From contig NZ_JUIW01000010.1 of the NCBI RefSeq assembly GCF_004151245.1, forward strand, positions 124,001 to 188,000: DNA of 64,000 nucleotides, given 5' to 3'. Below, one piece after another: positions 1 through 64,000 of the stretch. The DNA is from Flavobacterium beibuense (GTDB taxonomy: Bacteria > Bacteroidota > Bacteroidia > Flavobacteriales > Flavobacteriaceae). The stretch's first letter is position 1. Each line of letters starts with the position of its first letter. Under the pieces are notes generated by a model. The model saw nothing but the letters and a program-made list of their open reading frames with translations, made no database searches and was not told the origin of the DNA. A program made the translations under genes and the position numbers.

Positions 1-2
1 TT

Positions 3-827
3 GGTAAGCAATGGATTGAGGAGAAATATGGTAACCTTTTCCAGATGTACCAACAAATTACAGATGAGAATCCGTATGAAACCCCAATGAAAATCTATCC
101 TGCGGTACACTATACCATGGGTGGTGTTTGGGTTGATTATAACTTACAAAGTACAATTCCGGGCTGTTTCGTTGCGGGTGAGGCTAACTTCTCAGATCAC
201 GGAGCTAACCGCTTAGGTGCTTCTGCACTAATGCAGGGTCTTGCAGATGGTTATTTTGTACTTCCTTATACAGTTTCTGACTATCTTGCTAACGACATCC
301 GTACAGGTAAAATCTCAACTGAATTACCAGAGTTTGCTGAGGCAGAGAATAATGTAAAATCTCAAATAGATAAGTTCCTAAACAATAACGGTTCTAAATC
401 GGTAGATCATTTCCATAAGAGACTTGGTCACATCATGTGGAACAAAGTAGGTATGGCACGTAACGAACAGGGACTAAAAGAGGCTATTCGTGAGATAGAC
501 GAGCTTAGAAAAGAGTTCCACGAAAATGTTTATGTTCCGGGGGCTGCTAACGAGCTTAATACGGAGCTTGAAAAAGCGCTTCGTGTTGCCGACTTTATGG
601 AACTTGGTCAGCTTATGGCTATGGATGCATTACAGCGTAATGAGTCTGCCGGAGGTCACTTTAGAGAAGAGTATCAGGATTCTGAAGGAGAGACACTTCG
701 TGACGATGTTAACTTTAATTTCGTAGGTGCCTGGGAATATGGTGGCAGCGATATTAATGCAGAGACACTTCATAAAGAAGTTCTTAATTATGAGTATATT
801 AAAATTGCCGCAAGGAACTACAAATAA
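3..827 (+). CDS. sdhA: Succinate dehydrogenase flavoprotein subunit, C-terminal part (5' end outside window)
   Basis: The reading frame is open from the left window edge, so this is the C-terminal ~274 residues of a protein normally about 670 aa in Bacteroidota. SdhA oxidises succinate to fumarate with covalently bound FAD in the TCA cycle and the respiratory chain, on the inner face of the cytoplasmic membrane. Visible family signatures are [10 protein letters not shown] (substrate and FAD region) and [18 protein letters not shown], the conserved FAD-binding Gly-rich stretch, followed by the helical C-terminal domain. The iron-sulfur subunit gene follows 12 bp downstream on the same strand, giving the usual sdhA-sdhB order. 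The sdhC gene is presumably upstream, outside the window. Confidence 0.95.
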
Positions 828-839
828 AATTCAACAGAA

Positions 840-1598
840 ATGGCTTCAAAATCTATAAATATAAACCTTAAAATCTGGCGTCAGAAAGATGCTAAATCTA
901 AAGGACAAATAGAGACTTACAAACTTGATAATGTTTCTACTGCCAGTTCTTTTCTTGAAATGCTTGATCAGCTTAACGAACAGCTTATCAACGAAAGAAA
1001 AGAGCCTGTGGCTTTTGACCACGACTGCCGTGAAGGTATTTGCGGTATGTGTTCATTATATATTAACGGACGTGCACATGGTCCTGCATCTAAAGTAACA
1101 ACATGCCAGCTGCACATGAGATCTTTTAAAGATGGTGATACTATTTATGTTGAACCATGGAGATCTAAGGCTTTCCCTGTAGTGAAAGACCTTATTGTTG
1201 ACAGAAGTGCTTTTGACCGTATCCAGCAGGCAGGTGGTTTCGTTTCTGTAAATACTTCAGGACGAACTATCGATGCTAACGCTACTCCTGTTCCTAAACA
1301 TGACGCAGACAGAGCTTTTGAAGCTGCTGCATGTATTGGTTGTGGTGCTTGTGTGGCCAGCTGTAAAAATGGTTCGGCTATGCTTTTCGTTGGTGCAAAG
1401 GTTTCTCAGTACGCTTTATTACCACAAGGTAAAGTTGAAGCTACAGAGCGTGTACTTAACATGGTAAGACAAATGGACGATGAAGGATTTGGTAACTGTA
1501 CTAATACAGGGGCTTGTGAGGTTGAGTGTCCTAAAGGAATATCTCTTGAGAACATTGCCCGTATGAACAGAGAGTATCTGTTTGCAAGTGTAAAATAA
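840..1598 (+). CDS. sdhB: Succinate dehydrogenase iron-sulfur subunit
   Basis: This 252-aa subunit passes electrons from SdhA FAD to the quinone pool through three Fe-S clusters. The N-terminal plant-ferredoxin-type [2Fe-2S] ligands are C63-REGI-C68-GM-C71, with a further Cys downstream. The C-terminal helical domain has [11 protein letters not shown] (C165, C168, C171, C175) and [14 protein letters not shown], which bind the [4Fe-4S] and [3Fe-4S] clusters. Length and order match the SdhB/FrdB family of Bacteroidota type B enzymes with one di-heme membrane subunit. It is the last gene of the operon, and a strong hairpin terminator starts about 20 bp after the stop codon. Confidence 0.96.
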
Positions 1599-1619
1599 GA
1601 ATCAGTTCTTATCGATATA

Positions 1620-1650
1620 AAAAAAGCACCCGATCAAGGGTGCTTTTTTT
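1620..1650. terminator. Bidirectional terminator between sdhB and the HTH regulator
   Basis: Stem AAGCACCC / GGGTGCTT with a 6-nt loop, preceded by an A-run and followed by T7, so it can work on both strands. It separates the convergent sdhB and regulator genes. Confidence 0.85.
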
Positions 1651-1651
1651 A

Positions 1652-4570
1652 TTATTCATTTTCCTGTGTTTCTTCTGCCTCTTTTGCGATGCCTTCAAGA
1701 AAAGATACAAAGTTGTCTTCATGGTTTACGTTAAGCTTTTTACGAACCCTGTAACGGGCATTTTCCACACCGCGAAGGGAAATGTTAAGCAGGGGAGAGA
1801 TTTCCTTATTGGTAAGGTCCATTTTAACGAAGGCACAAAGCCTTAATTCCCTTTTGGTAAGGGTAGGGTTTATCTCCTTAAGCCTCTCAAAGAAATTATG
1901 GTGTACTTTCTCAAAGTTAACATCAAACACTTCCATGTACTCTTCTCCAATTTTATGCTGGTTCAGCTTTTGGAACATCTCTAATATTTTCTTACGGGAG
2001 TCGTCGTTCTTAACGCTTTCCTTTAATTGCTTCAGGTCGTCTGTAATCTCAGAAAAGATGTCTTTTTTACTTGCAAGCAGCATGGTATAGTTAGCCAGTT
2101 CCTTACTTTTATTGAGTACGTCTTCTTCTAGGTGCATTTTGTCGAGGCTCATCTGTTCTTTGTCACGTTGCAGTTTTAACTGCTCAAGTTCCAGTTCCAG
2201 TAGTTTTTTTGCTCTCTGTGCCTCTTTTTGGCTTTTTAGATGGTCTCGTTCCATGCGGTTGCTTATATAGCGTATAATGGCAAATAAAAGTACTATAGCG
2301 GCAATTATATATAAAATGTAAGCCAGAGTGGTTTGATACCATTTAGGTAATATGGTAAAGTTATAAACGGCTTCGGTGCCCGATAGTCCGGCAGTGTTGC
2401 GGCTTCTTACCTTAAATTTATAATTGCCCGGCCTTAAGTGGGTATATTCCTTATAGGCAATGTTTTGCCAGTTAGACCAGTTTTTATCTACATTTTCCAA
2501 CACATAGCTATATTGTACTTCGGTACCATGTGGCATTTTTGGTGTGGCAAACTCAAAGCGCAATATATCAGTTTGGTTGGGTAATGTAATGGGTTCGCTT
2601 TCGTTAGTGGTTAGCGGAAGCAACTTCAGTTCCTGATCTTTGGAATAGGAAATTTGGGTTAAAGTTGTGTTTATCCCGTTACTGTTCTTATTGTTTTCTA
2701 TGTTGTATAAATACAGTCCTGTAGTGGTGCCAAAAAGGATAGAGTTTGAGCTTAGGCTCACAATGCACTCCATTCCCCTGTTAAAGCTACCTTTAAGGTT
2801 AAGGAAAAGATCTTTGTGAAGGGTAGGGTGTTTTTCGTCGGTAAAAAAGTAGCCTGCCTCATCATCCTGTACAAACCAGGTTTTGTTTCCGTACTGGGTT
2901 AGTTTTCTTGTGTTTTTTGTGCTGTCCAATATGGAGTTTAGCTGTGCATGAGGGATAAACTTATTCTGGGCAGCATCAAACCTATAAATGCCGGTATTAG
3001 TAGTAAAAACTATCTCGTTTTGCCAACGGGTCAAGTTTACGTTAAAAGAAGAACCAAGTCCGTTTTTATTGGTAAAATGGTCTACGGAACTAACCCTTTG
3101 ATAAGACGGATTGATTCTTATCCTAAAGACACCTTTATACCCATGACATACCCAGTAAGTATCCGGTTCATCGGAGGCAAGTATGTCTCTTGAAGATTCA
3201 TCAAATCCTGTAATCTTATTGTGTAGGATCCAGTTGCCTGAATTGTTTTCAAGAAGGTAAATCCCATTATAGTGTGAGGCCAGGTAAAATCCTTTCTTGT
3301 TTTTTACAGGTGTGACTTTCCAAAAACCACTAACGCCACCTATTTTTATAGCCTGTCCGTCCTCTATTTTAAATAATCCGTTATCATGCCCCACAATAAT
3401 ATCGCCTTCCAAAAGCTGTAAAGACCATGCCTGACCGTGCAGGTTAGGGACTTTTTTAAATTCCGGTGCCATCGAGTTAGAGTTTTGGCTCGAGTAATAT
3501 ACTCCCTGATTAGTTGCGAGGTAATATATTCCGTTATGTAACAAAGCATCGTAAACAGATGCCTTATTGAAAAGGTAAGTATAAGGTGATTTAAAGTCTA
3601 TAAAGGCAAGGCCAATATTTTGCATGGCCCAAACATTATTTGAAGCGGTTTTATAAAGTTGATGTATAACAGCATCCTGAAGGTTTTGAAAAACACCGGG
3701 TGTTTTAAGTACTTCACCCTTATTGTTTATTACCAGTATTTTGGAACTAAGCGTGCCAAGGAAAATAGCATCTGAAGAATATCGGATAGCAGATATAACC
3801 TGATCTTTAGGCAGGTTGGTGAAAACATTGTTTAAAAGCTGCATTTTTCCGGTTTCAGGATTGGCATCATAGATATTACCTGATTTAACCGATACCAGTA
3901 GTTTATTATTGGCAGCGGGTAATATAGCAGCAATTTCCTCATTATTAAATTCATCGGCAGTAAATACCTGAACAAGTTCACGTCCTTTACTGTCAAGTTT
4001 TAAGAGACCGTGGTTTGCATCCTGAATGTAATAGTTATTACCTGCAAGATTAGAATAAATAAAAGAGGTCGAGGCAGGAATATGGGTTGCCGTTTTTCCG
4101 GTAATTATAATCAGTTCATCAAAAGCACGGCAAAGTATCTTATTGTTTAGCGAATGTATCTGCCATATGTTCTCAATGTTTTTGCCTTCCAGTTGAAGGT
4201 CTTCAATTAATGACCTGTAAAAGTATCTCCCGTTGGAGTCCTTCTGTATTGTGCCTATCTCATTATAACCACCGGCATATATAGTGTTGTTCGGAGTAGT
4301 TAGCAAACTGCGAACCGAAGAATTATTAGGCAGGTTTATTTTTTGCCAGTGTTCACCGTCAAAAATTATAACACCATCATTGTTGCCAAAAAAAATGGTT
4401 CCGTCCCGGTCTTCACACATAGCCCAAAACTGAGGGTCGGCATTAAAATCATTCCGGACGTACTGTTTTATCTTTCCGGAAAATGCCTGAAGTGCAGTGT
4501 CCTGGGTTTGTGCAAAAAACGATAAATGAAAAAAAATGACTGTTAAAATGTAAAAAATGTTTTTTTTCAT
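1652..4570 (-). CDS. Triple-Tyr (Y_Y_Y) beta-propeller sensor with LuxR-type HTH, PUL regulator
   Basis: A 972-aa membrane-spanning regulator. A signal peptide (residues ~1-20) is followed by a long periplasmic region of beta-propeller-like repeats and a Y_Y_Y domain ending in FKVRSRNTAGLSG. One membrane helix lies at about residues 745-768. A cytoplasmic charged coiled coil follows, and a C-terminal helix-turn-helix at ~903-947 (TKRELRLCAFVKMDLTNKEI, then a VENARYRVRKKL recognition-helix region). There is no histidine-kinase core, so it differs from classical hybrid two-component sensors. In Flavobacteriia such proteins are found next to susCD loci. Here it is transcribed divergently from susC across a 385-bp gap, which suggests it senses the glycan and controls the locus. 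The ligand is not known. Confidence 0.85.
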   Translation of the reverse strand: MKKNIFYILTVIFFHLSFFAQTQDTALQAFSGKIKQYVRNDFNADPQFWAMCEDRDGTIFFGNNDGVIIFDGEHWQKINLPNNSSVRSLLTTPNNTIYAGGYNEIGTIQKDSNGRYFYRSLIEDLQLEGKNIENIWQIHSLNNKILCRAFDELIIITGKTATHIPASTSFIYSNLAGNNYYIQDANHGLLKLDSKGRELVQVFTADEFNNEEIAAILPAANNKLLVSVKSGNIYDANPETGKMQLLNNVFTNLPKDQVISAIRYSSDAIFLGTLSSKILVINNKGEVLKTPGVFQNLQDAVIHQLYKTASNNVWAMQNIGLAFIDFKSPYTYLFNKASVYDALLHNGIYYLATNQGVYYSSQNSNSMAPEFKKVPNLHGQAWSLQLLEGDIIVGHDNGLFKIEDGQAIKIGGVSGFWKVTPVKNKKGFYLASHYNGIYLLENNSGNWILHNKITGFDESSRDILASDEPDTYWVCHGYKGVFRIRINPSYQRVSSVDHFTNKNGLGSSFNVNLTRWQNEIVFTTNTGIYRFDAAQNKFIPHAQLNSILDSTKNTRKLTQYGNKTWFVQDDEAGYFFTDEKHPTLHKDLFLNLKGSFNRGMECIVSLSSNSILFGTTTGLYLYNIENNKNSNGINTTLTQISYSKDQELKLLPLTTNESEPITLPNQTDILRFEFATPKMPHGTEVQYSYVLENVDKNWSNWQNIAYKEYTHLRPGNYKFKVRSRNTAGLSGTEAVYNFTILPKWYQTTLAYILYIIAAIVLLFAIIRYISNRMERDHLKSQKEAQRAKKLLELELEQLKLQRDKEQMSLDKMHLEEDVLNKSKELANYTMLLASKKDIFSEITDDLKQLKESVKNDDSRKKILEMFQKLNQHKIGEEYMEVFDVNFEKVHHNFFERLKEINPTLTKRELRLCAFVKMDLTNKEISPLLNISLRGVENARYRVRKKLNVNHEDNFVSFLEGIAKEAEETQENE

Positions 4571-4955
4571 GTGACGTGTTAAGAGTTTGTCATCGTGTTG
4601 TTAAATAATAACATACGAAAACGATGTAAAAATAGCTTTTTGAGGCCAAACAAAGCTATTAAAAAGATTGAAATTAGCAAGAAATATTTTTACATAAAAA
4701 ATTGTCTTGTAGTTTTTTATAAAAAAAAAGTAACTAAAAAAGTAGTTAGTTTTCCTAAATGGTGTAAATAAAGTGTATTCAATTTTTTATAGGATACATT
4801 ACATAATTATAATTTGGCGTCAATCAAAATTAAATCGAAAACGATTTCGGTTTTGCTAAAATTATTGTTTTCTCAATTTGGCCGTTTGGGAATACAAAAA
4901 TGGAAAGTAAAACATTGTTTTTCATTAGTTTAAACTTAACTCTAACTTACAATCT
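4571..4955. promoter_or_regulatory. Divergent regulator-susC intergenic region with a repeated CGAAAACGAT motif
   Basis: This 385-bp AT-rich gap must hold promoters for both divergent genes. The 10-mer CGAAAACGAT occurs twice, at 4616-4625 near the regulator start and at 4836-4845 in front of susC. The second copy is inside a perfect palindrome, AAATCG-AAAA-CGATTT (4832-4847). These are good candidate operators, possibly for the adjacent HTH regulator or a LacI-like protein. No clear RNA gene or small ORF was seen. Confidence 0.45.
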
Positions 4956-7892
4956 ATGAGATTCAAAAACTACTTAATTTTATTAGTGTTGTTTTTTTCG
5001 GCAGCAGCCTTTGCTCAGTCAGGGCAGGTAAAAGGTACTGTTAAGGAAGAAGCAGCCGGCTTGACCCTGCCGGGCGTTAATGTACTGGTTAAGGGTAAAG
5101 AAGCTAATACATCTACAGATATAGATGGTAATTTTACCATACAGGCTGTACCGGGAGATGTTTTAGTATTTACTTATATTGGCTATGCCACACAGGAAGT
5201 TTCGGTTATTGATAACAGGAATATTGATATCACACTAACCGAAGATGCTACCGAACTTAATGAGGTAGTAGTTGTGGGATATGGTTCACAAGCCAAAAAA
5301 GATATAACGGGAGCTGTTGCCACTATAGATGGTGAGAAGTTTGAAAACCGTGTAAACAACCAGGTTAGCAGCCTTATGCAGGGTCAGGCAGCCGGTGTTC
5401 AGGTTATCTCAAACTCAGGTAAACCAGGTGGAGGCTTTAGTGTACGTGTTCGTGGTACAAGTTCAATTACAGGAGGTAGCGACCCTATTTATGTAATTGA
5501 CGGAGTTGTAACTTCTGATACGCGTTCTCTTAACCCAGCTGATGTAGAGAATATTTCTATACTTAAAGATGCTTCGGCAGCTGCAATTTACGGTTCTCAG
5601 GGTAGTAATGGTGTTGTAATCATCACTACTAAACAGGGTAAATCGGAGAAACCGGTTATTACCTATGATACTTATGTAGGATTCCAGACTGTATGGAAAA
5701 AAATTGATGTTTTAAACGCAGCTCAATACAGGGATTTAATGGAAGAGATGGGTAGAAATACTAACTGGGATTTATATACTGCCGATACAAACTGGCAGGA
5801 TGAAGTGTTCCAGACAGGTTTCTCTAACAACCAACAGGTGTCTGTATCCGGTAAATCTAATAAAACATCTTACTACATGTCCGGTGGTTATGTTAACCAG
5901 GAAGGTGCTGTAAGAAGTGCACAAATGAAGAGAAAAACATTTAAAGTAAACCTTGACCAGGAAGTTACAAACTGGTTAAAAGTAGGTACTCATTTTAACT
6001 ATGTTGATTACAATGATGTAGATGTTACAGATAACTCAGCTGTAAACCAGGGGGGTGTTATCCTTGGGGTATTAACTACTCCACAAAATATAGGTATCTA
6101 TAATGAGAACGGTACTTTTACAAGTAACCCGTTCCAGGATTGGGAAAACCCAATTTCAAGTACCGATGCAGCACAAAGAGGCTATAGAAACCAGAGGGTT
6201 TTCGGTAATGTATATGCAGAAGTTGAGTTCTTAAAAGGATTAAAATACAGATCTGCTTTGGGTATTGATTTCAGTAACGCTAAAAGTGATTATTTCCTTG
6301 ATCCGTACCGTACAAGCTATGGCCGTGCTATGAAAGGTATCAGCCGTTACCAGACATGGTTAAACAATTACTACAATTTCGAGAATACATTAACTTACAA
6401 CTTTGATGTAGAGAAACACCATTTTGAGGCTCTTGTAGGTACAGTTTACCAACAATGGCGTGCAGAAAACAGCAGTATTGAAACAAGAAACTTTGCCGGC
6501 GATGCTATTACAACTCCAAACGGAGGTTCCCAAATTGTAACTGCTACTGCAGACAAAACAGAGCAGGTTAACTCTTCGGTTATTTCAAGACTTAACTATT
6601 CATTTGATGACAGATATTTATTAACAGCAAACTTCAGGGCAGATGGTTCTACAAAATTCGGACCTAACCAAAAATGGGGTTATTTCCCTTCATTCTCTGC
6701 AGGATGGAGAATTTCTAACGAGGAATTTTTCTCAGAAGTTACAGCAGTTAACGATTTAAAATTAAGAGCAGGTTGGGGACTTGTTGGTAATGATACAGGT
6801 ATTCCTAACTATGCATGGTATGGTACTGTAGTGCCTGGATCTAACTATCCTATTGGTGGTGTTACTCAGCCTGGTAATTATCCGGGAAGAATTCAGAATG
6901 AAGACCTTAAATGGGAAGCTTCTGAGCAGCTTAACATCGGTATAGATGTGGCATTGTTTAATAACAGAATACGTTTCTCTGCCGATTACTACAAAAAAAC
7001 AAGTAACGACCTTTTACTTGATGTGCCGATCCCAAGAGCTACAGGATTTAATTCTGCACTAATGAATGCAGGTGAAATTGAGAACAAAGGTTTTGAATTT
7101 GCAATAAGTTCTGTAAATATGGACGGCGAGTTTAGATGGACAACCGACTTAAACATGTCTTTCAACAGAAACAAAATTACCAGCCTTGTAGGTGAAACTA
7201 TCTCTACAGGAGGAGTTGCCGGAAGAGGAGATGCAGTTCGCCTTGAAGAAGGCCAGCCTGTAGGAACATTCTACGGTTATGAGTGGGGTGGAGTAGATCC
7301 TGATACAGGTGATGTATACTATATAGGTGCTGACGGGCAGCCTACATTTAACCCTACAGATGATGACCGTAAGATTATAGGTAATCCAAATCCGGATTTC
7401 ATTTATGGTGTTACTAACAATTTAAGCTATAAAAACTTTAACCTTAATATTTTCTTCCAGGGTTCTCAGGGTAACGATATTTTCAATGCTACAAGAATTG
7501 AGACTGAAAGTATGATAAACTCTAAAAACCAGTCGGCAGCAGTATTAGACCGTTGGCAGCAACCAGGTGATATTACAGATATCCCGAGAGTTTCAACAGA
7601 TGGTAGTATAGCTAATTCAAGAATATCTACAAGGTATATAGAAGACGGTTCATACTTAAGGCTAAAAGCAATAACATTAAGCTACAACTTCACTAAAAAT
7701 GTTACTGATAAAATAGGTCTTAGTAATTTAAGTATCTATACAACAGGAGAAAACCTGTTTACCATTACTAATTACAAAGGATTTGACCCAGAGGTTAACT
7801 TCGCAGGTAACAGTACACAGGTATACGGTATAGATTATGGAACATACCCTCAAACAAGAAATATAATTTTTGGTATAAGGGCATCACTTTAA
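4956..7892 (+). CDS. susC-like: SusC/RagA-family TonB-dependent outer-membrane receptor
   Basis: A 978-aa outer-membrane transporter that imports oligosaccharides using TonB energy. Signal peptide MRFKNYLILLVLFFSAAAFA is followed by a carboxypeptidase-D regulatory-like domain (~residues 23-95, GQVKGTVKE...LPGVNVLVKG). The SusC signature LNEVVVVGYG comes next at ~100, then the plug domain (IRG-type RVRGTSSITGGSDPIYVIDG) and a long beta-barrel ending in the aromatic-rich C-terminus GIRASL. Length is typical of the family. SusD is 19 bp downstream, and the two products are expected to form the pedal-bin complex. Confidence 0.96.
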   Translation: MRFKNYLILLVLFFSAAAFAQSGQVKGTVKEEAAGLTLPGVNVLVKGKEANTSTDIDGNFTIQAVPGDVLVFTYIGYATQEVSVIDNRNIDITLTEDATELNEVVVVGYGSQAKKDITGAVATIDGEKFENRVNNQVSSLMQGQAAGVQVISNSGKPGGGFSVRVRGTSSITGGSDPIYVIDGVVTSDTRSLNPADVENISILKDASAAAIYGSQGSNGVVIITTKQGKSEKPVITYDTYVGFQTVWKKIDVLNAAQYRDLMEEMGRNTNWDLYTADTNWQDEVFQTGFSNNQQVSVSGKSNKTSYYMSGGYVNQEGAVRSAQMKRKTFKVNLDQEVTNWLKVGTHFNYVDYNDVDVTDNSAVNQGGVILGVLTTPQNIGIYNENGTFTSNPFQDWENPISSTDAAQRGYRNQRVFGNVYAEVEFLKGLKYRSALGIDFSNAKSDYFLDPYRTSYGRAMKGISRYQTWLNNYYNFENTLTYNFDVEKHHFEALVGTVYQQWRAENSSIETRNFAGDAITTPNGGSQIVTATADKTEQVNSSVISRLNYSFDDRYLLTANFRADGSTKFGPNQKWGYFPSFSAGWRISNEEFFSEVTAVNDLKLRAGWGLVGNDTGIPNYAWYGTVVPGSNYPIGGVTQPGNYPGRIQNEDLKWEASEQLNIGIDVALFNNRIRFSADYYKKTSNDLLLDVPIPRATGFNSALMNAGEIENKGFEFAISSVNMDGEFRWTTDLNMSFNRNKITSLVGETISTGGVAGRGDAVRLEEGQPVGTFYGYEWGGVDPDTGDVYYIGADGQPTFNPTDDDRKIIGNPNPDFIYGVTNNLSYKNFNLNIFFQGSQGNDIFNATRIETESMINSKNQSAAVLDRWQQPGDITDIPRVSTDGSIANSRISTRYIEDGSYLRLKAITLSYNFTKNVTDKIGLSNLSIYTTGENLFTITNYKGFDPEVNFAGNSTQVYGIDYGTYPQTRNIIFGIRASL

Positions 7893-7911
7893 TTAACAGA
7901 ACAGTATTATT

Positions 7912-9396
7912 ATGAAAAATAAGAAAATAGTTTTTTCACTTTTATTGGCAGGTTTTTTATTCACTGCATGTGAAAACGGCCTGGATGATACACCTATTTC
8001 CCAATCCATAAAAGATAATGCCTATACATCGGGAGACCAGATTGAGGCAGCGCTTACAGGGGTGTACGAATCATTCCAGGGTAACGATTACTATGTATGG
8101 GATCATGTATTATTTTCTGATGTTCGTTCAGACAATCACTATGCAGGAGGAGATAATCCTGAGGTTTTCCAGATAGAGGCAATTAATGTTGAAACGGCAA
8201 ACAGCAGGGTGCTTAATGCATGGGGAGCTATATTTAATGCCATTGCAAAAGCAAATGTGGTATTGGAGCAAACACCAAACGTAACCCAGCAAATAACAGA
8301 GGAAAGAAGAGAGCAGATAATGGGTGAGGCTTATTTTTTAAGGGCTTATCATTACTACACACTTGTTAGGTTATTTGGAGGCGTGCCAATCTTTACTGCG
8401 CCGGTCAACTCAGCAGATCCTTCGGTTACAAGAAGGCCAAGAAGTACAGCTGAAGAAGTTTACGCTCAGATAATAGAAGATTTAGAGACAGCAGCTTTAA
8501 TGTTGCCTGATACATATGGTGATGATGCAAGCGTAAATAAGGCCCGTGCAACTAAAGGTGCAGCCTATGCATTATTGGCAAAAGCCTATGCTCAAAAACC
8601 TAACCCTGATTATGGTCAGGTAATAAGCTATGCAAACATGGTACTTACAAGCCCTGCAGGATATAATCTTATGGGTAGTTATGCTGAACTTTTTGACGGA
8701 AGCCACTACAACAATATTGAGTCTATCCTTGAAGTACAGTATTTAGGAGGTAACGAAGGTTCTTGGGGACCACAAATGCACCTGCCGCCATCAATAAGCG
8801 GTGATACATGGAGAAAGTTTGTTACTCCTTCTCATGATCTTGTTGATGCTTTTGATTCTGAAGGTGATGATATTCGTAAAAATGCAACCATACTTTTTGA
8901 AGAAGTAAGCTGGATAGATGAGTACTGGGGTAACGCTTCAGGAAGCTCAGTTCCTTTTGCTTATAAATGGAAAAATGCAATGGGATGGGCAAGTTCAGAC
9001 CATATTTACCTACTTCGCTTATCAGATATAATCCTTCTAAAAGCAGAAGCTCACAATGCACTTGGTGATATTGCATCTGCAGAGACAGAAGTTAATAAAG
9101 TTAGGCAAAGGGTTAACCTGCCTGTACTTACGGCAGCACAAACAGCTTCTACAGCTGTTATGAAACAGGTAATATTAAAAGAAAGAAGACTGGAGCTTGC
9201 TCAGGAAGCACACCGTTGGGACGACCTTGTTAGAAATGGTGTTGTAGTAGAGGTTATGAATGCCGTTGATGATATAGATTTAAGAGATGATCAGCCTGTA
9301 GATTACAATATGGATGAGCATGAAATCTTCCTGCCTATACCTCAACAGGAAATAAGCAGAAACCCTAACCTTGAGCAAAACCCGGGTTATAATTAA
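7912..9396 (+). CDS. susD-like: RagB/SusD-family glycan-binding lipoprotein
   Basis: A 494-aa surface lipoprotein that caps the SusC barrel and binds the glycan. The lipobox is LLAGFLFTAC with the lipidated Cys at residue 20. It has the SusD TPR-rich N-terminal region (GEAYFLRAYHYYTLVRLFGGVPIFT) and the C-terminal signature LKERRLELAQEAHRWDDLVRNG, ending EISRNPNLEQNPGY. It sits 14 bp before the first GH30 gene, so transport and hydrolysis are probably co-transcribed. Confidence 0.96.
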   Translation: MKNKKIVFSLLLAGFLFTACENGLDDTPISQSIKDNAYTSGDQIEAALTGVYESFQGNDYYVWDHVLFSDVRSDNHYAGGDNPEVFQIEAINVETANSRVLNAWGAIFNAIAKANVVLEQTPNVTQQITEERREQIMGEAYFLRAYHYYTLVRLFGGVPIFTAPVNSADPSVTRRPRSTAEEVYAQIIEDLETAALMLPDTYGDDASVNKARATKGAAYALLAKAYAQKPNPDYGQVISYANMVLTSPAGYNLMGSYAELFDGSHYNNIESILEVQYLGGNEGSWGPQMHLPPSISGDTWRKFVTPSHDLVDAFDSEGDDIRKNATILFEEVSWIDEYWGNASGSSVPFAYKWKNAMGWASSDHIYLLRLSDIILLKAEAHNALGDIASAETEVNKVRQRVNLPVLTAAQTASTAVMKQVILKERRLELAQEAHRWDDLVRNGVVVEVMNAVDDIDLRDDQPVDYNMDEHEIFLPIPQQEISRNPNLEQNPGYN

Positions 9397-9410
9397 TAAA
9401 AAATGATATT

Positions 9411-10865
9411 ATGAGAAAAACGCTCTTACTTTTAAGCCTAGTCGGTATGTTTTGGTCATGTTCAGATAATGAAGATGGGCCGGTAACACCGCCGCCGCCA
9501 GCCCAAAATAACGGTAATGTTATAGGCAGTGCTAATGTATGGGTAACAAACGGCAGTAAAGAAAAGCTTTTAAGCGGGCAGCCTTCTCTTAATATTTATG
9601 ATAATAATGCGACCGACTATCCGTCAGTTTCAGTTGATTTCTCTCAGCAGTATCAGGAAATTGACGGTTTCGGTGCCGCATTAACAGGTTCATCGGCTTA
9701 TGTTATCAGTCAGATGAATGCCACTCAAAAGGAAGCATTGTTAAAAGACCTGTTCAGCGAACAGGAAGGTATAGGACTTAGTTATTTAAGACTTACCATA
9801 GGTGCTTCTGATTTTTCCCTACAGGATTTTACTTATGATGACATTCCGGCGGGAAGTACTGATCCGAATCTGGAACAGTTTTCCATTGCTGAAGATGAAG
9901 CTCATGTAATCCCGGTGCTGCAGTCTGTATTAGGCTACGCTCCCGGTATTAAAATAGTGTCCAGCCCGTGGAGTGCTCCGGCATGGATGAAGGATTCCGG
10001 CAGCCTTGGCGGCGGAAGTTTAGACCCGCAATGGTATGGCGCTTATGGTGATTATTTTGTTAAATACATTAATGCTTATGCTAACCACGGTATAACCATT
10101 GATGCTGTTACACCACAAAATGAGCCGTTACACGAAACCGGAGGTTACCCTACAATGGGAATGACCGCAACAGAGCAGGCCGAATTTATAAAATCCAGCC
10201 TAGGGCCTAAGTTTCAACAGGCAGGGCTTGCCACTAAAATTATTGCTTACGACCACAATTTTGATCAGGCATCTTACCCGATGAATGTTTTGGGAGACCC
10301 TGAAGCTACCCAATATATCGATGGTTCTGCATTTCATGCCTATGGCGGAGATGTTTCGGCTATGAATCAGGTACATGCAGCCTTTCCGGATAAGAATCTG
10401 TATTTTACTGAAGTTTCGGGTGGAGAGTGGAGTACTGATTTCTCCAGCAACCTAAAATGGAATATTGGTAATATTTTTATTGGTACTACCAGAAACTGGT
10501 CTAAAAATGCCTTGTTATGGAATCTGGCTTTAAACAGTAATCACGGACCTACAAACGGTGGTTGCACTGATTGTCGCGGAGTGGTAACTGTAAGCTCATC
10601 AGGGCAGGTAACAAAAAACGTGGAATATTACTGTCTTGCCCATTTTTCAAAATTTGTGAGGCCGGGTGCAAAACGTGTTAACTCGTCCAATTTCGACAAT
10701 TCCCTAAATATAAGAAATGTAGCCTTTATAAATACAGATGGTTCTAAGGTAATGGTATTGCTTAATGAATCGTCTCAAAACAGGACTGTTTCTATAGTAG
10801 TTGGGGAAACCAAAATAAATTATTCGGTAGAAGCTAATTCAGTAGCGACTATCGTATGGCAGTAA
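9411..10865 (+). CDS. Glycoside hydrolase family 30 lipoprotein, copy 1
   Basis: A 484-aa secreted lipoprotein (lipobox GMFWSC, Cys at residue 17) with a short Pro-rich linker. The GH30 (beta/alpha)8 fold is shown by QEIDGFGAALTGSSA, by the acid/base Glu in PQNEPLHE (E238) and by the nucleophile Glu in YFTEVSGGEW (E334). A C-terminal beta domain ends in ANSVATIVWQ. GH30 includes glucocerebrosidase-like and endo-beta-1,6-glucanase enzymes. Adjacency to susCD and a second GH30 suggests beta-1,6-glucan (pustulan-type) degradation, but substrate is inference. It is about as long as a typical GH30 catalytic unit and has no extra binding module. Confidence 0.92.
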   Translation: MRKTLLLLSLVGMFWSCSDNEDGPVTPPPPAQNNGNVIGSANVWVTNGSKEKLLSGQPSLNIYDNNATDYPSVSVDFSQQYQEIDGFGAALTGSSAYVISQMNATQKEALLKDLFSEQEGIGLSYLRLTIGASDFSLQDFTYDDIPAGSTDPNLEQFSIAEDEAHVIPVLQSVLGYAPGIKIVSSPWSAPAWMKDSGSLGGGSLDPQWYGAYGDYFVKYINAYANHGITIDAVTPQNEPLHETGGYPTMGMTATEQAEFIKSSLGPKFQQAGLATKIIAYDHNFDQASYPMNVLGDPEATQYIDGSAFHAYGGDVSAMNQVHAAFPDKNLYFTEVSGGEWSTDFSSNLKWNIGNIFIGTTRNWSKNALLWNLALNSNHGPTNGGCTDCRGVVTVSSSGQVTKNVEYYCLAHFSKFVRPGAKRVNSSNFDNSLNIRNVAFINTDGSKVMVLLNESSQNRTVSIVVGETKINYSVEANSVATIVWQ

Positions 10866-10926
10866 GCCGCATTTATCAAACATTTACAATAATAAAGTAG
10901 TGCTTGTTAAGCACTTTAATAAGATT

Positions 10927-12342
10927 ATGCATAAAAAAAATACCTCACTGAAAAAGATTACTTTACCGCTTTTAGGCCTGGCTATGCTGGCCGGATGCGG
11001 ATCTGCAGAAAAGAAAAATGATGCCGAACTGTGGCTAACCATGCCAGATAAATCGGTTGTTTTTCAAAAGCAGGAAAACTTTTTAATCAATCAATCAGAA
11101 AACCAAAACGTAATTACAATTGATACCTCAAAAACCTATCAGGAAATGGATGGTTTTGGGTATACACTAACCGGAGGGAGCGCTAAGCACATAAGCAATA
11201 TGAGTGAGCCTGAAAGGGAAAAGCTTTTACAGGAGCTATACGGTACCGGTGAGGGTAGTATTGGGGTGAGCTACATCAGGATAAGCGTGGGAGCGTCTGA
11301 TCTTGATGAAAAGTTGTTCTCCTATAACGATCTTCCTGAAGGGGAAACCGATGTAAACATGGAAAAGTTTGACTTAGGGTATGACAAGCAATATCTTATT
11401 CCGGTTTTACAACAGATAATAAAAATAAACCCTGATATTAAAATTCTGGGATCACCGTGGTCGCCTCCGGTTTGGATGAAGGATAACGGAGATACAAGGG
11501 GTGGAAGCCTTAAGCCGGAATTCTATCCTGCTTATGCCAACTATTTTGTAAAATACATTAAGGAGATGAAAGCTAACGGTATTACAATAGATGCCGTTAC
11601 CGTACAAAATGAGCCCTTACATCCGGGGAATAACCCGAGTCTTTTAATGTTGCCTGAGGCACAAAAGGAATTTGTAAGAGATCATTTAGGTCCTGAGTTT
11701 GAAAAGAACGGGATAAAGACTAAGATCATAGTTTATGATCACAATGCAGACCGTCCGGACTATCCCATCACTATTCTGGATGATCCTGAAGCAGCAAAAT
11801 ATATTGATGGTTCTGCCTTCCATTTGTATGGTGGTACTATTGATGCGGTTTCTAAGGTTCATGACGCGCATCCGAATAAAAACTTATACTTTACCGAACA
11901 GTGGGTAGGGGCTCCGGGCGACTTTGCCAAAGAACTTAACTGGCACGTGGAAAATCTTATTATAGGCGCGCCGAGAAACTGGTGTAAAACGGTACTGGAA
12001 TGGAATCTTGCAGCCGATGAGAACCAACAACCGCATACCGACAGAGGTGGTTGCGATCGTTGTCTTGGCGCTGTTACTATAACCGGTGATAAGGTAACAA
12101 GGGAGCCGGCTTATTATATAATAGCACACGCTTCAAAATTTGTACGTCCGGGCAGTGTAAGGATAGACTCTAACCTTATAGACGGACTGCCTAATGTAGC
12201 TTATAAAACACCGGAAGGGAAAGTTGTGGTTATTGTACAAAACACATCAGGAGAAGATAAAGCAGTAGCAGTAAATGCGGGAGCTAAAAATGCAGCGTTA
12301 ATGCTAAAAGCAGGAGGTGTGGCAACGCTTGTACTGCAATAA
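10927..12342 (+). CDS. Glycoside hydrolase family 30 lipoprotein, copy 2
   Basis: A 471-aa paralogue of the preceding enzyme. The start at 10927 is preferred because it places a standard lipoprotein signal (lipobox LAMLAGC) at the N-terminus; a start at 10900 adds only nine residues. The GH30 signatures are YQEMDGFGYTLTGGSA, the acid/base in VQNEPLHPG (E229) and the nucleophile in YFTEQWVG (E324). The two copies share a RGGC/CTDC-like Cys-rich loop (GGCDRCLGAVTI here), so they probably arose by duplication and may split endo- and exo-acting roles. It is the last recognisable gene of the locus. Confidence 0.92.
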   Translation: MHKKNTSLKKITLPLLGLAMLAGCGSAEKKNDAELWLTMPDKSVVFQKQENFLINQSENQNVITIDTSKTYQEMDGFGYTLTGGSAKHISNMSEPEREKLLQELYGTGEGSIGVSYIRISVGASDLDEKLFSYNDLPEGETDVNMEKFDLGYDKQYLIPVLQQIIKINPDIKILGSPWSPPVWMKDNGDTRGGSLKPEFYPAYANYFVKYIKEMKANGITIDAVTVQNEPLHPGNNPSLLMLPEAQKEFVRDHLGPEFEKNGIKTKIIVYDHNADRPDYPITILDDPEAAKYIDGSAFHLYGGTIDAVSKVHDAHPNKNLYFTEQWVGAPGDFAKELNWHVENLIIGAPRNWCKTVLEWNLAADENQQPHTDRGGCDRCLGAVTITGDKVTREPAYYIIAHASKFVRPGSVRIDSNLIDGLPNVAYKTPEGKVVVIVQNTSGEDKAVAVNAGAKNAALMLKAGGVATLVLQ

Positions 12343-12742
12343 TATAAATCAAAGGGTTTGGTGCATGCAATCCTTGTAAAATGTTAAATGTAGCCTTAAA
12401 GAGTATATAGTTTTTTGTGAAAGCCTTAATTAAAGGCATAAGGATAATAAAGCTGTCCGCAATCTATAACAGTCAGGTATGCACTAAACCTTTTTGATGT
12501 TTAATTATAAAGAGATAACATAACTTTTTGTGCCGCTATTTTAAAGTAGGAGCTACATAATTGCAGGGAGTGGAGACCCTCCAATGATGACTTTACAATA
12601 TTGGTCTACAGCTTAAAATGAGTTCTCATTTAAAGAATAGTTTATGTTTAGGTTAGTTACGGGAGCCGCGCTAAAAGCGCGGCTCTTTTGTTTTGTTTGC
12701 AGGAGTGATGTGCTATTTGTACTTTTAGTAAAAATAACTACG
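12343..12742. other. Intergenic region after the GH30 locus
   Basis: A 400-bp AT-rich stretch. The only clear structure is the GC-rich terminator hairpin at 12663-12685. A shorter inverted element GGAG...CTCC is seen near 12567-12582. No coding frame, tRNA or recognisable riboswitch was found. Confidence 0.5.
12663..12690 (+). terminator. GC-rich hairpin terminator before the omega-amidase gene
   Basis: Nine-bp stem GAGCCGCGC / GCGCGGCTC with a 5-nt loop followed by a T-rich tail. It lies inside a possible upstream extension of the next gene (frame open from 12644), which argues for that gene starting at 12743. Confidence 0.8.
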
Positions 12743-13510
12743 ATGAACATAACCCTTCTACAAACGGCTTTGCAATGGGAAAACCACGAGGCAAACAGGC
12801 AGAATTTTACCAGGATAATAAACAGTATAGGTGAAGAGACCGATCTTGTTGTGTTGCCTGAAATGTTTGCAACGGGATTTACCATGAAACCGGAATTGGT
12901 CGCAGAAGGTATGGAAGGTGAAACGGTGCAATGGATGAAAGCTCTGGCTTCTCAAAAAGGTTTTGCCATAACAGGTAGCCTTGTAATTAAAGAAGAAGAG
13001 AATTATTATAACAGGCTATGTTTTGTGTATCCTGACGGTAGCATTAAAACCTATGATAAGCGCCACTTGTTTACCCTTGCGGGAGAGGATAAAGCCTATA
13101 CACCGGGTAGTGAAAAGCTCATTGTGGAATATAAGGGCTGGAAGATATGCCCTCTGGTGTGTTATGACCTGCGTTTTCCTGCTTTTTCCCGCAATCTGGA
13201 GGATTATGATTTATTGCTTTATGTGGCTAACTGGCCTTCGCCAAGAGTACAGGCGTGGGATGCCCTTTTAAAGGCACGCAGTATAGAAAATATGTGCTAT
13301 ACAGCAGGTGTTAATAGGGTGGGTCAGGACGAGAACGGACACAATTATCCGGGGCATTCTCAGGTGTTAGATTGTTTAGGCAATGAATTGGCAATGGCAT
13401 CAGGAGGCGAAGAGGTTATTACGCTATCGCTGGATAAGGAAGCCATGATGCAAACCCGAAAAAGATTTGGTTTTCTAAACGACAGGGATACCTTTACTAT
13501 GGTAAAGTAA
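12743..13510 (+). CDS. Nitrilase-superfamily omega-amidase (YafV/Nit2-like)
   Basis: A 255-aa carbon-nitrogen hydrolase. The Glu-Lys-Cys triad is visible: E40 in VLPEMFATGF, K106 in YDKRHLF and C140 in VCYDLRFP. The LPEMFATGF and YDLRFP forms fit the YafV/omega-amidase subgroup, which deaminates alpha-ketoglutaramate and related omega-amides in methionine salvage and glutamine transamination. The frame is open from 12644, but that extension reads through the terminator hairpin and has no family homology visible, so the start MNITLLQTALQW is chosen. The 3' end overlaps the convergent next gene by 14 bp. Confidence 0.88.
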   Translation: MNITLLQTALQWENHEANRQNFTRIINSIGEETDLVVLPEMFATGFTMKPELVAEGMEGETVQWMKALASQKGFAITGSLVIKEEENYYNRLCFVYPDGSIKTYDKRHLFTLAGEDKAYTPGSEKLIVEYKGWKICPLVCYDLRFPAFSRNLEDYDLLLYVANWPSPRVQAWDALLKARSIENMCYTAGVNRVGQDENGHNYPGHSQVLDCLGNELAMASGGEEVITLSLDKEAMMQTRKRFGFLNDRDTFTMVK

Positions 13511-15149
13511 TTGTTTCGATGGCATCCCAGTTTTCCCTAATGTCAATTTCCTTAGGCTTAATACCTTCAAGATAATAAAAGACTTCTTCAGGCTGGCGTT
13601 TTTCCAGATAGTTTCCGCTATCCCATTCGCGGTTACCGTTGTCGTCATATATTACCCTGACAGAATATTTATCGGCAGGAATGGCATCAAAAGCAATTTC
13701 ATTGGCCTGACTTTCATTTTCTATATAAGCAGTTCCTATTACTTTGTCCTTGGTGTTAAAGATTTCCAGTATAAGAGGGAAACGGTTTATATTGCGCAGG
13801 TTAACGCGCAGGTTTCCGTAGTTAGAGTAAAGCTTTGTACTTACGGTATAGCTTAAAGTATCGTTTTCCTTTTCGTAAAAATCTTTAAGTGCTCCCGGTA
13901 AAAGTGTAAAGTTGTATTTTTGTTCTTCCTCTTTTTTAAAGTCAAATACAAGCTGTTGCTTTAGCTCATCATACTTAGTAGTATAAGGAACCGCTATCGA
14001 GTCCTTATTAATGAGTGCAATTTTGGTTGTGTCTATTTTTACAAGCGGTGTGCTGGCAAATATGGCAAACTTATCCCTGAAGTGCAATGTTCCTTTTTGA
14101 ACCGCATCCACGCCAAGTGAATCGGTTGCTTTCATTTCTTTGGTTTTTACAACAAACTCCCTTACCGAATCATTTTTTCTTATCGAAACCAATAATGAAT
14201 CGGCCACACTGTTAATGTCTCTTGGTGTCCATATCTGCAGTGAATCCTTTTCGGGAACCTTAGAGGTAATGGTTTTTATAAGTTCTTTTGTTGCTGCGTT
14301 TTTTACTTCTATGGAGACATCTCTGCCATCGCCTTCATATCCTGCAAAATAACGATTTGATGATGCCTGTACAGGTTTAAGTGCTTTAAAAGGCTTTTTC
14401 TCCATAAAGAGATTAAGTTCATAAAGCGAATCGTTAGGGATTGTTATGGGCTTATCAAGAAATGCAATCTTGTCGGAAGCAGGGTCAAATTTGTAATTGT
14501 TGTTTTTGTCTTTTAACGCTACAACATAGTACCTACCTTCCTTAAGATTTTCCAGTTTGTAATTTACCATGCTGTCTAGTGTGTTGGTTATGTAGCGTGG
14601 TTTTTCGTTATATACTATAGAGTCATTGTAGGTATCATTAGCCTCATAAAGCATAACCGTAACAAAATTGTCAGGTTTCTTTTCAAAAGCATCCTTTATT
14701 TTCCCGCCTAATGTAAGGGAGTCTATATAGGTTCCTGTAGAGAAAACGAATTTAAACTGTGAGTAAGGGTTACCTTCATTATTGTCGGTAATACTCTGCC
14801 CGAAGTTAAAACTGTAGGTTGTGTTGTCCTCAAGAGTATCTTTAATTTTTATGCGTATGTATTTGCTGGCACTCCCCATTGGGTAAATGGTAGGTGTGTT
14901 TTTCATTGGGGGTGAAATGATAAGCTGTTTGCTTATATCCTTTACCTTAATGTATTCGCTAAAGTTTATCAGAATCTCGTTGCCCTTAAATTCGGTAGAC
15001 ATATTGTCAGGGGTGCTGTATACCAGTACAGGAGGTATGGAATCTTTTGGACCACCGGTTATAGTTCCTCTTTTGGCGCAGCTATTAAGCGATAAAAGGG
15101 ATATGAATAAGGCAAGTGTGATATAAAGCAGAAATCTGTTCCTGTACAT
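13497..15149 (-). CDS. Ig-like domain lipoprotein of Flavobacteriia
   Basis: A 550-aa lipoprotein with signal and lipobox LLSLNSC (Cys at about residue 23), then the bacterial Ig-like Big_5 motif ITGGPKDSIPPVLVYSTPDN, typical of a conserved Bacteroidota family. The rest is beta-rich with repeated carboxypeptidase-regulatory-like segments (EGRYYVVALKDKNNNYKFDP and YSVRVIYDDNGNREWDSGNY). The start at 15149 is preferred over 15179 because it gives a clean signal peptide. Function is unknown; it is probably a structural or surface-exposed envelope lipoprotein. It overlaps the omega-amidase 3' end by 14 bp. Confidence 0.8.
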   Translation of the reverse strand: MYRNRFLLYITLALFISLLSLNSCAKRGTITGGPKDSIPPVLVYSTPDNMSTEFKGNEILINFSEYIKVKDISKQLIISPPMKNTPTIYPMGSASKYIRIKIKDTLEDNTTYSFNFGQSITDNNEGNPYSQFKFVFSTGTYIDSLTLGGKIKDAFEKKPDNFVTVMLYEANDTYNDSIVYNEKPRYITNTLDSMVNYKLENLKEGRYYVVALKDKNNNYKFDPASDKIAFLDKPITIPNDSLYELNLFMEKKPFKALKPVQASSNRYFAGYEGDGRDVSIEVKNAATKELIKTITSKVPEKDSLQIWTPRDINSVADSLLVSIRKNDSVREFVVKTKEMKATDSLGVDAVQKGTLHFRDKFAIFASTPLVKIDTTKIALINKDSIAVPYTTKYDELKQQLVFDFKKEEEQKYNFTLLPGALKDFYEKENDTLSYTVSTKLYSNYGNLRVNLRNINRFPLILEIFNTKDKVIGTAYIENESQANEIAFDAIPADKYSVRVIYDDNGNREWDSGNYLEKRQPEEVFYYLEGIKPKEIDIRENWDAIETITLP

Positions 15150-15214
15150 ATAGTATTCTTTAACAGCACAAAATAACAATTATATTTAGTGTAAATAAAA
15201 TGTTTTTGTAAAAT

Positions 15215-15898
15215 TTAAGTATGTGCATAAGCAATAGTAACAATGCTTAAGCGGCTTCCCGGTATTTTAAGCAATGCCCTGCCGCAAGCCTCGAGGGTAG
15301 CACCTGTGGTAATAACGTCATCAATTAATAAAAAGTGTCTGTCGTGGTGTGCTTCGGTATAAGAAACTTCAAAAGCAGAACGTGTAATCTCTGCCCTGTC
15401 TGATAATCCTTTTTTAGTTTGGGTCTTTGTATAGCTTTCCCTTAGCAGGATGTTCTCGTTATAGTTTGCGTTTAAACCTTTTGCCAATGCCCTGCCAAAT
15501 TCGGTAACCTGATTATAGCCGCGTTCCCTTAGTCTTTTCTTATGCAACGGTACGGGAATAACATCGGTAACCGACTGTAATGCTTCTTTTTTTACTAAAT
15601 CGCTAACATACAGTTCTCCGGCAAGTCTTCCTACCTCTTCATGTCCGCGATACTTAAGGTTGTGAATGAGCTGCTGTACTATGCCTTCCTTGTGGAAATA
15701 GAGGAGGGAAGAAGCGTGCTCCAATGGCAATCTGCCGTAAAACTTATTATAAGTTTCATTTTCAGGGTTAAGATGGTGCTGTGTGTAAGGCAGCTCATGC
15801 CTGCAGGTGGTACATAGTACAAATTCGCTATCTAACAGCGTTTCATTGCAGCCTGAGCAGGTTTTTGGGTATAATAAGTTGACTAAACTTTTGAACAT
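15215..15898 (-). CDS. comF: ComF-family phosphoribosyltransferase-like protein
   Basis: A 227-aa protein with an N-terminal Cys4 zinc-finger-like motif (CSGCNETLL...CTTCRHELP) and a C-terminal type I phosphoribosyltransferase fold. The PRPP loop is LLIDDVITTGATLEACG, and VIPVPLHKKRLRERGYNQ is the ComF signature. Members act in DNA uptake in competent bacteria; in Bacteroidota the gene is conserved but its role is not settled. The start MFKSLVNLLYPKTC at 15898 matches the family N-terminus; an upstream extension to 15955 is unlikely. It is divergent from glyQS. Confidence 0.88.
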   Translation of the reverse strand: MFKSLVNLLYPKTCSGCNETLLDSEFVLCTTCRHELPYTQHHLNPENETYNKFYGRLPLEHASSLLYFHKEGIVQQLIHNLKYRGHEEVGRLAGELYVSDLVKKEALQSVTDVIPVPLHKKRLRERGYNQVTEFGRALAKGLNANYNENILLRESYTKTQTKKGLSDRAEITRSAFEVSYTEAHHDRHFLLIDDVITTGATLEACGRALLKIPGSRLSIVTIAYAHT

Positions 15899-15977
15899 GG
15901 TGTGGTTAACACAAAAAATATTTTGATTTAGGCTAAAGATAATAAAAGAGGGCATTTATATATACAATCGCTTTTTA

Positions 15978-15985
15978 TATTTTTG
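15978..15985 (+). promoter_or_regulatory. Bacteroidota -7 box upstream of glyQS
   Basis: TATTTTTG matches TAnnTTTG exactly and ends 4 bp before the ATG, so the glyQS mRNA would have a very short leader. No convincing -33 TTG was found at the usual distance. Confidence 0.4.
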
Positions 15986-15989
15986 CACC

Positions 15990-17534
15990 ATGGCAAAACA
16001 GGAAGATATTTTTAAGAATGTAATTTCGCATGCTAAAGAATACGGATACATATTTCCGTCAAGCGAAATATATGATGGATTAAGTGCTGTGTATGACTAC
16101 GGTCAAAACGGTGCCGAACTAAAAAAGAACATCAGGGAATACTGGTGGAAATCAATGGTGCAGATGCATGAGAACATTGTGGGTATAGATGCCTCAATAT
16201 TTATGCATCCTACAACGTGGAAAGCATCGGGACACGTAGATGCTTTTAACGATCCTTTGATTGATAACAAGGATTCCAAAAAAAGATACAGGGCAGACGT
16301 TTTAATTGAAGACTATGCCGAGAAGCTTAACCAAAAAGCGCAAAAAGAAATAGACAAGGCAAAAGACCGTTATGGCGATGCCTTTAATGAGGAAGAGTTT
16401 AAGGCTACCAATGCACGTACTAAGGAGTACCTTGAAAAGAAAGATGCTATACTTAAGCGTATGGCTAACAGTTTGGAAACTGAAAATCTTGCCGATGTAA
16501 AGGCGCTTATCGAGGAGCTTGGTATTGCCGATCCTGAAACCGGTTCTAAAAACTGGACAGAGGTACGTCAGTTTAACCTTATGTTTGGTACTAAACTGGG
16601 TGCAGAGGCTTCTACTGCAATGGACTTATACCTTCGCCCGGAAACGGCACAGGGTATATTTGTAAACTTCCTTAATGTGCAAAAAACAGGAAGAATGAAA
16701 ATTCCTTTTGGTATTGCACAAACAGGTAAGGCTTTCCGTAACGAGATTGTGGCAAGGCAGTTTATTTTCCGTATGAGGGAGTTCGAACAAATGGAAATGC
16801 AATTCTTTGTTCGCCCGGGTGAGGAAATGAAATGGTATGAATACTGGAAAGAAACAAGATTAAAATGGCATAAATCACTTGATCTTGGTGAAGAAAACTA
16901 TCGTTTCCACGACCATGAGAAGCTGGCTCACTATGCTAATGCAGCTGCCGACATTGAGTTTAACTTCCCGTTTGGCTTTAAAGAGCTTGAAGGTATTCAC
17001 TCAAGAACCGATTTCGACCTTAAAGCACACGAACAGTTTTCCGGTAAAAAGCTTCAGTTCTTTGATACGGAGCTTAACCAAAACTATGTGCCTTATGTGG
17101 TGGAAACATCAGTGGGTCTTGACAGGATGTTCCTTGCGGTATTCTCAACTTCATTAAAAGAAGAAACTCTTGAAGACGGTTCTACACGTACCGTACTTAG
17201 CCTGCCGGCTGTACTGGCGCCTACTAAAGCGGCTGTACTTCCGTTGGTTAAGAAAGATGGATTACCGGAAGTTGCCCGTGAAATTATAGAAGACCTTAAA
17301 TGGGATTTCAATGTGGCTTATGACGAGAAAGATGCAGTAGGTCGTCGTTACAGAAGACAGGATGCTCTTGGTACTCCATTCTGTATTACGGTAGACCACC
17401 AAACGCTGGAAGATCAAACGGTAACTATCCGTCACCGTGACACGATGCAGCAGGACAGGGTAAAGATATCAGAATTAAGAGGTATCATCAACGAAGAGGT
17501 TTCGGTAAGAAACTGGCTGATGAAAATGAAATAA
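15990..17534 (+). CDS. glyQS: Glycine--tRNA ligase, single-chain type
   Basis: A 514-aa class II aminoacyl-tRNA synthetase of the homodimeric type, which charges tRNA-Gly in the cytoplasm. The N-terminus (SHAKEYGYIFPSSEIYDGLS) and HPTTWKASGHVDAF are characteristic. Motif 2 is FRNEIVARQFIFRMREFEQME. Motif 3 lies around VETSVGLDRMFLAVF. The C-terminal anticodon-binding domain starts near LPAVLAPTKAAVLP. A terminator follows a few bases after the stop. Confidence 0.97.
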   Translation: MAKQEDIFKNVISHAKEYGYIFPSSEIYDGLSAVYDYGQNGAELKKNIREYWWKSMVQMHENIVGIDASIFMHPTTWKASGHVDAFNDPLIDNKDSKKRYRADVLIEDYAEKLNQKAQKEIDKAKDRYGDAFNEEEFKATNARTKEYLEKKDAILKRMANSLETENLADVKALIEELGIADPETGSKNWTEVRQFNLMFGTKLGAEASTAMDLYLRPETAQGIFVNFLNVQKTGRMKIPFGIAQTGKAFRNEIVARQFIFRMREFEQMEMQFFVRPGEEMKWYEYWKETRLKWHKSLDLGEENYRFHDHEKLAHYANAAADIEFNFPFGFKELEGIHSRTDFDLKAHEQFSGKKLQFFDTELNQNYVPYVVETSVGLDRMFLAVFSTSLKEETLEDGSTRTVLSLPAVLAPTKAAVLPLVKKDGLPEVAREIIEDLKWDFNVAYDEKDAVGRRYRRQDALGTPFCITVDHQTLEDQTVTIRHRDTMQQDRVKISELRGIINEEVSVRNWLMKMK

Positions 17535-17540
17535 AAGAGA

Positions 17541-17567
17541 AAGGCTCCCAATTGGGAGCTTTTTTTA
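17541..17567 (+). terminator. glyQS terminator
   Basis: Stem GCTCCCAATTGGGAGC with a T7 tail. An almost identical hairpin occurs at 19442-19457, on the other side of the accessory islet. Confidence 0.85.
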
Positions 17568-17618
17568 TAGTATTGTGTAAGAAAATATTTTATATTTGAT
17601 TGTTTAACAATACTTTGT

Positions 17619-18197
17619 ATGGACAAAATAAAATTGAGTCTTTTTGATGTTTTTGTGTATATCCTTCCAGGATCAATAATTCTGATTAGTATTGATTTGA
17701 TTAAAAATCCACATGAAGATTTTGCTACTTATGTTTTTAATTCCTCTAAAGATTTTAGTCTTTTTCAAGTAGCAATTTTACTTTCCTTATCCTATTTGTT
17801 TGGATTTCTGAATCAATATATTTCATATGAGGTTTTTAAATTTCTTGCTAAAAGGATATGGAGAAAAAGACTTACAGGAAAAGAAACAAGTATTGGTAAG
17901 TTAGAAGATAAGATTACATTAATACGACATTTTTCCCCTCAAAACTTTAATATCTTAAACATGTGGCTAGTTCTCAGGGGAATGTGCTATAGTTTATTCG
18001 TGGCTTTGTTGTTCCTTTTTTTAGTGGATTTATGTAGGGCTGTTCAGCTTAATTGCTTTTTTGAACAGTTACTTAATTTATCAGTGCTGCTCATTTCATT
18101 ATTGTTATTTCTTAGAAGGTCCGTTAGATTCCATGAATGGGCTCATGGAATTATTAATAACTCAATATCACAGATGAGTGAGTTTAATAAATCATGA
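17619..18197 (+). CDS. Uncharacterised four-helix membrane protein
   Basis: A 192-aa protein with about four predicted membrane helices: residues ~9-28 (YILPGSIILISIDL), ~47-68, ~106-128 (GMCYSLFVALLFLFLVDL) and ~143-160. A basic cytosolic loop (AKRIWRKRLTGKE) follows the second helix, and a short tail FHEWAHGIINNSI ends the protein. No family was recognised. The DUF2971 gene starts 8 bp after its stop, so the two are almost certainly co-transcribed. Base composition is more AT-rich than in the housekeeping neighbours, suggesting a transferred two-gene cassette. Confidence 0.75.
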   Translation: MDKIKLSLFDVFVYILPGSIILISIDLIKNPHEDFATYVFNSSKDFSLFQVAILLSLSYLFGFLNQYISYEVFKFLAKRIWRKRLTGKETSIGKLEDKITLIRHFSPQNFNILNMWLVLRGMCYSLFVALLFLFLVDLCRAVQLNCFFEQLLNLSVLLISLLLFLRRSVRFHEWAHGIINNSISQMSEFNKS

Positions 18198-18204
18198 TTA
18201 GTAT

Positions 18205-18930
18205 ATGAAATTATATAAGTATTATCCAGATAATGTGAATTCCTTCAAATCACTTTCGGTTCGTGGACTTTGGTGTCATTATCCTGATAAAATGAATGAT
18301 CCTGCTGACTGTTTAGGGTATTTGGATAGAGATATTGCAGAGAAAGATATAAAAATTTTTAAAGACTATTTTTTAAAAAGTAAAAGCAATGACTTTACAA
18401 AAATAAAAGATTTTAGTAAAGATAAAATAGTCGATTTTCTCAATAAAGTAAGGAAAAAAAATATAGAGAAATTTGCTTTTTGCTCTTTAAGCGAAAGCTT
18501 TGATGATATACTTATGTGGTCACATTATGCATCATCACACAGTGGCTTTGTAGTTGAATTGGATTTTGATGAGTCACAGATAGATCATCATTTTCAAAAA
18601 GTAAATTATACTAATGTTCTGCCTGGATTGGATGTGAATAAAATTGCAAAATTCTTATGTGATGAAGATAATTCTGTAAATTGTTTTTTGGAAGACATTT
18701 CCTTAAAAGCGGAAGTTTGGGGAAACGAGAAAGAGTGGCGCATTTGGCGAGATAAACCATCATACTTTCACTATGAGAGATATAATATTAAAAATGTTTT
18801 TTTTGGTGTTAATTCAACTATTGAAACTAAATCTATTGTTGCTAAACTTGTAGGAGAATTAAATAAGGATGTTTTGTTTCATTTTATGAAGTTTAATCAT
18901 AATCCTATAAAATTAATATATACTAGTTAG
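18205..18930 (+). CDS. DUF2971-family protein
   Basis: A 241-aa cytosolic protein. The hallmark region is FCSLSESFDDILMWSHYA followed by SGFVVELDFD, and the C-terminal half has VWGNEKEWRIW, all typical of DUF2971. The N-terminus LYKYYP...LWCHYPDKMNDPADC is also family-like. Biochemical activity of DUF2971 is not established; members are often found in variable and defence-rich islands. It is coupled to an upstream membrane-protein gene, which recalls effector/membrane pairs, but a defence role is only a hypothesis. Confidence 0.75.
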   Translation: MKLYKYYPDNVNSFKSLSVRGLWCHYPDKMNDPADCLGYLDRDIAEKDIKIFKDYFLKSKSNDFTKIKDFSKDKIVDFLNKVRKKNIEKFAFCSLSESFDDILMWSHYASSHSGFVVELDFDESQIDHHFQKVNYTNVLPGLDVNKIAKFLCDEDNSVNCFLEDISLKAEVWGNEKEWRIWRDKPSYFHYERYNIKNVFFGVNSTIETKSIVAKLVGELNKDVLFHFMKFNHNPIKLIYTS

Positions 18931-18956
18931 TAATTTTATATCTCATGTACTTATTG

Positions 18957-19354
18957 CTATAAACCGCATTTGCCTCCTAAACTTATGTTCATAGTAAACC
19001 CTTTCTTGTTATTCCATTTGCCTAAAGAAAATCCGTCGGAGGCGTCAGAGTGTGAACCATTGTTGTATGTATTTATGAGAGAATACTCTTCAGGGTGTTT
19101 TTCAGCATATACTGAAAAAATATTTTCAGTTGAATGTATTTTTGCTCCCTGAAAATATAGACCTGTGTGATTTTTATTGTAGTCAGATTTAAAAAGGTTG
19201 ATGCAAAAGAAAAATCCTTGGTTTGCAGCGGTTCAGGTGTTTTTTCTATTATAGGTACTTCTTGTTTTTTCTCTATATCTGAAATCTCTTTTTTCTGGGC
19301 ATAGGCGGAAATCGTTATAAGAAAAAGTATTAATGGTAAAGTTATCTTTTTCAT
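18957..19354 (-). pseudogene. Small secreted protein interrupted by a frameshift
   Basis: A start at 19354 gives a signal peptide (MKKITLPLILFLITISAYAQ) and ~50 coherent residues up to KDFSFA. The same frame then degenerates to low-quality sequence. A shifted frame from about 19205 down to the stop at 18957-18959 reads convincingly (INLFKSDYNKNHTGLYF, later GKWNNKKGFTMNISLGG). The total span of 398 bp is not a multiple of three. One indel would restore a ~132-aa periplasmic protein. It could be a real pseudogene, a sequencing error or, less likely, programmed frameshifting. No family was recognised. Confidence 0.65.
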
Positions 19355-19438
19355 TTTGAATAGTTTTACTATAAAACTAAAGCTTTTATTTCAAAATAAA
19401 AAACAAAGGGATTGTATTAACAGATTATATAATAAAGT

Positions 19439-19465
19439 AAAAGCTCCCAATCGGGAGCTTTTTAT
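19439..19465. terminator. Hairpin terminator, near-twin of the glyQS terminator
   Basis: Stem AGCTCCCAATCGGGAGCT flanked by A-rich and T-rich sides, so it can stop transcription from both directions. It differs from the 17541-17567 hairpin at one loop position. Confidence 0.75.
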
Positions 19466-19473
19466 TAAGGTCT

Positions 19474-19549
19474 GTCATTGCGAACGAAATGTAATGGAGT
19501 GTGGCAATCTCTTTTTCAGATTGCTTAGTCGTGCCTCCTCGCAAAGACG
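19474..19549. repeat. Intergenic palindromic repeat, copy A (GTCATTGCGA type)
   Basis: An imperfect palindrome beginning GTCATTGCGA and ending CTCGCAAAGAC, with internal GGCAATCT / AGATTGC arms. This GTCATTGCGAGG-type intergenic repeat is dispersed in many bacterial genomes. A second copy lies at 21246-21334. Confidence 0.6.
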
Positions 19550-19554
19550 GATGT

Positions 19555-20616
19555 TTATTGTTCGTTATTCTCGTTACTCAAAGCATTCCAGCCTCTTGCC
19601 TTTAGCTGTATTTTTGTGTTGGCACGTGTAATAAGGTGTATGCCTTCGCTTTCCTTTGTCATGTGGCCTATAACCGTAAAGTTAGGGTTGCCTTTAAGCT
19701 TATCGTAGTCATCCTGCTTAATGGTAAACAGTAACTCATAATCCTCACCGCCGTTTATGGCAACTGTGGTACTATCTATATTAAACTCTTCACATACATT
19801 TATAAACTCAGGGTCAAGCGGGATTTTCTCTTCATACAGGTTACATCCCACACCGCTGTTCTTGCATAGGTGAATAATCTCCGATGAAAGTCCGTCAGAA
19901 ACATCAATCATCGACGTAGGCTTAATTTCAAGCGCTTTTAAGAGCTCTTTTACGTCTTTGCGTGCTTCGGGCTTCAGTTGGCGTTCAATAAGGTAGGTAT
20001 AAGCGTCTAAATCGGGCTGGCTGTTAGGGTTTACCTTAAATACCTCTTTTTCCCTTTCTAAAACCTGTAACCCCATATAAGCAGAGCCTACATCACCCGT
20101 TAGTACTAACAGGTCGTTATCGTTAGCGCCGTTGCGGTACACTATCTCTTCGGCATCTGCCTCGCCTATGGCGGTAATGCTTAAAATCATTCCTTTTTGA
20201 GACGAAGTGGTATCACCGCCCACAATGTCTACATCATAAACTTTTGCCCCCAGTTTAATACCTTCATACAGTTCTTCCAGTGCTTCTACCGGAAAACGGT
20301 TAGATACTGCTATAGAAACCGTAATTTGGGTAGGTTTTGCATTCATGGCACAAATGTCACTCACGTTTACCACCACGGCTTTGTAGCCCAGGTGCTTTAA
20401 CGGAACATAAGCCAGGTCAAAATGCACGCCTTCTATAAGCAGGTCGGTAGAAACTACTGTTTTCTTATCCTTAAAGTCAAGTACGGCAGCATCGTCGCCT
20501 ATACCGGTAAGGGTAGAAGGCTGTTTTATTTCTATGTTCTTTGTAAGATGCTCTATAAGTCCGAATTCGCCCAGCTGACCTAAATCAGTGCGTTGTTGGT
20601 TTTTATCTTCAATCAT
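19555..20616 (-). CDS. thiL: Thiamine-monophosphate kinase
   Basis: A 353-aa kinase that phosphorylates thiamine monophosphate to thiamine diphosphate, the last step of cofactor synthesis. It has the AIRS/PurM-like N-terminal ATP-binding domain: GEFGLIEHL, TGIGDDAAVLDF (Mg-nucleotide binding) and VVSTDLLIEGVHFDL. IVGGDTTSSQKG is the phosphate-binding segment, and the C-terminal domain has MIDVSDGLSSEI and NGGEDYELLFT. Length is typical. It stands alone on the minus strand, 62 bp from the response regulator gene. Confidence 0.96.
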   Translation of the reverse strand: MIEDKNQQRTDLGQLGEFGLIEHLTKNIEIKQPSTLTGIGDDAAVLDFKDKKTVVSTDLLIEGVHFDLAYVPLKHLGYKAVVVNVSDICAMNAKPTQITVSIAVSNRFPVEALEELYEGIKLGAKVYDVDIVGGDTTSSQKGMILSITAIGEADAEEIVYRNGANDNDLLVLTGDVGSAYMGLQVLEREKEVFKVNPNSQPDLDAYTYLIERQLKPEARKDVKELLKALEIKPTSMIDVSDGLSSEIIHLCKNSGVGCNLYEEKIPLDPEFINVCEEFNIDSTTVAINGGEDYELLFTIKQDDYDKLKGNPNFTVIGHMTKESEGIHLITRANTKIQLKARGWNALSNENNEQ

Positions 20617-20678
20617 TTCTTTGAGTTGCTAAGATGCAAAGGTACGAAGTTTCAAAGAAGTCGTAAAGCGCTATAGCT

Positions 20679-21119
20679 TTAAACACATAATTCAGGGTTG
20701 TAAGGTTCTGCCTCCTCAATATCCTGCCAAAAGGTAATTACCTCTTTAAGGGTTTCGGTAAGCTGATTAAGATCCGGTGTTTTATGAAAATAGCCCTGTA
20801 CATTGCGCTTAAAGGCCTCTTCTATGGTATAGCCATTGCCAACTGTGGTAAAAAATATAAAAGGTTTGGTCTTTTGGGTAAGGTAGGGATCTTTACAAAT
20901 GGCATCGCGCAGTTCGAACCCACTCATTTTAGGCATATTGATATCGGAAATCACCATAAAAGGGTTGATATGCTTCTGTTCAAGATAGGGAATAGCTTTG
21001 GTACTGTCGTTTATAAAGATCAATTCGTTAGGCAGGTTAAAACTTTTAAGGACTTCTCCAAAAATTAATATATCGTCCTCGTCGTCTTCAATTATAACTA
21101 TGGGGCCTTCTTTTTTCAT
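20679..21119 (-). CDS. Single-domain response regulator (CheY/Rcp1-like)
   Basis: A 146-aa stand-alone receiver domain with the acidic pocket EDDEDD (residues 11-16), the phosphoacceptor D59 in VISDINMPKMSG, a conserved Thr in FFTTVGN and a conserved Lys in YFHKTPD. There is no output domain, so it probably relays phosphate or acts by protein contact, as in Rcp1-type phytochrome-linked regulators. No kinase gene is adjacent, so its partner is unknown. Confidence 0.88.
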   Translation of the reverse strand: MKKEGPIVIIEDDEDDILIFGEVLKSFNLPNELIFINDSTKAIPYLEQKHINPFMVISDINMPKMSGFELRDAICKDPYLTQKTKPFIFFTTVGNGYTIEEAFKRNVQGYFHKTPDLNQLTETLKEVITFWQDIEEAEPYNPELCV

Positions 21120-21245
21120 GATTCATTTATTTAGCGCTGCAAAAGTAAAGGGCCTGGTTTTTAAACCCATGCACATTAGGCTTTTGCTAACATAAAAGAG
21201 TCATAAAGTTGCGTTGTCCTGTTCTTAGGAGCTCACTGGTACGTT

Positions 21246-21334
21246 ATCATTGCGAGGAGAAACGACGTGGCAATCTGTTTTAAATGATGAATTTTAAATT
21301 TTGAATGAGATTTCTCCTGTCGTCGAAATGACAG
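21246..21334. repeat. Intergenic palindromic repeat, copy B (TCATTGCGAGG type)
   Basis: Begins ATCATTGCGAGGAGAAACGACG with GGCAATCTG and returns as GAGATTTCTCC...CGTCGAAATGACAG. It is the second copy of the dispersed element seen at 19474-19549. Confidence 0.6.
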
Positions 21335-21349
21335 TATAGTATGGAACGA

Positions 21350-21598
21350 TTAAATCGGACCCGATAACGCAATATAAGCCAGCAATAAAAATAAATAGAA
21401 GGATATAAGTGCAGAAATAACCCCTATGCCTATGTATTTGTAACCTTCCGTTCTAATCATCTTTATTCCTGTAGTTAAGCAAATAAGTGAAATAAAAATA
21501 AAATAATAATAACCAATATAATCCACTAATACAGACAGTGCTATGATTGCTATAAGCGTTGGAATAAATCCCAATACTATGTAGGGGAACTTGTTCAT
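21350..21598 (-). CDS. Small three-helix membrane protein, unknown
   Basis: An 82-aa very hydrophobic protein with about three membrane helices (PYIVLGFIPTLIAIIALSVL, YYYFIFISLICLTTGI, IGIGVISALISFYLFLLLAYI) and little else. The start MNKFPYIVLG at 21598 is preferred, because the 12 upstream residues of the open frame overlap the lepA terminator hairpin. It follows lepA on the same strand but beyond that terminator, so it probably has its own promoter. No family was recognised. Confidence 0.5.
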   Translation of the reverse strand: MNKFPYIVLGFIPTLIAIIALSVLVDYIGYYYFIFISLICLTTGIKMIRTEGYKYIGIGVISALISFYLFLLLAYIALSGPI

Positions 21599-21610
21599 AT
21601 ATGCAATATA

Positions 21611-21642
21611 ACAAAAAACCCGATGCACATGCACCAGGTTTC
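21611..21642 (-). terminator. lepA terminator
   Basis: On the minus strand the stem ACCTGGTGCATGTGCATCGGGT is followed by a T6 run. It lies about 35 bp after the lepA stop codon. Confidence 0.65.
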
Positions 21643-21675
21643 TCTATACTAATATCTCAATTCTCAATACTGAGA

Positions 21676-23472
21676 TTAATCATTTAATTTAAGTACTGCC
21701 ATGAACGCTTCCTGTGGTATCTCTACGTTACCTACCTGGCGCATACGTTTTTTACCTTTTTTCTGTTTTTCAAGTAGCTTACGCTTACGGGAAATATCAC
21801 CACCGTAACATTTTGCGGTTACGTCCTTACGAAGGGCTTTAACTGTTTCCCTCGATATTACCTTAACCCCGATAGCTGCCTGAATAGGAATATCAAACTG
21901 TTGGCGCGGTATAAGCTCCTTAAGTTTTTCACACATCTTTTTACCGATGTTGTAAGCGTTATCCTCGTGGATAAGAGCCGAAAGGGCATCTACCGGCTGT
22001 GCGTTAAGAAGTACATCCAAGCGTACAAGCTTAGAAGTACGCATACCTATAGGGTGGTAGTCAAACGAGGCATACCCCTTAGATACTGTTTTTAACCTGT
22101 CGTAAAAGTCGAATACAATCTCAGCAAGCGGCATATCAAAAGTAAGCTCCACACGTTCTGTTGTAAGATACGTTTGGTTAGTAATCAAACCACGTTTTTC
22201 TATACAAAGGCTCATTACGTTTCCTACAAAGTCGCTCTTTGTAATAATCGTGGCCTTAATGTAAGGTTCCTCTACGTGATCCAGTTTAGAAGGCTCCGGT
22301 AAGTCCGAAGGGTTGTTTACTATAATTGCATTTTCAGGATCTTTCTTAGTGTAGGCATGGTACGATACGTTGGGAACAGTAGTAATTACGGTCATGTCAA
22401 ACTCACGTTCCAAACGCTCCTGGATAATCTCCATGTGAAGCATTCCTAAGAATCCGCATCGGAAACCAAAACCAAGGGCTGCCGAACTTTCGGGAGCAAA
22501 AACAAGGGAAGCATCATTTAACTGAAGCTTTTCCATCGAGTTTCTAAGCTCTTCATAATCTTCGGTGTCTACCGGATAAATACCCGCAAATACCATCGGT
22601 TTTACGTTCTCAAAACCGGCAATCATATTTTGGGTTGGCGTTTTAGCATCGGTAATGGTATCACCCACTTTTACCTCTCTTGCTTCCTTAATACCCGAGA
22701 TAAGATAACCTACGTCACCTGTTTTTATCTCCTGTTTAGGAACCTGGTTCAGCTTAAGCGTACCAATTTCGTCGGCAAAATATTCTTTGCCTGTTGCCAT
22801 AAACTTAACTTTTTGTCCTTTGCTTATAGAACCGTTGATTACCCTGAATATAACTTCAATACCACGGAAAGGGTTATAAACCGAGTCAAAGATAAGCGCC
22901 TGTAACGGCTCTTCCGGATCACCTTTAGGTGCCGGTATTCGGTCAATAATTGCTTCTAATATTTTGTCTACCCCAAAACCGGTTTTACCGCTGGCAGGAA
23001 TAATGTCTTCAAGTTTACAGCCTAAAAGGTCTACGATATCGTCACTTACCTCTTCCGGATTGGCGCTTGGTAAGTCTACCTTGTTAAGTACCGGAATAAT
23101 TTCAAGATCGTTTTCCAGCGCAAGGTAAAGGTTAGATATTGTTTGTGCCTGTATGCTTTGTGCAGCATCTACAATAAGTAAAGCTCCTTCACACGCGGCA
23201 ATGGAACGCGATACCTCATAAGAGAAGTCTACGTGGCCAGGAGTGTCGATAAGGTTAAGGGTGTATTTTTCGCCATTATGCATGTAATCCATTTGTATGG
23301 CATGGCTTTTAATGGTAATACCCCTTTCGCGCTCAAGGTCCATATTGTCCAGTAACTGTGCCTGCTGCTCGCGTGCAGTAACAGTTTGTGTGGCGTCTAA
23401 AAGCCTGTCGGCCAGGGTACTTTTACCGTGGTCAATGTGGGCAATAATACAAAAGTTCCTAATATTCTTCAT
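21676..23472 (-). CDS. lepA: Elongation factor 4 (back-translocating GTPase)
   Basis: A 598-aa translational GTPase. G1 is [10 protein letters not shown]2 includes [11 protein letters not shown]3 is DTPGHVDF and G4 is [11 protein letters not shown]-like domains II, III and V follow, with [14 protein letters not shown] being LepA-specific. The unique C-terminal domain ends in [39 protein letters not shown]. LepA acts on the ribosome in initiation/biogenesis and under ionic stress. It is transcribed alone, with its own terminator. Confidence 0.98.
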
Positions 23473-23600
23473 CTTCGTTCAGTATCAGTTTAATATACCT
23501 TTTGCCCAGTATTCGTGTAAAATATGCGGCCTTTAGTAAAGGTAGTGAATTAATCGGCAAATATAGTTAAAGTTAGCAAGTTGCAAAGCAGGATTTTCTA

Positions 23601-23637
23601 AATAAAAAAGCAGCACATGCTTTAACCCATGTGCTGC
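23601..23637 (-). terminator. Minus-strand terminator in the lepA-dusB gap
   Basis: Ten-bp stem GCAGCACATG / CATGTGCTGC, 8-nt loop, and a T-rich tail on the minus strand. It could end a short RNA and also shield lepA from upstream transcription. Confidence 0.75.
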
Positions 23638-23790
23638 AACTATAAGGGGGGATTTAGGTTACCAACGAATGCTTTATTTCTGTTCCTTGCTTTAACGGAT
23701 GGAGGCATATCCATCATCGGGTTTTTCAGGAAATACATTCATTGATATGAATGTATACGAAGGAAAATTGTTTATGGTTTTCCTCAAAGT

Positions 23791-23905
23791 TGAAAAAATA
23801 AAAACCGGACATGCCATGGAGGGAAGACACGTCCGGTTTAATATGTAAAATTTAGCTGTTTTTTATACCCTTAAAATTCCATTGGGGGCTTATGGCGTTT
23901 TAAAG
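23791..23905 (-). ncRNA. Candidate small RNA with promoter box and terminator
   Basis: On the minus strand, TACATTTG (23919 to 23912) fits the Bacteroidota -7 element. About 65-110 nt later the hairpin AAACCGGAC / GTCCGGTTT is followed by a T-rich tail. The predicted transcript is ~110 nt and has no ORF beyond three codons. No -33 TTG was found and no RNA family was recognised, so this is a structural guess. Confidence 0.3.
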
Positions 23906-24042
23906 ATGGCGCAAATGTAATACGCTCGTTTCTATTATCATAAAAAAATATAATTGTTTTTATTTATGGTGTTATTGGGTTTGCTTATGGTGCTTAATTC
24001 CCATATCGTGAAAATGTTGTAATTTTGCACAAAATGAAGAAG

Positions 24043-25035
24043 ATGGTTAAGATTGGTAATATAGAACTGCCTGAATTTCCACTGTTGTTAGCTCCTATGG
24101 AGGACGTGAGCGATCCGCCATTCCGCAGGTTATGCAAACAGCATGGTGCCGATTTAATGTATAGCGAGTTTATCTCATCTGAGGGGCTTATTCGTGATGC
24201 GATAAAAAGCCGCCAGAAGCTGGATATATTTGACTATGAGAGGCCTATAGGGATTCAGATATTTGGGGGAGACGAAGAAGCTATGGCTATGAGTGCCAGA
24301 ATAGTGGAAACGGTAAATCCGGATATAGTTGATATTAACTTTGGCTGCCCGGTAAAAAAGGTGGTTTGTAAAGGTGCGGGAGCCGGGGTTTTAAAGGATA
24401 TAGACCTTATGGTGCGCCTTACCAAAGCTGTGGTAGACAGTACCCATCTTCCGGTAACGGTAAAAACCCGTTTGGGCTGGGATGAAGATTCCATTAATAT
24501 TTATGAAGTGGCCGAGAGGTTACAGGATGTAGGTATTAAAGCCTTAACCATACACGGGCGTACCCGTGCACAGATGTACAAAGGTGAAGCCGACTGGGCT
24601 CCTATTGCTAAGGTGAAAAACAACCCCCGTATAAATATTCCTATTTTTGGTAACGGAGATATAGACAGTCCTGAAAAGGCACTTAAATACAGAAATGAAT
24701 ACGGACTTGACGGTATCATGATAGGCCGTGCGGCTATCGGGTATCCGTGGATATTCAATCAGATAAAACATTACTTCGCAACGGGCGAACACCTGCCGGA
24801 ACCAACTGTTGAAGACCGTGTGGAAGCAGCACGTAATCACCTTAAATGGTCTATAGACTGGAAAGGTGAAAGAGTAGGGGTGTTTGAAACACGCAGGCAC
24901 TATACCAATTACTTTAAAGGTATTCACGGCTTTAAGGAATACAGGCAACGAATGGTATCTAATGATAAACCGGAAGATGTATATGCCGTGTTTGATGAGG
25001 TACTTGAAAAATTTGCCGATTATAAAATGGTATAA
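24043..25035 (+). CDS. dusB: tRNA-dihydrouridine synthase B
   Basis: A 330-aa flavoenzyme that reduces uridines in the tRNA D-loop (U17 class). It has the N-terminal FMN-binding TIM barrel: PLLLAPMEDVSDPPFRRLC, then DINFGCPVKKVVCKGAGAG with the catalytic Cys, TVKTRLGWD, TIHGRTRAQMYKG and GNGDI. It ends in the helical tRNA-binding domain (HYTNYFKGIHGFKEYRQ). MVKIGNIELPEFPLLLAPME at 24043 is the usual family N-terminus; in-frame TTG at 24025 and ATG at 24034 are alternatives. It is followed by a shared bidirectional terminator. Confidence 0.95.
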   Translation: MVKIGNIELPEFPLLLAPMEDVSDPPFRRLCKQHGADLMYSEFISSEGLIRDAIKSRQKLDIFDYERPIGIQIFGGDEEAMAMSARIVETVNPDIVDINFGCPVKKVVCKGAGAGVLKDIDLMVRLTKAVVDSTHLPVTVKTRLGWDEDSINIYEVAERLQDVGIKALTIHGRTRAQMYKGEADWAPIAKVKNNPRINIPIFGNGDIDSPEKALKYRNEYGLDGIMIGRAAIGYPWIFNQIKHYFATGEHLPEPTVEDRVEAARNHLKWSIDWKGERVGVFETRRHYTNYFKGIHGFKEYRQRMVSNDKPEDVYAVFDEVLEKFADYKMV

Positions 25036-25058
25036 TAAAGCATTACAGATAAAAAACG

Positions 25059-25090
25059 AAAAGGCTCAGCATTTGCTGAGCCTTTTTTAT
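25059..25090. terminator. Bidirectional terminator between dusB and the MATE gene
   Basis: Stem AAGGCTCAGC / GCTGAGCCTT with an AT loop, A-run before and T6 after. The last codons of the convergent MATE gene overlap its right edge. Confidence 0.85.
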
Positions 25091-26499
25091 ACCTGTACTT
25101 TTTTCCACTTTCCTTTTTTAAATAAGGCCATACTGGCAATAGTCATGGCGGTTTCTGCAATTGGGATGGCTATAAAGACACCTGTAGGGCCAAGATTAAA
25201 ATGCTTGGCAAGCAGGTAGGCTAACGGAATTTGCAATACCCAAAAACCAAAGAAGTTTACCCATGTTGGTGTTTTGGTATCTCCCGAACCGTTAAATGCG
25301 TTAATAAGCACCATGCCTATTCCGTAAAATATATATGCCGAACTTAATATCATAATTGCTTTTACCGCAATGTCGTGCACATGGGTGTTGTTGGTAAAGA
25401 ACCACATGAACTCATCGGCAGCGACAAGGGTAATAATCATAATGATACCCATGTAGATAGCATTGAATTTAGCGGTTACCAGTACCGATCTTTCTGCCCG
25501 GTCTACCTGTTGTGCGCCCAGATTTTGTCCTACCAGTGTTGCAGCGGCACCACTAAGTCCCCATGCCGGAAGCATAAAGAACATCATGATACGTAAAGCA
25601 CTCTGGTATCCTGCCGAGCCTTCATCACCACCAGTAGTGGCAACCAACTGGGCTAAAAATATCCAGCTGCATGACGCTATAACAAACTGGAGTACGCCCG
25701 GAGCAGCAATCTTTACCAGGTTTCTTATCTGTTCCATATTTGGCTTAAAGTAAGACAGCACTACTTTCAATACGCCTTTTCCGTTAAACAGATTGTATAA
25801 CTGATACAATACACCTGTGCTACGTCCTATTGTTGTGGCTATGGCTGCACCCGTAAGTCCAAACCCTAGCACGTTAATAAATATAGGACAAAGTATAATA
25901 TTACAAATGTTGGCAATCCAAAGGCTTTTCATGGCTATGGCTGCATTACCTGCACCACGGAATATACCATTAAAAAGGAATAACAGCATGATAACAAAGC
26001 TTCCGCCCATCATAATGCGTACAAAGTTGGTTCCGTAAACGGCAGATGCTGTTGAAGAGCCCATCCATACCAGTATTTCGGTAGCATAAATAAAACCGAA
26101 AACCGCAATAATAAGATTTACGGCAACAGCTACTACTATGGCCTGCATACCGGCCCTTGCGGCTGCTTCGGGATTTTTCTCACCTATACGCCTTGCCACC
26201 ACTGCTGTGGCAGCCATACTCATACCTATGGCTATGGAGTAGATTATTGTAAGTACCGATTCCGTAAGGCCAACGGTTTGAACAGCAAAACTGCTGTTTT
26301 CCAAGTGCCCCACAAAATAAAGGTCTACCAGCGCAAAAACCGATTCCATCATCATTTCGAGCATCATTGGAATGGCTAAAAGCAACACACCCCTACGGAT
26401 ACTGCCAGTAGTAAAATCTATATTTTCCCCTTTAAGAGATTGTTGTAATAATGTATAAAAGCGTGACAATGCACTGCTTCGCTGTGCCTGCTGTGTCAT
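25087..26499 (-). CDS. MATE-family multidrug/cation efflux transporter
   Basis: A 470-aa inner-membrane antiporter with about 12 membrane helices in two homologous MatE halves. The first half begins GSIRRGVLLLAIPMMLEMMMESVFALVDLYFVG, and the second around ILQFVIASCSWIFLAQLVA. GLSGAAATLVGQNLGA is the typical second-half signature. The start MTQQAQRSSA at 26499 is preferred; the open frame extends to 26553, but those residues are an AT-rich leader. The substrate cannot be told from sequence. Confidence 0.92.
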   Translation of the reverse strand: MTQQAQRSSALSRFYTLLQQSLKGENIDFTTGSIRRGVLLLAIPMMLEMMMESVFALVDLYFVGHLENSSFAVQTVGLTESVLTIIYSIAIGMSMAATAVVARRIGEKNPEAAARAGMQAIVVAVAVNLIIAVFGFIYATEILVWMGSSTASAVYGTNFVRIMMGGSFVIMLLFLFNGIFRGAGNAAIAMKSLWIANICNIILCPIFINVLGFGLTGAAIATTIGRSTGVLYQLYNLFNGKGVLKVVLSYFKPNMEQIRNLVKIAAPGVLQFVIASCSWIFLAQLVATTGGDEGSAGYQSALRIMMFFMLPAWGLSGAAATLVGQNLGAQQVDRAERSVLVTAKFNAIYMGIIMIITLVAADEFMWFFTNNTHVHDIAVKAIMILSSAYIFYGIGMVLINAFNGSGDTKTPTWVNFFGFWVLQIPLAYLLAKHFNLGPTGVFIAIPIAETAMTIASMALFKKGKWKKVQV

Positions 26500-26693
26500 A
26501 ATATTTCGAAATAAATTGTTATAAAAAAAGAATATAAAAATGAAGAGAGGCATTAAAGGGTTAATGCTTCATTCACTTTAAAAGTCAGCGGTGGTATTTT
26601 TGCCTTAACGTGTTAAAGCAGCAAATAACTTCATATTTCTATATGCTTTGAACGGCAAATATATATTAAAAATGCAATCGTTAAGTAAAAAAA

Positions 26694-27899
26694 TTATGAA
26701 TTTTCAATCAGCTTGCGGTTTACCCTGCCTGCTGCTATCCTGGAAGCTAAGTAACCCAGTATGAATAAAGTAAGTAATACGATTACAATATTCAGGATAT
26801 TAAACTCTACCGGGAAAGGAAGGGTAGGAGTTATGGTTATCAGGCTGAATTTCATTTGCAGCAGTACGATGATACTTCCTAAAAGGAGTCCGGCAAAAGC
26901 GCCCAGAGCGGTAATGAAAAGTCCCTGATATAAAAATATGTTTCTTATGCTTCTCACCTCTAGTCCTAAGCAGTACAGTGTTTTGATGTTTTCTTTTTTG
27001 TCAAGTATCAGCATTATAAGTGCTCCCGCAAGGCAGAAAAGGGTTAACACCACTACCAGTGAACAGATAAGATAAGTTATCAGGTTCTCTGAATTAAGCA
27101 TTTTGTAAAGCGAGTCGTTTAGCTGTGCCCTGTTTTTTACAACAGCATTCTTGCCAAATATGGTAATCAGCTGTTCCTTAACATTGTCTTCCGAAGCATT
27201 AGGTGCAAGTTTGATTTCTATAGCAGTAACCTGATTGGGTTTAAACTGTAACAGATTTTGTGCAATGCCTAAATCGCAGTATACATATTTGCTGTCTACA
27301 TCATCGTTAATGGAGTAAATACCAACCGGAACCAATGCCGACTTGTTAAATGCGTCATCGGGGCTGTTTAAAGGACCTTTTCCCGGTTTTGGCACATAAA
27401 CTTCAAGCCTATGGCTAAAAGAGGAAAGACCTAATGATAGCTTGCTAACAGTGCCAATGCCTACAACACATTGTGTGGTAAGCGGCGTTGCCCAGTAACC
27501 CACAACCAGTTGTTTTTCCATAGGGTTTACACTGGTAAAAAGGCTGTCGGTTCCTTTAAGAAAGGCTACATGTTCTTTTTGATCGTAATAAAAAAGTACA
27601 CGTTCCTCTACTACTTTGGTATAAACAGTAATGCCGTTAATGGCTTTTAGTTTCTTTTCCTGTTCAGGGGAAATAACAAACGATTTGCCTACGCTGGTTG
27701 TTATCTTAAGGTCGGGATCGGTAGCGTTTGTAAAAGAAAGACTGAAGTTTTTCAGTCCGCTAAATACCGAAAGGATGACAAAAAGAGCTGTGGCGCTTAC
27801 TACAATACCCAAGGCAGCAATTACGGAAATAATATTTACCGCAGTGCTTTTGCTTCTGCTAATAGTATACCTTCGGGCAATGTAGAAAGGAAAGCTCAA
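26694..27899 (-). CDS. FtsX/LolC-E-like ABC transporter permease
   Basis: A 401-aa permease with one N-terminal membrane helix (AVNIISVIAALGIVVSATALFVILSVFSG), a large periplasmic MacB/LolC core domain and three C-terminal helices (ITYLICSLVVVLTLFCLAGALIMLI, then ALGAFAGLLLGSIIVLL and IVIVLLTLFILGYLASR). The IARRYTISRSKSTAVNIIS start is typical of LolC/LolE, which extract lipoproteins from the inner membrane. The ATPase partner is not in the window. rbfA ends immediately upstream (1-bp gap), giving an rbfA-permease operon. Confidence 0.88.
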   Translation of the reverse strand: MSFPFYIARRYTISRSKSTAVNIISVIAALGIVVSATALFVILSVFSGLKNFSLSFTNATDPDLKITTSVGKSFVISPEQEKKLKAINGITVYTKVVEERVLFYYDQKEHVAFLKGTDSLFTSVNPMEKQLVVGYWATPLTTQCVVGIGTVSKLSLGLSSFSHRLEVYVPKPGKGPLNSPDDAFNKSALVPVGIYSINDDVDSKYVYCDLGIAQNLLQFKPNQVTAIEIKLAPNASEDNVKEQLITIFGKNAVVKNRAQLNDSLYKMLNSENLITYLICSLVVVLTLFCLAGALIMLILDKKENIKTLYCLGLEVRSIRNIFLYQGLFITALGAFAGLLLGSIIVLLQMKFSLITITPTLPFPVEFNILNIVIVLLTLFILGYLASRIAAGRVNRKLIENS

Positions 27900-27900
27900 T

Positions 27901-28293
27901 TTAAGATTTCTTGCGTTTGTCTAAAAGTTCAGGGTTTTTAATTGGGTTGTTTTCGCCTTTAAGTTCCTGGTCAATTTTTTCAATCTGGTCAAGCGAATCG
28001 TCTATATAGAAAATAAGATTAGGTACTTTTCTAAGCTGCATTTTTACGCGTTGCGATAAATCGTGCTTAATAAGTGGTGTGTTAGATCTTACCGCAGCAA
28101 GAATTTCACCACCTCTTTCCGAAGGGAATACGCTAATGTAAACCTTTGCTATAGAAAGGTCTGAAGTAACATTTACTTTAGATATAGAGATAATAAGATT
28201 GCTGATGCCATTTTTGCGCACCTCGCCCTGTAAAATGTCTACAAGGTCTTTTTGCAGCAGGGTGCCTATTTTTTTTTGCCTGTTCGTTTCCAT
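27901..28293 (-). CDS. rbfA: Ribosome-binding factor A
   Basis: A 130-aa KH-fold protein that binds the 30S subunit and assists 16S rRNA 5'-end maturation and cold adaptation. Family features are ETNRQKKIGTLLQKDLVDILQ, the KVNVTSDLSIAKVYISVFP strand and the C-terminal LRKVPNLIFYIDDSLDQIEKIDQEL. Length is normal. It directly precedes the FtsX-like permease gene in the same operon. Confidence 0.95.
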   Translation of the reverse strand: METNRQKKIGTLLQKDLVDILQGEVRKNGISNLIISISKVNVTSDLSIAKVYISVFPSERGGEILAAVRSNTPLIKHDLSQRVKMQLRKVPNLIFYIDDSLDQIEKIDQELKGENNPIKNPELLDKRKKS

Positions 28294-28349
28294 AATGCAA
28301 AAGTACAGAAAGTTTTACAAGTTGAGCCTTTATTTTTTAAGGCTTGTCA

Positions 28350-28751
28350 TTATGCAATTTCCTGACAAAGCTCTACAAGCACGCCATTTGTGCCTTTAGG
28401 GTGTAAAAAAGCAACAAGCTTATTGTCGGCTCCTTTTTTAGGAGTTTCGTTGAGTACGGTAAAACCCTCTTCCTTTAGTCGGGCAATTTCGGCAACAATA
28501 TCTTCTACGTCAAAAGCGATGTGGTGTATACCTTCTCCCTTTTTCTCTAAGAACTTTGCAATAGGACTGTCTGGGTTTGTAGCTTCCAGAAGTTCAATTT
28601 TGTTAGGGCCGTTCATAAAGAAAGAAGTCTTAACGCCTTCGCTTGCCACTTCTTCCATTTTATATGCCGGAGCGCCAAAAAGTTTTTCAAAAAGCTGGTT
28701 GGATGCCTCTAAATCCTTAACTGCTATACCTATGTGTTCTATTTTTCTCAT
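28350..28751 (-). CDS. mce: Methylmalonyl-CoA epimerase
   Basis: A 133-aa vicinal-oxygen-chelate enzyme that interconverts (R)- and (S)-methylmalonyl-CoA in propionate/succinate metabolism. Metal-binding positions are visible as the His in KIEHIGIAVKDL, the Glu in KIELLEAT, the His in GIHHIAFDV and the Glu in GVLVELCQE. Length is typical. It is the last chromosomal gene before the left boundary of the integrative element. Confidence 0.94.
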   Translation of the reverse strand: MRKIEHIGIAVKDLEASNQLFEKLFGAPAYKMEEVASEGVKTSFFMNGPNKIELLEATNPDSPIAKFLEKKGEGIHHIAFDVEDIVAEIARLKEEGFTVLNETPKKGADNKLVAFLHPKGTNGVLVELCQEIA

Positions 28752-28797
28752 TGTGTATTTTCTTTAAAGGAGGTAAAGATACTTTATAAAACAAAAA

Positions 28798-28824
28798 AAC
28801 CGCAACTCTTTTGAAGTTGCGGTT
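28798..28824 (-). terminator. Original terminator of the tRNA gene, displaced by the element
   Basis: Stem AACCGCAACT / AAGTTGCGGTT, with T7 on the minus strand, directly after the tRNA 3' remnant at 28825-28871. Before integration this hairpin would have followed the intact tRNA gene now at 38990-39063. Confidence 0.8.
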
Positions 28825-28871
28825 GTGGTCCCACCTGGGCTCGAACCAGGGACCACCTGATTATGAGTCAG
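28825..28871 (-). repeat. attL: 47-bp remnant of the tRNA 3' half
   Basis: Identical over 47 bp to 38989-39035. It runs from the anticodon arm through the T arm and acceptor 3' strand and lacks the 5' half, so it is not a functional tRNA. It is the chromosomal 3' end displaced when the element entered. Confidence 0.92.
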
Positions 28872-28984
28872 TGTCTATATATTTTTCTTTCTTTATAAAT
28901 ACTTGCCAATAGTTTCTTTATCAAAGAATTAAGAACATTGATATTTGTGTTTATTTTCTCTTCTTATCATATGTTTTTTTTGAA

Positions 28985-29005
28985 TGTTTAACCTATGTTT
29001 AACCC
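28985..29005 (+). repeat. Left subterminal 21-bp repeat (putative recombinase arm site)
   Basis: Contains TGTTTAACC followed by TATGTTTAACCC. A same-orientation copy with one mismatch lies at 38918-38938 near the other end. Paired subterminal repeats inside att sites are typical of integrase or excisionase arm binding sites. Confidence 0.6.
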
Positions 29006-29011
29006 TTTGTT

Positions 29012-29281
29012 TTAGTGTGAAGCCTCACAATGTAAAACTCTGTAGTAAGTATCATTTGGTTCTCCATTCATGTAATCCTCAAAGTATACATGAACACCAT
29101 CAAGATTACAATCTGTAGTATCTGAGGGTTCAATATACCCTTCCTGAAGCTGGCTGCCTTCTATTAAGGTATAATAACAGTTACAACTTTCATTGTCTTT
29201 TTGGCTGTCATCTTCTGAAGAGCAAGCTGTGTAGATGAAGGCACACAGAAGTATGCTCAGTAATAATAATTGTTTTTTCAT
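29012..29281 (-). CDS. Small Cys-containing lipoprotein, element cargo
   Basis: An 89-aa predicted lipoprotein: signal MKKQLLLLSILLCAFIYTAC with lipobox Cys at residue 20. A short acidic Ser/Asp linker and a compact ~60-aa domain with Cys at CNCYYTL, TDCN and LHCEASH follow, suggesting disulfide bonds. No family was recognised. It lies 15 bp after a membrane-protein gene on the same strand, and the two form a unit at the left end of the element. A surface-exclusion or immunity role is possible but unsupported. Confidence 0.7.
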   Translation of the reverse strand: MKKQLLLLSILLCAFIYTACSSEDDSQKDNESCNCYYTLIEGSQLQEGYIEPSDTTDCNLDGVHVYFEDYMNGEPNDTYYRVLHCEASH

Positions 29282-29296
29282 GGTTTGTTTATTTAA

Positions 29297-30016
29297 TTAA
29301 TATTGGTTGTAGTATTCCATCAAGTACTTGTATTCATTTTGAAGAGATCTCTTAACTCCTGCATATATTAAAGTTAATGCAGGAAATAAAAATCCACATA
29401 ATACCCATAACCACTTACTGCCCTTATTATACTTTGTCAAGTCATAACATACTTGAGTAGCAAAAGCTCTATTAACAAGGTTAGCAATAAGAAGTATAAT
29501 AGAATAAGTTTGATATTCTTCAATTGTAAAACTATCTATTAGGTCTTGATCAATAGTCTTTAAAATCAAGATTACAAGTAATATTAATACTCCATACAAA
29601 AGAGTTAAAAGCTTAGTAAGTTTTATTTTTTTATACAGTTTTATATTATCATCATTTACATCTTGATTTATCTTTTTTTGAGGTAGCTCATTTAACTTTG
29701 TTTTCTTATTTACAGCAAGCTTATCTCTATACCCTCCTCCTATAAGAGTTCTTATCTCTTCATCAGTCTTAAAAATTAATAGATATATACTCAATCCTAT
29801 TAACACAATACAGCTTACTACTATACTCTTTAAAGAAACATCTATACCAAGAAGCCCAACATAATACTCTGATAAGGACATTGAGATATGATTTTTTTCA
29901 TAATACAGGAACAAACTAATATCATAAGGCTCTTTAGTAAGGTTTGATATGACAAGTAGTACAATACCTATTATTATTAGCACTACTGGGATTTTCTTTT
30001 CTTCTAGTTGTATCAT
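29297..30016 (-). CDS. Four-helix membrane protein, element cargo
   Basis: A 239-aa protein with helices at ~9-26 (VVLIIIGIVLLVIS), ~62-80 (IVVSCIVLIGLSIYLLIF), ~134-152 (LLTLLYGVLILLVILIL) and ~172-224, the last part being WLWVLCGFLFPALTLIYAGV. A charged cytosolic loop lies between helices 2 and 3. No family was identified. Known type VI-B accessory proteins (Csx27, Csx28) are also small membrane-associated proteins, but no resemblance can be claimed and this gene is over 1.5 kb from cas13b. It is divergent from the XRE gene, with an operator-like palindrome between them. Confidence 0.7.
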   Translation of the reverse strand: MIQLEEKKIPVVLIIIGIVLLVISNLTKEPYDISLFLYYEKNHISMSLSEYYVGLLGIDVSLKSIVVSCIVLIGLSIYLLIFKTDEEIRTLIGGGYRDKLAVNKKTKLNELPQKKINQDVNDDNIKLYKKIKLTKLLTLLYGVLILLVILILKTIDQDLIDSFTIEEYQTYSIILLIANLVNRAFATQVCYDLTKYNKGSKWLWVLCGFLFPALTLIYAGVKRSLQNEYKYLMEYYNQY

Positions 30017-30070
30017 AATTTTATATAGTTAGCATATATGTTAACCAACAAGACAAAAATAAAGCAAATT

Positions 30071-30096
30071 TTGAGTTGACATAAAAATCAACTTAA
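30071..30096. promoter_or_regulatory. Palindromic operator candidate between membrane-protein and XRE genes
   Basis: Arms AGTTGA (30074-30079) and TCAACT (30088-30093) are perfect inverted repeats, extendable to 9 bp with one mismatch. The element lies 5 bp before the XRE start and within the 84-bp divergent promoter region. It is a natural site for the XRE product. Confidence 0.55.
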
Positions 30097-30100
30097 AAAA

Positions 30101-30322
30101 GTGAAAGATTACACTCTACATAAAAAAGTAGGAAAGCGAATTCAGCAAATTAGAGATGAGAAAAACATCTCTCAGCAGGATTTAGCTGCAAGGTGTAATT
30201 TTGAAAAAAGTAGTATGTCCAGGCTTGAAGCAGGTAATGTTAATGGCACATTATCTACCTATGAAAGAGTTGCTAAAGGTTTAAATGTGGAAATTGTGGA
30301 ACTCTTTAAATTTAAAGATTAA
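30101..30322 (+). CDS. XRE-family HTH transcriptional regulator
   Basis: A 73-aa Cro/CI-type repressor that is almost only the HTH domain: VGKRIQQIRDEKNISQQDLAARCNFEKSSMSRLEAG, then LSTYERVAKGLNVEIVELF. The start is GTG at 30101. Such minimal XRE proteins commonly control mobile-element genes, including antitoxin or lysogeny-like switches. It is divergent from the membrane-protein/lipoprotein pair, and the AGTTGA...TCAACT palindrome sits in the shared promoter region, so autoregulation and control of that pair are likely. Confidence 0.88.
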   Translation: MKDYTLHKKVGKRIQQIRDEKNISQQDLAARCNFEKSSMSRLEAGNVNGTLSTYERVAKGLNVEIVELFKFKD

Positions 30323-30407
30323 TCTTTTGGCTATTAATATTAATCTTAAACCTTCTTCATTTCTAAAATTTCATAAAATAAAGCAATGTTTAACCTCTCT
30401 TACACAT

Positions 30408-30851
30408 TCAGCTTAACAAACCAAATTCGGAGAAGCTATAATATCCTTCTTTAGTGACTATTAAGTGATCTATTAGTTTAATATCTAATAATTCTGAGGC
30501 TTTTTTTATTTTAGCTGTGATAGTTTTATCTGATTCACTAGGAATTAAAGTGCCACTTGGATGGTTATGAGCTATGATGATATTTGAAGCATGACACTTT
30601 AAAGCTACTGCAAACAAAAGCTTTATATCTACAACTGTACCACTTACTCCTCCCTTTGATAAATTATAAACTCCTAAAACCTCATTAGCATAATTGAGCA
30701 TCAATATTTTAAATTCTTCCTGCAATTCTAATGTGTCAATATTCCAAGAACCTAGGAGTACTTGAAAAGCTTTTAAACTACCTGTAATTTTTATTTTTTC
30801 ACTAGTATTATTAAAGTATGATACCTTTATTTCAGCAACTTTGTTTTCCAT
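30408..30851 (-). CDS. radC-like: RadC-like JAB/MPN domain protein
   Basis: A 147-aa protein consisting of the MPN+/JAB1 domain of the RadC family. The motif AHNHPSG...SESD gives H95, H97 and D108, and the preceding strand has EEFKILMLNYANEVLGVYNLSKGG. The start MENKVAEIKV at 30851 is chosen because the longer frame to 30920 would overlap the upstream gene. RadC paralogues lacking the HhH domain are very common on Bacteroidota mobile elements; they are predicted metallo-hydrolases but their role (DNA processing, anti-restriction) is unproven. It is co-directional with the 136-aa gene upstream, 52 bp away. Confidence 0.9.
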   Translation of the reverse strand: MENKVAEIKVSYFNNTSEKIKITGSLKAFQVLLGSWNIDTLELQEEFKILMLNYANEVLGVYNLSKGGVSGTVVDIKLLFAVALKCHASNIIIAHNHPSGTLIPSESDKTITAKIKKASELLDIKLIDHLIVTKEGYYSFSEFGLLS

Positions 30852-30903
30852 AATCTTTATATTAATAGCCAAAACCTGAAATAACAAGTTCTGGCTATTT
30901 AAT

Positions 30904-31314
30904 TTACTCTGCATTAACAAGAAGATTATTTTTTACAGTTTCTTTTTCTGTCCTACCTTTCATGAACTCATCAACGGTAGTTTCTGATTTCTCAGGACTA
31001 TATTCCTGCTTAGAAACTTCTTCAGGTTCATATTCATACCTGTGATGTAAAATGATTGTTTCTCCGGTATCCCTAATGGTATATTCATAAGGTTCAGAAG
31101 ATACTTTCTTAATAGCTCCCGCGATATCAGTACCTATTAAAGCCTGACATGTTAATTCATCAAAGGTTGATGGAATAGTGGCCTTCTTAGCCGTTGCATA
31201 AAAACTTCCTGTTACCTGAGATTTTACCATCTCCATTCCTCCCTGTAATTCCAGTACAAAAAACTTTTTACCTTCATCTGAAGTTCTTTCTAAATAATTA
31301 ATAATTCTTACCAT
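30904..31314 (-). CDS. Uncharacterised protein upstream of RadC
   Basis: A 136-aa soluble protein. The N-terminal ~95 residues look globular (MVRIINYLERTSDEGKKFFV, TCQALIGTDIAGAIKKV, YTIRDTGETIILHHRYEY). The tail is acidic and Lys/Glu-rich (EPEEVSKQEYSPEKSET), probably disordered. No family was recognised. Its position just before a mobile-element RadC suggests a common module, and its promoter lies in the same 247-bp gap as the cas13b promoter, read the other way. Confidence 0.65.
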   Translation of the reverse strand: MVRIINYLERTSDEGKKFFVLELQGGMEMVKSQVTGSFYATAKKATIPSTFDELTCQALIGTDIAGAIKKVSSEPYEYTIRDTGETIILHHRYEYEPEEVSKQEYSPEKSETTVDEFMKGRTEKETVKNNLLVNAE

Positions 31315-31373
31315 GACTTTCTGGTTTTTATAGTTAATAATCTTAATTAGGCAGAAACATTTTTGTTTCCTAA

Positions 31374-31414
31374 GGGATGGGTGGGGGTATTGAGTTTTTG
31401 TTTTGGAAGGGGGG
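31374..31414 (+). other. G-rich tract in the cas13b upstream region
   Basis: GGGATGGGTGGGGG is followed 21 bp later by GGGGGG, within otherwise very AT-rich DNA. Four G-tracts on one strand could form a G-quadruplex with one long loop, or mark a protein-binding or origin site. Only composition supports this. Confidence 0.4.
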
Positions 31415-31513
31415 CTATTTGTATAAGGTAGATTGCTTATTTATCATAGAGTAAAATATTTTAGAAAAAAATTTTCGCAACACTTTACTATAAAACCTAA
31501 CAAAAAGTTAAAA

Positions 31514-31529
31514 TACTTATCTTTAAGTA
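31514..31529. promoter_or_regulatory. Palindrome upstream of cas13b
   Basis: Perfect inverted repeat TACTTA-TCTT-TAAGTA, 32 bp before the cas13b start codon. It overlaps TATCTTTA, one base away from the TAnnTTTG -7 box, so it may be an operator overlapping the promoter. Confidence 0.4.
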
Positions 31530-31561
31530 CTATTTAATAATCTAAATAACCACACTTTGAA

Positions 31562-34500
31562 ATGGAAGAAACTACCACTATGGGTAAAGGTGTTGCCTAT
31601 GACCATACTTTATTTAAAGACAAACACTATTTTGCTGGCTATCTTAATCTTGCAGTAAATAACATTGAGAATGTATTCAAAACAGTATATAAAAATCGCT
31701 TTGATATTAAGCAACATAATTTATACAAGATATTAGATTCTCTTGATGGACAAATATCAGAACCTGATTATATTGAGAGAGTTAGTTTTCTTAAACAATA
31801 TTTTCCCGTTTTACACTATCTAGACTTACATCCTGATAATAAAAGGTTTACCAAAGAAGAGGATAAAGTTAAAGCAAGAAGAAGATATTTAATTAACAAC
31901 TTACGATTATTAATTGAAACCTTAAGTAAGCTTAGAGATTTTTATACTCACTATTATCATAAACCTTTAAGCATTGAACAAAACACTTTTAGTCTTATAG
32001 ATAACATCTTTTTAAATGTTGTTATTGATGTAAAGAGACAAAAGAAAAAAAATGATCATACCAGACAGCTTTTAAAAGATTCCCTAAAAGAGGAAATGGA
32101 CATTCTATATCAAAAAACAAAAGCAAGTCTAAAAGAAAAACAGAAAGAAAACACTCGTATTAAACTTGATAGTGAAACTATAAATAATACTATTTTTAAT
32201 AATTCTTTTAGTCATTTGATTTATAGGCGAAAAAAAGCAGATAATGATATTTTATCTGCATCATGTAAATCTGAATACAAAGGGGAACCAACTGAGAATG
32301 GTATAAATGTTTCTGTAGATGGATTATTATTTTTCCTAGGAATCTTTTTATCAAGAAAAGAAAGTAACGACTTAAGAGGCAGAATAAAAGGTTTTAAAGG
32401 AACTGTGATTAAAGACCTTCCTGACTTTCCAAATGAGAAAAACAATAGTCTTAAATTTATGGCTACACACTGGGTTTTCACTTATTTAAACATAAAACCC
32501 ATAAAACAAAAGTTAAATACTAATTTCTCCCGAGAAACATTGTTACTTCAGATTGTTGATGAGCTTACCAAAATACCTAATGAAATTTACCGCAATTTAT
32601 GTTTTAAAAAACAACAGGAATTTGTAGAAGATATAAATGAATACATTAAAGAAGGGGATGATATAGACACGTTAAATAGCTCAACAGTTATACATCCTGT
32701 AATTCGAAAAAGGTATGAAAATAAATTTAATTATTTTGTTTTAAGATACCTTGATGAGTTTGTAAGCTTTAACTCACTGCGATTTCAAATATATTTAGGT
32801 AACTATGTTCATCATATCCAAAGAAAAAAACTATCAGGAACTGAATATGAAACAGAAAGAGTCATTAAAGAAAAAATTAATGTATTTGGAAAATTATCAG
32901 AAGTAAGTAATATTAAAGGTGATTATTTTATTCAAAATAATCCTGATAATGAAGCTTTAGGTTGGGAAATTTATCCTAATCCCTCCTATAACTTTACAGG
33001 TAACAACATTCCCATATACTTTGACATTAATGATCAAGATAAAGAAAAAATAAACGAATATAAATCTATAAGAAATTTCTCAGAAAAGAGAATACTGAGA
33101 AAAAAGAATAAAAAGAATAAGCAAGAGATTTTTGATTTAATAAATAATACGCTTACTACACGAGTATTTACTGCTGAACCTACTGCTATTCTATCTCTTA
33201 ATGAATTGCCTGCACTTTTATATACAATCTTATGTGAAAATAAAACAGCAAGTGAAATAGAAAATTTATTAAGACGTACATATCTGAAAAGATTAAACAC
33301 TATTAAAAACTATCAGCCAGGAACTTTGCCTCAATCAAAAATAACAAAGAATTTAAACAAAAGCACCAATCAAGAAAGTTTAGATGTCTCCAAGCTTATA
33401 AAAGCAATGAAACATGAGATAAGTATTAGTAATGAAAAGCTTACTCTAATTAAAAAAAATCAAAACGAAGTTAAAGACACATCACATAGAAGAAAGTATG
33501 TTTTTAATAGTAAAGAATTAGGTATAGAGGCTACTTGGCTTGCCAATGACTTAAAACGTTTTATGCCTAAAAAGGTAAGAGAAAATTGGAAAGGGTATAT
33601 GCATAGTCAACTACAAAATTCAATAGCATATTACAGCCAAAAGCCAAAAGAGGCTTTATCAATACTTTCATCAGTATGGAACTTTAATGATGATAATTAT
33701 ATTTGGAATGAAGGTATCAAAAAGGCTTTTAACGAAAAGGAATTTGAAAAATTTTATTGTAAATACCTAGCTAGCAGAAACAAAACCTTAGAAAAACTAA
33801 AAGAGAATTTAGATAATCTTGAATACAAAACCGATAAAAGGAAACTAGATAAGTTTATTAAGCAGCAAAACCTAGATTGTCTTTTCCATATAAGGACTTA
33901 TACTATAGATAGTACTCAGGAACAAATTAACAAACTGCTTGCAAAACCCTTAGTTTTTCCAAGAGGTATTTTTGACAGTAAACCTACCTTTGTAAAGAAT
34001 GAAAGTGTAACTGAAAAGCCTGAATTGTTTGCAGATTGGTATACCTATACATACAAAGAGCATCCTCTTCAGGAGTTTTATAGCTTTACAAAGGATTATG
34101 AATGTAACTTTAAAAAAGAAAAACTTACCGTAAAGGAATTTGTAAAAAATCAAGAACAATTAAATCCTGAAGAGCAACTAAATCTTTTTAAACTTAAAGA
34201 AGATCTGTCTATTAAATGTATAAAAAACCAAGATCTTTTTCTCAAACTTGTTGTAGATAATATATATAATAAAATCTTTGAATACAATATAGATATATCA
34301 TTAAAAAACCTTTATATAAGTAGGAAAGAACGCATAGCAATAGGCTTAAAAGCTAAAGAACTGAATCAAATCAATGATAGTTATATTTGGGGTAAAACAA
34401 TCTTATATCAAGACAAACAGATTAGAGAAACAAAAGTACAACTAAAAGATATAAATAAAATTAAACGTTTTTTAGAAGAAGATAAGGTAAAGCAAATTTT

Positions 34501-35005
34501 AAGCTATGATATAAATAAACAATGGGAAATAGAAGAATTAAAGTATGAGCTTTATATTAAACCCAACTCTTATGAAGTAATAAGAAGAGAAAAACTATTT
34601 AAGGCTATTCAGGAGTTTGAAAGTTATATTTTAACGATTAATAACTTTGATGGTTCAAATCACCCTTCTATATTAGAATATAATAGTAACCCTAGGTTTA
34701 AGCATTATGTGGTAAATGGATTATTATTAAAAAAAGGACTTGCAACAAATGAAGAAATAGAATGGTTATTAGCTAAAGGGCAGAAAGAGTTTAACACATT
34801 TGATAAAAGTATTGTTGAAAAACCTGAAATTATACAAAAAGCTTTTTTACTTGTACTTATAAGAAATAAGTTTGCCCATAGTCAATTACCTATTAAAGAA
34901 TACTACGAAATGATTAGAAGCTATACTAAGAACATTGAAAACCTGAACACAACTGAAATAATATTCCAGTTCACAACAAACACTATTAATGAATTAAAAA
35001 GGTAA
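31562..35005 (+). CDS. cas13b: Cas13b, type VI-B CRISPR RNA-guided RNase
   Basis: A 1147-aa effector, within the usual ~1100-1200 aa of Cas13b. It has the two HEPN RNase motifs RxxxxH near the two ends: RDFYTH (R125-H130) and RNKFAH (R1101-H1106). HEPN domains at the extreme N- and C-termini are the arrangement of subtype VI-B, in contrast to Cas13a. The middle is Lys-rich and has no other recognisable domain, as expected for the crRNA-binding lobes. The protein processes its own crRNA and cleaves target RNA, with collateral RNase activity in the family. The ATG at 31562 is used; M7 is an alternative. A CRISPR array begins 57 bp after the stop. No cas1, cas2, csx27 or csx28 was recognised nearby. 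The gene is cargo of a tRNA-integrated element. Confidence 0.95.
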   Translation: MEETTTMGKGVAYDHTLFKDKHYFAGYLNLAVNNIENVFKTVYKNRFDIKQHNLYKILDSLDGQISEPDYIERVSFLKQYFPVLHYLDLHPDNKRFTKEEDKVKARRRYLINNLRLLIETLSKLRDFYTHYYHKPLSIEQNTFSLIDNIFLNVVIDVKRQKKKNDHTRQLLKDSLKEEMDILYQKTKASLKEKQKENTRIKLDSETINNTIFNNSFSHLIYRRKKADNDILSASCKSEYKGEPTENGINVSVDGLLFFLGIFLSRKESNDLRGRIKGFKGTVIKDLPDFPNEKNNSLKFMATHWVFTYLNIKPIKQKLNTNFSRETLLLQIVDELTKIPNEIYRNLCFKKQQEFVEDINEYIKEGDDIDTLNSSTVIHPVIRKRYENKFNYFVLRYLDEFVSFNSLRFQIYLGNYVHHIQRKKLSGTEYETERVIKEKINVFGKLSEVSNIKGDYFIQNNPDNEALGWEIYPNPSYNFTGNNIPIYFDINDQDKEKINEYKSIRNFSEKRILRKKNKKNKQEIFDLINNTLTTRVFTAEPTAILSLNELPALLYTILCENKTASEIENLLRRTYLKRLNTIKNYQPGTLPQSKITKNLNKSTNQESLDVSKLIKAMKHEISISNEKLTLIKKNQNEVKDTSHRRKYVFNSKELGIEATWLANDLKRFMPKKVRENWKGYMHSQLQNSIAYYSQKPKEALSILSSVWNFNDDNYIWNEGIKKAFNEKEFEKFYCKYLASRNKTLEKLKENLDNLEYKTDKRKLDKFIKQQNLDCLFHIRTYTIDSTQEQINKLLAKPLVFPRGIFDSKPTFVKNESVTEKPELFADWYTYTYKEHPLQEFYSFTKDYECNFKKEKLTVKEFVKNQEQLNPEEQLNLFKLKEDLSIKCIKNQDLFLKLVVDNIYNKIFEYNIDISLKNLYISRKERIAIGLKAKELNQINDSYIWGKTILYQDKQIRETKVQLKDINKIKRFLEEDKVKQILSYDINKQWEIEELKYELYIKPNSYEVIRREKLFKAIQEFESYILTINNFDGSNHPSILEYNSNPRFKHYVVNGLLLKKGLATNEEIEWLLAKGQKEFNTFDKSIVEKPEIIQKAFLLVLIRNKFAHSQLPIKEYYEMIRSYTKNIENLNTTEIIFQFTTNTINELKR

Positions 35006-35062
35006 AATTACACTTACAGTAGGGTAAGTAAAATATTGAAAATAAATACATTAAAGATTGTG

Positions 35063-35428
35063 ACTGTAACTAATCTTAATTTGAAAGGTATTCACAACAG
35101 TCTGTTGTTTTCTGCTTGTTGCCATTTAGTTGTAACAGACCTTAATTTGAAGAGTAATCACAACTTGTGCAAAGTTATATTAATATGTATTATTCTTGTA
35201 ACAGACCTTAATTTGAAGGGTATTAACAACAGTACACGCTTCTCTCTGTGCTTTAGCTATGTTGTAACAGACCTTAATTTGAAGGGTATTCACAACTTAC
35301 TATTACTTTTTTTAGTCTGTTGTTTTGTTGTAACAGACCTTAATTTGAAAGGGATTAACAACTTTATTGTTTTATCTACCTATAGGGGTAGGGTTGTAAC
35401 AAACCTTAAGTTGAATGGTATTAACAAC
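35063..35428 (+). CRISPR. Type VI-B CRISPR array: six 36-bp repeats, five 30-bp spacers
   Basis: Repeats are at 35063-35098, 35129-35164, 35195-35230, 35261-35296, 35327-35362 and 35393-35428; all five spacers are exactly 30 bp. The consensus begins GTTGTAACAG, has a central CCTTAATTTGAAGGG and ends CACAAC, with complementary ends as in known Cas13b repeats (GTTG...ACAAC). That resemblance implies transcription in the cas13b direction and crRNAs of the form spacer-repeat. Only the fourth repeat matches the consensus fully: the first is altered in its 5' half and the last in its 3' half. The last 13 nt of spacer 4 equal the first 13 nt of spacer 1. A GAAA-tetraloop terminator follows at once. 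Confidence 0.97.
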
Positions 35429-35430
35429 AA

Positions 35431-35459
35431 AAAAGGCTTACAGAAATGTAAGCCTTTTA
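35431..35459. terminator. GAAA-tetraloop terminator shared by the array and the integrase gene
   Basis: A perfect 12-bp stem AAAAGGCTTACA / TGTAAGCCTTTT closes a GAAA loop two bases after the last repeat. Because of A- and T-runs on both sides it can end both the crRNA precursor and the convergent integrase mRNA. A near-copy lies at 38951-38978. Confidence 0.85.
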
Positions 35460-35461
35460 AT

Positions 35462-36697
35462 TTAAGCACTAATTAATTCGGGTTCGGGTTCCCTTAATAG
35501 TTTGGCAGAAGCTTTATCAATGTCCTCATCTTCAAAAGCTTTTAAATAGGTTTGTGTCATCTGTATGTCATGATGCCCCATAGCCTGACTAATTATATCA
35601 GCCCCTTCTCCTGCTTCTCTTAAGTTAGTTGCAAAACTATGTCTGGCTACATAGCTTGTAACTTTTTTAGTAATCCCAACAGTTTCTGCTATAAGCTTCA
35701 AGTCTTTATTAAACTTTTTCAGCTTCTTCCCTTTTCTTTCCTCAATCTGTTTAGGTCTTAAATCATTTCTCAGGAGTATAGGAAAAATATAGCCTGTAAT
35801 TCTATTCTCTAATCTATACTCATCTAAAATCTGTTGAACAGGTTCAAGTATTTTAATCTTAAAGTTCCCTTTTGTCTTAGACCTTGTATAAACAATATAA
35901 TCCCCTTCTATATTACTCCACTTAAGCTTCATCATGTCATAAAAGTTCATTCCTCTTGTATAATAAGAAAAGAGAAAGAAATTTTTTGCCTCCCTCAAAT
36001 GAGGATGTTTTTCTACATTTAGGTTTTCTATCAGCAATACTTCATCCCTAGTTAATGCCCTCTTAATTCCTTTTCCTTTTAATTTTGAAATTTTATAAGC
36101 AATAAACGGGTAAGCATCTTTTTTTACCACTCCTCTTCTTATAGCATCATTAAATAAAGTTCTAATATCTCTCATTCTAACAGCTATACCCCCATCAGTA
36201 CCTCCTCTAGTTCTTAGATAGTTTTCATACTTTTCTAATAGCTCGGGAGTAATTTCTCTAAACATAAGTTGTTTGTTTTCAATGTATCCAAAGAAAGAGT
36301 TTAATGTGCCTTCATATGTTCTTGCACTGCCTGTTCTTCCTGCTAATTCAAAGTTTTGTATCTTTTCTAAGATAAAGTCTCTCACAGTAATATTTTTATC
36401 CTTCTGCCCTCTAAACCTTTTTTCAAACTGAGCTAAAGTAAAGTCTACTTTTTCTAACTCAAATTCATCTATTATTTTCAGGGCTTCTTCTTTCTTTTGC
36501 AATAGAATTCGGTTTCTTACCCTATAGTTTTTATCCGACTTTTTTAACTCTCCATTAGCCTCATCCCAGTCTTTTTTAAGACACTTAAAGGGCAGGCTAA
36601 TAATCTTTACTTTTCTGTCTTTTATTATTCTTAATACTATAGGGTATAAGCCTTCTGTAGTAGGTTTATTTTTTAGTGTAATTTTTATTGTTGCCAT
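35462..36697 (-). CDS. int: Tyrosine recombinase (integrase) of the element
   Basis: A 411-aa site-specific recombinase. Domains in order: an N-terminal Arm-DNA-binding region (~1-90), a SAM-like core-binding domain (~100-205) and the catalytic domain (~213-395). Catalytic residues are R248 in YYTRGMNFYDM, a Lys in TRSKTKG (K274/K276), R352-H353 in VARHSFAT, H375 in MGHHD and the nucleophile Y384 in TQTYLK. The Tyr in place of the first His of the HxxR box is usual for Bacteroidota integrases. Placed between att repeats in a tRNA gene, it is the likely integration enzyme. It is the last gene of an HTH-initiator-int operon, with 38 bp to the upstream gene. Confidence 0.95.
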   Translation of the reverse strand: MATIKITLKNKPTTEGLYPIVLRIIKDRKVKIISLPFKCLKKDWDEANGELKKSDKNYRVRNRILLQKKEEALKIIDEFELEKVDFTLAQFEKRFRGQKDKNITVRDFILEKIQNFELAGRTGSARTYEGTLNSFFGYIENKQLMFREITPELLEKYENYLRTRGGTDGGIAVRMRDIRTLFNDAIRRGVVKKDAYPFIAYKISKLKGKGIKRALTRDEVLLIENLNVEKHPHLREAKNFFLFSYYTRGMNFYDMMKLKWSNIEGDYIVYTRSKTKGNFKIKILEPVQQILDEYRLENRITGYIFPILLRNDLRPKQIEERKGKKLKKFNKDLKLIAETVGITKKVTSYVARHSFATNLREAGEGADIISQAMGHHDIQMTQTYLKAFEDEDIDKASAKLLREPEPELISA

Positions 36698-36735
36698 TTT
36701 ATATTATATCTTATATAGTGTAAAATCTTTCACTT

Positions 36736-37623
36736 TTAGTTATTAATCAAATACTCAAATTTTTCCTGTAGACTATTAAAAATCATATTTTTTGTTTCTA
36801 ATAACTTATGCTTTTCTAATAGACTGTCAAGCTGATGTTTTTTATTATATCTGGTTGTTGAGCCTTTCTTTTTTAAATGAACATTCCAGTATAAAGGATT
36901 AGTTAATTTATATAGCTCAGCTAAATCTGATTTAGGCTTTACAGAGTCAAAATCATCAATAATCCTCATCTCTGCATATCTTTTTAATAGATAACTAAAC
37001 AAGTTTCTTAACACCTCTTTACATTTAAGATTTTCTAATGTATCTACTCCTAAAGACGTTAACAAGTGTTTGTTTTTGAAAACAATTTCAAACCTTAGAG
37101 TATGTTCTTCACTCCCATACTGTAATTGTTTATCATAAACCTTTATCTGATATTGTGCATGTACGAATCTTTTTAATTCTCCTCTACCAGCATACTTATT
37201 ATTTTCATTATGAAATGCTTCTTTATGCATCAAGACATTATCTTTTATTATTTCTTTGGCCGGAACATCAACATATATGTTTAAACCAAATTCCAAGCGA
37301 GTTATAGACGCAGTGCTAGAAGTTGGCACTTTTTCAGACAGAGTATCAATAGTATTCACTAGATTACAGTAAGTAAAATCATTGTAATTATGTTTACCTT
37401 CATTATTTAAAATATTATTTAGTATGTGAAGTGAGTGTTTAATCTCCGCTGTATTTTCTCTTACAATAATCTCCATATTCTCCAAATTGGCTTTAATAGG
37501 ATATCTACCTTCTTGACTTGCAAGCCGTCTTATCTCATAAGCTTCTGGGAAGTAAACAGGATTCTTTACTACTTCTTCAATCTCCTGCTTGTTGTGATAG
37601 TACAGTCTTATAAAATCAACCAT
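36736..37623 (-). CDS. Putative replication-initiator-like protein of the element
   Basis: A 295-aa protein that resembles phage gene II/X-type or rolling-circle initiators found in Bacteroidota elements. Features include an N-terminal MVDFIRLYYHN strand, a central TRLEFGLNIYVDVPAKEII segment, YQIKVYDKQLQYG, and LRFEIVFKNKHLL...GVDTLENL. A basic C-terminal tail (KKKGSTTRYNKKHQL) follows. An HUH motif could not be located with certainty, so the assignment rests on overall pattern and context. It begins 2 bp after the HTH gene and lies just before int, the order expected for an excision-replication-integration operon. Confidence 0.45.
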   Translation of the reverse strand: MVDFIRLYYHNKQEIEEVVKNPVYFPEAYEIRRLASQEGRYPIKANLENMEIIVRENTAEIKHSLHILNNILNNEGKHNYNDFTYCNLVNTIDTLSEKVPTSSTASITRLEFGLNIYVDVPAKEIIKDNVLMHKEAFHNENNKYAGRGELKRFVHAQYQIKVYDKQLQYGSEEHTLRFEIVFKNKHLLTSLGVDTLENLKCKEVLRNLFSYLLKRYAEMRIIDDFDSVKPKSDLAELYKLTNPLYWNVHLKKKGSTTRYNKKHQLDSLLEKHKLLETKNMIFNSLQEKFEYLINN

Positions 37624-37625
37624 CC

Positions 37626-37913
37626 TTATTTAGTTTTAGCTAAATAATTTTCTACTTCAGAACCCATTTCAAAAACAGAAAGAACTTTACTTCTTTCAAT
37701 CCATTCTTGTAAGCTTTCTTTTTTAAAGTATATCTTCTTACCTCCTGGTTTGTAATAAGCTATTTCATTGTTACTTGTAAGCTTATATATTGCTGATAAT
37801 GAAACCTGAAGATATTCTGCTGCTTCCTCTATGGTAAAGAACTCTTTGCTCAATAAATATTGTCTTTTTACTATAGACTCTATTTCAATTAATTTATTAA
37901 TGATAATTTCCAT
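37626..37913 (-). CDS. Excisionase-like helix-turn-helix protein
   Basis: A 95-aa protein with a MerR/HTH_17-type domain at ~27-80: FFTIEEAAEYLQVSLSAIYKLTSNNEIAYYKPGGKKIYFKKESLQEWI. This is the typical excisionase or directionality-factor fold in Bacteroidota elements. The start MEIIINKLIEIES at 37913 is preferred over 37976, which adds an unlikely leader. It is first in the operon with the initiator-like gene and int, and a cluster of TGTAAGG repeats lies 85 bp upstream. Confidence 0.85.
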   Translation of the reverse strand: MEIIINKLIEIESIVKRQYLLSKEFFTIEEAAEYLQVSLSAIYKLTSNNEIAYYKPGGKKIYFKKESLQEWIERSKVLSVFEMGSEVENYLAKTK

Positions 37914-37996
37914 TAAGATTTGTTTTAATGGATATGCGCATATCACTGTTAATAATGAAGCAAAGAAAGTGTACAAAAAAACCTCCTATCACAAAG

Positions 37997-38038
37997 TGTA
38001 ATGGAGGTGTAAGTATAAGTGTAAGGTAAAATGTAAGG
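37997..38038 (+). repeat. Iteron-like GTGTAA repeats upstream of the excisionase operon
   Basis: GTGTAA-type motifs begin at 37997, 38007, 38019 and 38031 (last copy ATGTAAGG), spaced 10, 12 and 12 bp, close to one helical turn. They lie between the 281-aa gene and the excisionase-like gene. They may bind the initiator, excisionase or integrase. Confidence 0.45.
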
Positions 38039-38041
38039 TTA

Positions 38042-38887
38042 CTATTTTAGATACTTCAGCTTTAATAAATTTAGCTTTCTATCAATCCTATCAAAATATT
38101 CTTTATTTCTATCAGAACCGCGAGATAGTGCAGCATACAAATCTGTGCTTTTTAAAAGCTTTCCCTGCTTATTATAGAAAGAGCAACTCTTTTCTATTGT
38201 CACTGCATTTAAATTGTCAAAAAAGGGTTCTATTTGCTTTAAAAAGTATGCTACTATAGGGTTAGATTTATTAAAAGTAAGTTTTAAAGCTTCATCAGGT
38301 TTCAAACAAGTAAAAACACTGTAAAACATTTCTTCAGGTATCTCAACATCATCAATTAAACCTAATTCATAACCCACCTCATACAAGTCCTCAAAAAAAG
38401 TATTTTTTAAATCTTTATATTGAAAATAAGAACTGCCTCCATACTTTGTTAAAACATTAAATAAAGAATGTTTTTGCTCTGGATAAATTAACCTTAAATC
38501 TTCTATTAAAGAATATAGCTGCTCTGATATTTTATTAAAGTAGAAAGTGTCTTTAGTTTTAGATTTCTGATAGAGTACTTTTAATTGACTAAAGCCTAAA
38601 GCTAAATTAATAGCTTCTTCTCTTGAAAAGTAATCTAAAAGATCTTTTTTCTTATCAAGGACTATAGTAATGAAAAACTTTTCTTTAGTTATCTCGTCAT
38701 AGCTAAATTGAGCATTAGGACCATCTTCAAGCATTTCCGTTTTTAAATAACAACTATGCTCTGTAATAAAAATATAACCTTCTTCTAGTAAATTATTATT
38801 ATTGTAAAATGAAGATATTAAATGATTGATTCCGTCAAAGAATAACAAATCATTAAAAAAATTAAGAGGAGATATGTCTTTGTCCAT
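38042..38887 (-). CDS. Uncharacterised 281-aa protein, element cargo
   Basis: A soluble, mostly helical and charged protein with no signal peptide or membrane segment. The N-terminus is rich in Asn/Phe (DGINHLISSFYNNNNLLEEGYIF). The C-terminal segment KSTDLYAALSRGSDRNKEYFDRIDRKLNLL resembles the ends of unnamed proteins from other Bacteroidota elements, but no function is known. It lies at the right end of the element, upstream of and co-directional with the excisionase-initiator-int operon, and may be a regulator or a replication partner. Confidence 0.65.
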   Translation of the reverse strand: MDKDISPLNFFNDLLFFDGINHLISSFYNNNNLLEEGYIFITEHSCYLKTEMLEDGPNAQFSYDEITKEKFFITIVLDKKKDLLDYFSREEAINLALGFSQLKVLYQKSKTKDTFYFNKISEQLYSLIEDLRLIYPEQKHSLFNVLTKYGGSSYFQYKDLKNTFFEDLYEVGYELGLIDDVEIPEEMFYSVFTCLKPDEALKLTFNKSNPIVAYFLKQIEPFFDNLNAVTIEKSCSFYNKQGKLLKSTDLYAALSRGSDRNKEYFDRIDRKLNLLKLKYLK

Positions 38888-38917
38888 GCAAGCCTATTTA
38901 ACATCAAATATAATAAT

Positions 38918-38938
38918 TGTTTGACCTATGTTTAACCC
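38918..38938 (+). repeat. Right subterminal 21-bp repeat (putative recombinase arm site)
   Basis: TGTTTGACC followed by TATGTTTAACCC. It matches 28985-29005 at 20 of 21 positions in the same orientation, 50 bp inside the right att repeat. Confidence 0.6.
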
Positions 38939-38950
38939 GCATAAAAAACA

Positions 38951-38980
38951 AAAGGCCTTACATTTCTGTAAAGCCTTTTA
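38951..38980 (-). terminator. Terminator supplied by the element behind the tRNA gene
   Basis: On the minus strand AAAGGCTTTACA / TGTAAGGCCTTT closes a GAAA loop, with T-rich sequence after it. It replaces the tRNA terminator displaced to 28798-28824 and is almost the same hairpin as at 35431-35459. Confidence 0.75.
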
Positions 38981-38988
38981 AAAACTGG

Positions 38989-39035
38989 GTGGTCCCACCT
39001 GGGCTCGAACCAGGGACCACCTGATTATGAGTCAG
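38989..39035 (-). repeat. attR: 47-bp tRNA 3' half supplied by the element
   Basis: Identical to 28825-28871. Together with the chromosomal 5' half it rebuilds a full tRNA gene, so integration leaves the tRNA functional. Confidence 0.92.
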
Positions 39036-39063
39036 GTGCTCTAACCAACTGAGCTATAGGACC
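38990..39063 (-). tRNA. tRNA with CAU anticodon (elongator Met or lysidine-modified Ile2)
   Basis: A 74-nt cloverleaf on the minus strand. Acceptor GGTCCTA pairs with TGGGACC. The D arm is GCTC/GAGC, the anticodon arm CCTGA-CTCATAA-TCAGG with anticodon CAT, and the T arm CCTGG-TTCGAGC-CCAGG. The discriminator is A and CCA is not encoded. It lacks initiator features. Elongator Met and Ile2 (CAU, lysidine) cannot be separated safely by eye. It is the integration target of the Cas13b element. Confidence 0.95.
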
Positions 39064-39346
39064 AGTTTTGAGGTTGCAATATTACTACTATTTTTAATTC
39101 AATGCAAATAAATTTAAAGGATTATTTTGTAAAACCGGATAATAAATTTTTATATCCTGATAATGTGAATTTTAATATTTGATAATAATATTCGATTTTG
39201 AGTTATAACTGAAAACTCAATACTGTTAAAAATGAGCCTTGTTTTTTAACAGTTAATTCTGAATTTTAATAATTCTATGGGAAAAACCTGTAAATGAGAA
39301 TATTATATTTGATACTTAAACACATTACTAATTAAAACCAAACATT

Positions 39347-39553
39347 ATGAACGTGAGATTGCTAAAAAACGCTCTATTCGCAGGACTGTTTGTAACTGCG
39401 CTTAGTTTAACTTCATGCGGCGAGAAAAAGGATAAAGACGCTGATATGGAAAATATGGAAAACCATGATGAACACATTGAAGATGTAGATGTGGATGTGG
39501 ATGTTAATGAGGATACTGTAAAAGTAGACGTAGATACCGTTATGGGTCCATAA
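39347..39553 (+). CDS. Small acidic lipoprotein
   Basis: A 68-aa predicted lipoprotein: signal peptide with lipobox ALSLTSC (Cys at residue 24) followed by an extremely acidic, low-complexity tail of Asp/Glu/Val (HIEDVDVDVDVNEDTVKVDV). There are no other domains. It may bind cations or be an envelope stress protein, but no function is known. A TATATTTG box (39304-39311) lies 35 bp upstream and a strong terminator follows, so it is monocistronic. Confidence 0.65.
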   Translation: MNVRLLKNALFAGLFVTALSLTSCGEKKDKDADMENMENHDEHIEDVDVDVDVNEDTVKVDVDTVMGP

Positions 39554-39574
39554 TCTGGATATGAAATTAATAAG

Positions 39575-39600
39575 AAAGCAGCCAATGGCTGCTTTTTTTT
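39575..39600 (+). terminator. Terminator after the acidic lipoprotein gene
   Basis: Stem AGCAGCC / GGCTGCT with T8. Confidence 0.85.
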
Positions 39601-40159
39601 ATTCCTGAAGAAAATGTTCAGAAATTATATTCCATTGTTTGGTGTCGTGTTTAAGTAAATAGAGTCCGTTTACTTCAAACGAGCGTTTGTATTCCTTTTT
39701 TTGATATACCTGCCAAGCCTTTGTAAATTCTTCATGCGATAAATCCCTGTAAGCAACCGTCATGTGAGGGCTAAAATCATTTTCATGATAATGCGTACTT
39801 ATTTCGGGGAAATGTAATGTGATGCTTTTAATAAGTTCTTTTTGTAGTGATAAGAGCTCCTGAGAAACTTCAGGTTTTACATATATTACAGGTGCTTTGC
39901 TGTTATCAAAACAGCCAAATCCGTTTAGGTTTACAGTAAAGTTTTGTGATGCAAGAGCAAGGCTTCTAAACCAATCCAAAAGTTTTTCTTGGTCTTCCTC
40001 ATAAAGTTTAAAAGGAGCTTTAAGGGTAATATGTGGCATTGCCTTAAGTGCCTTTTTACTGTTGTAATGGTTGGCAAAATCAGTTTTAATAGCAGTAACT
40101 TCTTCGCAAATTGTTTGCGGAGGGATTAAAGCTATAAAGTAAAGGTTTTGAAAATCCAT
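39599..40159 (-). CDS. 2H phosphoesterase / 2'-5' RNA ligase-family protein
   Basis: A 186-aa protein with two HxT motifs: MPHITLKAPF (H43, T45) and PHMTVAYRD (H132, T134), about 90 residues apart as in the 2H superfamily. Members are cyclic phosphodiesterases or RNA-end processing enzymes (LigT/ThpR group). The cellular substrate is unknown. It is monocistronic and convergent with the lipoprotein gene. Confidence 0.85.
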   Translation of the reverse strand: MDFQNLYFIALIPPQTICEEVTAIKTDFANHYNSKKALKAMPHITLKAPFKLYEEDQEKLLDWFRSLALASQNFTVNLNGFGCFDNSKAPVIYVKPEVSQELLSLQKELIKSITLHFPEISTHYHENDFSPHMTVAYRDLSHEEFTKAWQVYQKKEYKRSFEVNGLYLLKHDTKQWNIISEHFLQE

Positions 40160-40195
40160 TGTTTTATTTTTTCAAATATACCTATTCCATTAAAC

Positions 40196-40272
40196 ACAAA
40201 ATACAGCTCCTTGTGAGAGCTGTATTTAAAAAGTAGTTTTTGACACAGATGCCGGAGGCAAGGTGTGTCAGG
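40196..40272 (-). terminator. Two tandem hairpins downstream of the SBBP-repeat gene
   Basis: Hairpin AATACAGCTC / GAGCTGTATT (40203-40227) and hairpin TGACACA...TGTGTCA (about 40243-40272). Either could terminate the minus-strand gene ending at 40335. Confidence 0.55.
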
Positions 40273-40334
40273 GCAAAAATAGGGTAAAAAGTTTTTTAGC
40301 AATTATATTTTAACACTTGAGTGTTCCTGTTTAT

Positions 40335-42296
40335 TTAGTTTTTAATTAATCGTACGATTTTTCTTTCTCCACTTTCTTTTTTCAGTTCAAGCATATATAT
40401 TCCCGATTCGTATCCTGAAAAATTGATGGTTGTTTCACCTGCATTCATAGCTCCGGTTCCTACAACACTACCCAGTACAGAATACAGTGTATACTCAAGA
40501 TTAGTATCGGTGCTTATTGTAAGTATGCCGTTAACCGGGTTAGGATATATCTTTGTTTCCGCAAAAGCAAAGGAGTCAGTCTCTAAAACAGCTTCAATAT
40601 CAATGCAGTAAGTCTGGCTGCCACATTCGTTTGTTACGGTAACGCACACACTGTAGTTTCCTGAATCGCTGAAAGTATGTGAAGGATTCTCTTCACCTGA
40701 GGTTGTTTCATCCCCAAAATCCCATTCTATAGTATCATATCCTGATCCGTTGTAGGTAAATGTATAGGCTAACTGGTTTTCACTGTCCTGTTCAAACCCA
40801 AAACTAGGTTGAGGTAATGCACAATTACAATTATCGGTTCCGTATTTTGCTAAAAAGAAATCTGTTCCCGATGATCCGTTTACCAGTGTATCATCACCTA
40901 CATATAGAAAATTTCCAAACCTGCCGCCTACATAGTAGTTGTTAAAACTGTCGGCAGCGAGGCTTTGCCCGTAGTCATAATAGCCCAAGTTGCCTGTAAT
41001 GTTTGTCATTTCTATAATGGTTCCGTCGTTTTTGTTGAACCGGGCAAAGAGCACGTCATAACCCTGATTGGTTTCAATGGCTAACTCTTCGCCCTGCCAA
41101 CTTATAACTCCATAGCCCGTGGTAACTGCTACTTCATTATTATTTATTGTTATACCATAACCCTGACTGTTTGAATTTTCGGTAGAAGCATTGGTTTCCC
41201 ATATTCCTTCTCCACTTTCACTTATTTTTACTAAGAAGGGTGCTGAACCCGTAGTTTCATAGTTAAAAGTCAATCCGGCAAAAGTTTCACCATCTCTTGC
41301 GCCTCCTGTTATGTATATGTTATTTAGTTCGTCTATTGTTAAGTCGTTCAGGTATCCTCCAACTTCATTGCTGCTTTCCAGCTTCCATAAAAAGTCTCCT
41401 TCACTATTAAAACCTGCCAGATACATATTGTTTGTAATAGTTTGACCTCCCACAGTAATTGTACCCTGAGAATCTTTTCGTCCGGCAATATAAAAGTTAC
41501 CGGTGTTATGGTTTCGTACTAATTTATATGTTGGGAAAACGCCAGTAAATTGAATATCTGGTGTAATGGCTTCTGTAAAATTACCGTTAGTGTCATACTT
41601 TAAAATAAAAAAGTTATCCCCTTCAGTAGTGTTTACAAAACTTCCATCGGCATAAGTGCCCGGTGGTAGCATACATAACCAATAGGTATTACCCTGAGCG
41701 TCTGTTTGGATATCTGCCCCTAAGCTGTGGCTCACGGCTTCTGCTAAAGTCACATCTTCAGATTGTGGCATCTTTAGCCATTGCATTTCGCCTGTGTTGT
41801 TGTATTTCAAAAGGAAAAGATTTCTCTTATGCTCATCAGGATTATTAGGATTACCCTGAGGTAATATGGTGTCGGTGTCAAAATGAACCGGATAATTTTG
41901 TGAAGTACGATATACAGTACCACCTACATAGATATTACCCTGAGCATCTGATTGTAAATTTTTGATAAAGTCTTTATCGCCTCCTCCAATAACTTTAGAC
42001 CAGCGAAAATCGCCACTACAGCTATAGCTTGCTATAACATAGTCACGATTGCTGCCGGCATCATATGGGGTAAGGTCCATATCCTCAAGATGTAGTCCGT
42101 TACGGCCTACAGATGCTAAAAAAAATACATTTCCATCGGCATCGGTAACTATAGATTCTGTTTTTTCATCACCCTGAATCTCATTATTGCTTCCTCCGGC
42201 AATACCCCATTGCCAGCTTTGGGAATGTGCAGAATAAGACAGTGCGAACATGGCGATTACAAGTAGTGTGTTAAGTGTAAAGTAGTTCTTTTTCAT
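40335..42296 (-). CDS. Secreted SBBP-repeat/PKD protein with T9SS sorting domain
   Basis: A 653-aa exported protein. A signal peptide (to SAHSQ) is followed by beta-propeller-like repeats of the SBBP type (DADGNVFFLASVGRNG, DAQGNIYVGGTVY, ELNNIYITGGARDG, DSFNNYYVGGRFG). A PKD domain comes next (EWDFGDETTSGEENPSHTFSDSGNYSV gives its core), then a type A T9SS C-terminal sorting domain (IYPNPVNGILTIS...GIYMLELKKESGERKIVRLIK). It should be secreted through the type IX system and attached to the cell surface. The start at 42296 gives the best signal peptide. Role unknown. Confidence 0.88.
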   Translation of the reverse strand: MKKNYFTLNTLLVIAMFALSYSAHSQSWQWGIAGGSNNEIQGDEKTESIVTDADGNVFFLASVGRNGLHLEDMDLTPYDAGSNRDYVIASYSCSGDFRWSKVIGGGDKDFIKNLQSDAQGNIYVGGTVYRTSQNYPVHFDTDTILPQGNPNNPDEHKRNLFLLKYNNTGEMQWLKMPQSEDVTLAEAVSHSLGADIQTDAQGNTYWLCMLPPGTYADGSFVNTTEGDNFFILKYDTNGNFTEAITPDIQFTGVFPTYKLVRNHNTGNFYIAGRKDSQGTITVGGQTITNNMYLAGFNSEGDFLWKLESSNEVGGYLNDLTIDELNNIYITGGARDGETFAGLTFNYETTGSAPFLVKISESGEGIWETNASTENSNSQGYGITINNNEVAVTTGYGVISWQGEELAIETNQGYDVLFARFNKNDGTIIEMTNITGNLGYYDYGQSLAADSFNNYYVGGRFGNFLYVGDDTLVNGSSGTDFFLAKYGTDNCNCALPQPSFGFEQDSENQLAYTFTYNGSGYDTIEWDFGDETTSGEENPSHTFSDSGNYSVCVTVTNECGSQTYCIDIEAVLETDSFAFAETKIYPNPVNGILTISTDTNLEYTLYSVLGSVVGTGAMNAGETTINFSGYESGIYMLELKKESGERKIVRLIKN

Positions 42297-42333
42297 AAAA
42301 ATTAAGTTTATGTTGAGCAATTTCTATAATGAC

Positions 42334-42360
42334 AAAAAGCCGGCAGTTTTACTGCCGGCC
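42334..42360 (-). terminator. Terminator of the large PKD gene
   Basis: Stem GCCGGCAGT / ACTGCCGGC, with a T5 run on the minus strand, 19 bp after the stop of the 1629-aa gene. Confidence 0.8.
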
Positions 42361-42378
42361 AATTGCATTATAATAGTT

Positions 42379-45300
42379 TTAATGTATTATAAGGTTTTTC
42401 TGCATAAGCATAGTACCGTTTTCTTTCATAACTATTATGTATTGACCTGCTGCCAGTCGGCCCAGGTTAAAGTTCCATGTTCCTTTTTGTTCTGTAGGAG
42501 TATAAGTTTCCAGTAGAACTCCAAGAAGGTTGTAAACCTGAATAGTTTTTTCTGAATCTGCAAAAGCATAACTGTAGTTCATAGCTACATTTTCTTTAGC
42601 AGGGTTAGGAGCAATAACTAAGTTATAGCCTGTTACTTCTGCGAAGTTATTTGTATCAGCTGCCTCAGCCGGTCTTTCTCCTGTACATCCAGGTAATTCA
42701 AGTCCAATTTTAACTCTACAGGTTTTGCCATCAATAACAGTTTCAAACATAACAGTTACAAATCCTCCAGAGAATCCGTTTAATGGAATCAATTGTACAG
42801 GATATGCTGCTTGTCCCGGATTAAGCGTAATTGATGAAGGAACAAATATGCCTTCGTTGCCAGGCAGTGTTAAAGTTGTTTGAACCGGTATACCATAAGC
42901 GTTGTAGATGTCAAATAGTACGTTATAATAACAATAACCATGATCATATACAGGCTTAAGATCTTTTACTCTTATCTCAAACTCACAACCGGCACACTCT
43001 TCCTGTTCAATATTTACCTCGTTACTAATCCTGTCACAGTATCCGTTGTTAAGAACAAGCTGATAAGTACCTGCTCCAGGATATGCCACAGGCTGATTAG
43101 CAGCAGGGGAATTTGAGCCCGAATTTATTGCTGAACCATTGTATAGCCAATGCCATGAAGGGAAAGAATAAGGGTCAGTGCCTTGCAGGTAAGCCGTTTC
43201 TAAGTCACAAAGTGTATAACAGCCAGCCGGCACATTCCATAAATAAATTACAGGGTCTTTAGGAACATCAATTTGCGCTGTGCTGGAACAACCATATTGG
43301 TTTGTAAAGCGCACCTGATATGCACCTCCCTGAGTTACGTTTATAATGTCAGAGTTTGTATTAAAGCTATGTTCTCCATTACTCCAGTTAAATGTACCTA
43401 TTTCACCAGCTGTAGCTATAAGCTTAACGGTATATGGATCACAGTGAACATTAGCTATCATAATGGAAGGGGCACTAGGTATAGGTCTTACAGTTACTGT
43501 ATGGGTATCTGTAGTTGTGCAATAGCCGCCTACTCCGTTAGGAGTTTGTACTGTAACCGTATAAGTGTAGGTTGTTATAGCACTTGCAAAATCTGTTATA
43601 GTGTTTGTTGAGCCTACAACATTTCCGTTTTTGGTCCATGTATACAGAGTTCCTGTAGGTCCAGCAGGAGTTGAAAGACCAAATCCTTCGTTGTAGCAAA
43701 TTTCATCCGGTCCTGCAATTTGGGCCGGAGTTGGTTCTACAAAAGTTACAGTTACAGGGTTATCAAGCCCAATTTCTTTATAACAGTCATAATCCCCGCT
43801 TACAACTACCCAATAACTACCAGGCTGAGTGATATTGAAGGTATTTACGGTAGTTGTCCCTACCACTTGGTTTCCTTTCATCCATTCAAAATTAGTTGGC
43901 ATTGGTGTGCTTAAATCCGGAGTATATGTTAACGTACTTGTGCTGCCTTCGCAGGCTACTAACGGATTTGCCGAAATAGTTCCGGAAAGGTTATTTGCCT
44001 TAACTTCTATAGGGTCATGATAATAAATATCAGTACAGCCGTATTGATTTTGTACCCATACTTTAATGTGGTAATCATCTACATCGGTATAAACCTTAGT
44101 TGGATTTGGCTGTAAGTTACTTGAACCGTCCTCAAAAACCCACTGATAAGTTAATCCCGGTTGAGGATTATCTAATGCTAGTTCAAAAGGAGTGCCCTGA
44201 CAGATTTCCGCCGGTATAGTAAACGTAGCGTCTGGCATATCCGGAAGATTTATTGTTATCGGGCTTGTACTGCATGCAGGATACCCACTACCTTGAATGA
44301 TAAGTTGTAAAGTATGATTACCCGGAGCTAAGTTAATAGTATAAGAGTTAGCCGGGCTGTTAGATACAGTGCTGCCATCTACTATAAACTCATAATTCTG
44401 CATAGGAGTAAGCGGATGGTAATTAGAGTGATCTAATAGGGTAACGCTATAATCGCCTCCTGTACCGCAGGTAATATTATATCTTAGATCTGGCATGTAA
44501 GGCACCAGTACATCATAGTATTTATCTACTACACAACTACCGTATATTGCTCTGTAGAATATTCTGTATGTTCCTGATTCACCAAATGTAAACTGTGCTG
44601 ATGTTGAACTAACTGAAGATACAGATAATGCGGCTGGTTGTGAGAACCACTGATATCCCGTAGGGCTTCCTGAAGCACTTGCAGTTGCAGAAATAACACC
44701 ACAGTTATTTGTTCCGAATACCGTTACTGTTGGTTCCGGAGTTATGGTACAAGGTGTTACATTACAGTTACCATTGTATCTTACTTTATTAGTAACCGTA
44801 GTACAATAACCATTGCTTACCTCGGCATAATACTCGCCGTATCCTAAACCTAAGGCACCAAGGTCTATACTAGGCACGCCCGAGGTTATAACATTGCCAT
44901 TATGATACCATATTACACTGGAAGCACTTCCAAAACCTCCCTGAATATTTACAGTTAGTATATCATCTATAGCCGATTCAGGACATACAGAATAAGTACC
45001 ACCCGGAGTAATACTGGCTACCGGTGCAGGTATAACCGTAATAGTGTGGAATATTTCTGCCGGCATTGGGCAGCCGTTAGGGTTTTGTATTGTAATATGA
45101 ACAGTATAGTTGGTGTTGCCACCATTTGTATTGTCATAAGAATAAATGATAGGTGCCAGTGGATTAGTACTGGTATATGGTGTAGAACCATCACCAAAAT
45201 CGCATATAACAGTACCTGTTGTTACACCTGTCATTGTTAAGGTAAAAGGAGTATCGGCGCATATAGATGTAATAGGGTTAACTAATGATACCGGAGGAGT

Positions 45301-47268
45301 TTGTACAATGTCTACGTAGAAAAACTCTTCATGTGGGATACCACATTTTGTAACAACTAATTTTATCTGCACGCCGGTTGCTGATTCCTGATTCCAAAGA
45401 ATTTCTACCTGATTGGTTCCGTTTCCTGTGCTAATACTACCTCTGTTTGAAGGAGTTATACTCCATGAGTAGAATTCACCATCGGTATAGTTTGTTTGGT
45501 ATGTGGCATAGCTACTACCGCAAACAACATTATCTCCTATTATTGGTGCATTAACAACCGGTGCAGTTACTGTTTTTATAACATAATCTGACGGACAGTT
45601 AGGGTCGGTAGAATTTTCTCTCCTTGCCCTTACTTCATAAGGCCCTGCTCCTGTAAACGTAATATTTACGCTGTTGCCAGTATTGCTGCCGTTAATTGTA
45701 CCGTCTGTTGGATCTATATCCCAGGTTATTATGGTGCCAGGAATGTTGTTTGTTACCGAGTAGGTTTCGGCGATGCCCGGGCATGCTGTAGATGGTCCTG
45801 TAATAGCAGACGGAGTTTGCTCTTTATTTCTTATTACTATTGATATCTGACTTGGCCTACAGAAGGTAGTTCCGTTAACTTTTAAAATATAATTTCCTGC
45901 TTGTGTAAATGTTTTTGTAAATGTATTTCCACTTCCGGTTTGTGTGCCGCCAGGTCCTGTAAGTGTCCAAGAACCTGTGTAGCCATTACTTAGCTGATAA
46001 GTTTCTGTGCTGTTTATACACATAGCGGTATCACCGGATATTTCTGCTTTTGGCTTAACGGTAATTTGTATCTCTGCCGTACCTCCACAGTTTAGTAATG
46101 TGTTGTTGTAAGTTGCACTTAAAGTTATAGTGCCGGCAGACGTAGGTGCTGAAACTACCACTTCGTTAGCAAGAGGCGTATTTATTAAAGTTGCGCCTGT
46201 TCCGTTTGAGGAGATAGTCCAATTGAAATTAGTTGAAGGCCATTGTGGCAATTTGTATATGTTTTGTTCGCCAACACATATTGTAGTATCACCTAAAATT
46301 GTGCCTTTACTTAATATTACAGGGACTTTTATAGTCGTTACGCCTGCACATTTAATGTCGCAACCTGTGGCATCAAAGCTTACATAGCCAAATCCTGACT
46401 CGTCTACATTATCCCATACTACATCAATGCTTTGTCCGTAAGGTTGTGGCGATACAATATGTCCACCATCTACATGCCAGTTAAAGCCTACATTAGCACA
46501 TAATTCCCCTACTTCATTGCTAACACTATAACTAGCTGTTGCACCATCGCAGACAACTCCGGGACAAACGATCTCAACGCCAGGGAATTTGTCTACCTTG
46601 ATGTCCGTTTTGAAGGTGCTTGTGCAGTTACAGGCATTTGTTACGGTTAAATATACCGTATATGGACCGTCTTGCTGATAGGCATGTACCGGCTCAAATT
46701 CTGTAGAAGTTGTATTGTCGCCAAAATCCCAAAAATAAGAGATAAGCTCAGTACCTCCCATATTATCTGATAGATTAGTGAAATACAGATCCTGATCTAT
46801 ACAGGCTTCAATGGTTTGCCCGGGATGATACGGCTCTACCGTAAAAAGGGCTTTTGGTGAAACGATAATTTCCACGCAAATTTCTTCTACCTGTACTGTT
46901 CCGTCATTTTTGGTGACCTCGGCAGATACTGATGCGGCACCCGAAGATCCCCAGACAACTACACATTGTGTAAGATTCTGGCTTTGGATTGTACCTCCGC
47001 CTACTGTCCATTGTGTATTGTTCCAGTTAGCGCTATTACCTGTTAAGGAATAGGTAACCGTACTGTTTTCACATACCCTTACGCAGGGTCCGTCGTTAAT
47101 GTCTTCTACATATTCACGTTTTTTGTCGTCGTAAACAAGACATCCTGTTTCTTTATCCCAAAGGATTGAAATTGCTTGCTGTGCATTTACTGTGTGTGTG
47201 AATGCAATAAAAAATATTGCAAGTGCCAGCACGTGCCGCGTTTTTAGCGGCCATGAAAAGTTCCTCAT
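42379..47268 (-). CDS. Giant multi-PKD surface protein with T9SS sorting domain
   Basis: A 1629-aa exported protein: signal peptide (to VNAQQ), then a long series of Ig/PKD-like beta-sandwich modules. PKD cores such as SYFWDFGDNTTSTEFEPVHAY and TYQWVFEDGSSNLQPNP recur, with many PKD-like repeats of the type ISGDTAMCINSTETYQL. Paired Cys in most modules suggest disulfides. The end is a type A T9SS sorting domain (IAPNPAKENVAMNYSY...LAAGQYIIVMKENGTMLMQKNLII). Such proteins are adhesins or cell-surface scaffolds in gliding Bacteroidota, but no ligand is evident. It lies upstream of another T9SS cargo gene, separated by a terminator. Confidence 0.88.
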   Translation of the reverse strand: MRNFSWPLKTRHVLALAIFFIAFTHTVNAQQAISILWDKETGCLVYDDKKREYVEDINDGPCVRVCENSTVTYSLTGNSANWNNTQWTVGGGTIQSQNLTQCVVVWGSSGAASVSAEVTKNDGTVQVEEICVEIIVSPKALFTVEPYHPGQTIEACIDQDLYFTNLSDNMGGTELISYFWDFGDNTTSTEFEPVHAYQQDGPYTVYLTVTNACNCTSTFKTDIKVDKFPGVEIVCPGVVCDGATASYSVSNEVGELCANVGFNWHVDGGHIVSPQPYGQSIDVVWDNVDESGFGYVSFDATGCDIKCAGVTTIKVPVILSKGTILGDTTICVGEQNIYKLPQWPSTNFNWTISSNGTGATLINTPLANEVVVSAPTSAGTITLSATYNNTLLNCGGTAEIQITVKPKAEISGDTAMCINSTETYQLSNGYTGSWTLTGPGGTQTGSGNTFTKTFTQAGNYILKVNGTTFCRPSQISIVIRNKEQTPSAITGPSTACPGIAETYSVTNNIPGTIITWDIDPTDGTINGSNTGNSVNITFTGAGPYEVRARRENSTDPNCPSDYVIKTVTAPVVNAPIIGDNVVCGSSYATYQTNYTDGEFYSWSITPSNRGSISTGNGTNQVEILWNQESATGVQIKLVVTKCGIPHEEFFYVDIVQTPPVSLVNPITSICADTPFTLTMTGVTTGTVICDFGDGSTPYTSTNPLAPIIYSYDNTNGGNTNYTVHITIQNPNGCPMPAEIFHTITVIPAPVASITPGGTYSVCPESAIDDILTVNIQGGFGSASSVIWYHNGNVITSGVPSIDLGALGLGYGEYYAEVSNGYCTTVTNKVRYNGNCNVTPCTITPEPTVTVFGTNNCGVISATASASGSPTGYQWFSQPAALSVSSVSSTSAQFTFGESGTYRIFYRAIYGSCVVDKYYDVLVPYMPDLRYNITCGTGGDYSVTLLDHSNYHPLTPMQNYEFIVDGSTVSNSPANSYTINLAPGNHTLQLIIQGSGYPACSTSPITINLPDMPDATFTIPAEICQGTPFELALDNPQPGLTYQWVFEDGSSNLQPNPTKVYTDVDDYHIKVWVQNQYGCTDIYYHDPIEVKANNLSGTISANPLVACEGSTSTLTYTPDLSTPMPTNFEWMKGNQVVGTTTVNTFNITQPGSYWVVVSGDYDCYKEIGLDNPVTVTFVEPTPAQIAGPDEICYNEGFGLSTPAGPTGTLYTWTKNGNVVGSTNTITDFASAITTYTYTVTVQTPNGVGGYCTTTDTHTVTVRPIPSAPSIMIANVHCDPYTVKLIATAGEIGTFNWSNGEHSFNTNSDIINVTQGGAYQVRFTNQYGCSSTAQIDVPKDPVIYLWNVPAGCYTLCDLETAYLQGTDPYSFPSWHWLYNGSAINSGSNSPAANQPVAYPGAGTYQLVLNNGYCDRISNEVNIEQEECAGCEFEIRVKDLKPVYDHGYCYYNVLFDIYNAYGIPVQTTLTLPGNEGIFVPSSITLNPGQAAYPVQLIPLNGFSGGFVTVMFETVIDGKTCRVKIGLELPGCTGERPAEAADTNNFAEVTGYNLVIAPNPAKENVAMNYSYAFADSEKTIQVYNLLGVLLETYTPTEQKGTWNFNLGRLAAGQYIIVMKENGTMLMQKNLIIH

Positions 47269-47580
47269 AGTAAGGCAGGGTTTTAGATTGGTTAAACATC
47301 TGTTTTTTAGCTTTTTAAAGTTAATTATGAAAAATGATGTTAAAATGTTAACAAAAAGCTAAATGTTTAAATTTTATTAACGTTTTGCTAAAAAAGCCTT
47401 AAAAACAAGGCGTTTCCAATTTATAACATTTATAGCCTAAAATGTTATAAATAAAACAATATATTTGTTTTGTAAATATTTTTTAAAAAAAGCGAGCTAA
47501 TGCTGAAAAAAAAATATTCATTTTTTGATTTAATAAAACTGATTGAGAATGTGTTTATAAATTAAAAAACAAACTTTTGT
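47269..47580. other. AT-rich intergenic region upstream of the giant PKD gene
   Basis: A 312-bp region of high AT content between two minus-strand genes. It should contain the promoter of the PKD gene and the 3' end of the DNA-metabolism operon. No clear hairpin, small ORF or RNA gene was seen. Confidence 0.4.
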
Positions 47581-48357
47581 CTAATTTTTCTCATGTTTTT
47601 CATTGAGATATTTCCAATATCGTTTAGGTAAATACTGAATGTGGAGTTTCATGTTCTTTCTTGCCGGTATATTTGTGCTCTTATAATAGTCTTTCCAAAG
47701 CACATCTGCGAGTTCTTCTTTTTCGTCCAGCATGTTAGCAGGAAGGAGTGGTTTTGAAGTATCAACATTCTGTATAAACTCATAAGAGATTATCTCTACA
47801 GTGTTGAGGTCATAATAGAGTCCGTATTTTCTTTTTACATCATAAATAACCCATTTTTGGTCGGCAAAGCGCTTTTTGAAAAAGGAAGAAATAAGAGGGA
47901 GTATATTAAAATCGGGTTCGGCAGGGGCGTAGTAAATACTGTCTGTCGTTTGCTGAAAGCGTATAAAAGCAGTAAAACGATGCTTTTCGCGACCTACCAT
48001 CCTGTTCATTTTAGAAACAGCCATTACATGAGGATTGCCAAAATTGTTTTCGGCTCCCGGCGGATTATCAAAAACGTATCGGGCAAATTCAAACAGGTGC
48101 TGAAAAATAACAGGATCTTCACTAAGGTATGTTCTGTAAAAATTAAAAAGCCACTCGGGGCTAATCTTCTTTTTCAGGCCTTTCCATACCCTGTCGGCTT
48201 TAGCAGGGTCGCTTGTTACTATATGTGGTTCTTCAAGCATAGAAGGCTGATAGTGCCTGTCCCAAAACAACTGTACTGCTTTGGGTTTGTATTCATAAAA
48301 TTCAAAAATGGCAGTAAGCAGGCCCTCAAAGCTTCCGTCGAAAACATAAGTAATCAT
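47581..48357 (-). CDS. DUF4130 / TIGR03915-type DNA-metabolism protein
   Basis: A 258-aa protein of the probable DNA-metabolism family always paired with a radical-SAM partner. Family-like stretches are the N-terminal YVFDGSFEGLLTAIFEFYEYK, MNRMVGREKHRFTAFIRFQ and the C-terminal ADVLWKDYYKSTNIPARKNMKLHIQYLPKRYWKYL. DUF4130 is related to uracil-DNA-glycosylase-like partners in other bacteria, but activity here is unproven. It begins 2 bp after the radical-SAM gene stop, so translation is probably coupled. Confidence 0.85.
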   Translation of the reverse strand: MITYVFDGSFEGLLTAIFEFYEYKPKAVQLFWDRHYQPSMLEEPHIVTSDPAKADRVWKGLKKKISPEWLFNFYRTYLSEDPVIFQHLFEFARYVFDNPPGAENNFGNPHVMAVSKMNRMVGREKHRFTAFIRFQQTTDSIYYAPAEPDFNILPLISSFFKKRFADQKWVIYDVKRKYGLYYDLNTVEIISYEFIQNVDTSKPLLPANMLDEKEELADVLWKDYYKSTNIPARKNMKLHIQYLPKRYWKYLNEKHEKN

Positions 48358-48359
48358 AA

Positions 48360-49622
48360 TTAAAACAGGCTTAACTGGTTTTGTGCAACCTTTAGATATT
48401 TACTGTTAGTTTCACTAAGGATAAGTCCTTTAATGTGTGAAGGCTCCGGATCATTAAGTTGGTAAGGAGTGTCTGCACAGCGCATAAAAAACTTTGCCCT
48501 GTTATAGGCTACACCAATTTTTTTGAGCTGGTCGCTGCGTAGCTTTCCAAATTTTCTTGCCTTGATAATCTTTAATGCCGATTGTGTGCCTATTCCCGGT
48601 ATACGGAGTATCATACGGTAATCGGCAGTATTGATATCAACAGGAAACTGCTCAGGATTGCGTAGTGCCCAACTTAATTTAGGATCAATATCGGTATCCA
48701 GATGTGGGTTGTTAGGGTTAAGCAACTCATGTACTTCAAAACCGTAAAAGCGCATAAGCGAGTCGGTCTGGTAAAGACGGTTTTCACGAAGCAGGGGAGG
48801 CTGGCTTCCTATTTGCGGCATACGGCTGTCGTAACTGATAGGTATATAACCGGAATAATAAACCCTTTTCAGTTTAAAGTTCTTATAGTATTCGGCAGCG
48901 CTGTACATGATCTCCATGTCTGTTTCCGGTGTGGCGCCTATTACCATTTGTGTGCTCTGTCCGGCAGGTACAAACTTTGGGATGCTCTTAATGAGTCCGG
49001 TTTTCTTTTCGTCTTTATATTGTGTAATGGTGTTTTGTATAAAGCCTAAGGGTTTTTTTACCTCTTCGTGCGATTTATCTGGGGCAAGGAGTTTTAGCCC
49101 GGTTTCGGTAGGCATTTCAAGATTAATGCTCATCCTGTCGGCATAAAGCCCTGCCTCTGTAAGCAGTTCACGGCTTGCGCCAGGTATGGTCTTTAGATGA
49201 ATGTAACCGTTAAAGCGCTCCTCAAGGCGAAGTTTTTTTACAATACGTAAAAGGCGCTCCATGGTAAAATCGGCATCCTTAAAAATACCGGAACTTAAAA
49301 ATAATCCTTCGATATAGTTACGGCGGTAAAAGCTAATGGTAAGGTCTACTACCTCCTGTACAGTAAAGGCAGCACGTTTTATATCGTTGCTTTTGCGGGA
49401 AACGCAAAAAGCACAATCATAAATGCAATGGTTGGTAAGCAGAATTTTTAGCAGCGAGACACAGCGTCCGTCTTCGGTATAAGTGTGGCAAATACCACTG
49501 GCGTGGCTATTACCAAGACCTTTATTGTCATTTTTTCTGTTGCTGCCACTGGAAGAACAGGAAACATCATACTTGGCGGCGTCAGCTAAAATAGATAGCT
49601 TTTCACGGATGCGGTCATACAT
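48360..49622 (-). CDS. Radical-SAM putative DNA modification/repair protein (TIGR03916-type)
   Basis: A 420-aa protein with the radical-SAM CxxxCxxC motif at C66, C70 and C73 (NHCIYDCAFC) and a C-terminal helix-hairpin-helix (LRIPGIGTQSALKIIKARKFG), a DNA-binding element. Family N-terminus KLSILADAAKYDVSCSSSGS and HASGICHTY also match. This family is strictly paired with the DUF4130 protein and is predicted to act in DNA modification or repair; the reaction is not known. Its start codon is inside the right arm of an 18-bp perfect inverted repeat, which may control expression. Confidence 0.9.
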   Translation of the reverse strand: MYDRIREKLSILADAAKYDVSCSSSGSNRKNDNKGLGNSHASGICHTYTEDGRCVSLLKILLTNHCIYDCAFCVSRKSNDIKRAAFTVQEVVDLTISFYRRNYIEGLFLSSGIFKDADFTMERLLRIVKKLRLEERFNGYIHLKTIPGASRELLTEAGLYADRMSINLEMPTETGLKLLAPDKSHEEVKKPLGFIQNTITQYKDEKKTGLIKSIPKFVPAGQSTQMVIGATPETDMEIMYSAAEYYKNFKLKRVYYSGYIPISYDSRMPQIGSQPPLLRENRLYQTDSLMRFYGFEVHELLNPNNPHLDTDIDPKLSWALRNPEQFPVDINTADYRMILRIPGIGTQSALKIIKARKFGKLRSDQLKKIGVAYNRAKFFMRCADTPYQLNDPEPSHIKGLILSETNSKYLKVAQNQLSLF

Positions 49623-49666
49623 ATAAGATTATTTTCTAACAAAACTATGAAAATAATCTTATATGT
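49619..49666. promoter_or_regulatory. 18-bp perfect inverted repeat overlapping a start codon
   Basis: Arms 49619-49636 and 49649-49666 are perfectly complementary, with a 12-nt loop. The outer part of one arm contains the start codon of the radical-SAM gene, and the other arm begins 16 bp after the ribE stop. It may be an operator, a translational hairpin or the ribE terminator. Confidence 0.6.
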
Positions 49667-49681
49667 GATATTGAACAAAAG

Positions 49682-50272
49682 TTAATTTCTCAGTTCGTGG
49701 ATACGACTCACATACTTGCCTATCACATCAAATTCCAGGTTAATTACAGTGCCTGGTTTTATGTGTTTAAAGTTAGTGTGCTCGTGAGTATAAGGTATAA
49801 TTGCAACGCTAAATTCATTTGGTTTAGAGTTTACCACCGTAAGGCTAACCCCATTTACGGTAATCGAGCCTTTTTCTATAGTGATGTTGCTTAAATTCTT
49901 ATCATACTCAAAAGTATAGTACCAGCTTCCGTTAGCCTCTTCCACACTTTTGCATACACCTGTTTGGTCAACATGTCCCTGTACGATATGGCCATCCAGC
50001 CTGTCGCCCAGTTTCATACCTCTTTCCAGGTTTACAATTTCTCCTTCTTTCCATAAGCCTAAATTTGTTTTTTCAAGTGTTTCCCTAATGGCTGTTACGG
50101 TGTAGGTTTCTTCGGTAAGCGATACTACTGTTAGGCAAACCCCGTTGTGTGATACGCTTTGGTCAATTTTAAGTTCGGGTGTTAAAGATGAGTGTATGAT
50201 TATGTGAAGATTGCCGTTGTCTTTCCTTAATTCTCTAATGGTTCCAAGTGTTTCTACGATTCCTGTAAACAT
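49682..50272 (-). CDS. ribE: Riboflavin synthase alpha chain
   Basis: A 196-aa enzyme that dismutates two 6,7-dimethyl-8-ribityllumazines to riboflavin. The N-terminus MFTGIVETLGTIREL is diagnostic. Two lumazine-binding repeats are visible: SVSHNGVCLTVV with GHIVQGHVDQTG in the first half, and SITVNGVSLTVV in the second. Length is normal. It is divergent from pdxA, with facing TAnnTTTG boxes in the 54-bp gap. Confidence 0.96.
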   Translation of the reverse strand: MFTGIVETLGTIRELRKDNGNLHIIIHSSLTPELKIDQSVSHNGVCLTVVSLTEETYTVTAIRETLEKTNLGLWKEGEIVNLERGMKLGDRLDGHIVQGHVDQTGVCKSVEEANGSWYYTFEYDKNLSNITIEKGSITVNGVSLTVVNSKPNEFSVAIIPYTHEHTNFKHIKPGTVINLEFDVIGKYVSRIHELRN

Positions 50273-50287
50273 CCTGATTTAATTTTA

Positions 50288-50295
50288 TAAATTTG
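50288..50295 (+). promoter_or_regulatory. pdxA -7 box
   Basis: TAAATTTG fits TAnnTTTG and lies 31 bp upstream of the pdxA ATG. Confidence 0.5.
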
Positions 50296-50300
50296 CAATT

Positions 50301-50308
50301 CAAAAGTA
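50301..50308 (-). promoter_or_regulatory. ribE -7 box
   Basis: On the minus strand TACTTTTG fits TAnnTTTG, 28 bp before the ribE start. It lies 5 bp from the opposing pdxA box, so the two promoters overlap. Confidence 0.5.
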
Positions 50309-50326
50309 GCAAATTAAAGCGCCATT

Positions 50327-51376
50327 ATGACCAAAAAAGCAGAAAATGTAATTGTAGGTATATCTATAGGAGACCTAAACGGAATAGGCAGTGAAGTAGT
50401 TCTGAAGACCTTTGAGGACAGCAGAATGATGGAGATGTGTACTCCGGTAATCTTTGCTAATGCAAAAATTATGTCCTTTGTAAGGAAAACACTGGGTCTT
50501 GATATGCCGCTGCATGGTATAGACAGTATAGATCAGTTAGTGCATGGTAAGTTAAATGTGCTAAATGTATGGCGTGAGGGCGTTAATATAGAATTTGGTG
50601 TAAACGATGAGGCAGTAGGGAAGTATGCCATAAAATCGTTTACCGCTGCTACAGAGGCCCTGAAAAATAAAGAAATAGATGTGCTGGTAACAGCACCTAT
50701 AAATAAATATAATATTCAGTCGGAAGAATTTAAATTCCCGGGGCATACCGATTATTTAAACCAGCAACTGGAGGGCGATGCCCTTATGCTTATGGTACAC
50801 GATAATTTAAGGGTAGGGCTTTTAACCGATCATTTACCGGTTAACGAAGTTGCTTCTCATTTAACGGCAGAGCTTATAAAGAAAAAGATAACTACGGTAA
50901 ACAATGCGCTTAAGCAGGACTTTAGGGTTAACAGGCCAAGAATAGCCGTGCTTTGCGTAAACCCGCATTGTGGTGATAATGGTGTTATAGGTGATGAAGA
51001 TGATAAGGTGATGAAGCCTGCATTAAGAGAGCTGTTTGATGAAGGTATTCTTGCTTTCGGTCCATTTTCTGCTGACGGGTTCTTTGGTAACGGGTCTTAT
51101 GAAAAGTATGATGCGGTTATTGCTGCTTATCACGATCAGGGGCTTGTGCCGTTTAAAACACTTTCTTTTGGTAACGGTGTAAATTACACAGCAGGCCTTG
51201 AAGGTATAAGGACATCTCCCGATCATGGAACGGCTTATGATATTGCAGGTAAGGGCGAGGCCGATTTTAACTCTTTTAAGGAGGCGGTTTATTTAGCATT
51301 GGATGTGTTTAATAACCGAAATGATTACAGTGAAATAACCAAAAATCCGCTAAAAACAAAAGAAAAGCAGTTATAA
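50327..51376 (+). CDS. pdxA: 4-hydroxythreonine-4-phosphate dehydrogenase
   Basis: A 349-aa NAD-dependent enzyme of the DXP-dependent pyridoxal-phosphate pathway. Typical stretches are GISIGDLNGIGSEVVLK, VLVTAPINKYNIQ, FPGHTDYLNQQL (substrate-binding His), VLCVNPHCGDNGVIGDED and YHDQGLVPFKTLSFGNGVNYTAGL (metal-binding His), then RTSPDHGTAYDIAGKG. Length is slightly above the E. coli form. It is followed by the promoter of the DUF177-rpmF cluster. Confidence 0.97.
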   Translation: MTKKAENVIVGISIGDLNGIGSEVVLKTFEDSRMMEMCTPVIFANAKIMSFVRKTLGLDMPLHGIDSIDQLVHGKLNVLNVWREGVNIEFGVNDEAVGKYAIKSFTAATEALKNKEIDVLVTAPINKYNIQSEEFKFPGHTDYLNQQLEGDALMLMVHDNLRVGLLTDHLPVNEVASHLTAELIKKKITTVNNALKQDFRVNRPRIAVLCVNPHCGDNGVIGDEDDKVMKPALRELFDEGILAFGPFSADGFFGNGSYEKYDAVIAAYHDQGLVPFKTLSFGNGVNYTAGLEGIRTSPDHGTAYDIAGKGEADFNSFKEAVYLALDVFNNRNDYSEITKNPLKTKEKQL

Positions 51377-51398
51377 ACAAAAAAATGTTGATAACAGG

Positions 51399-51427
51399 TT
51401 TGGATTTACAATAATTTTATATCTTTG
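51399..51427 (+). promoter_or_regulatory. Promoter of the DUF177-rpmF cluster
   Basis: TTTG (51399-51402), 17-bp spacer and TATCTTTG (51420-51427), a good match to the Bacteroidota TTG-N17-23-TAnnTTTG promoter. The DUF177 start codon is 90 bp downstream. Confidence 0.65.
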
Positions 51428-51517
51428 CACGCTCAAAACTGTTGTGATGAAGTGAGTTGGGGTTGTGTAGATGGTATATAATCCGTAAATTCATGTGAAA
51501 TCTAAAAATTGCTACAC

Positions 51518-52051
51518 ATGAAAGTGAATAAAGAATTTTTAATCCAGTTCGCCGGGTTAAAACAAGGGAAGCATCAGTTTGAATTTGAGATAGGAAAAGC
51601 GTTCTTTGATGACTTTAACTTTGAAGAGTTTAACGACGTAAATGTTAAAGTAAATTTAGTTCTGGAGAAAAAGAGCACAATGCTTGAGTTAACGTTTAAG
51701 CATAAAGGTACTGTAAATGTGCCGTGTGACCTTTCTAATGAAGATTTTGATTTACCTGTAAAAGGTAAGCTTAACCTCATAGTGAAATTTGGGGATGAGT
51801 ATAATGATGAGAATGAAGAGATGCTGGTATTGCCACATGGTGAGTATCAGGTTGATGTAAGCCAGTACATTTATGAAATGATTGTGCTTTCGGTTCCTTC
51901 AAAACGAATTCATCCGGGAATTAAAGACGGTACGCTAAACGCCGAAATTTTAGACAAACTGAAGGAGCTTGCTCCCAAAGAAGAACATAAAAAAGAAGAT
52001 AATACAGATCCCCGTTGGGATCAATTAAAAAAACTATTAACGGATAAATAA
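51518..52051 (+). CDS. yceD-like: DUF177 (YceD-like) protein
   Basis: A 177-aa cytosolic protein of the YceD/DUF177 family, known for its fixed position just before rpmF. It has the FKHKGTVNVPCDLSNEDFDLPVKG core with the conserved Cys, and the end IHPGIKDGTL...DPRWDQLKKLL. The family is linked to 23S rRNA/large-subunit function, as its position suggests. A TTG at 51509 could also start; ATG at 51518 is preferred. rpmF is 9 bp downstream. Confidence 0.9.
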   Translation: MKVNKEFLIQFAGLKQGKHQFEFEIGKAFFDDFNFEEFNDVNVKVNLVLEKKSTMLELTFKHKGTVNVPCDLSNEDFDLPVKGKLNLIVKFGDEYNDENEEMLVLPHGEYQVDVSQYIYEMIVLSVPSKRIHPGIKDGTLNAEILDKLKELAPKEEHKKEDNTDPRWDQLKKLLTDK

Positions 52052-52060
52052 TATAGTAAA

Positions 52061-52255
52061 ATGGCACATCCTAAGAGAAAGACCTCGAAAACGAGAAGAG
52101 ACAAGAGAAGGACACACTATAAGGCGTCTGTTCCTCAAATTGCTACATGTCCAGTAACCGGAGAAGCACATTTATACCACAGAGCATACTGGCATGAAGG
52201 TAAAATGTACTACAGAGGACAGGTAGTAATAGACAAGCAGGAAGCGGTTGCTTAA
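52061..52255 (+). CDS. rpmF: 50S ribosomal protein L32
   Basis: A 64-aa basic ribosomal protein: [22 protein letters not shown]-terminus and [15 protein letters not shown] middle. It forms an operon with DUF177, and the fatty-acid genes fabH-accB-accC follow behind a terminator, the widely conserved rpmF-plsX/fabH neighbourhood. Confidence 0.97.
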
Positions 52256-52272
52256 TTGTTAAGATATAAGAG

Positions 52273-52302
52273 AAAAACTCTCACATAGTGAGAGTTTTTT
52301 TG
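52273..52302 (+). terminator. rpmF terminator
   Basis: Stem AAAACTCTCAC / GTGAGAGTTTT with T7. Confidence 0.85.
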
Positions 52303-52415
52303 TTAAACGCAATCTATTTGAAATTAAGGAGGATTATTACAAGCGATTTTATATTTTTTTTGTAATTTCCACCACTTTTTCAAATCCCGGATTTGAATAG
52401 AAATAATTTATCCTT

Positions 52416-53414
52416 ATGAATAAAATAACAGCCGCCATTACAGCTGTAGGGGCTTATGTGCCAGATTTTGTCCTTTCTAACCAAGTTCTGGAAACTATGG
52501 TTGATACTAATGACGAATGGATTACCACCCGTACAGGTATTAAAGAAAGGCGTATACTTAAAGATAAAGATAAAGGGACTTCCTTTTTGGCTATAAAAGC
52601 AGCAGAAGACCTGCTGAAAAAATCAGGAACAAAACCGGAGGACATTGATATGGTTCTTGTTGCAACAGCAACTCCTGATATGCCTGTGGCTGCCACTGCG
52701 GTTTATGTGGCTTCACAAATAGGCGCTGTTAATGCCTTTGCATATGATTTGCAGGCAGCATGCTCCAGCTTTTTATACGGTATGTCTACCGCTGCAGCTT
52801 ATATTCAAAGCGGCAGGTATAAAAAAGTACTTCTTATAGGGGCAGATAAAATGTCATCTATTATAGATTATACAGACAGGGCAACCTGTATTATATTTGG
52901 AGACGGTGCAGGTGCTGCATTGTTTGAACCAAATGAAGAAGGTCTTGGTTTGCAGGATGAATATTTAAGAAGCGACGGTATTGGTCGTGAATATCTTAAA
53001 ATTGATGCGGGAGGGTCTTTACTTCCTCCGTCTGCAGAAACTGTGGCAAACAAACAGCATTATGTTTTTCAGGACGGTAAGACCGTGTTTAAGTATGCGG
53101 TATCTAACATGGCCGACGTAAGTGAAAAGATAATGCAACGCAATAATCTTTCTCACGATGATGTAGACTGGCTTATTGCCCACCAGGCAAATAAAAGAAT
53201 TATTGATGCCACTGCATCAAGAATGAACCTGGATGAATCTAAAGTGCTGATTAATATCGAAAAATACGGTAATACAACATCAGCAACACTACCTTTGCTT
53301 TTAAACGATTTTGAACACCTTTTGAAGAAAGGCGATAACCTTGTTTTTGCTTCTTTTGGAGGAGGTTTTACATGGGGTTCAATTTATCTTAAATGGGCCT
53401 ACGATAAAAAATAG
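52416..53414 (+). CDS. fabH: Beta-ketoacyl-ACP synthase III
   Basis: A 332-aa thiolase-fold enzyme that starts fatty-acid synthesis by condensing acyl-CoA with malonyl-ACP. The Cys-His-Asn triad is seen as C116 in ACSSFLYG, H256 in IAHQANKR and N286 in YGNTTSA. Length is typical. accB follows after 26 bp, so chain initiation and malonyl-CoA supply are co-transcribed. Confidence 0.97.
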
Positions 53415-53440
53415 AACAAACTAAACAAAATTCGGAAATT

Positions 53441-53932
53441 ATGGATATTAGAGAAATTCAAAACCTAATTAAGTTTGTAGCAAAATCCGGTGCTACCGAA
53501 GTAAAATTAGAAATGGATGATTTTAAAATCACCATCAAAACTACAGAAGCAGGTGCAGAAGCAGCTACTACTTATGTACAGCACGTTCCTGTAGGACAAC
53601 CGGCTCCTCAGGTAATGCATCAACCGGCGCCTGCCGCTACACCGGCTGCCGCTCCTGCTGCACCAGCTGCTGCTGCTGAAGACGATTCTAAATATATAAC
53701 TATAAAATCGCCTATTATAGGTACTTTATACAGAAAACCTTCTCCGGACAAAGCTCCGTTTGTTGAGGTAGGAAGCACAATCTCTAAAGGAGATGTTGTT
53801 TGTGTTATCGAGGCTATGAAGTTATTCAACGAAATCGAATCTGAAGTTTCAGGTAAAATCGTTAAGGTGTTAGTTGACGATGCTTCACCTGTTGAGTTCG
53901 ATCAGCCTTTATTCTTAGTTGATCCGTCATAA
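53441..53932 (+). CDS. accB: Acetyl-CoA carboxylase biotin carboxyl carrier protein
   Basis: A 163-aa carrier. An N-terminal helical segment is followed by an Ala/Pro-rich linker (~56-85) and the biotinyl domain with K127 in the [10 protein letters not shown] motif, where biotin is attached. Length is typical. accC follows after 88 bp in the standard accB-accC order. Confidence 0.97.
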
Positions 53933-54020
53933 GGAATTTTAGATACTGATATACGAATGAGGAAGAAACTTCCTCATTTGCTTTATTTAAAATTTACAGT
54001 TCAATTTAAAATTTCAAACG

Positions 54021-55370
54021 ATGTTTAAAAAAATATTAATTGCAAACAGGGGAGAGATTGCACTACGTGTAATAAGAACCTGCAGGGAGATGGGCATCAA
54101 GACCGTAGCAGTATATTCTACTGCTGATGCAGAAAGCCTTCACGTAAAATTTGCTGATGAAGCTGTATGTATAGGTCCTGCACCAAGCAATTTATCATAT
54201 CTTAAAATGTCTAACATTATTGCTGCTGCAGAGATTACAAATGCAGATGCAATACATCCTGGGTACGGTTTCCTTTCAGAGAATGCAAAGTTCTCTAAAA
54301 TATGCCAGGAGCACGGTATTAAGTTTATTGGTGCTTCTCCTGAGATGATTGAAAAAATGGGTGATAAAGCGACTGCAAAAGCTACCATGAAAGCTGCAGG
54401 CGTACCATGTGTGCCAGGTTCTGACGGACTTCTTGAGTCTTTTGAGCATGCTCAAAAACTTGCCAAAGAATTTGGTTATCCTGTAATGCTTAAAGCTACT
54501 GCCGGTGGTGGTGGTAAAGGTATGAGAGCTGTATGGAAAGCCGAAGACCTGCAAAAAGCATGGGAAAGTGCTAAGCAAGAGGCTGGTGCTGCTTTTGGTA
54601 ACGACGGTATGTATATGGAAAAACTTATCGAAGAGCCAAGACACATCGAGATTCAGGTTGTAGGAGACTCTTTTGGTAAAGCATGTCACCTTTCAGAAAG
54701 AGACTGTTCAGTACAAAGACGTCACCAGAAACTTACAGAAGAAACTCCGTCTCCATTCATGACAGACGAGCTTCGTGAGGCTATGGGTACAGCGGCTGTT
54801 AAAGCGGCAGAATACATTCAGTATGAAGGTGCAGGTACAGTTGAGTTCCTTGTAGACAAGCACAGAAACTTCTACTTCATGGAGATGAATACCCGTATTC
54901 AGGTTGAGCACCCTATTACAGAGCAGGTTATTGATTATGACCTTATCCGTGAGCAGATACTAGTAGCTGCAGGTGTGCCTATTTCAGGTAAAAACTATCT
55001 TCCGCAACTTCACTCAATAGAATGTCGTATTAATGCAGAGGATCCCTATAATGATTTTAGACCGTCACCAGGTAAAATTACTACCCTGCACATGCCGGGA
55101 GGTCACGGTGTACGTTTAGATACTCATGTATACTCTGGTTATACAATTCCGCCTAACTACGATTCAATGATTGCTAAGCTTATAACAACTGCCCAAACAA
55201 GGGAAGAGGCTATAAACAAAATGAAGCGTGCTCTTGATGAGTTCGTTATTGAAGGTATTAAAACTACTATACCATTCCACAGACAACTGATGGATGAGCC
55301 GGATTATGTAGCGGGTAATTATACAACTAAATTCATGGAGAGTTTCAAAATGAATGAGCCTGCAAATTAA
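54021..55370 (+). CDS. accC: Acetyl-CoA carboxylase biotin carboxylase
   Basis: A 449-aa ATP-grasp enzyme that carboxylates the biotin of AccB. Features are [20 protein letters not shown], the glycine-rich ATP loop [49 protein letters not shown] (catalytic Glu/Arg) and the C-terminal [17 protein letters not shown]. It is the last gene of the fabH-accB-accC unit, with a strong terminator just downstream. Confidence 0.97.
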
Positions 55371-55394
55371 TTTTGTAGTTAAATAATAAATAGG

Positions 55395-55424
55395 AAAAGG
55401 CCTGCATAATTGCAGGCCTTTTTT
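55395..55424 (+). terminator. accC terminator
   Basis: Stem AAAAGGCCTGCA / TGCAGGCCTTTT with a short AT loop and T-tail. Confidence 0.88.
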
Positions 55425-55489
55425 ATGTGCTTTCATGTTGGTATCAATTTTTCTATATTAGAATGCATTAACTAAAAAATTAACCAACC

Positions 55490-55861
55490 ATGACAAACAA
55501 ATTCACACAAAGCTTAAGAAGCTTTATCACTACACTTGCGCTTTTTTTAGTGTTTACAGTTGCTGTAAATGCTCAGGATAAAGTACAGGAAGGTGCAGTA
55601 AAAGTAACTGCTCACATGAAGTCTCAACTTTCTTTAAATGACGGTCAATACACCAGGGTTTTGGCAATTAATAAGGACTACCTTCAAAAGGTGACCGATA
55701 ACCCGGGAGCTACTACCGTTGAAAAGGCAAAAAAGAAAAAAGTATATGATGAAGAAAGGGATGAAAAACTGAAATCAGTTCTTAATGCGTCACAGTATAA
55801 AATTTATGTTGCAAACCGTTCTTCTAATGCCAGGGTGTATAAAGAAGTAACAGATTTGTAA
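55490..55861 (+). CDS. Small secreted helical protein, unknown
   Basis: A 123-aa exported protein: signal peptide ending VNAQ, then a Lys-rich helical region (VTAHMKSQLSLNDGQYTRVLAINKDYLQKVTD, with a KAKKKKVYDEERDEKLKSVLNASQY stretch). The pattern of a 'L(S/N)..Q...(V/I)..IN.....' helix and a '...L...L...Q...Y' tail resembles small periplasmic proteins of Flavobacteriia, loosely Spy-like, but no family is certain. It is monocistronic, after the accC terminator. Confidence 0.7.
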   Translation: MTNKFTQSLRSFITTLALFLVFTVAVNAQDKVQEGAVKVTAHMKSQLSLNDGQYTRVLAINKDYLQKVTDNPGATTVEKAKKKKVYDEERDEKLKSVLNASQYKIYVANRSSNARVYKEVTDL

Positions 55862-56010
55862 TTTTAACAAAACTTTAACATAGTTAAAAAATAGATACCT
55901 TTCATAGAAAGCCTATAAAAACGGGAGTCACGCGTAATCTACTATTTAGATTGGACTTTAACGTTATAAAAATCTTAAGATTTCATTAGGGTTTTTTGAC
56001 CACAAGGTGT

Positions 56011-56018
56011 TACTTTTG
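56011..56018 (+). promoter_or_regulatory. -7 box before the two-helix membrane protein
   Basis: TACTTTTG matches TAnnTTTG, 31 bp upstream of the ATG at 56050. No -33 TTG with proper spacing was found. Confidence 0.4.
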
Positions 56019-56049
56019 TAAATGAAAGAGAAAAACTAATAAAAAACCT

Positions 56050-56502
56050 ATGAAAAAGTTAGAAATGCCGCTGTTCAATAACAGCTGCGGCAAACTTTTT
56101 AATGACAAAATCGTTCTTGCCTCTGCACACAGGGAAGAGGAAATTGAATTTAAAGAGATCAAGAAAATTAAGTTTGGCTTTAACGTCAGCTTAAAGTCTG
56201 TTATGTGGGCACTAATGCCATCAAGTATTTTTGTTTTGCTTTACCTGCAACGCGCTATGCTTGACGGAGCCATGTTCATCTTACTTTCTTTTGTTGCTAT
56301 TGGTATATCTGTTTTTTCTGTTGTAATGGCAGAGAAGAGTTATTATGTGCTGATAAAGCTAAGAGGAGGTCAAAATGTAAAGGTTAGGGTGTCTGTAGAT
56401 AACAAGAAGGATGCTAAGAAATTTGCCGATATGGCTATTAAAAGGCTTAGCAGGGTTTCCGGATCAACAGGAGGCTTAAAAGTTGTAAAAGAAGCAGCTT
56501 AA
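56050..56502 (+). CDS. Uncharacterised two-helix membrane protein
   Basis: A 150-aa protein with a short N-terminal domain, two adjacent membrane helices (~54-75, VMWALMPSSIFVLLYLQ; ~79-100, MFILLSFVAIGISVFSVVMA) and a C-terminal cytosolic domain (SYYVLIKLRGGQNVKVRVSVDNKKDAKKFADMAIKRL). The layout with a PH-like domain split around two helices is seen in small bacterial PH-domain membrane proteins, but the assignment is tentative. A terminator follows. Confidence 0.65.
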   Translation: MKKLEMPLFNNSCGKLFNDKIVLASAHREEEIEFKEIKKIKFGFNVSLKSVMWALMPSSIFVLLYLQRAMLDGAMFILLSFVAIGISVFSVVMAEKSYYVLIKLRGGQNVKVRVSVDNKKDAKKFADMAIKRLSRVSGSTGGLKVVKEAA

Positions 56503-56524
56503 GAATTAAAAAGCAATAGAAAGA

Positions 56525-56559
56525 AAAATCCCGAAGTGTCCAACTTCGGGATTTTTTTA
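56525..56559. terminator. Bidirectional terminator before the glutamate-synthase-like gene
   Basis: Stem AAATCCCGAAGT / ACTTCGGGATTT with a T-run after it and A-run before it; it serves both convergent genes. Confidence 0.87.
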
Positions 56560-56560
56560 T

Positions 56561-58144
56561 TTAAAAGCGTTCTGCTGAGGCTTTTTTCCAAAAATGAAGG
56601 AATGCTGGCGGCACGGTTGATTCTTCTATCATACAGCCTTTATTTGGCTCAGGATAGGTCTCAAGGAATGTTTCGATCTTTGTCCTGTCGGTTCTCATAC
56701 TTACAACACTTCTGTCTACTTCGTCAGGGTGTCTTAATCCGGCAGAAGCCATTAGTTCCATTGCACTTTTTACCGTTTCATGCTGAAAGCTTGCTACACG
56801 ATGTTTCTTTTCCTGAGGTACAAGTCCCTTAACGAGTTCAGGGTCCTGTGTAGCGACTCCGGTAGGGCATGTGTTGGCATGGCATTCTAGAGCCTGAATA
56901 CATCCCAGGGCAAACATCATTCCTCTGGCAGAATTACACAAGTCTGCGCCTGTCGCAAGCGTTTTAATGATGTCAAATCCACTAACAATCTTTCCGCTGC
57001 AAATAATCTTTATCTGGTCTTTTATGCCAAAACCTACAAGACAGTCATATACAAAAGCGAGTGCGTCACGAAGCGGCATCCCTACGTGATCTGAATATTC
57101 CTGAGGGGCAGCTCCTGTTCCTCCTTCACCACCGTCTACGGTAATAAAGTCGAGATAGGTTCCGGTTTCAACCATGGCTTTACAAATAGAAATAAACTCT
57201 GATTTGTTGCCAATACATATTTTAATGCCTACCGGTTTTCCTCCGGATCCTTTTCTGAGAAGCTTTACAAAGTCCATAAGTTCTAATGGAGTTGTAAATG
57301 CCGAGTGATAAGGAGGCGATACTATATCATGACCTTTACTAACGATGCGAATAGCGGCAATTTCGTCGGTAACCTTTTCTTTAGGTAATATTCCGCCATG
57401 TCCGGGTTTTGCGCCCTGAGAGAATTTTATCTCAATCATCTTTACCGAATCTAGCGCGGCTCTTTTGGCGTATTCGTCATAGTTGAATTTGCCTTCACCA
57501 TCGCGACAGCTAAAATAGCCGGTACCTATGTTCCAAACTATGTCTCCACCTTCACTAAGGTGGTAAGGTGATAATCCTCCTTCGCCGGTATTATGGTAGA
57601 AGCCGCCTATTTTGGCACCGGCATTTAGTGCCAGTATTGCATTTTTACTTAATGAGCCATAGCTCATGGCGCTAATGTTGAAAAGACTTGCTGAATATGG
57701 TTTTTCACATTGCGAGGAACCAATAATTACCCTTGGGCTAAAGTTTATATCGGCAAAAGGGATGGCATTTATACTGTGGTTTATCCATTGGTAGCCTATA
57801 TCATAAATATTAAGCTGGGTACCAAATGGCATGGTGTCAAGTTCCTTTTTACTACGCTGGTAAACCAAGCTTCGTTGCAGACGGTTAAAGGGTTTTCCGT
57901 CAAGATCTGTTTCGATAAAATACTGGCGCATTTCAGGTCCTATGGATTCCAATACATAACGTAGCCTTCCTAAAAGAGGGAAGTTACGTCTGATAGTCTT
58001 TTTAGACTGGTACATGTCGTAAAGCCCCATTAATATAAGCGGGAGAAAAATAAGTAACAGTAAAATGGATTTCCAGTTAATGTAGGTAAGTAATGCAATA
58101 ATGGATAAGGAGGTAATTGTAAAAAGAATAAATACTCTTCTCAT
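56561..58144 (-). CDS. FMN-binding glutamate synthase-like protein (GltB central domain)
   Basis: A 527-aa protein: one or two N-terminal membrane helices (~4-40) and then the FMN/Fe-S domain of glutamate synthase. It has SAMSYGSLSKNAILALNAGAKIGGFYHNTGEGGLSPYH, KFSQGAKPGHGGILP, ITVDGGEGGTGAAPQEYSDH and the Fe-S cluster region CIQALECHANTCPTGVATQ. The glutaminase and GXGXG domains of full GltB are absent, so it is not a complete glutamate synthase. The family is widespread, with no firmly established reaction. Monocistronic. Confidence 0.9.
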   Translation of the reverse strand: MRRVFILFTITSLSIIALLTYINWKSILLLLIFLPLILMGLYDMYQSKKTIRRNFPLLGRLRYVLESIGPEMRQYFIETDLDGKPFNRLQRSLVYQRSKKELDTMPFGTQLNIYDIGYQWINHSINAIPFADINFSPRVIIGSSQCEKPYSASLFNISAMSYGSLSKNAILALNAGAKIGGFYHNTGEGGLSPYHLSEGGDIVWNIGTGYFSCRDGEGKFNYDEYAKRAALDSVKMIEIKFSQGAKPGHGGILPKEKVTDEIAAIRIVSKGHDIVSPPYHSAFTTPLELMDFVKLLRKGSGGKPVGIKICIGNKSEFISICKAMVETGTYLDFITVDGGEGGTGAAPQEYSDHVGMPLRDALAFVYDCLVGFGIKDQIKIICSGKIVSGFDIIKTLATGADLCNSARGMMFALGCIQALECHANTCPTGVATQDPELVKGLVPQEKKHRVASFQHETVKSAMELMASAGLRHPDEVDRSVVSMRTDRTKIETFLETYPEPNKGCMIEESTVPPAFLHFWKKASAERF

Positions 58145-58253
58145 AAAATAGTATTTTTTAGCGTGTTTGAATGTGCTGTGATTATAAGTATAAAGATAGC
58201 GGTTTAACCCGCTCCTGCTACGGGAATGTGTAATTTGAACTTATTATAAACAA

Positions 58254-58281
58254 AAAGCCCGAAGCATTGCTTCGGGCTTAG
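58254..58281. terminator. Terminator after the C1B peptidase gene
   Basis: Stem AAGCCCGAAGC / GCTTCGGGCTT. With the A-run on the left it terminates the minus-strand peptidase. Confidence 0.8.
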
Positions 58282-58302
58282 TTATATCCTGTAATTAAGC
58301 AA

Positions 58303-59505
58303 TTATTGCTTAATGTCTAATTTTTTAGCGATAGATGAAGGAACCCCTCCTTTGTGAAGAAGGATAGCAGTAGTTTTATACTTTACAAAGTTTTTAGTCA
58401 TATACATATATCCTTTGTAGTCGTTTGTAGCACCCCAAGAGTTTTTGATGATGTAGTACTCTTTACCGTTTTGGTCTTTAGTGATACCAACAATGTGCAT
58501 ACCATGATCATCGGTAGTGTTGTAGTTGTCAAAAGCCGCCTGACGCAAATCTTCTGTGATTTCCATTTCAGGTTTAGGACCTTTAAATATCTCCTCTCTT
58601 TCCTGTGGAGTCATATCACTAAATTCTTTTGAAGGGATGTAAGCAACACCGTTTTTCCAGCTAAAACCTTTTTCACTAACGTCACCAGCCCAGGCTACAG
58701 AGTAACCTTTTTTAAGGGCATTGTCTATAATATCGGTAAGCTCGTTCATTTTTACATTGTAAACCTGATCAAGAGACCAGTTGTCCGGTACCATTAAAGT
58801 GAATTTAGTATAGTACGGGTGTTCTTTAAATGAAGAAATTTCCACATAATCATCGGCATTGATACCTATAACCTCTTTAGCAAAAGTTTGCGGAGTATAT
58901 GTTTTTCCTTTGTATTTAAATGATTCAGGAACCTCACCAAGGTAAGAGTCGATAACTGCTGTGTAAGCCTTAATCCAGTTTGGTGTAAGTTCTCCATTAG
59001 GATTTTTAACGGCAGCTTCAAGAACACCTTGGGCCATAGTTTGCATTTCTGCAAATTTGTTGTTAGTAGTACCGTAGTTTAGTCCGGTATATTCGCTTTG
59101 TGGTAACGCACCGTATTTGCGGTACATGTTTATTACATCGTGCAGCGCACCACCATCACCAAGGGTAATAGCACCATGCATACGTACATAGTTTTTTCCT
59201 TTTTCAATATAAGCATTACGTGCAGTATATATTTGAGAAATCTCTACAGGCTCTTTGCCCATCCTTATCATTTCTGACTCAAGGAAAGAGTTTGCAGAGT
59301 AACTCCAGCACGTACCTGAAGACCCTTGGCTTTTTACCGGCGTATTTTCAATGTTTATTACTTCGGTAAACTGAAAAGAATCTTTACTGTTTTCACTTTG
59401 GTTGTTTTTTAACGAGTTAACCAGGTAATCCTGTGCAAACCCGGCATTCATACCTGCCAACAGCACTGTTGCTGCAAGAATTGGTTTAACTGAAAATTTA
59501 TACAT
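58303..59505 (-). CDS. C1B-family cysteine peptidase (bleomycin hydrolase/aminopeptidase C-like)
   Basis: A 400-aa exported peptidase: signal peptide (to GFAQ) followed by a papain-like domain. Active-site Cys is C66 in QGSSGTCWSYS, His is H337 in DDHGMHIVG and Asn lies about residue 359 in IIKNSWG. The domain with extra insertions around the Cys/His fits peptidase C1B (PepC/BLMH) rather than classical papain. The predicted periplasmic location is unusual for PepC, which is cytosolic in many bacteria. The S9 peptidase gene lies upstream on the same strand. Confidence 0.9.
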   Translation of the reverse strand: MYKFSVKPILAATVLLAGMNAGFAQDYLVNSLKNNQSENSKDSFQFTEVINIENTPVKSQGSSGTCWSYSANSFLESEMIRMGKEPVEISQIYTARNAYIEKGKNYVRMHGAITLGDGGALHDVINMYRKYGALPQSEYTGLNYGTTNNKFAEMQTMAQGVLEAAVKNPNGELTPNWIKAYTAVIDSYLGEVPESFKYKGKTYTPQTFAKEVIGINADDYVEISSFKEHPYYTKFTLMVPDNWSLDQVYNVKMNELTDIIDNALKKGYSVAWAGDVSEKGFSWKNGVAYIPSKEFSDMTPQEREEIFKGPKPEMEITEDLRQAAFDNYNTTDDHGMHIVGITKDQNGKEYYIIKNSWGATNDYKGYMYMTKNFVKYKTTAILLHKGGVPSSIAKKLDIKQ

Positions 59506-59565
59506 AAGTAGTAATTTGATTTTTATTTTTAAATAGTCGCTAAAATTATCTAAATGTTACGTTTT

Positions 59566-61464
59566 TTACAAGGTTTCTTTAAGCCATTTAAAAAATTCGC
59601 GTTGCCATACCATTCCGTTTTGTGGTTTTAGTACCCAGTGGTTTTCGTCAGGGAAAACTATAAAACGGCTTTTTATGCCTCTAAGCTGTGCTGCCTGGAA
59701 GGCTTCCTGTCCCTGCCCGATAGGTACCCTGAAATCTTTATCGCCCTGGAATATAAGGATAGGAGTATCCCATTTGTCTACATTGTTTATTGGATTAAAC
59801 TGAGAGAATGTTTTTTGCGCTACGGCATTATCCTTTTCCCAGTAAGCTCCGCCGCCGTCCCAGTTGGTAAAGAAAACCTCTTCGGTAGTGCCATACATAC
59901 TTTGAAGGTTAAATACACCATCATGAGCAATAAGGGTTTTAAAACGTTTGTTGTGGATACCTGCAAGATAGAATACAGAATATCCTCCGTAGCTGGCACC
60001 TACAGCCCCTAAACGGTTTTTGTCTACATAAGGTTCTTTAGCAACATCGTCTATAGCTGCAAGGTAATCGTTCATAACCTCACCACCCCAGTCTTTACTT
60101 ATGGCTTCGTTCCATGCAACACCGTGGCCCGGCATACCTCTTCTGTTAGGGGCTACTATAACATAACCCTGTGCAGCCATAACCTGGAAGTTCCAACGGA
60201 AAGAATAGAATTGTGACAGGGCAGACTGTGGTCCTCCCTGGCAGTAAAGCAGGGTAGGATATTTTTTGTTTGCATCAAAGTTAGGAGGCAGTATTACCCA
60301 TACCAGCATTTTTTTGCCATCGGCAGTGGTAACATATCTTTTCTCAGTTTTGCTTAAAGCTATTTTAGAATAAGCGGCATCGTTTACATGCGAAAGCTGT
60401 TTCCAGTCCTTTTTCTTCAGGTTGTAACTGTAAAGCTCGTTAGCATGGTTCATGTCAGATCTTGTAACTATGATATTGTTGTCTGAAAAACCGATGATGC
60501 TGTTTACGTCCCAGTAACCATCTGTAAGCTGGGTAACCCTTACGGCAATTCTAGTAAGTCCCGGGAAGTTAACTTCAAAAAGCTGTTTTGTTCCGTCTAT
60601 AGGTGCAAGGAAATATACTTTCTTGCCGTCTGCACTCCATGTGAAAGAATCTACAGTCCCGTCCCAACCAGCAGTAAGATTGATATCTGCGCCTTTATGG
60701 CGAACGATGATGTCATTCTTATCCGCTTCATAACCGTCACGCTTCATTTGTAGCCATGTTAAATCTCCCTGAGGAGAAAATGCAGGCTGAGTGTCATATC
60801 CGGGATTGTTAGGTGTAAGGTTCTTAGTGGTTTTGGTGGCCATATCATACTCATACAAGTCAGTATTGGTACTTGTGGCATATGCTGTTCCTGCCTTTTT
60901 CTTAGAAACGTAAACAATGTTTCCGTTAGGGGTCCATGTATAATCCTCTTCACCTCCAAAAGGTTTTTGTGGTGAATCATAAGGCTCTCCTTTCATTATA
61001 TCGGTAAAATTATCGGCATTGTCTACAGGGGAATAACCTACGTGATTGTGTTTTCCCTCGTTCCAGGTATCCCAGTGGCGATAGTCCAGTCCGTCATATA
61101 TCTGTACGGTAGACTTATCCAGCTCGGGGTAATAATCTCCACCATTTACTTTTTCAACCTTAATTTCCTGGCTGCCTAAAACGTACTTTCCATCCGGTGA
61201 TACATTACGGTCTTTGAGCAGGTTCTTATAATCTTCAATTTCCTTGCCCTCGCCTCCGTTAACCGGAATACTATAAAACTTAGAGTTGAATTTATTTTCG
61301 TCAACATCCGGGGTAGATACCTTGTAGATTATATTCTTTCCGTCTTTAGTAATACCTAAAGGGCTTATCCTGCCCAGTTTCCAAAGCAATTCTGGAGTCA
61401 TGTGGTCTTGAGCCGTAGCGGTTAATCCCATAACACTTAAGGTTAAAATAAGTAGTTTTTTCAT
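59566..61464 (-). CDS. S9 prolyl-oligopeptidase-family serine peptidase
   Basis: A 632-aa exported peptidase. Signal peptide is MKKLLILTLSVMGLTATAQ. An N-terminal seven-bladed beta-propeller (~20-370) has TolB/WD-like repeats such as FTWSADGKKVYFLAP. The C-terminal alpha/beta-hydrolase carries S491 in GASYGGY, D577 in GDKDFRVP and H609 in DENHWV. This resembles DPP4/acylaminoacyl-peptidase S9 enzymes of Bacteroidota, which degrade imported oligopeptides in the periplasm. It is followed by the C1B peptidase 60 bp downstream; together they suggest a peptide-utilisation pair. Confidence 0.93.
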   Translation of the reverse strand: MKKLLILTLSVMGLTATAQDHMTPELLWKLGRISPLGITKDGKNIIYKVSTPDVDENKFNSKFYSIPVNGGEGKEIEDYKNLLKDRNVSPDGKYVLGSQEIKVEKVNGGDYYPELDKSTVQIYDGLDYRHWDTWNEGKHNHVGYSPVDNADNFTDIMKGEPYDSPQKPFGGEEDYTWTPNGNIVYVSKKKAGTAYATSTNTDLYEYDMATKTTKNLTPNNPGYDTQPAFSPQGDLTWLQMKRDGYEADKNDIIVRHKGADINLTAGWDGTVDSFTWSADGKKVYFLAPIDGTKQLFEVNFPGLTRIAVRVTQLTDGYWDVNSIIGFSDNNIIVTRSDMNHANELYSYNLKKKDWKQLSHVNDAAYSKIALSKTEKRYVTTADGKKMLVWVILPPNFDANKKYPTLLYCQGGPQSALSQFYSFRWNFQVMAAQGYVIVAPNRRGMPGHGVAWNEAISKDWGGEVMNDYLAAIDDVAKEPYVDKNRLGAVGASYGGYSVFYLAGIHNKRFKTLIAHDGVFNLQSMYGTTEEVFFTNWDGGGAYWEKDNAVAQKTFSQFNPINNVDKWDTPILIFQGDKDFRVPIGQGQEAFQAAQLRGIKSRFIVFPDENHWVLKPQNGMVWQREFFKWLKETL

Positions 61465-61778
61465 TGTTTTTTCTGTTAAGAGGCCCTAAAAGTAAGGATT
61501 TTATTTAATAGGGTAAATTTATAAAAAGGAGTAAATTTTTGTTAGAGTAGCAATAAAGCGGACGATGTATTGTTAAATCTTTGAAAAAAGCATAAAAGAA
61601 CTGTTTAAAAACATTAAGAGAACGCAGGATTGAAAAAATATAGCTATTTTCACGGACTTAAAATGAACACCGCATATCAGGTATGATTATTGATGAAATC
61701 GTACGGGTTTTTGGTAAATGAAGGAGGCGCTTAAAAGCACAAAATTTTTACGGTAACGATTATAATTATTAAAGAAAT
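61465..61778. other. Divergent intergenic region between S9 peptidase and dedA
   Basis: A 314-bp AT-rich gap between divergent genes, expected to hold both promoters. No exact TAnnTTTG box, hairpin, tRNA or convincing small ORF was found on scanning. Confidence 0.4.
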
Positions 61779-62498
61779 ATGGACAGTTTTCACTGGACAC
61801 AGTTATTAAATCCTGAGTTTTATATTAACCTTGAAATTGGCGGAGTACCAGTAGGTATCTATGTGGTGCTTTTTATTGTTTTTGCCGAAACCGGCCTTTT
61901 TGCCGGATTCTTCCTTCCCGGCGACAGCCTTTTATTCCTTGCAGGGATTTACAGCGGGGAACTTATGGGTACCCTGTTTAATATAGAAAGCGACTTTTTA
62001 AATGTGGTTATCCTCGCGCTCCTTGTTGCGGGTGCCGGTATAGTGGGTAATACGTTTGGCTATTGGTTTGGTGCCAAGAGCGGAAATTACCTTTATAACA
62101 AAAAGGATACTTTTTGGTTCAAGAAGAAATACCTGTACCAGTCGCACGACTTTTTTGAAAAACACGGGGGCAGGGCTATTGTTTTTGCCCGTTTCCTTCC
62201 TATCATCAGGACATTTGCACCTATTATAGCAGGTATAGTAAAAATGGACCGTAAAAAGTTCATGGTTTATAATATAATAAGCTCCATATTATGGGCGTTT
62301 ACGCTTATATTTTCAGGACACTACCTGTATGAGCTGTTCCTTGCAAAACTTAATATAGACCTTAAGTCTTATATAGAATATATAATACTAATAATTATTG
62401 CTGTTACAACAGTACCTCTTGTACTTAATGCACTTAAAGGTAAAAAGGTTACCGAAAAAGAAGCAGAAGAAGAGGCAGAAAAGCACGGCGACTTTTAA
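61779..62498 (+). CDS. dedA: DedA-family (SNARE-associated / VTT) membrane protein
   Basis: A 239-aa integral membrane protein of the DedA superfamily. Core features are AETGLFAGFFLPGDSLLFLAG, GNTFGYWFGAKSGNYLYNKKDTFWFKKKYL and the arginine motif KHGGRAIVFARFLPIIRTFAPIIAGIVKM, followed by C-terminal helices and a charged Glu-rich tail. DedA proteins are linked to undecaprenyl-phosphate/lipid flipping and membrane homeostasis. It begins an operon with the FAD oxidoreductase, 2 bp downstream. Confidence 0.93.
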   Translation: MDSFHWTQLLNPEFYINLEIGGVPVGIYVVLFIVFAETGLFAGFFLPGDSLLFLAGIYSGELMGTLFNIESDFLNVVILALLVAGAGIVGNTFGYWFGAKSGNYLYNKKDTFWFKKKYLYQSHDFFEKHGGRAIVFARFLPIIRTFAPIIAGIVKMDRKKFMVYNIISSILWAFTLIFSGHYLYELFLAKLNIDLKSYIEYIILIIIAVTTVPLVLNALKGKKVTEKEAEEEAEKHGDF

Positions 62499-62500
62499 TT

Positions 62501-63613
62501 ATGAACCTTAGCTATTGGGAAATTAAAAACTGGTACACAGGTGTAGATTACACTGTGGTAGGTAGCGGCATAGTAGGATTGCATACCGCGCTTCGCCTTC
62601 GTGAACGTTTTCCTGACAGCAAGATTGTAATTTTAGAGCAGGGCCCCCTTCCGCAGGGCGCCAGTACAAAAAATGCCGGTTTTGCCTGCTTTGGCAGTAT
62701 CTCTGAAATTATAGAAGACCTTAACAATCATACCGAAGAGGATGTTGTACATCTTATCCATAAACGATGGAACGGCCTTAAGCTTTTAAGGAGGCGTTTG
62801 GGCGATGGCGTTTTGGATTATAAACCGTACGGAGGATATGAACTTTTTCTTGAGGATAATACCGATGGTTATGAGGAATGCCTGCGCAAACTGCCGTTTA
62901 TAAATGATGTGCTTCGCCCGTTATTTAAGAATGATGTTTTTGCAAAGGAGATAGACCGTTTTGACTTTAAAGGGATAAAGGAGTATCTTATCTTTAATCC
63001 GTTTGAGGGGCAAATTGATACCGGAAACATGATGCAGGCACTTTTAAAAATAGCTGCAGCAAGTAATATTCATATTCTTAACAGCCACGGCGTAACAGGA
63101 TGGCATGAAAGGGCCGACCATGTTCAGGTTAATATCGGCGGTTTTTCTTTTAATACCAAAAAGCTGCTTTTTGCTACCAATGGTTTTGCTTCCGAACTTA
63201 CCGATCATGCTGTAAAACCTGCGCGTGCTCAGGTGCTGATTACAGAGCCTATACAAAACCTTGATATTCGCGGAACTTTCCATATTGAGAAAGGTTATTA
63301 CTATTTTAGGAATATTGAAAACCGCATTCTTTTTGGCGGGGCAAGAAACCTTGACTTTGAAGGTGAAACCACTACCGAGTTTGGGGAAACCGACCTGATA
63401 CAAAACCGTCTGGAACAATTACTGAAAGAAGTCATATTACCAAATACAGACTTTACCATTGCCCATCGCTGGAGCGGTATTATGGGTATGGGTAGTCATA
63501 AAAAACCTATAGTGGAAAAGGTTTCAGAACACGTTTACTGCGGCGTAAGGCTTGGCGGGATGGGTGTGGCTATAGGAAGCCTTATTGGTGCTGAACTGGC
63601 TGATTTGGTTTAA
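62501..63613 (+). CDS. FAD-dependent oxidoreductase (DAO family)
   Basis: A 370-aa flavoprotein with the Rossmann FAD motif YTVVGSGIVGLHTALRLRERFP at ~18-40, the QGASTKNAGFACFGS substrate/FAD loop, KLLFATNGFASEL and a C-terminal VYCGVRLGGMGVAIGSLIGAELADL flavin-binding end. It belongs to the glycine-oxidase / D-amino-acid oxidase-like fold; the substrate is unknown. It is translationally coupled to dedA (2-bp gap). Its last 32 bp overlap the convergent GNAT gene. Confidence 0.88.
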   Translation: MNLSYWEIKNWYTGVDYTVVGSGIVGLHTALRLRERFPDSKIVILEQGPLPQGASTKNAGFACFGSISEIIEDLNNHTEEDVVHLIHKRWNGLKLLRRRLGDGVLDYKPYGGYELFLEDNTDGYEECLRKLPFINDVLRPLFKNDVFAKEIDRFDFKGIKEYLIFNPFEGQIDTGNMMQALLKIAAASNIHILNSHGVTGWHERADHVQVNIGGFSFNTKKLLFATNGFASELTDHAVKPARAQVLITEPIQNLDIRGTFHIEKGYYYFRNIENRILFGGARNLDFEGETTTEFGETDLIQNRLEQLLKEVILPNTDFTIAHRWSGIMGMGSHKKPIVEKVSEHVYCGVRLGGMGVAIGSLIGAELADLV

Positions 63614-64000
63614 GGCTTCTTTTTATCAGATAAATATATCCTTCATGGCCGTCAAAATCATAATCTTTTGTTCTTGTTAGGCCTATTTTTTCCAAAACTC
63701 TTATTGAGGAGCTGTTATTTTTCATTACTCTTCCTATAATAATTGGAATTCTAAATTTATTAAATCCTACTTCAATACATTTTTTAGCTGCTTCGGTGGC
63801 ATATCCCATGTTCCAATAGTGTCTGAAAAAACGGAAACCAATATCGTATTCATTTTTATCTGAAGAATATTTTAATCCGCACCATCCTAAAAAAGCATTG
63901 TCATCTTTCCGGATTACGGCCCATCTGCCTAGTCCATATCTTTTATACTGGTCGTATTCTGCCAAAAATTGTTTCGCAGCTTCTAAATTTTCAAAAGGGA
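63582..64000 (-). CDS. GNAT acetyltransferase, N-terminus beyond window edge
   Basis: The frame is open to the right window edge, so the N-terminus (PFENLEAAKQFLAEYDQY upstream of the visible segment) continues outside. The ~138 visible residues fit a RimJ/RimL-type GNAT domain: WAVIRKDDNAFLGWCGLK, the acetyl-CoA loop YWNMGYATEAAKKCIEVGF, MKNNSSSIRVLEKIGL and YIYLIKRS. The substrate (protein N-terminus or small molecule) is unknown. Its 3' end overlaps the FAD oxidoreductase gene by 32 bp. Confidence 0.8.
   Translation of the reverse strand, partial: PFENLEAAKQFLAEYDQYKRYGLGRWAVIRKDDNAFLGWCGLKYSSDKNEYDIGFRFFRHYWNMGYATEAAKKCIEVGFNKFRIPIIIGRVMKNNSSSIRVLEKIGLTRTKDYDFDGHEGYIYLIKRSLKPNQPVQHQ

Follow-up and report, generated by a model that had tools for sequence, protein, structure and literature searches.

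Our results support a model whereby two of the five spacers in a Cas13b-associated CRISPR array of Flavobacterium beibuense were taken up from overlapping protospacers in one target. The array lies in a window of 64,000 nucleotides, by which we mean the whole stretch of DNA that was analyzed. The best explanation as a whole, in which we have good confidence, is that this pair sits in a frozen type VI-B array carried by an integrative element, that it provides redundant cover for Cas13b, and that it was acquired in trans. We infer the tiling of spacers 1 and 4 from evidence internal to the sequence.

The 66-nt period is constant throughout the array in the window sequence. On re-reading that sequence, we recovered, at the same coordinates, the 13-nt suffix/prefix identity between spacers 4 and 1 that had been reported in a preliminary description: AGTCTGTTGTTTT is both the 3' end of spacer 4 (35314-35326, spacer positions 18-30) and the 5' start of spacer 1 (35099-35111, spacer positions 1-13), and a scan of both strands of the 64-kb window found this 13-mer in these two places only. 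Tiling predicts a match that stops exactly at the boundaries of the two spacers; this is the case, and the spacers are offset by 17 nt. Upstream of the array, the gap after cas13b resembles a leader and may act as one, by analogy with the VI-B locus of F. columnare, in which a leader is transcribed toward the array (PMC8092290). The hairpin that follows the last repeat is perhaps a terminator between the array and the integrase gene. It is one of two similar hairpins, at 35431-35458 at the array end and at 38950-38979 beside the right att site.

Table 1 Features of the Cas13b-carrying element in the window, in order of position.
Feature	Position	Strand	Basis or remark
Left att repeat, 47 bp, copy of part of tRNA-Met	28825..28871	.	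Perfect direct repeat of 38989-39035
Small lipoprotein-like ORF, cargo	29012..29281	-	Sequence reading; family matches only weak/uninformative
Membrane-protein-like ORF, cargo	29297..30016	-	Sequence reading; no convincing family
RadC-like JAB-domain protein	30408..30920	-	PF04002 E 5.5e-36
ORF beside RadC	30904..31314	-	No family in Pfam, NCBIfam, PADLOC, PHROGs
Cas13b, 1147 aa	31562..35005	+	NF038190 VI_Cas13b E 3.1e-258; PADLOC Cas13b E 1.7e-253
Leader-like gap, cas13b to repeat 1	35006..35062	+	Sequence; putative role taken from F. columnare VI-B
CRISPR array	35063..35428	+	6 x 36-nt repeats, 5 x 30-nt spacers
Spacer 1	35099..35128	+	First 13 nt common to spacer 4
Spacer 4	35297..35326	+	Last 13 nt common to spacer 1
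Hairpin, 12-bp arms, 3' of last repeat	35431..35458	.	Inverted repeat
Tyrosine recombinase (integrase)	35462..36697	-	PF13102, PF00589, PF17293
Probable rolling-circle-type replication initiator (Rep)	36736..37623	-	Predicted structure; no Pfam match
Helix-turn-helix excisionase-like protein	37626..37976	-	PF12728 E 1.1e-15; TIGR01764 E 7.2e-16
ORF with weak DUF6617/DUF6078 match, below cut-off	38042..38887	-	
tRNA-Met(CAT), integration target	38986..39064	-	Right att repeat 38989-39035 inside

The preliminary description had called the overlap very unlikely by chance. Our analysis agrees that it lies beyond chance, but the odds given there (20 x 4^-13 = 3e-7) were too strong by ~50-100 times because they assumed equal base frequencies, whereas T makes up 51% of the spacers and 8 of the 13 shared nt. 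With the spacers' own composition, the expectation for a dovetail of at least 13 nt over the 20 ordered spacer pairs is 2.9e-5, and shuffling of the five spacers produced such a dovetail in 3 of 200,000 trials; the chance of a shared 13-mer at any position within the spacers is ~3e-3. As an empirical background, arrays were extracted from the collected loci, giving 394 spacers from 36 Cas13b loci including the window; loci L012 and L014, which duplicate L032 and L044, were left out, no array was present in L015 or L016, and the 394 include two spacers from a spurious two-spacer "array" in L042 as well as a few one-spacer fragments. Within loci, the 2,680 pairs of distinct spacers, compared in either orientation, contained two dovetails of at least 8 nt, namely one of 8 nt in L023 and the 13-nt dovetail of the window array, which is the only one of at least 9 nt in the 36 loci. 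Between loci, 74,737 pairs contained dovetails of 8 nt (thirteen), 9 nt (two), and 24 nt (one), and 13 nt were shared at any position in 3 pairs.

Two between-locus pairs deserve mention in their own right. Spacers of two Labilibaculum genomes (L046 and L048) have 24 of 30 nt in common exactly, offset by 6 nt. Spacers of Sphingobacterium hungaricum (L021) and Chryseobacterium sp. CH25 (L031) overlap by 26 nt with one mismatch, and the overlap, read as target RNA, encodes WQQAFDWF in both in one of two shared open frames; it perhaps represents one conserved mobile-element gene, and one search of phages with the L031 spacer returned no record with 80% query cover. Long overlaps turn up where two spacers plausibly share one target and hardly otherwise. 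Could two unrelated T-rich spacers nevertheless have come to carry the same 13-mer at matching ends? Their composition raises the odds of such a coincidence ~100-fold over 3e-7, and some look-elsewhere correction is due because the overlap was chosen from a reading of the whole window. Weighed against the expectation and the shuffles, the scarcity of 13-mers shared anywhere, and the fact that the sole between-locus dovetail longer than 9 nt belongs to the pair with 24 of 30 nt in common, we consider coincidence very improbable.

Cas13b arrays do rearrange: whole-spacer duplicates are present inside L011, L018, and L027 and near-identical spacers inside L045, all of which look like array duplications. 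An origin of the 13 nt by copying inside the array after acquisition, via slippage or gene conversion between units, nevertheless strikes us as likewise very improbable, since the known cases duplicate whole spacers whereas here 13 nt only are shared, end versus start and with no shared flank, and since copying would have had no reason to halt exactly at the start of spacer 1 and the end of spacer 4. Separately, we considered and rejected an origin of the spacers by inverted copying of the repeat; a match of 7 nt to a repeat's reverse complement is present in spacers 1 and 4, and 50 of the 394 spacers reach at least 7 nt.

If the tiling is true, the overlap yields 47 nt of an unseen invader and, for either protospacer, one genuine flank. 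On the target strand, the merged sequence is TAA ATG GCA ACA AGC AGA AAA CAA CAG ACT AAA AAA AGT AAT AGT, which could be the start of a gene; this is a hint only, given a chance of ~0.065 for such a pattern, and coding orientation gave no useful signal over all spacers. Because each spacer shows one flank of its partner, the protospacer of spacer 4 would be preceded by a 5' G and that of spacer 1 followed by a 3' AAA. Both flanks satisfy the reported Cas13b flanking rule, which is 5' D and 3' NAN or NNA (PMC9569848), and this fit may lend the tiling weak support, weak because AT-rich sequence often meets the rule. In the merged protospacer, spacer 1 is preceded by the nine bases ACTTTTTTT, which do not correspond to TTTA-N5, the protospacer motif described in F. 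columnare, where only about half of the VI-B protospacers are reported to bear it (PMC8092290).

A continuous match to the merged sequence, which the preliminary description had proposed as proof of the tiling, was not found in phages, plasmids, viral contigs, or genomes of the genus, and a control array fared no better. The 47 nt matched 5 phage records and 176 plasmid records, none with 80% query cover (best E 0.3 and 0.8, respectively, among the matches listed). In viral contigs, codon-degenerate patterns gave nothing in two scans and two loci in a third, while exact seeds gave nothing in two scans, thirteen loci in one, and one locus in another; at none of the 16 loci does the match continue (12-35 of 47 nt identical), and 10 of the 13 loci from the one exact-seed scan form one family of near-identical stretches. 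None of 398 genomes of the genus contained a degenerate pattern that covers 33 of the 47 nt, even with 3 mismatches allowed. The other spacers gave a similar picture: spacer 3, with 3 mismatches, was found in 1 of 378 genomes of the genus, namely in its own array, and the phage records matched by spacer 3 (30, the best 8 viewed) and by spacer 5 (26, the best 8 viewed) included none with 80% cover. Spacer 2 was searched solely as part of the native array. The best phage match of the native array (E 0.03) was a 29-nt stretch of Lactococcus phage bIL309 at 93% identity, which we judged to be chance because it starts inside repeat 4 and covers just part of spacer 4. At 29 loci with Rep homologues, spacers matched no better than shuffled spacers. 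The control, array L041 of Flavobacterium covae, matched three phage records (E 0.6), none convincing; because this array yielded no convincing phage target either, the missing target in F. beibuense is weak evidence.

The locus is, by its sequence, a type VI-B CRISPR-Cas system: a Cas13b with two HEPN RxxxxH motifs (RDFYTH near 125 and RNKFAH near 1101) is encoded next to an array of ~30-nt spacers and of 36-nt repeats such as accompany Cas13b. R125, H130, R1101, and H1106 are invariant in 5 sequences, and RNA cleavage is predicted. The protein has diverged: identity is 42% to its best match elsewhere in 398 genomes of the genus and 45-46%, over the best segment, to the nearest of 41 collected loci. 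In its own genome it is the only match to a Cas13b profile. The listed ORFs of the element (those of at least 80 aa were scanned) gave no PADLOC-DB match to Csx27 or Csx28, accessory genes that are found in some VI-B loci only. A search of viral contigs for Cas13b confirmed none.

The Cas13b locus is cargo of a 10,164-bp (10.2-kb) integrative element, spanning 28825-39035, in tRNA-Met. This follows from the 47-bp att repeats and from the empty site in a relative (G024), in which the flanks of both repeats join at a single repeat copy (L074:2058-2104); ~155 bases past that copy lie two genes absent from the window. A second relative (G011) has one repeat copy too, with its neighbors arranged otherwise. 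Direct repeats at the ends, an integrase gene, and an empty site are thus all in evidence. Beside the integrase, the element encodes a probable rolling-circle-type Rep. The prediction comes from structure modeling: in Foldseek searches with the AlphaFold2 model (pLDDT 89.9), the best match was RepDE 4cwe (E 2.4e-7, TM 0.51, 13% identity) and all 6 PDB matches with E < 0.001 were rolling-circle replication initiators. Rep homologues are present in 55 of 378 genomes of the genus, its own included. When the eight other element proteins were compared by tblastn with loci L011-L058, the sole match beyond their own locus was a weak one of 56 residues to the integrase (L047), so the pairing of this element with Cas13b was not seen elsewhere in these loci. 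The element was also absent from PLSDB at megablast sensitivity.

The array looks frozen, for which we have two indications: no Cas1 was detected and the repeats are degenerate. The Cas1 profile (PF01867) matched nothing in the 3.72-Mb genome (21 contigs, 99.85% complete), while the control matched in 9 of 14 genomes. In a survey of 30 Cas13b-carrying genomes, a subset of the Cas13b loci that includes the genome of the window, 15 had Cas1. The profile also found nothing in the F. columnare NBRC 100251 genome (L032), despite the II-C module reported for the species, and the absence in F. beibuense may therefore be a miss or a draft gap. Repeats 1-6 have 6, 2, 2, 0, 3, and 4 mismatches to the consensus, and with a mean of 2.8 the window repeats are among the most degenerate (fourth of 30); repeat divergence was higher in Cas1-less genomes as a trend only (15 versus 15 genomes, one-sided p 0.059). 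Repeat 1 keeps 3 of 5 terminal pairs and repeats 2-6 keep 5, 4, 5, 5, and 5; predicted folding energies are -3.6 to -6.5 kcal/mol for repeats 2-6 and -0.9 kcal/mol for repeat 1, whose predicted fold is without the outer stem. These predictions are suggestive of an outer stem of the crRNA handle that is mostly kept in repeats 2-6, and suggestive only, because all six repeats fold not clearly better than their own shuffles (z 0.82 to -1.02).

A type VI-B crRNA consists of a spacer followed by its downstream repeat. Repeat 1 is consequently part of no crRNA, and its decay is expected in a Cas13b array that no longer grows. In agreement with this, when the longest array of each locus was considered, 8 of 36 loci (the window, L021, L023, L026, L031, L051, L055, and L058) had at least 6 mismatches in the first repeat and 2 of 36 (L046 and L057) in the last. 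Because repeat 1 contributes to no crRNA and yet would be the site of integration, we hypothesize that its decay may offer an easy way to recognize arrays in which growth has ceased.

An apparently frozen array on a mobile element with its own putative Rep invites readings other than that of a host's immune memory. In one, a self-replicating integrative element would carry fixed Cas13b guides, doubled on the start of an essential gene in a competing element or a phage, as an inherited weapon the handles of which are kept by selection; we consider this unlikely. Less likely still is that the array is no longer immune memory and is now a fixed guide set for regulation of the element or its host, with overlapping guides silencing one gene start: the apparently frozen state, the largely kept outer stems, and a merged target that opens TAA-ATG-GCA-ACA and stays open for 14 codons would fit, whereas spacers 1, 3, 4, and 5 have no site within 3 mismatches in their own genome except in the array, and random 47-mers of the window show such a start at a frequency of 0.065.

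The pair is still best explained by protospacers that overlap in one target, given the boundary-exact match, the shared orientation, and the rarity of such overlaps, while the 47-nt target itself was not found in the collections searched. In our model, spacers 1 and 4 would have been integrated independently from 30-nt protospacers on the same strand, offset by 17 nt, in one invader genome or in close relatives. Each crRNA, made up of a spacer and its downstream repeat, would guide Cas13b to complementary RNA, and both guides would be directed to the same 47-nt stretch of one transcript, with redundant cover. Given the degenerate repeats and a genome in which no Cas1 could be detected, we suggest that the pair was acquired in trans via another adaptation module, in an ancestor or an earlier host, and is now frozen. 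Acquisition on two occasions, as previously proposed, follows if both are real spacers, but with no Cas1 detected and a mobile element as carrier an earlier host is possible; the two acquisitions are probably old or were made in another host. As to their cause, repeated exposure and an acquisition hotspot, the two options put forward before, are indistinguishable from each other and from two acquisitions during one infection.

F. columnare provides the closest comparison. Its VI-B locus likewise combines Cas13b with 36-nt repeats and mostly 30-nt spacers (L032) and is described as having no adaptation genes of its own (PMC8092290, PMC5524643); Csx27 or Csx28 was seen in neither locus, in the case of the element among its listed ORFs. 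There, however, a genomic II-C locus is reported to supply adaptation and the array grows (PMC8092290), whereas in F. beibuense the search for Cas1 found nothing, the repeats have degenerated, and a tRNA-Met element carries the locus. In F. columnare, VI-B spacers are reported to be acquired jointly with the II-C module; both types draw on one limited pool, and the phage is sampled unevenly along its length (PMC8092290). In natural isolates, VI-B spacers target predicted mRNA (PMC8092290, PMC5524643), while in most of the new spacers acquired in the laboratory mRNA targeting was reportedly not seen (PMC8092290). Overlapping same-strand spacers would fit such uneven sampling of a limited pool together with selection for a useful transcript.

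The tiling of overlapping spacers into contigs is already known (PMC3468723). In the Sulfolobales, spacers whose protospacers overlap, so that a contig can be built from them, have been described from uptake in culture or from environmental populations (PMC3468723, PMC6858448), whereas here two occur in one five-spacer array; within the loci of natural Sulfolobus strains, overlapping spacers are reported to be rare (PMC3468723). Virus-borne mini-CRISPR arrays similarly place a small array on a mobile element, but are described as lacking cas genes (PMC6858448), whereas the element in F. beibuense has its own Cas13b. The 10K genomic island of Riemerella anatipestifer resembles the element in size (~10 kb), tRNA site, perfect direct repeats, and tyrosine integrase and differs in its Arg-tRNA site and other, 53-bp repeat; the word CRISPR is absent from the main text of the paper that describes it (PMC6764341). 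In our literature search we met no paper that describes Cas13b within an integrative element in tRNA-Met, which is not a claim that none is in print.

The setting of the spacer pair outweighs the overlap. The overlap is a modest curiosity; an element-borne and apparently frozen Cas13b system is more interesting. Where no Cas1 is detectable in the genome, Cas13b together with a rolling-circle-type Rep on a small integrative element would show how RNA-targeting immunity can move, and persist, without adaptation.
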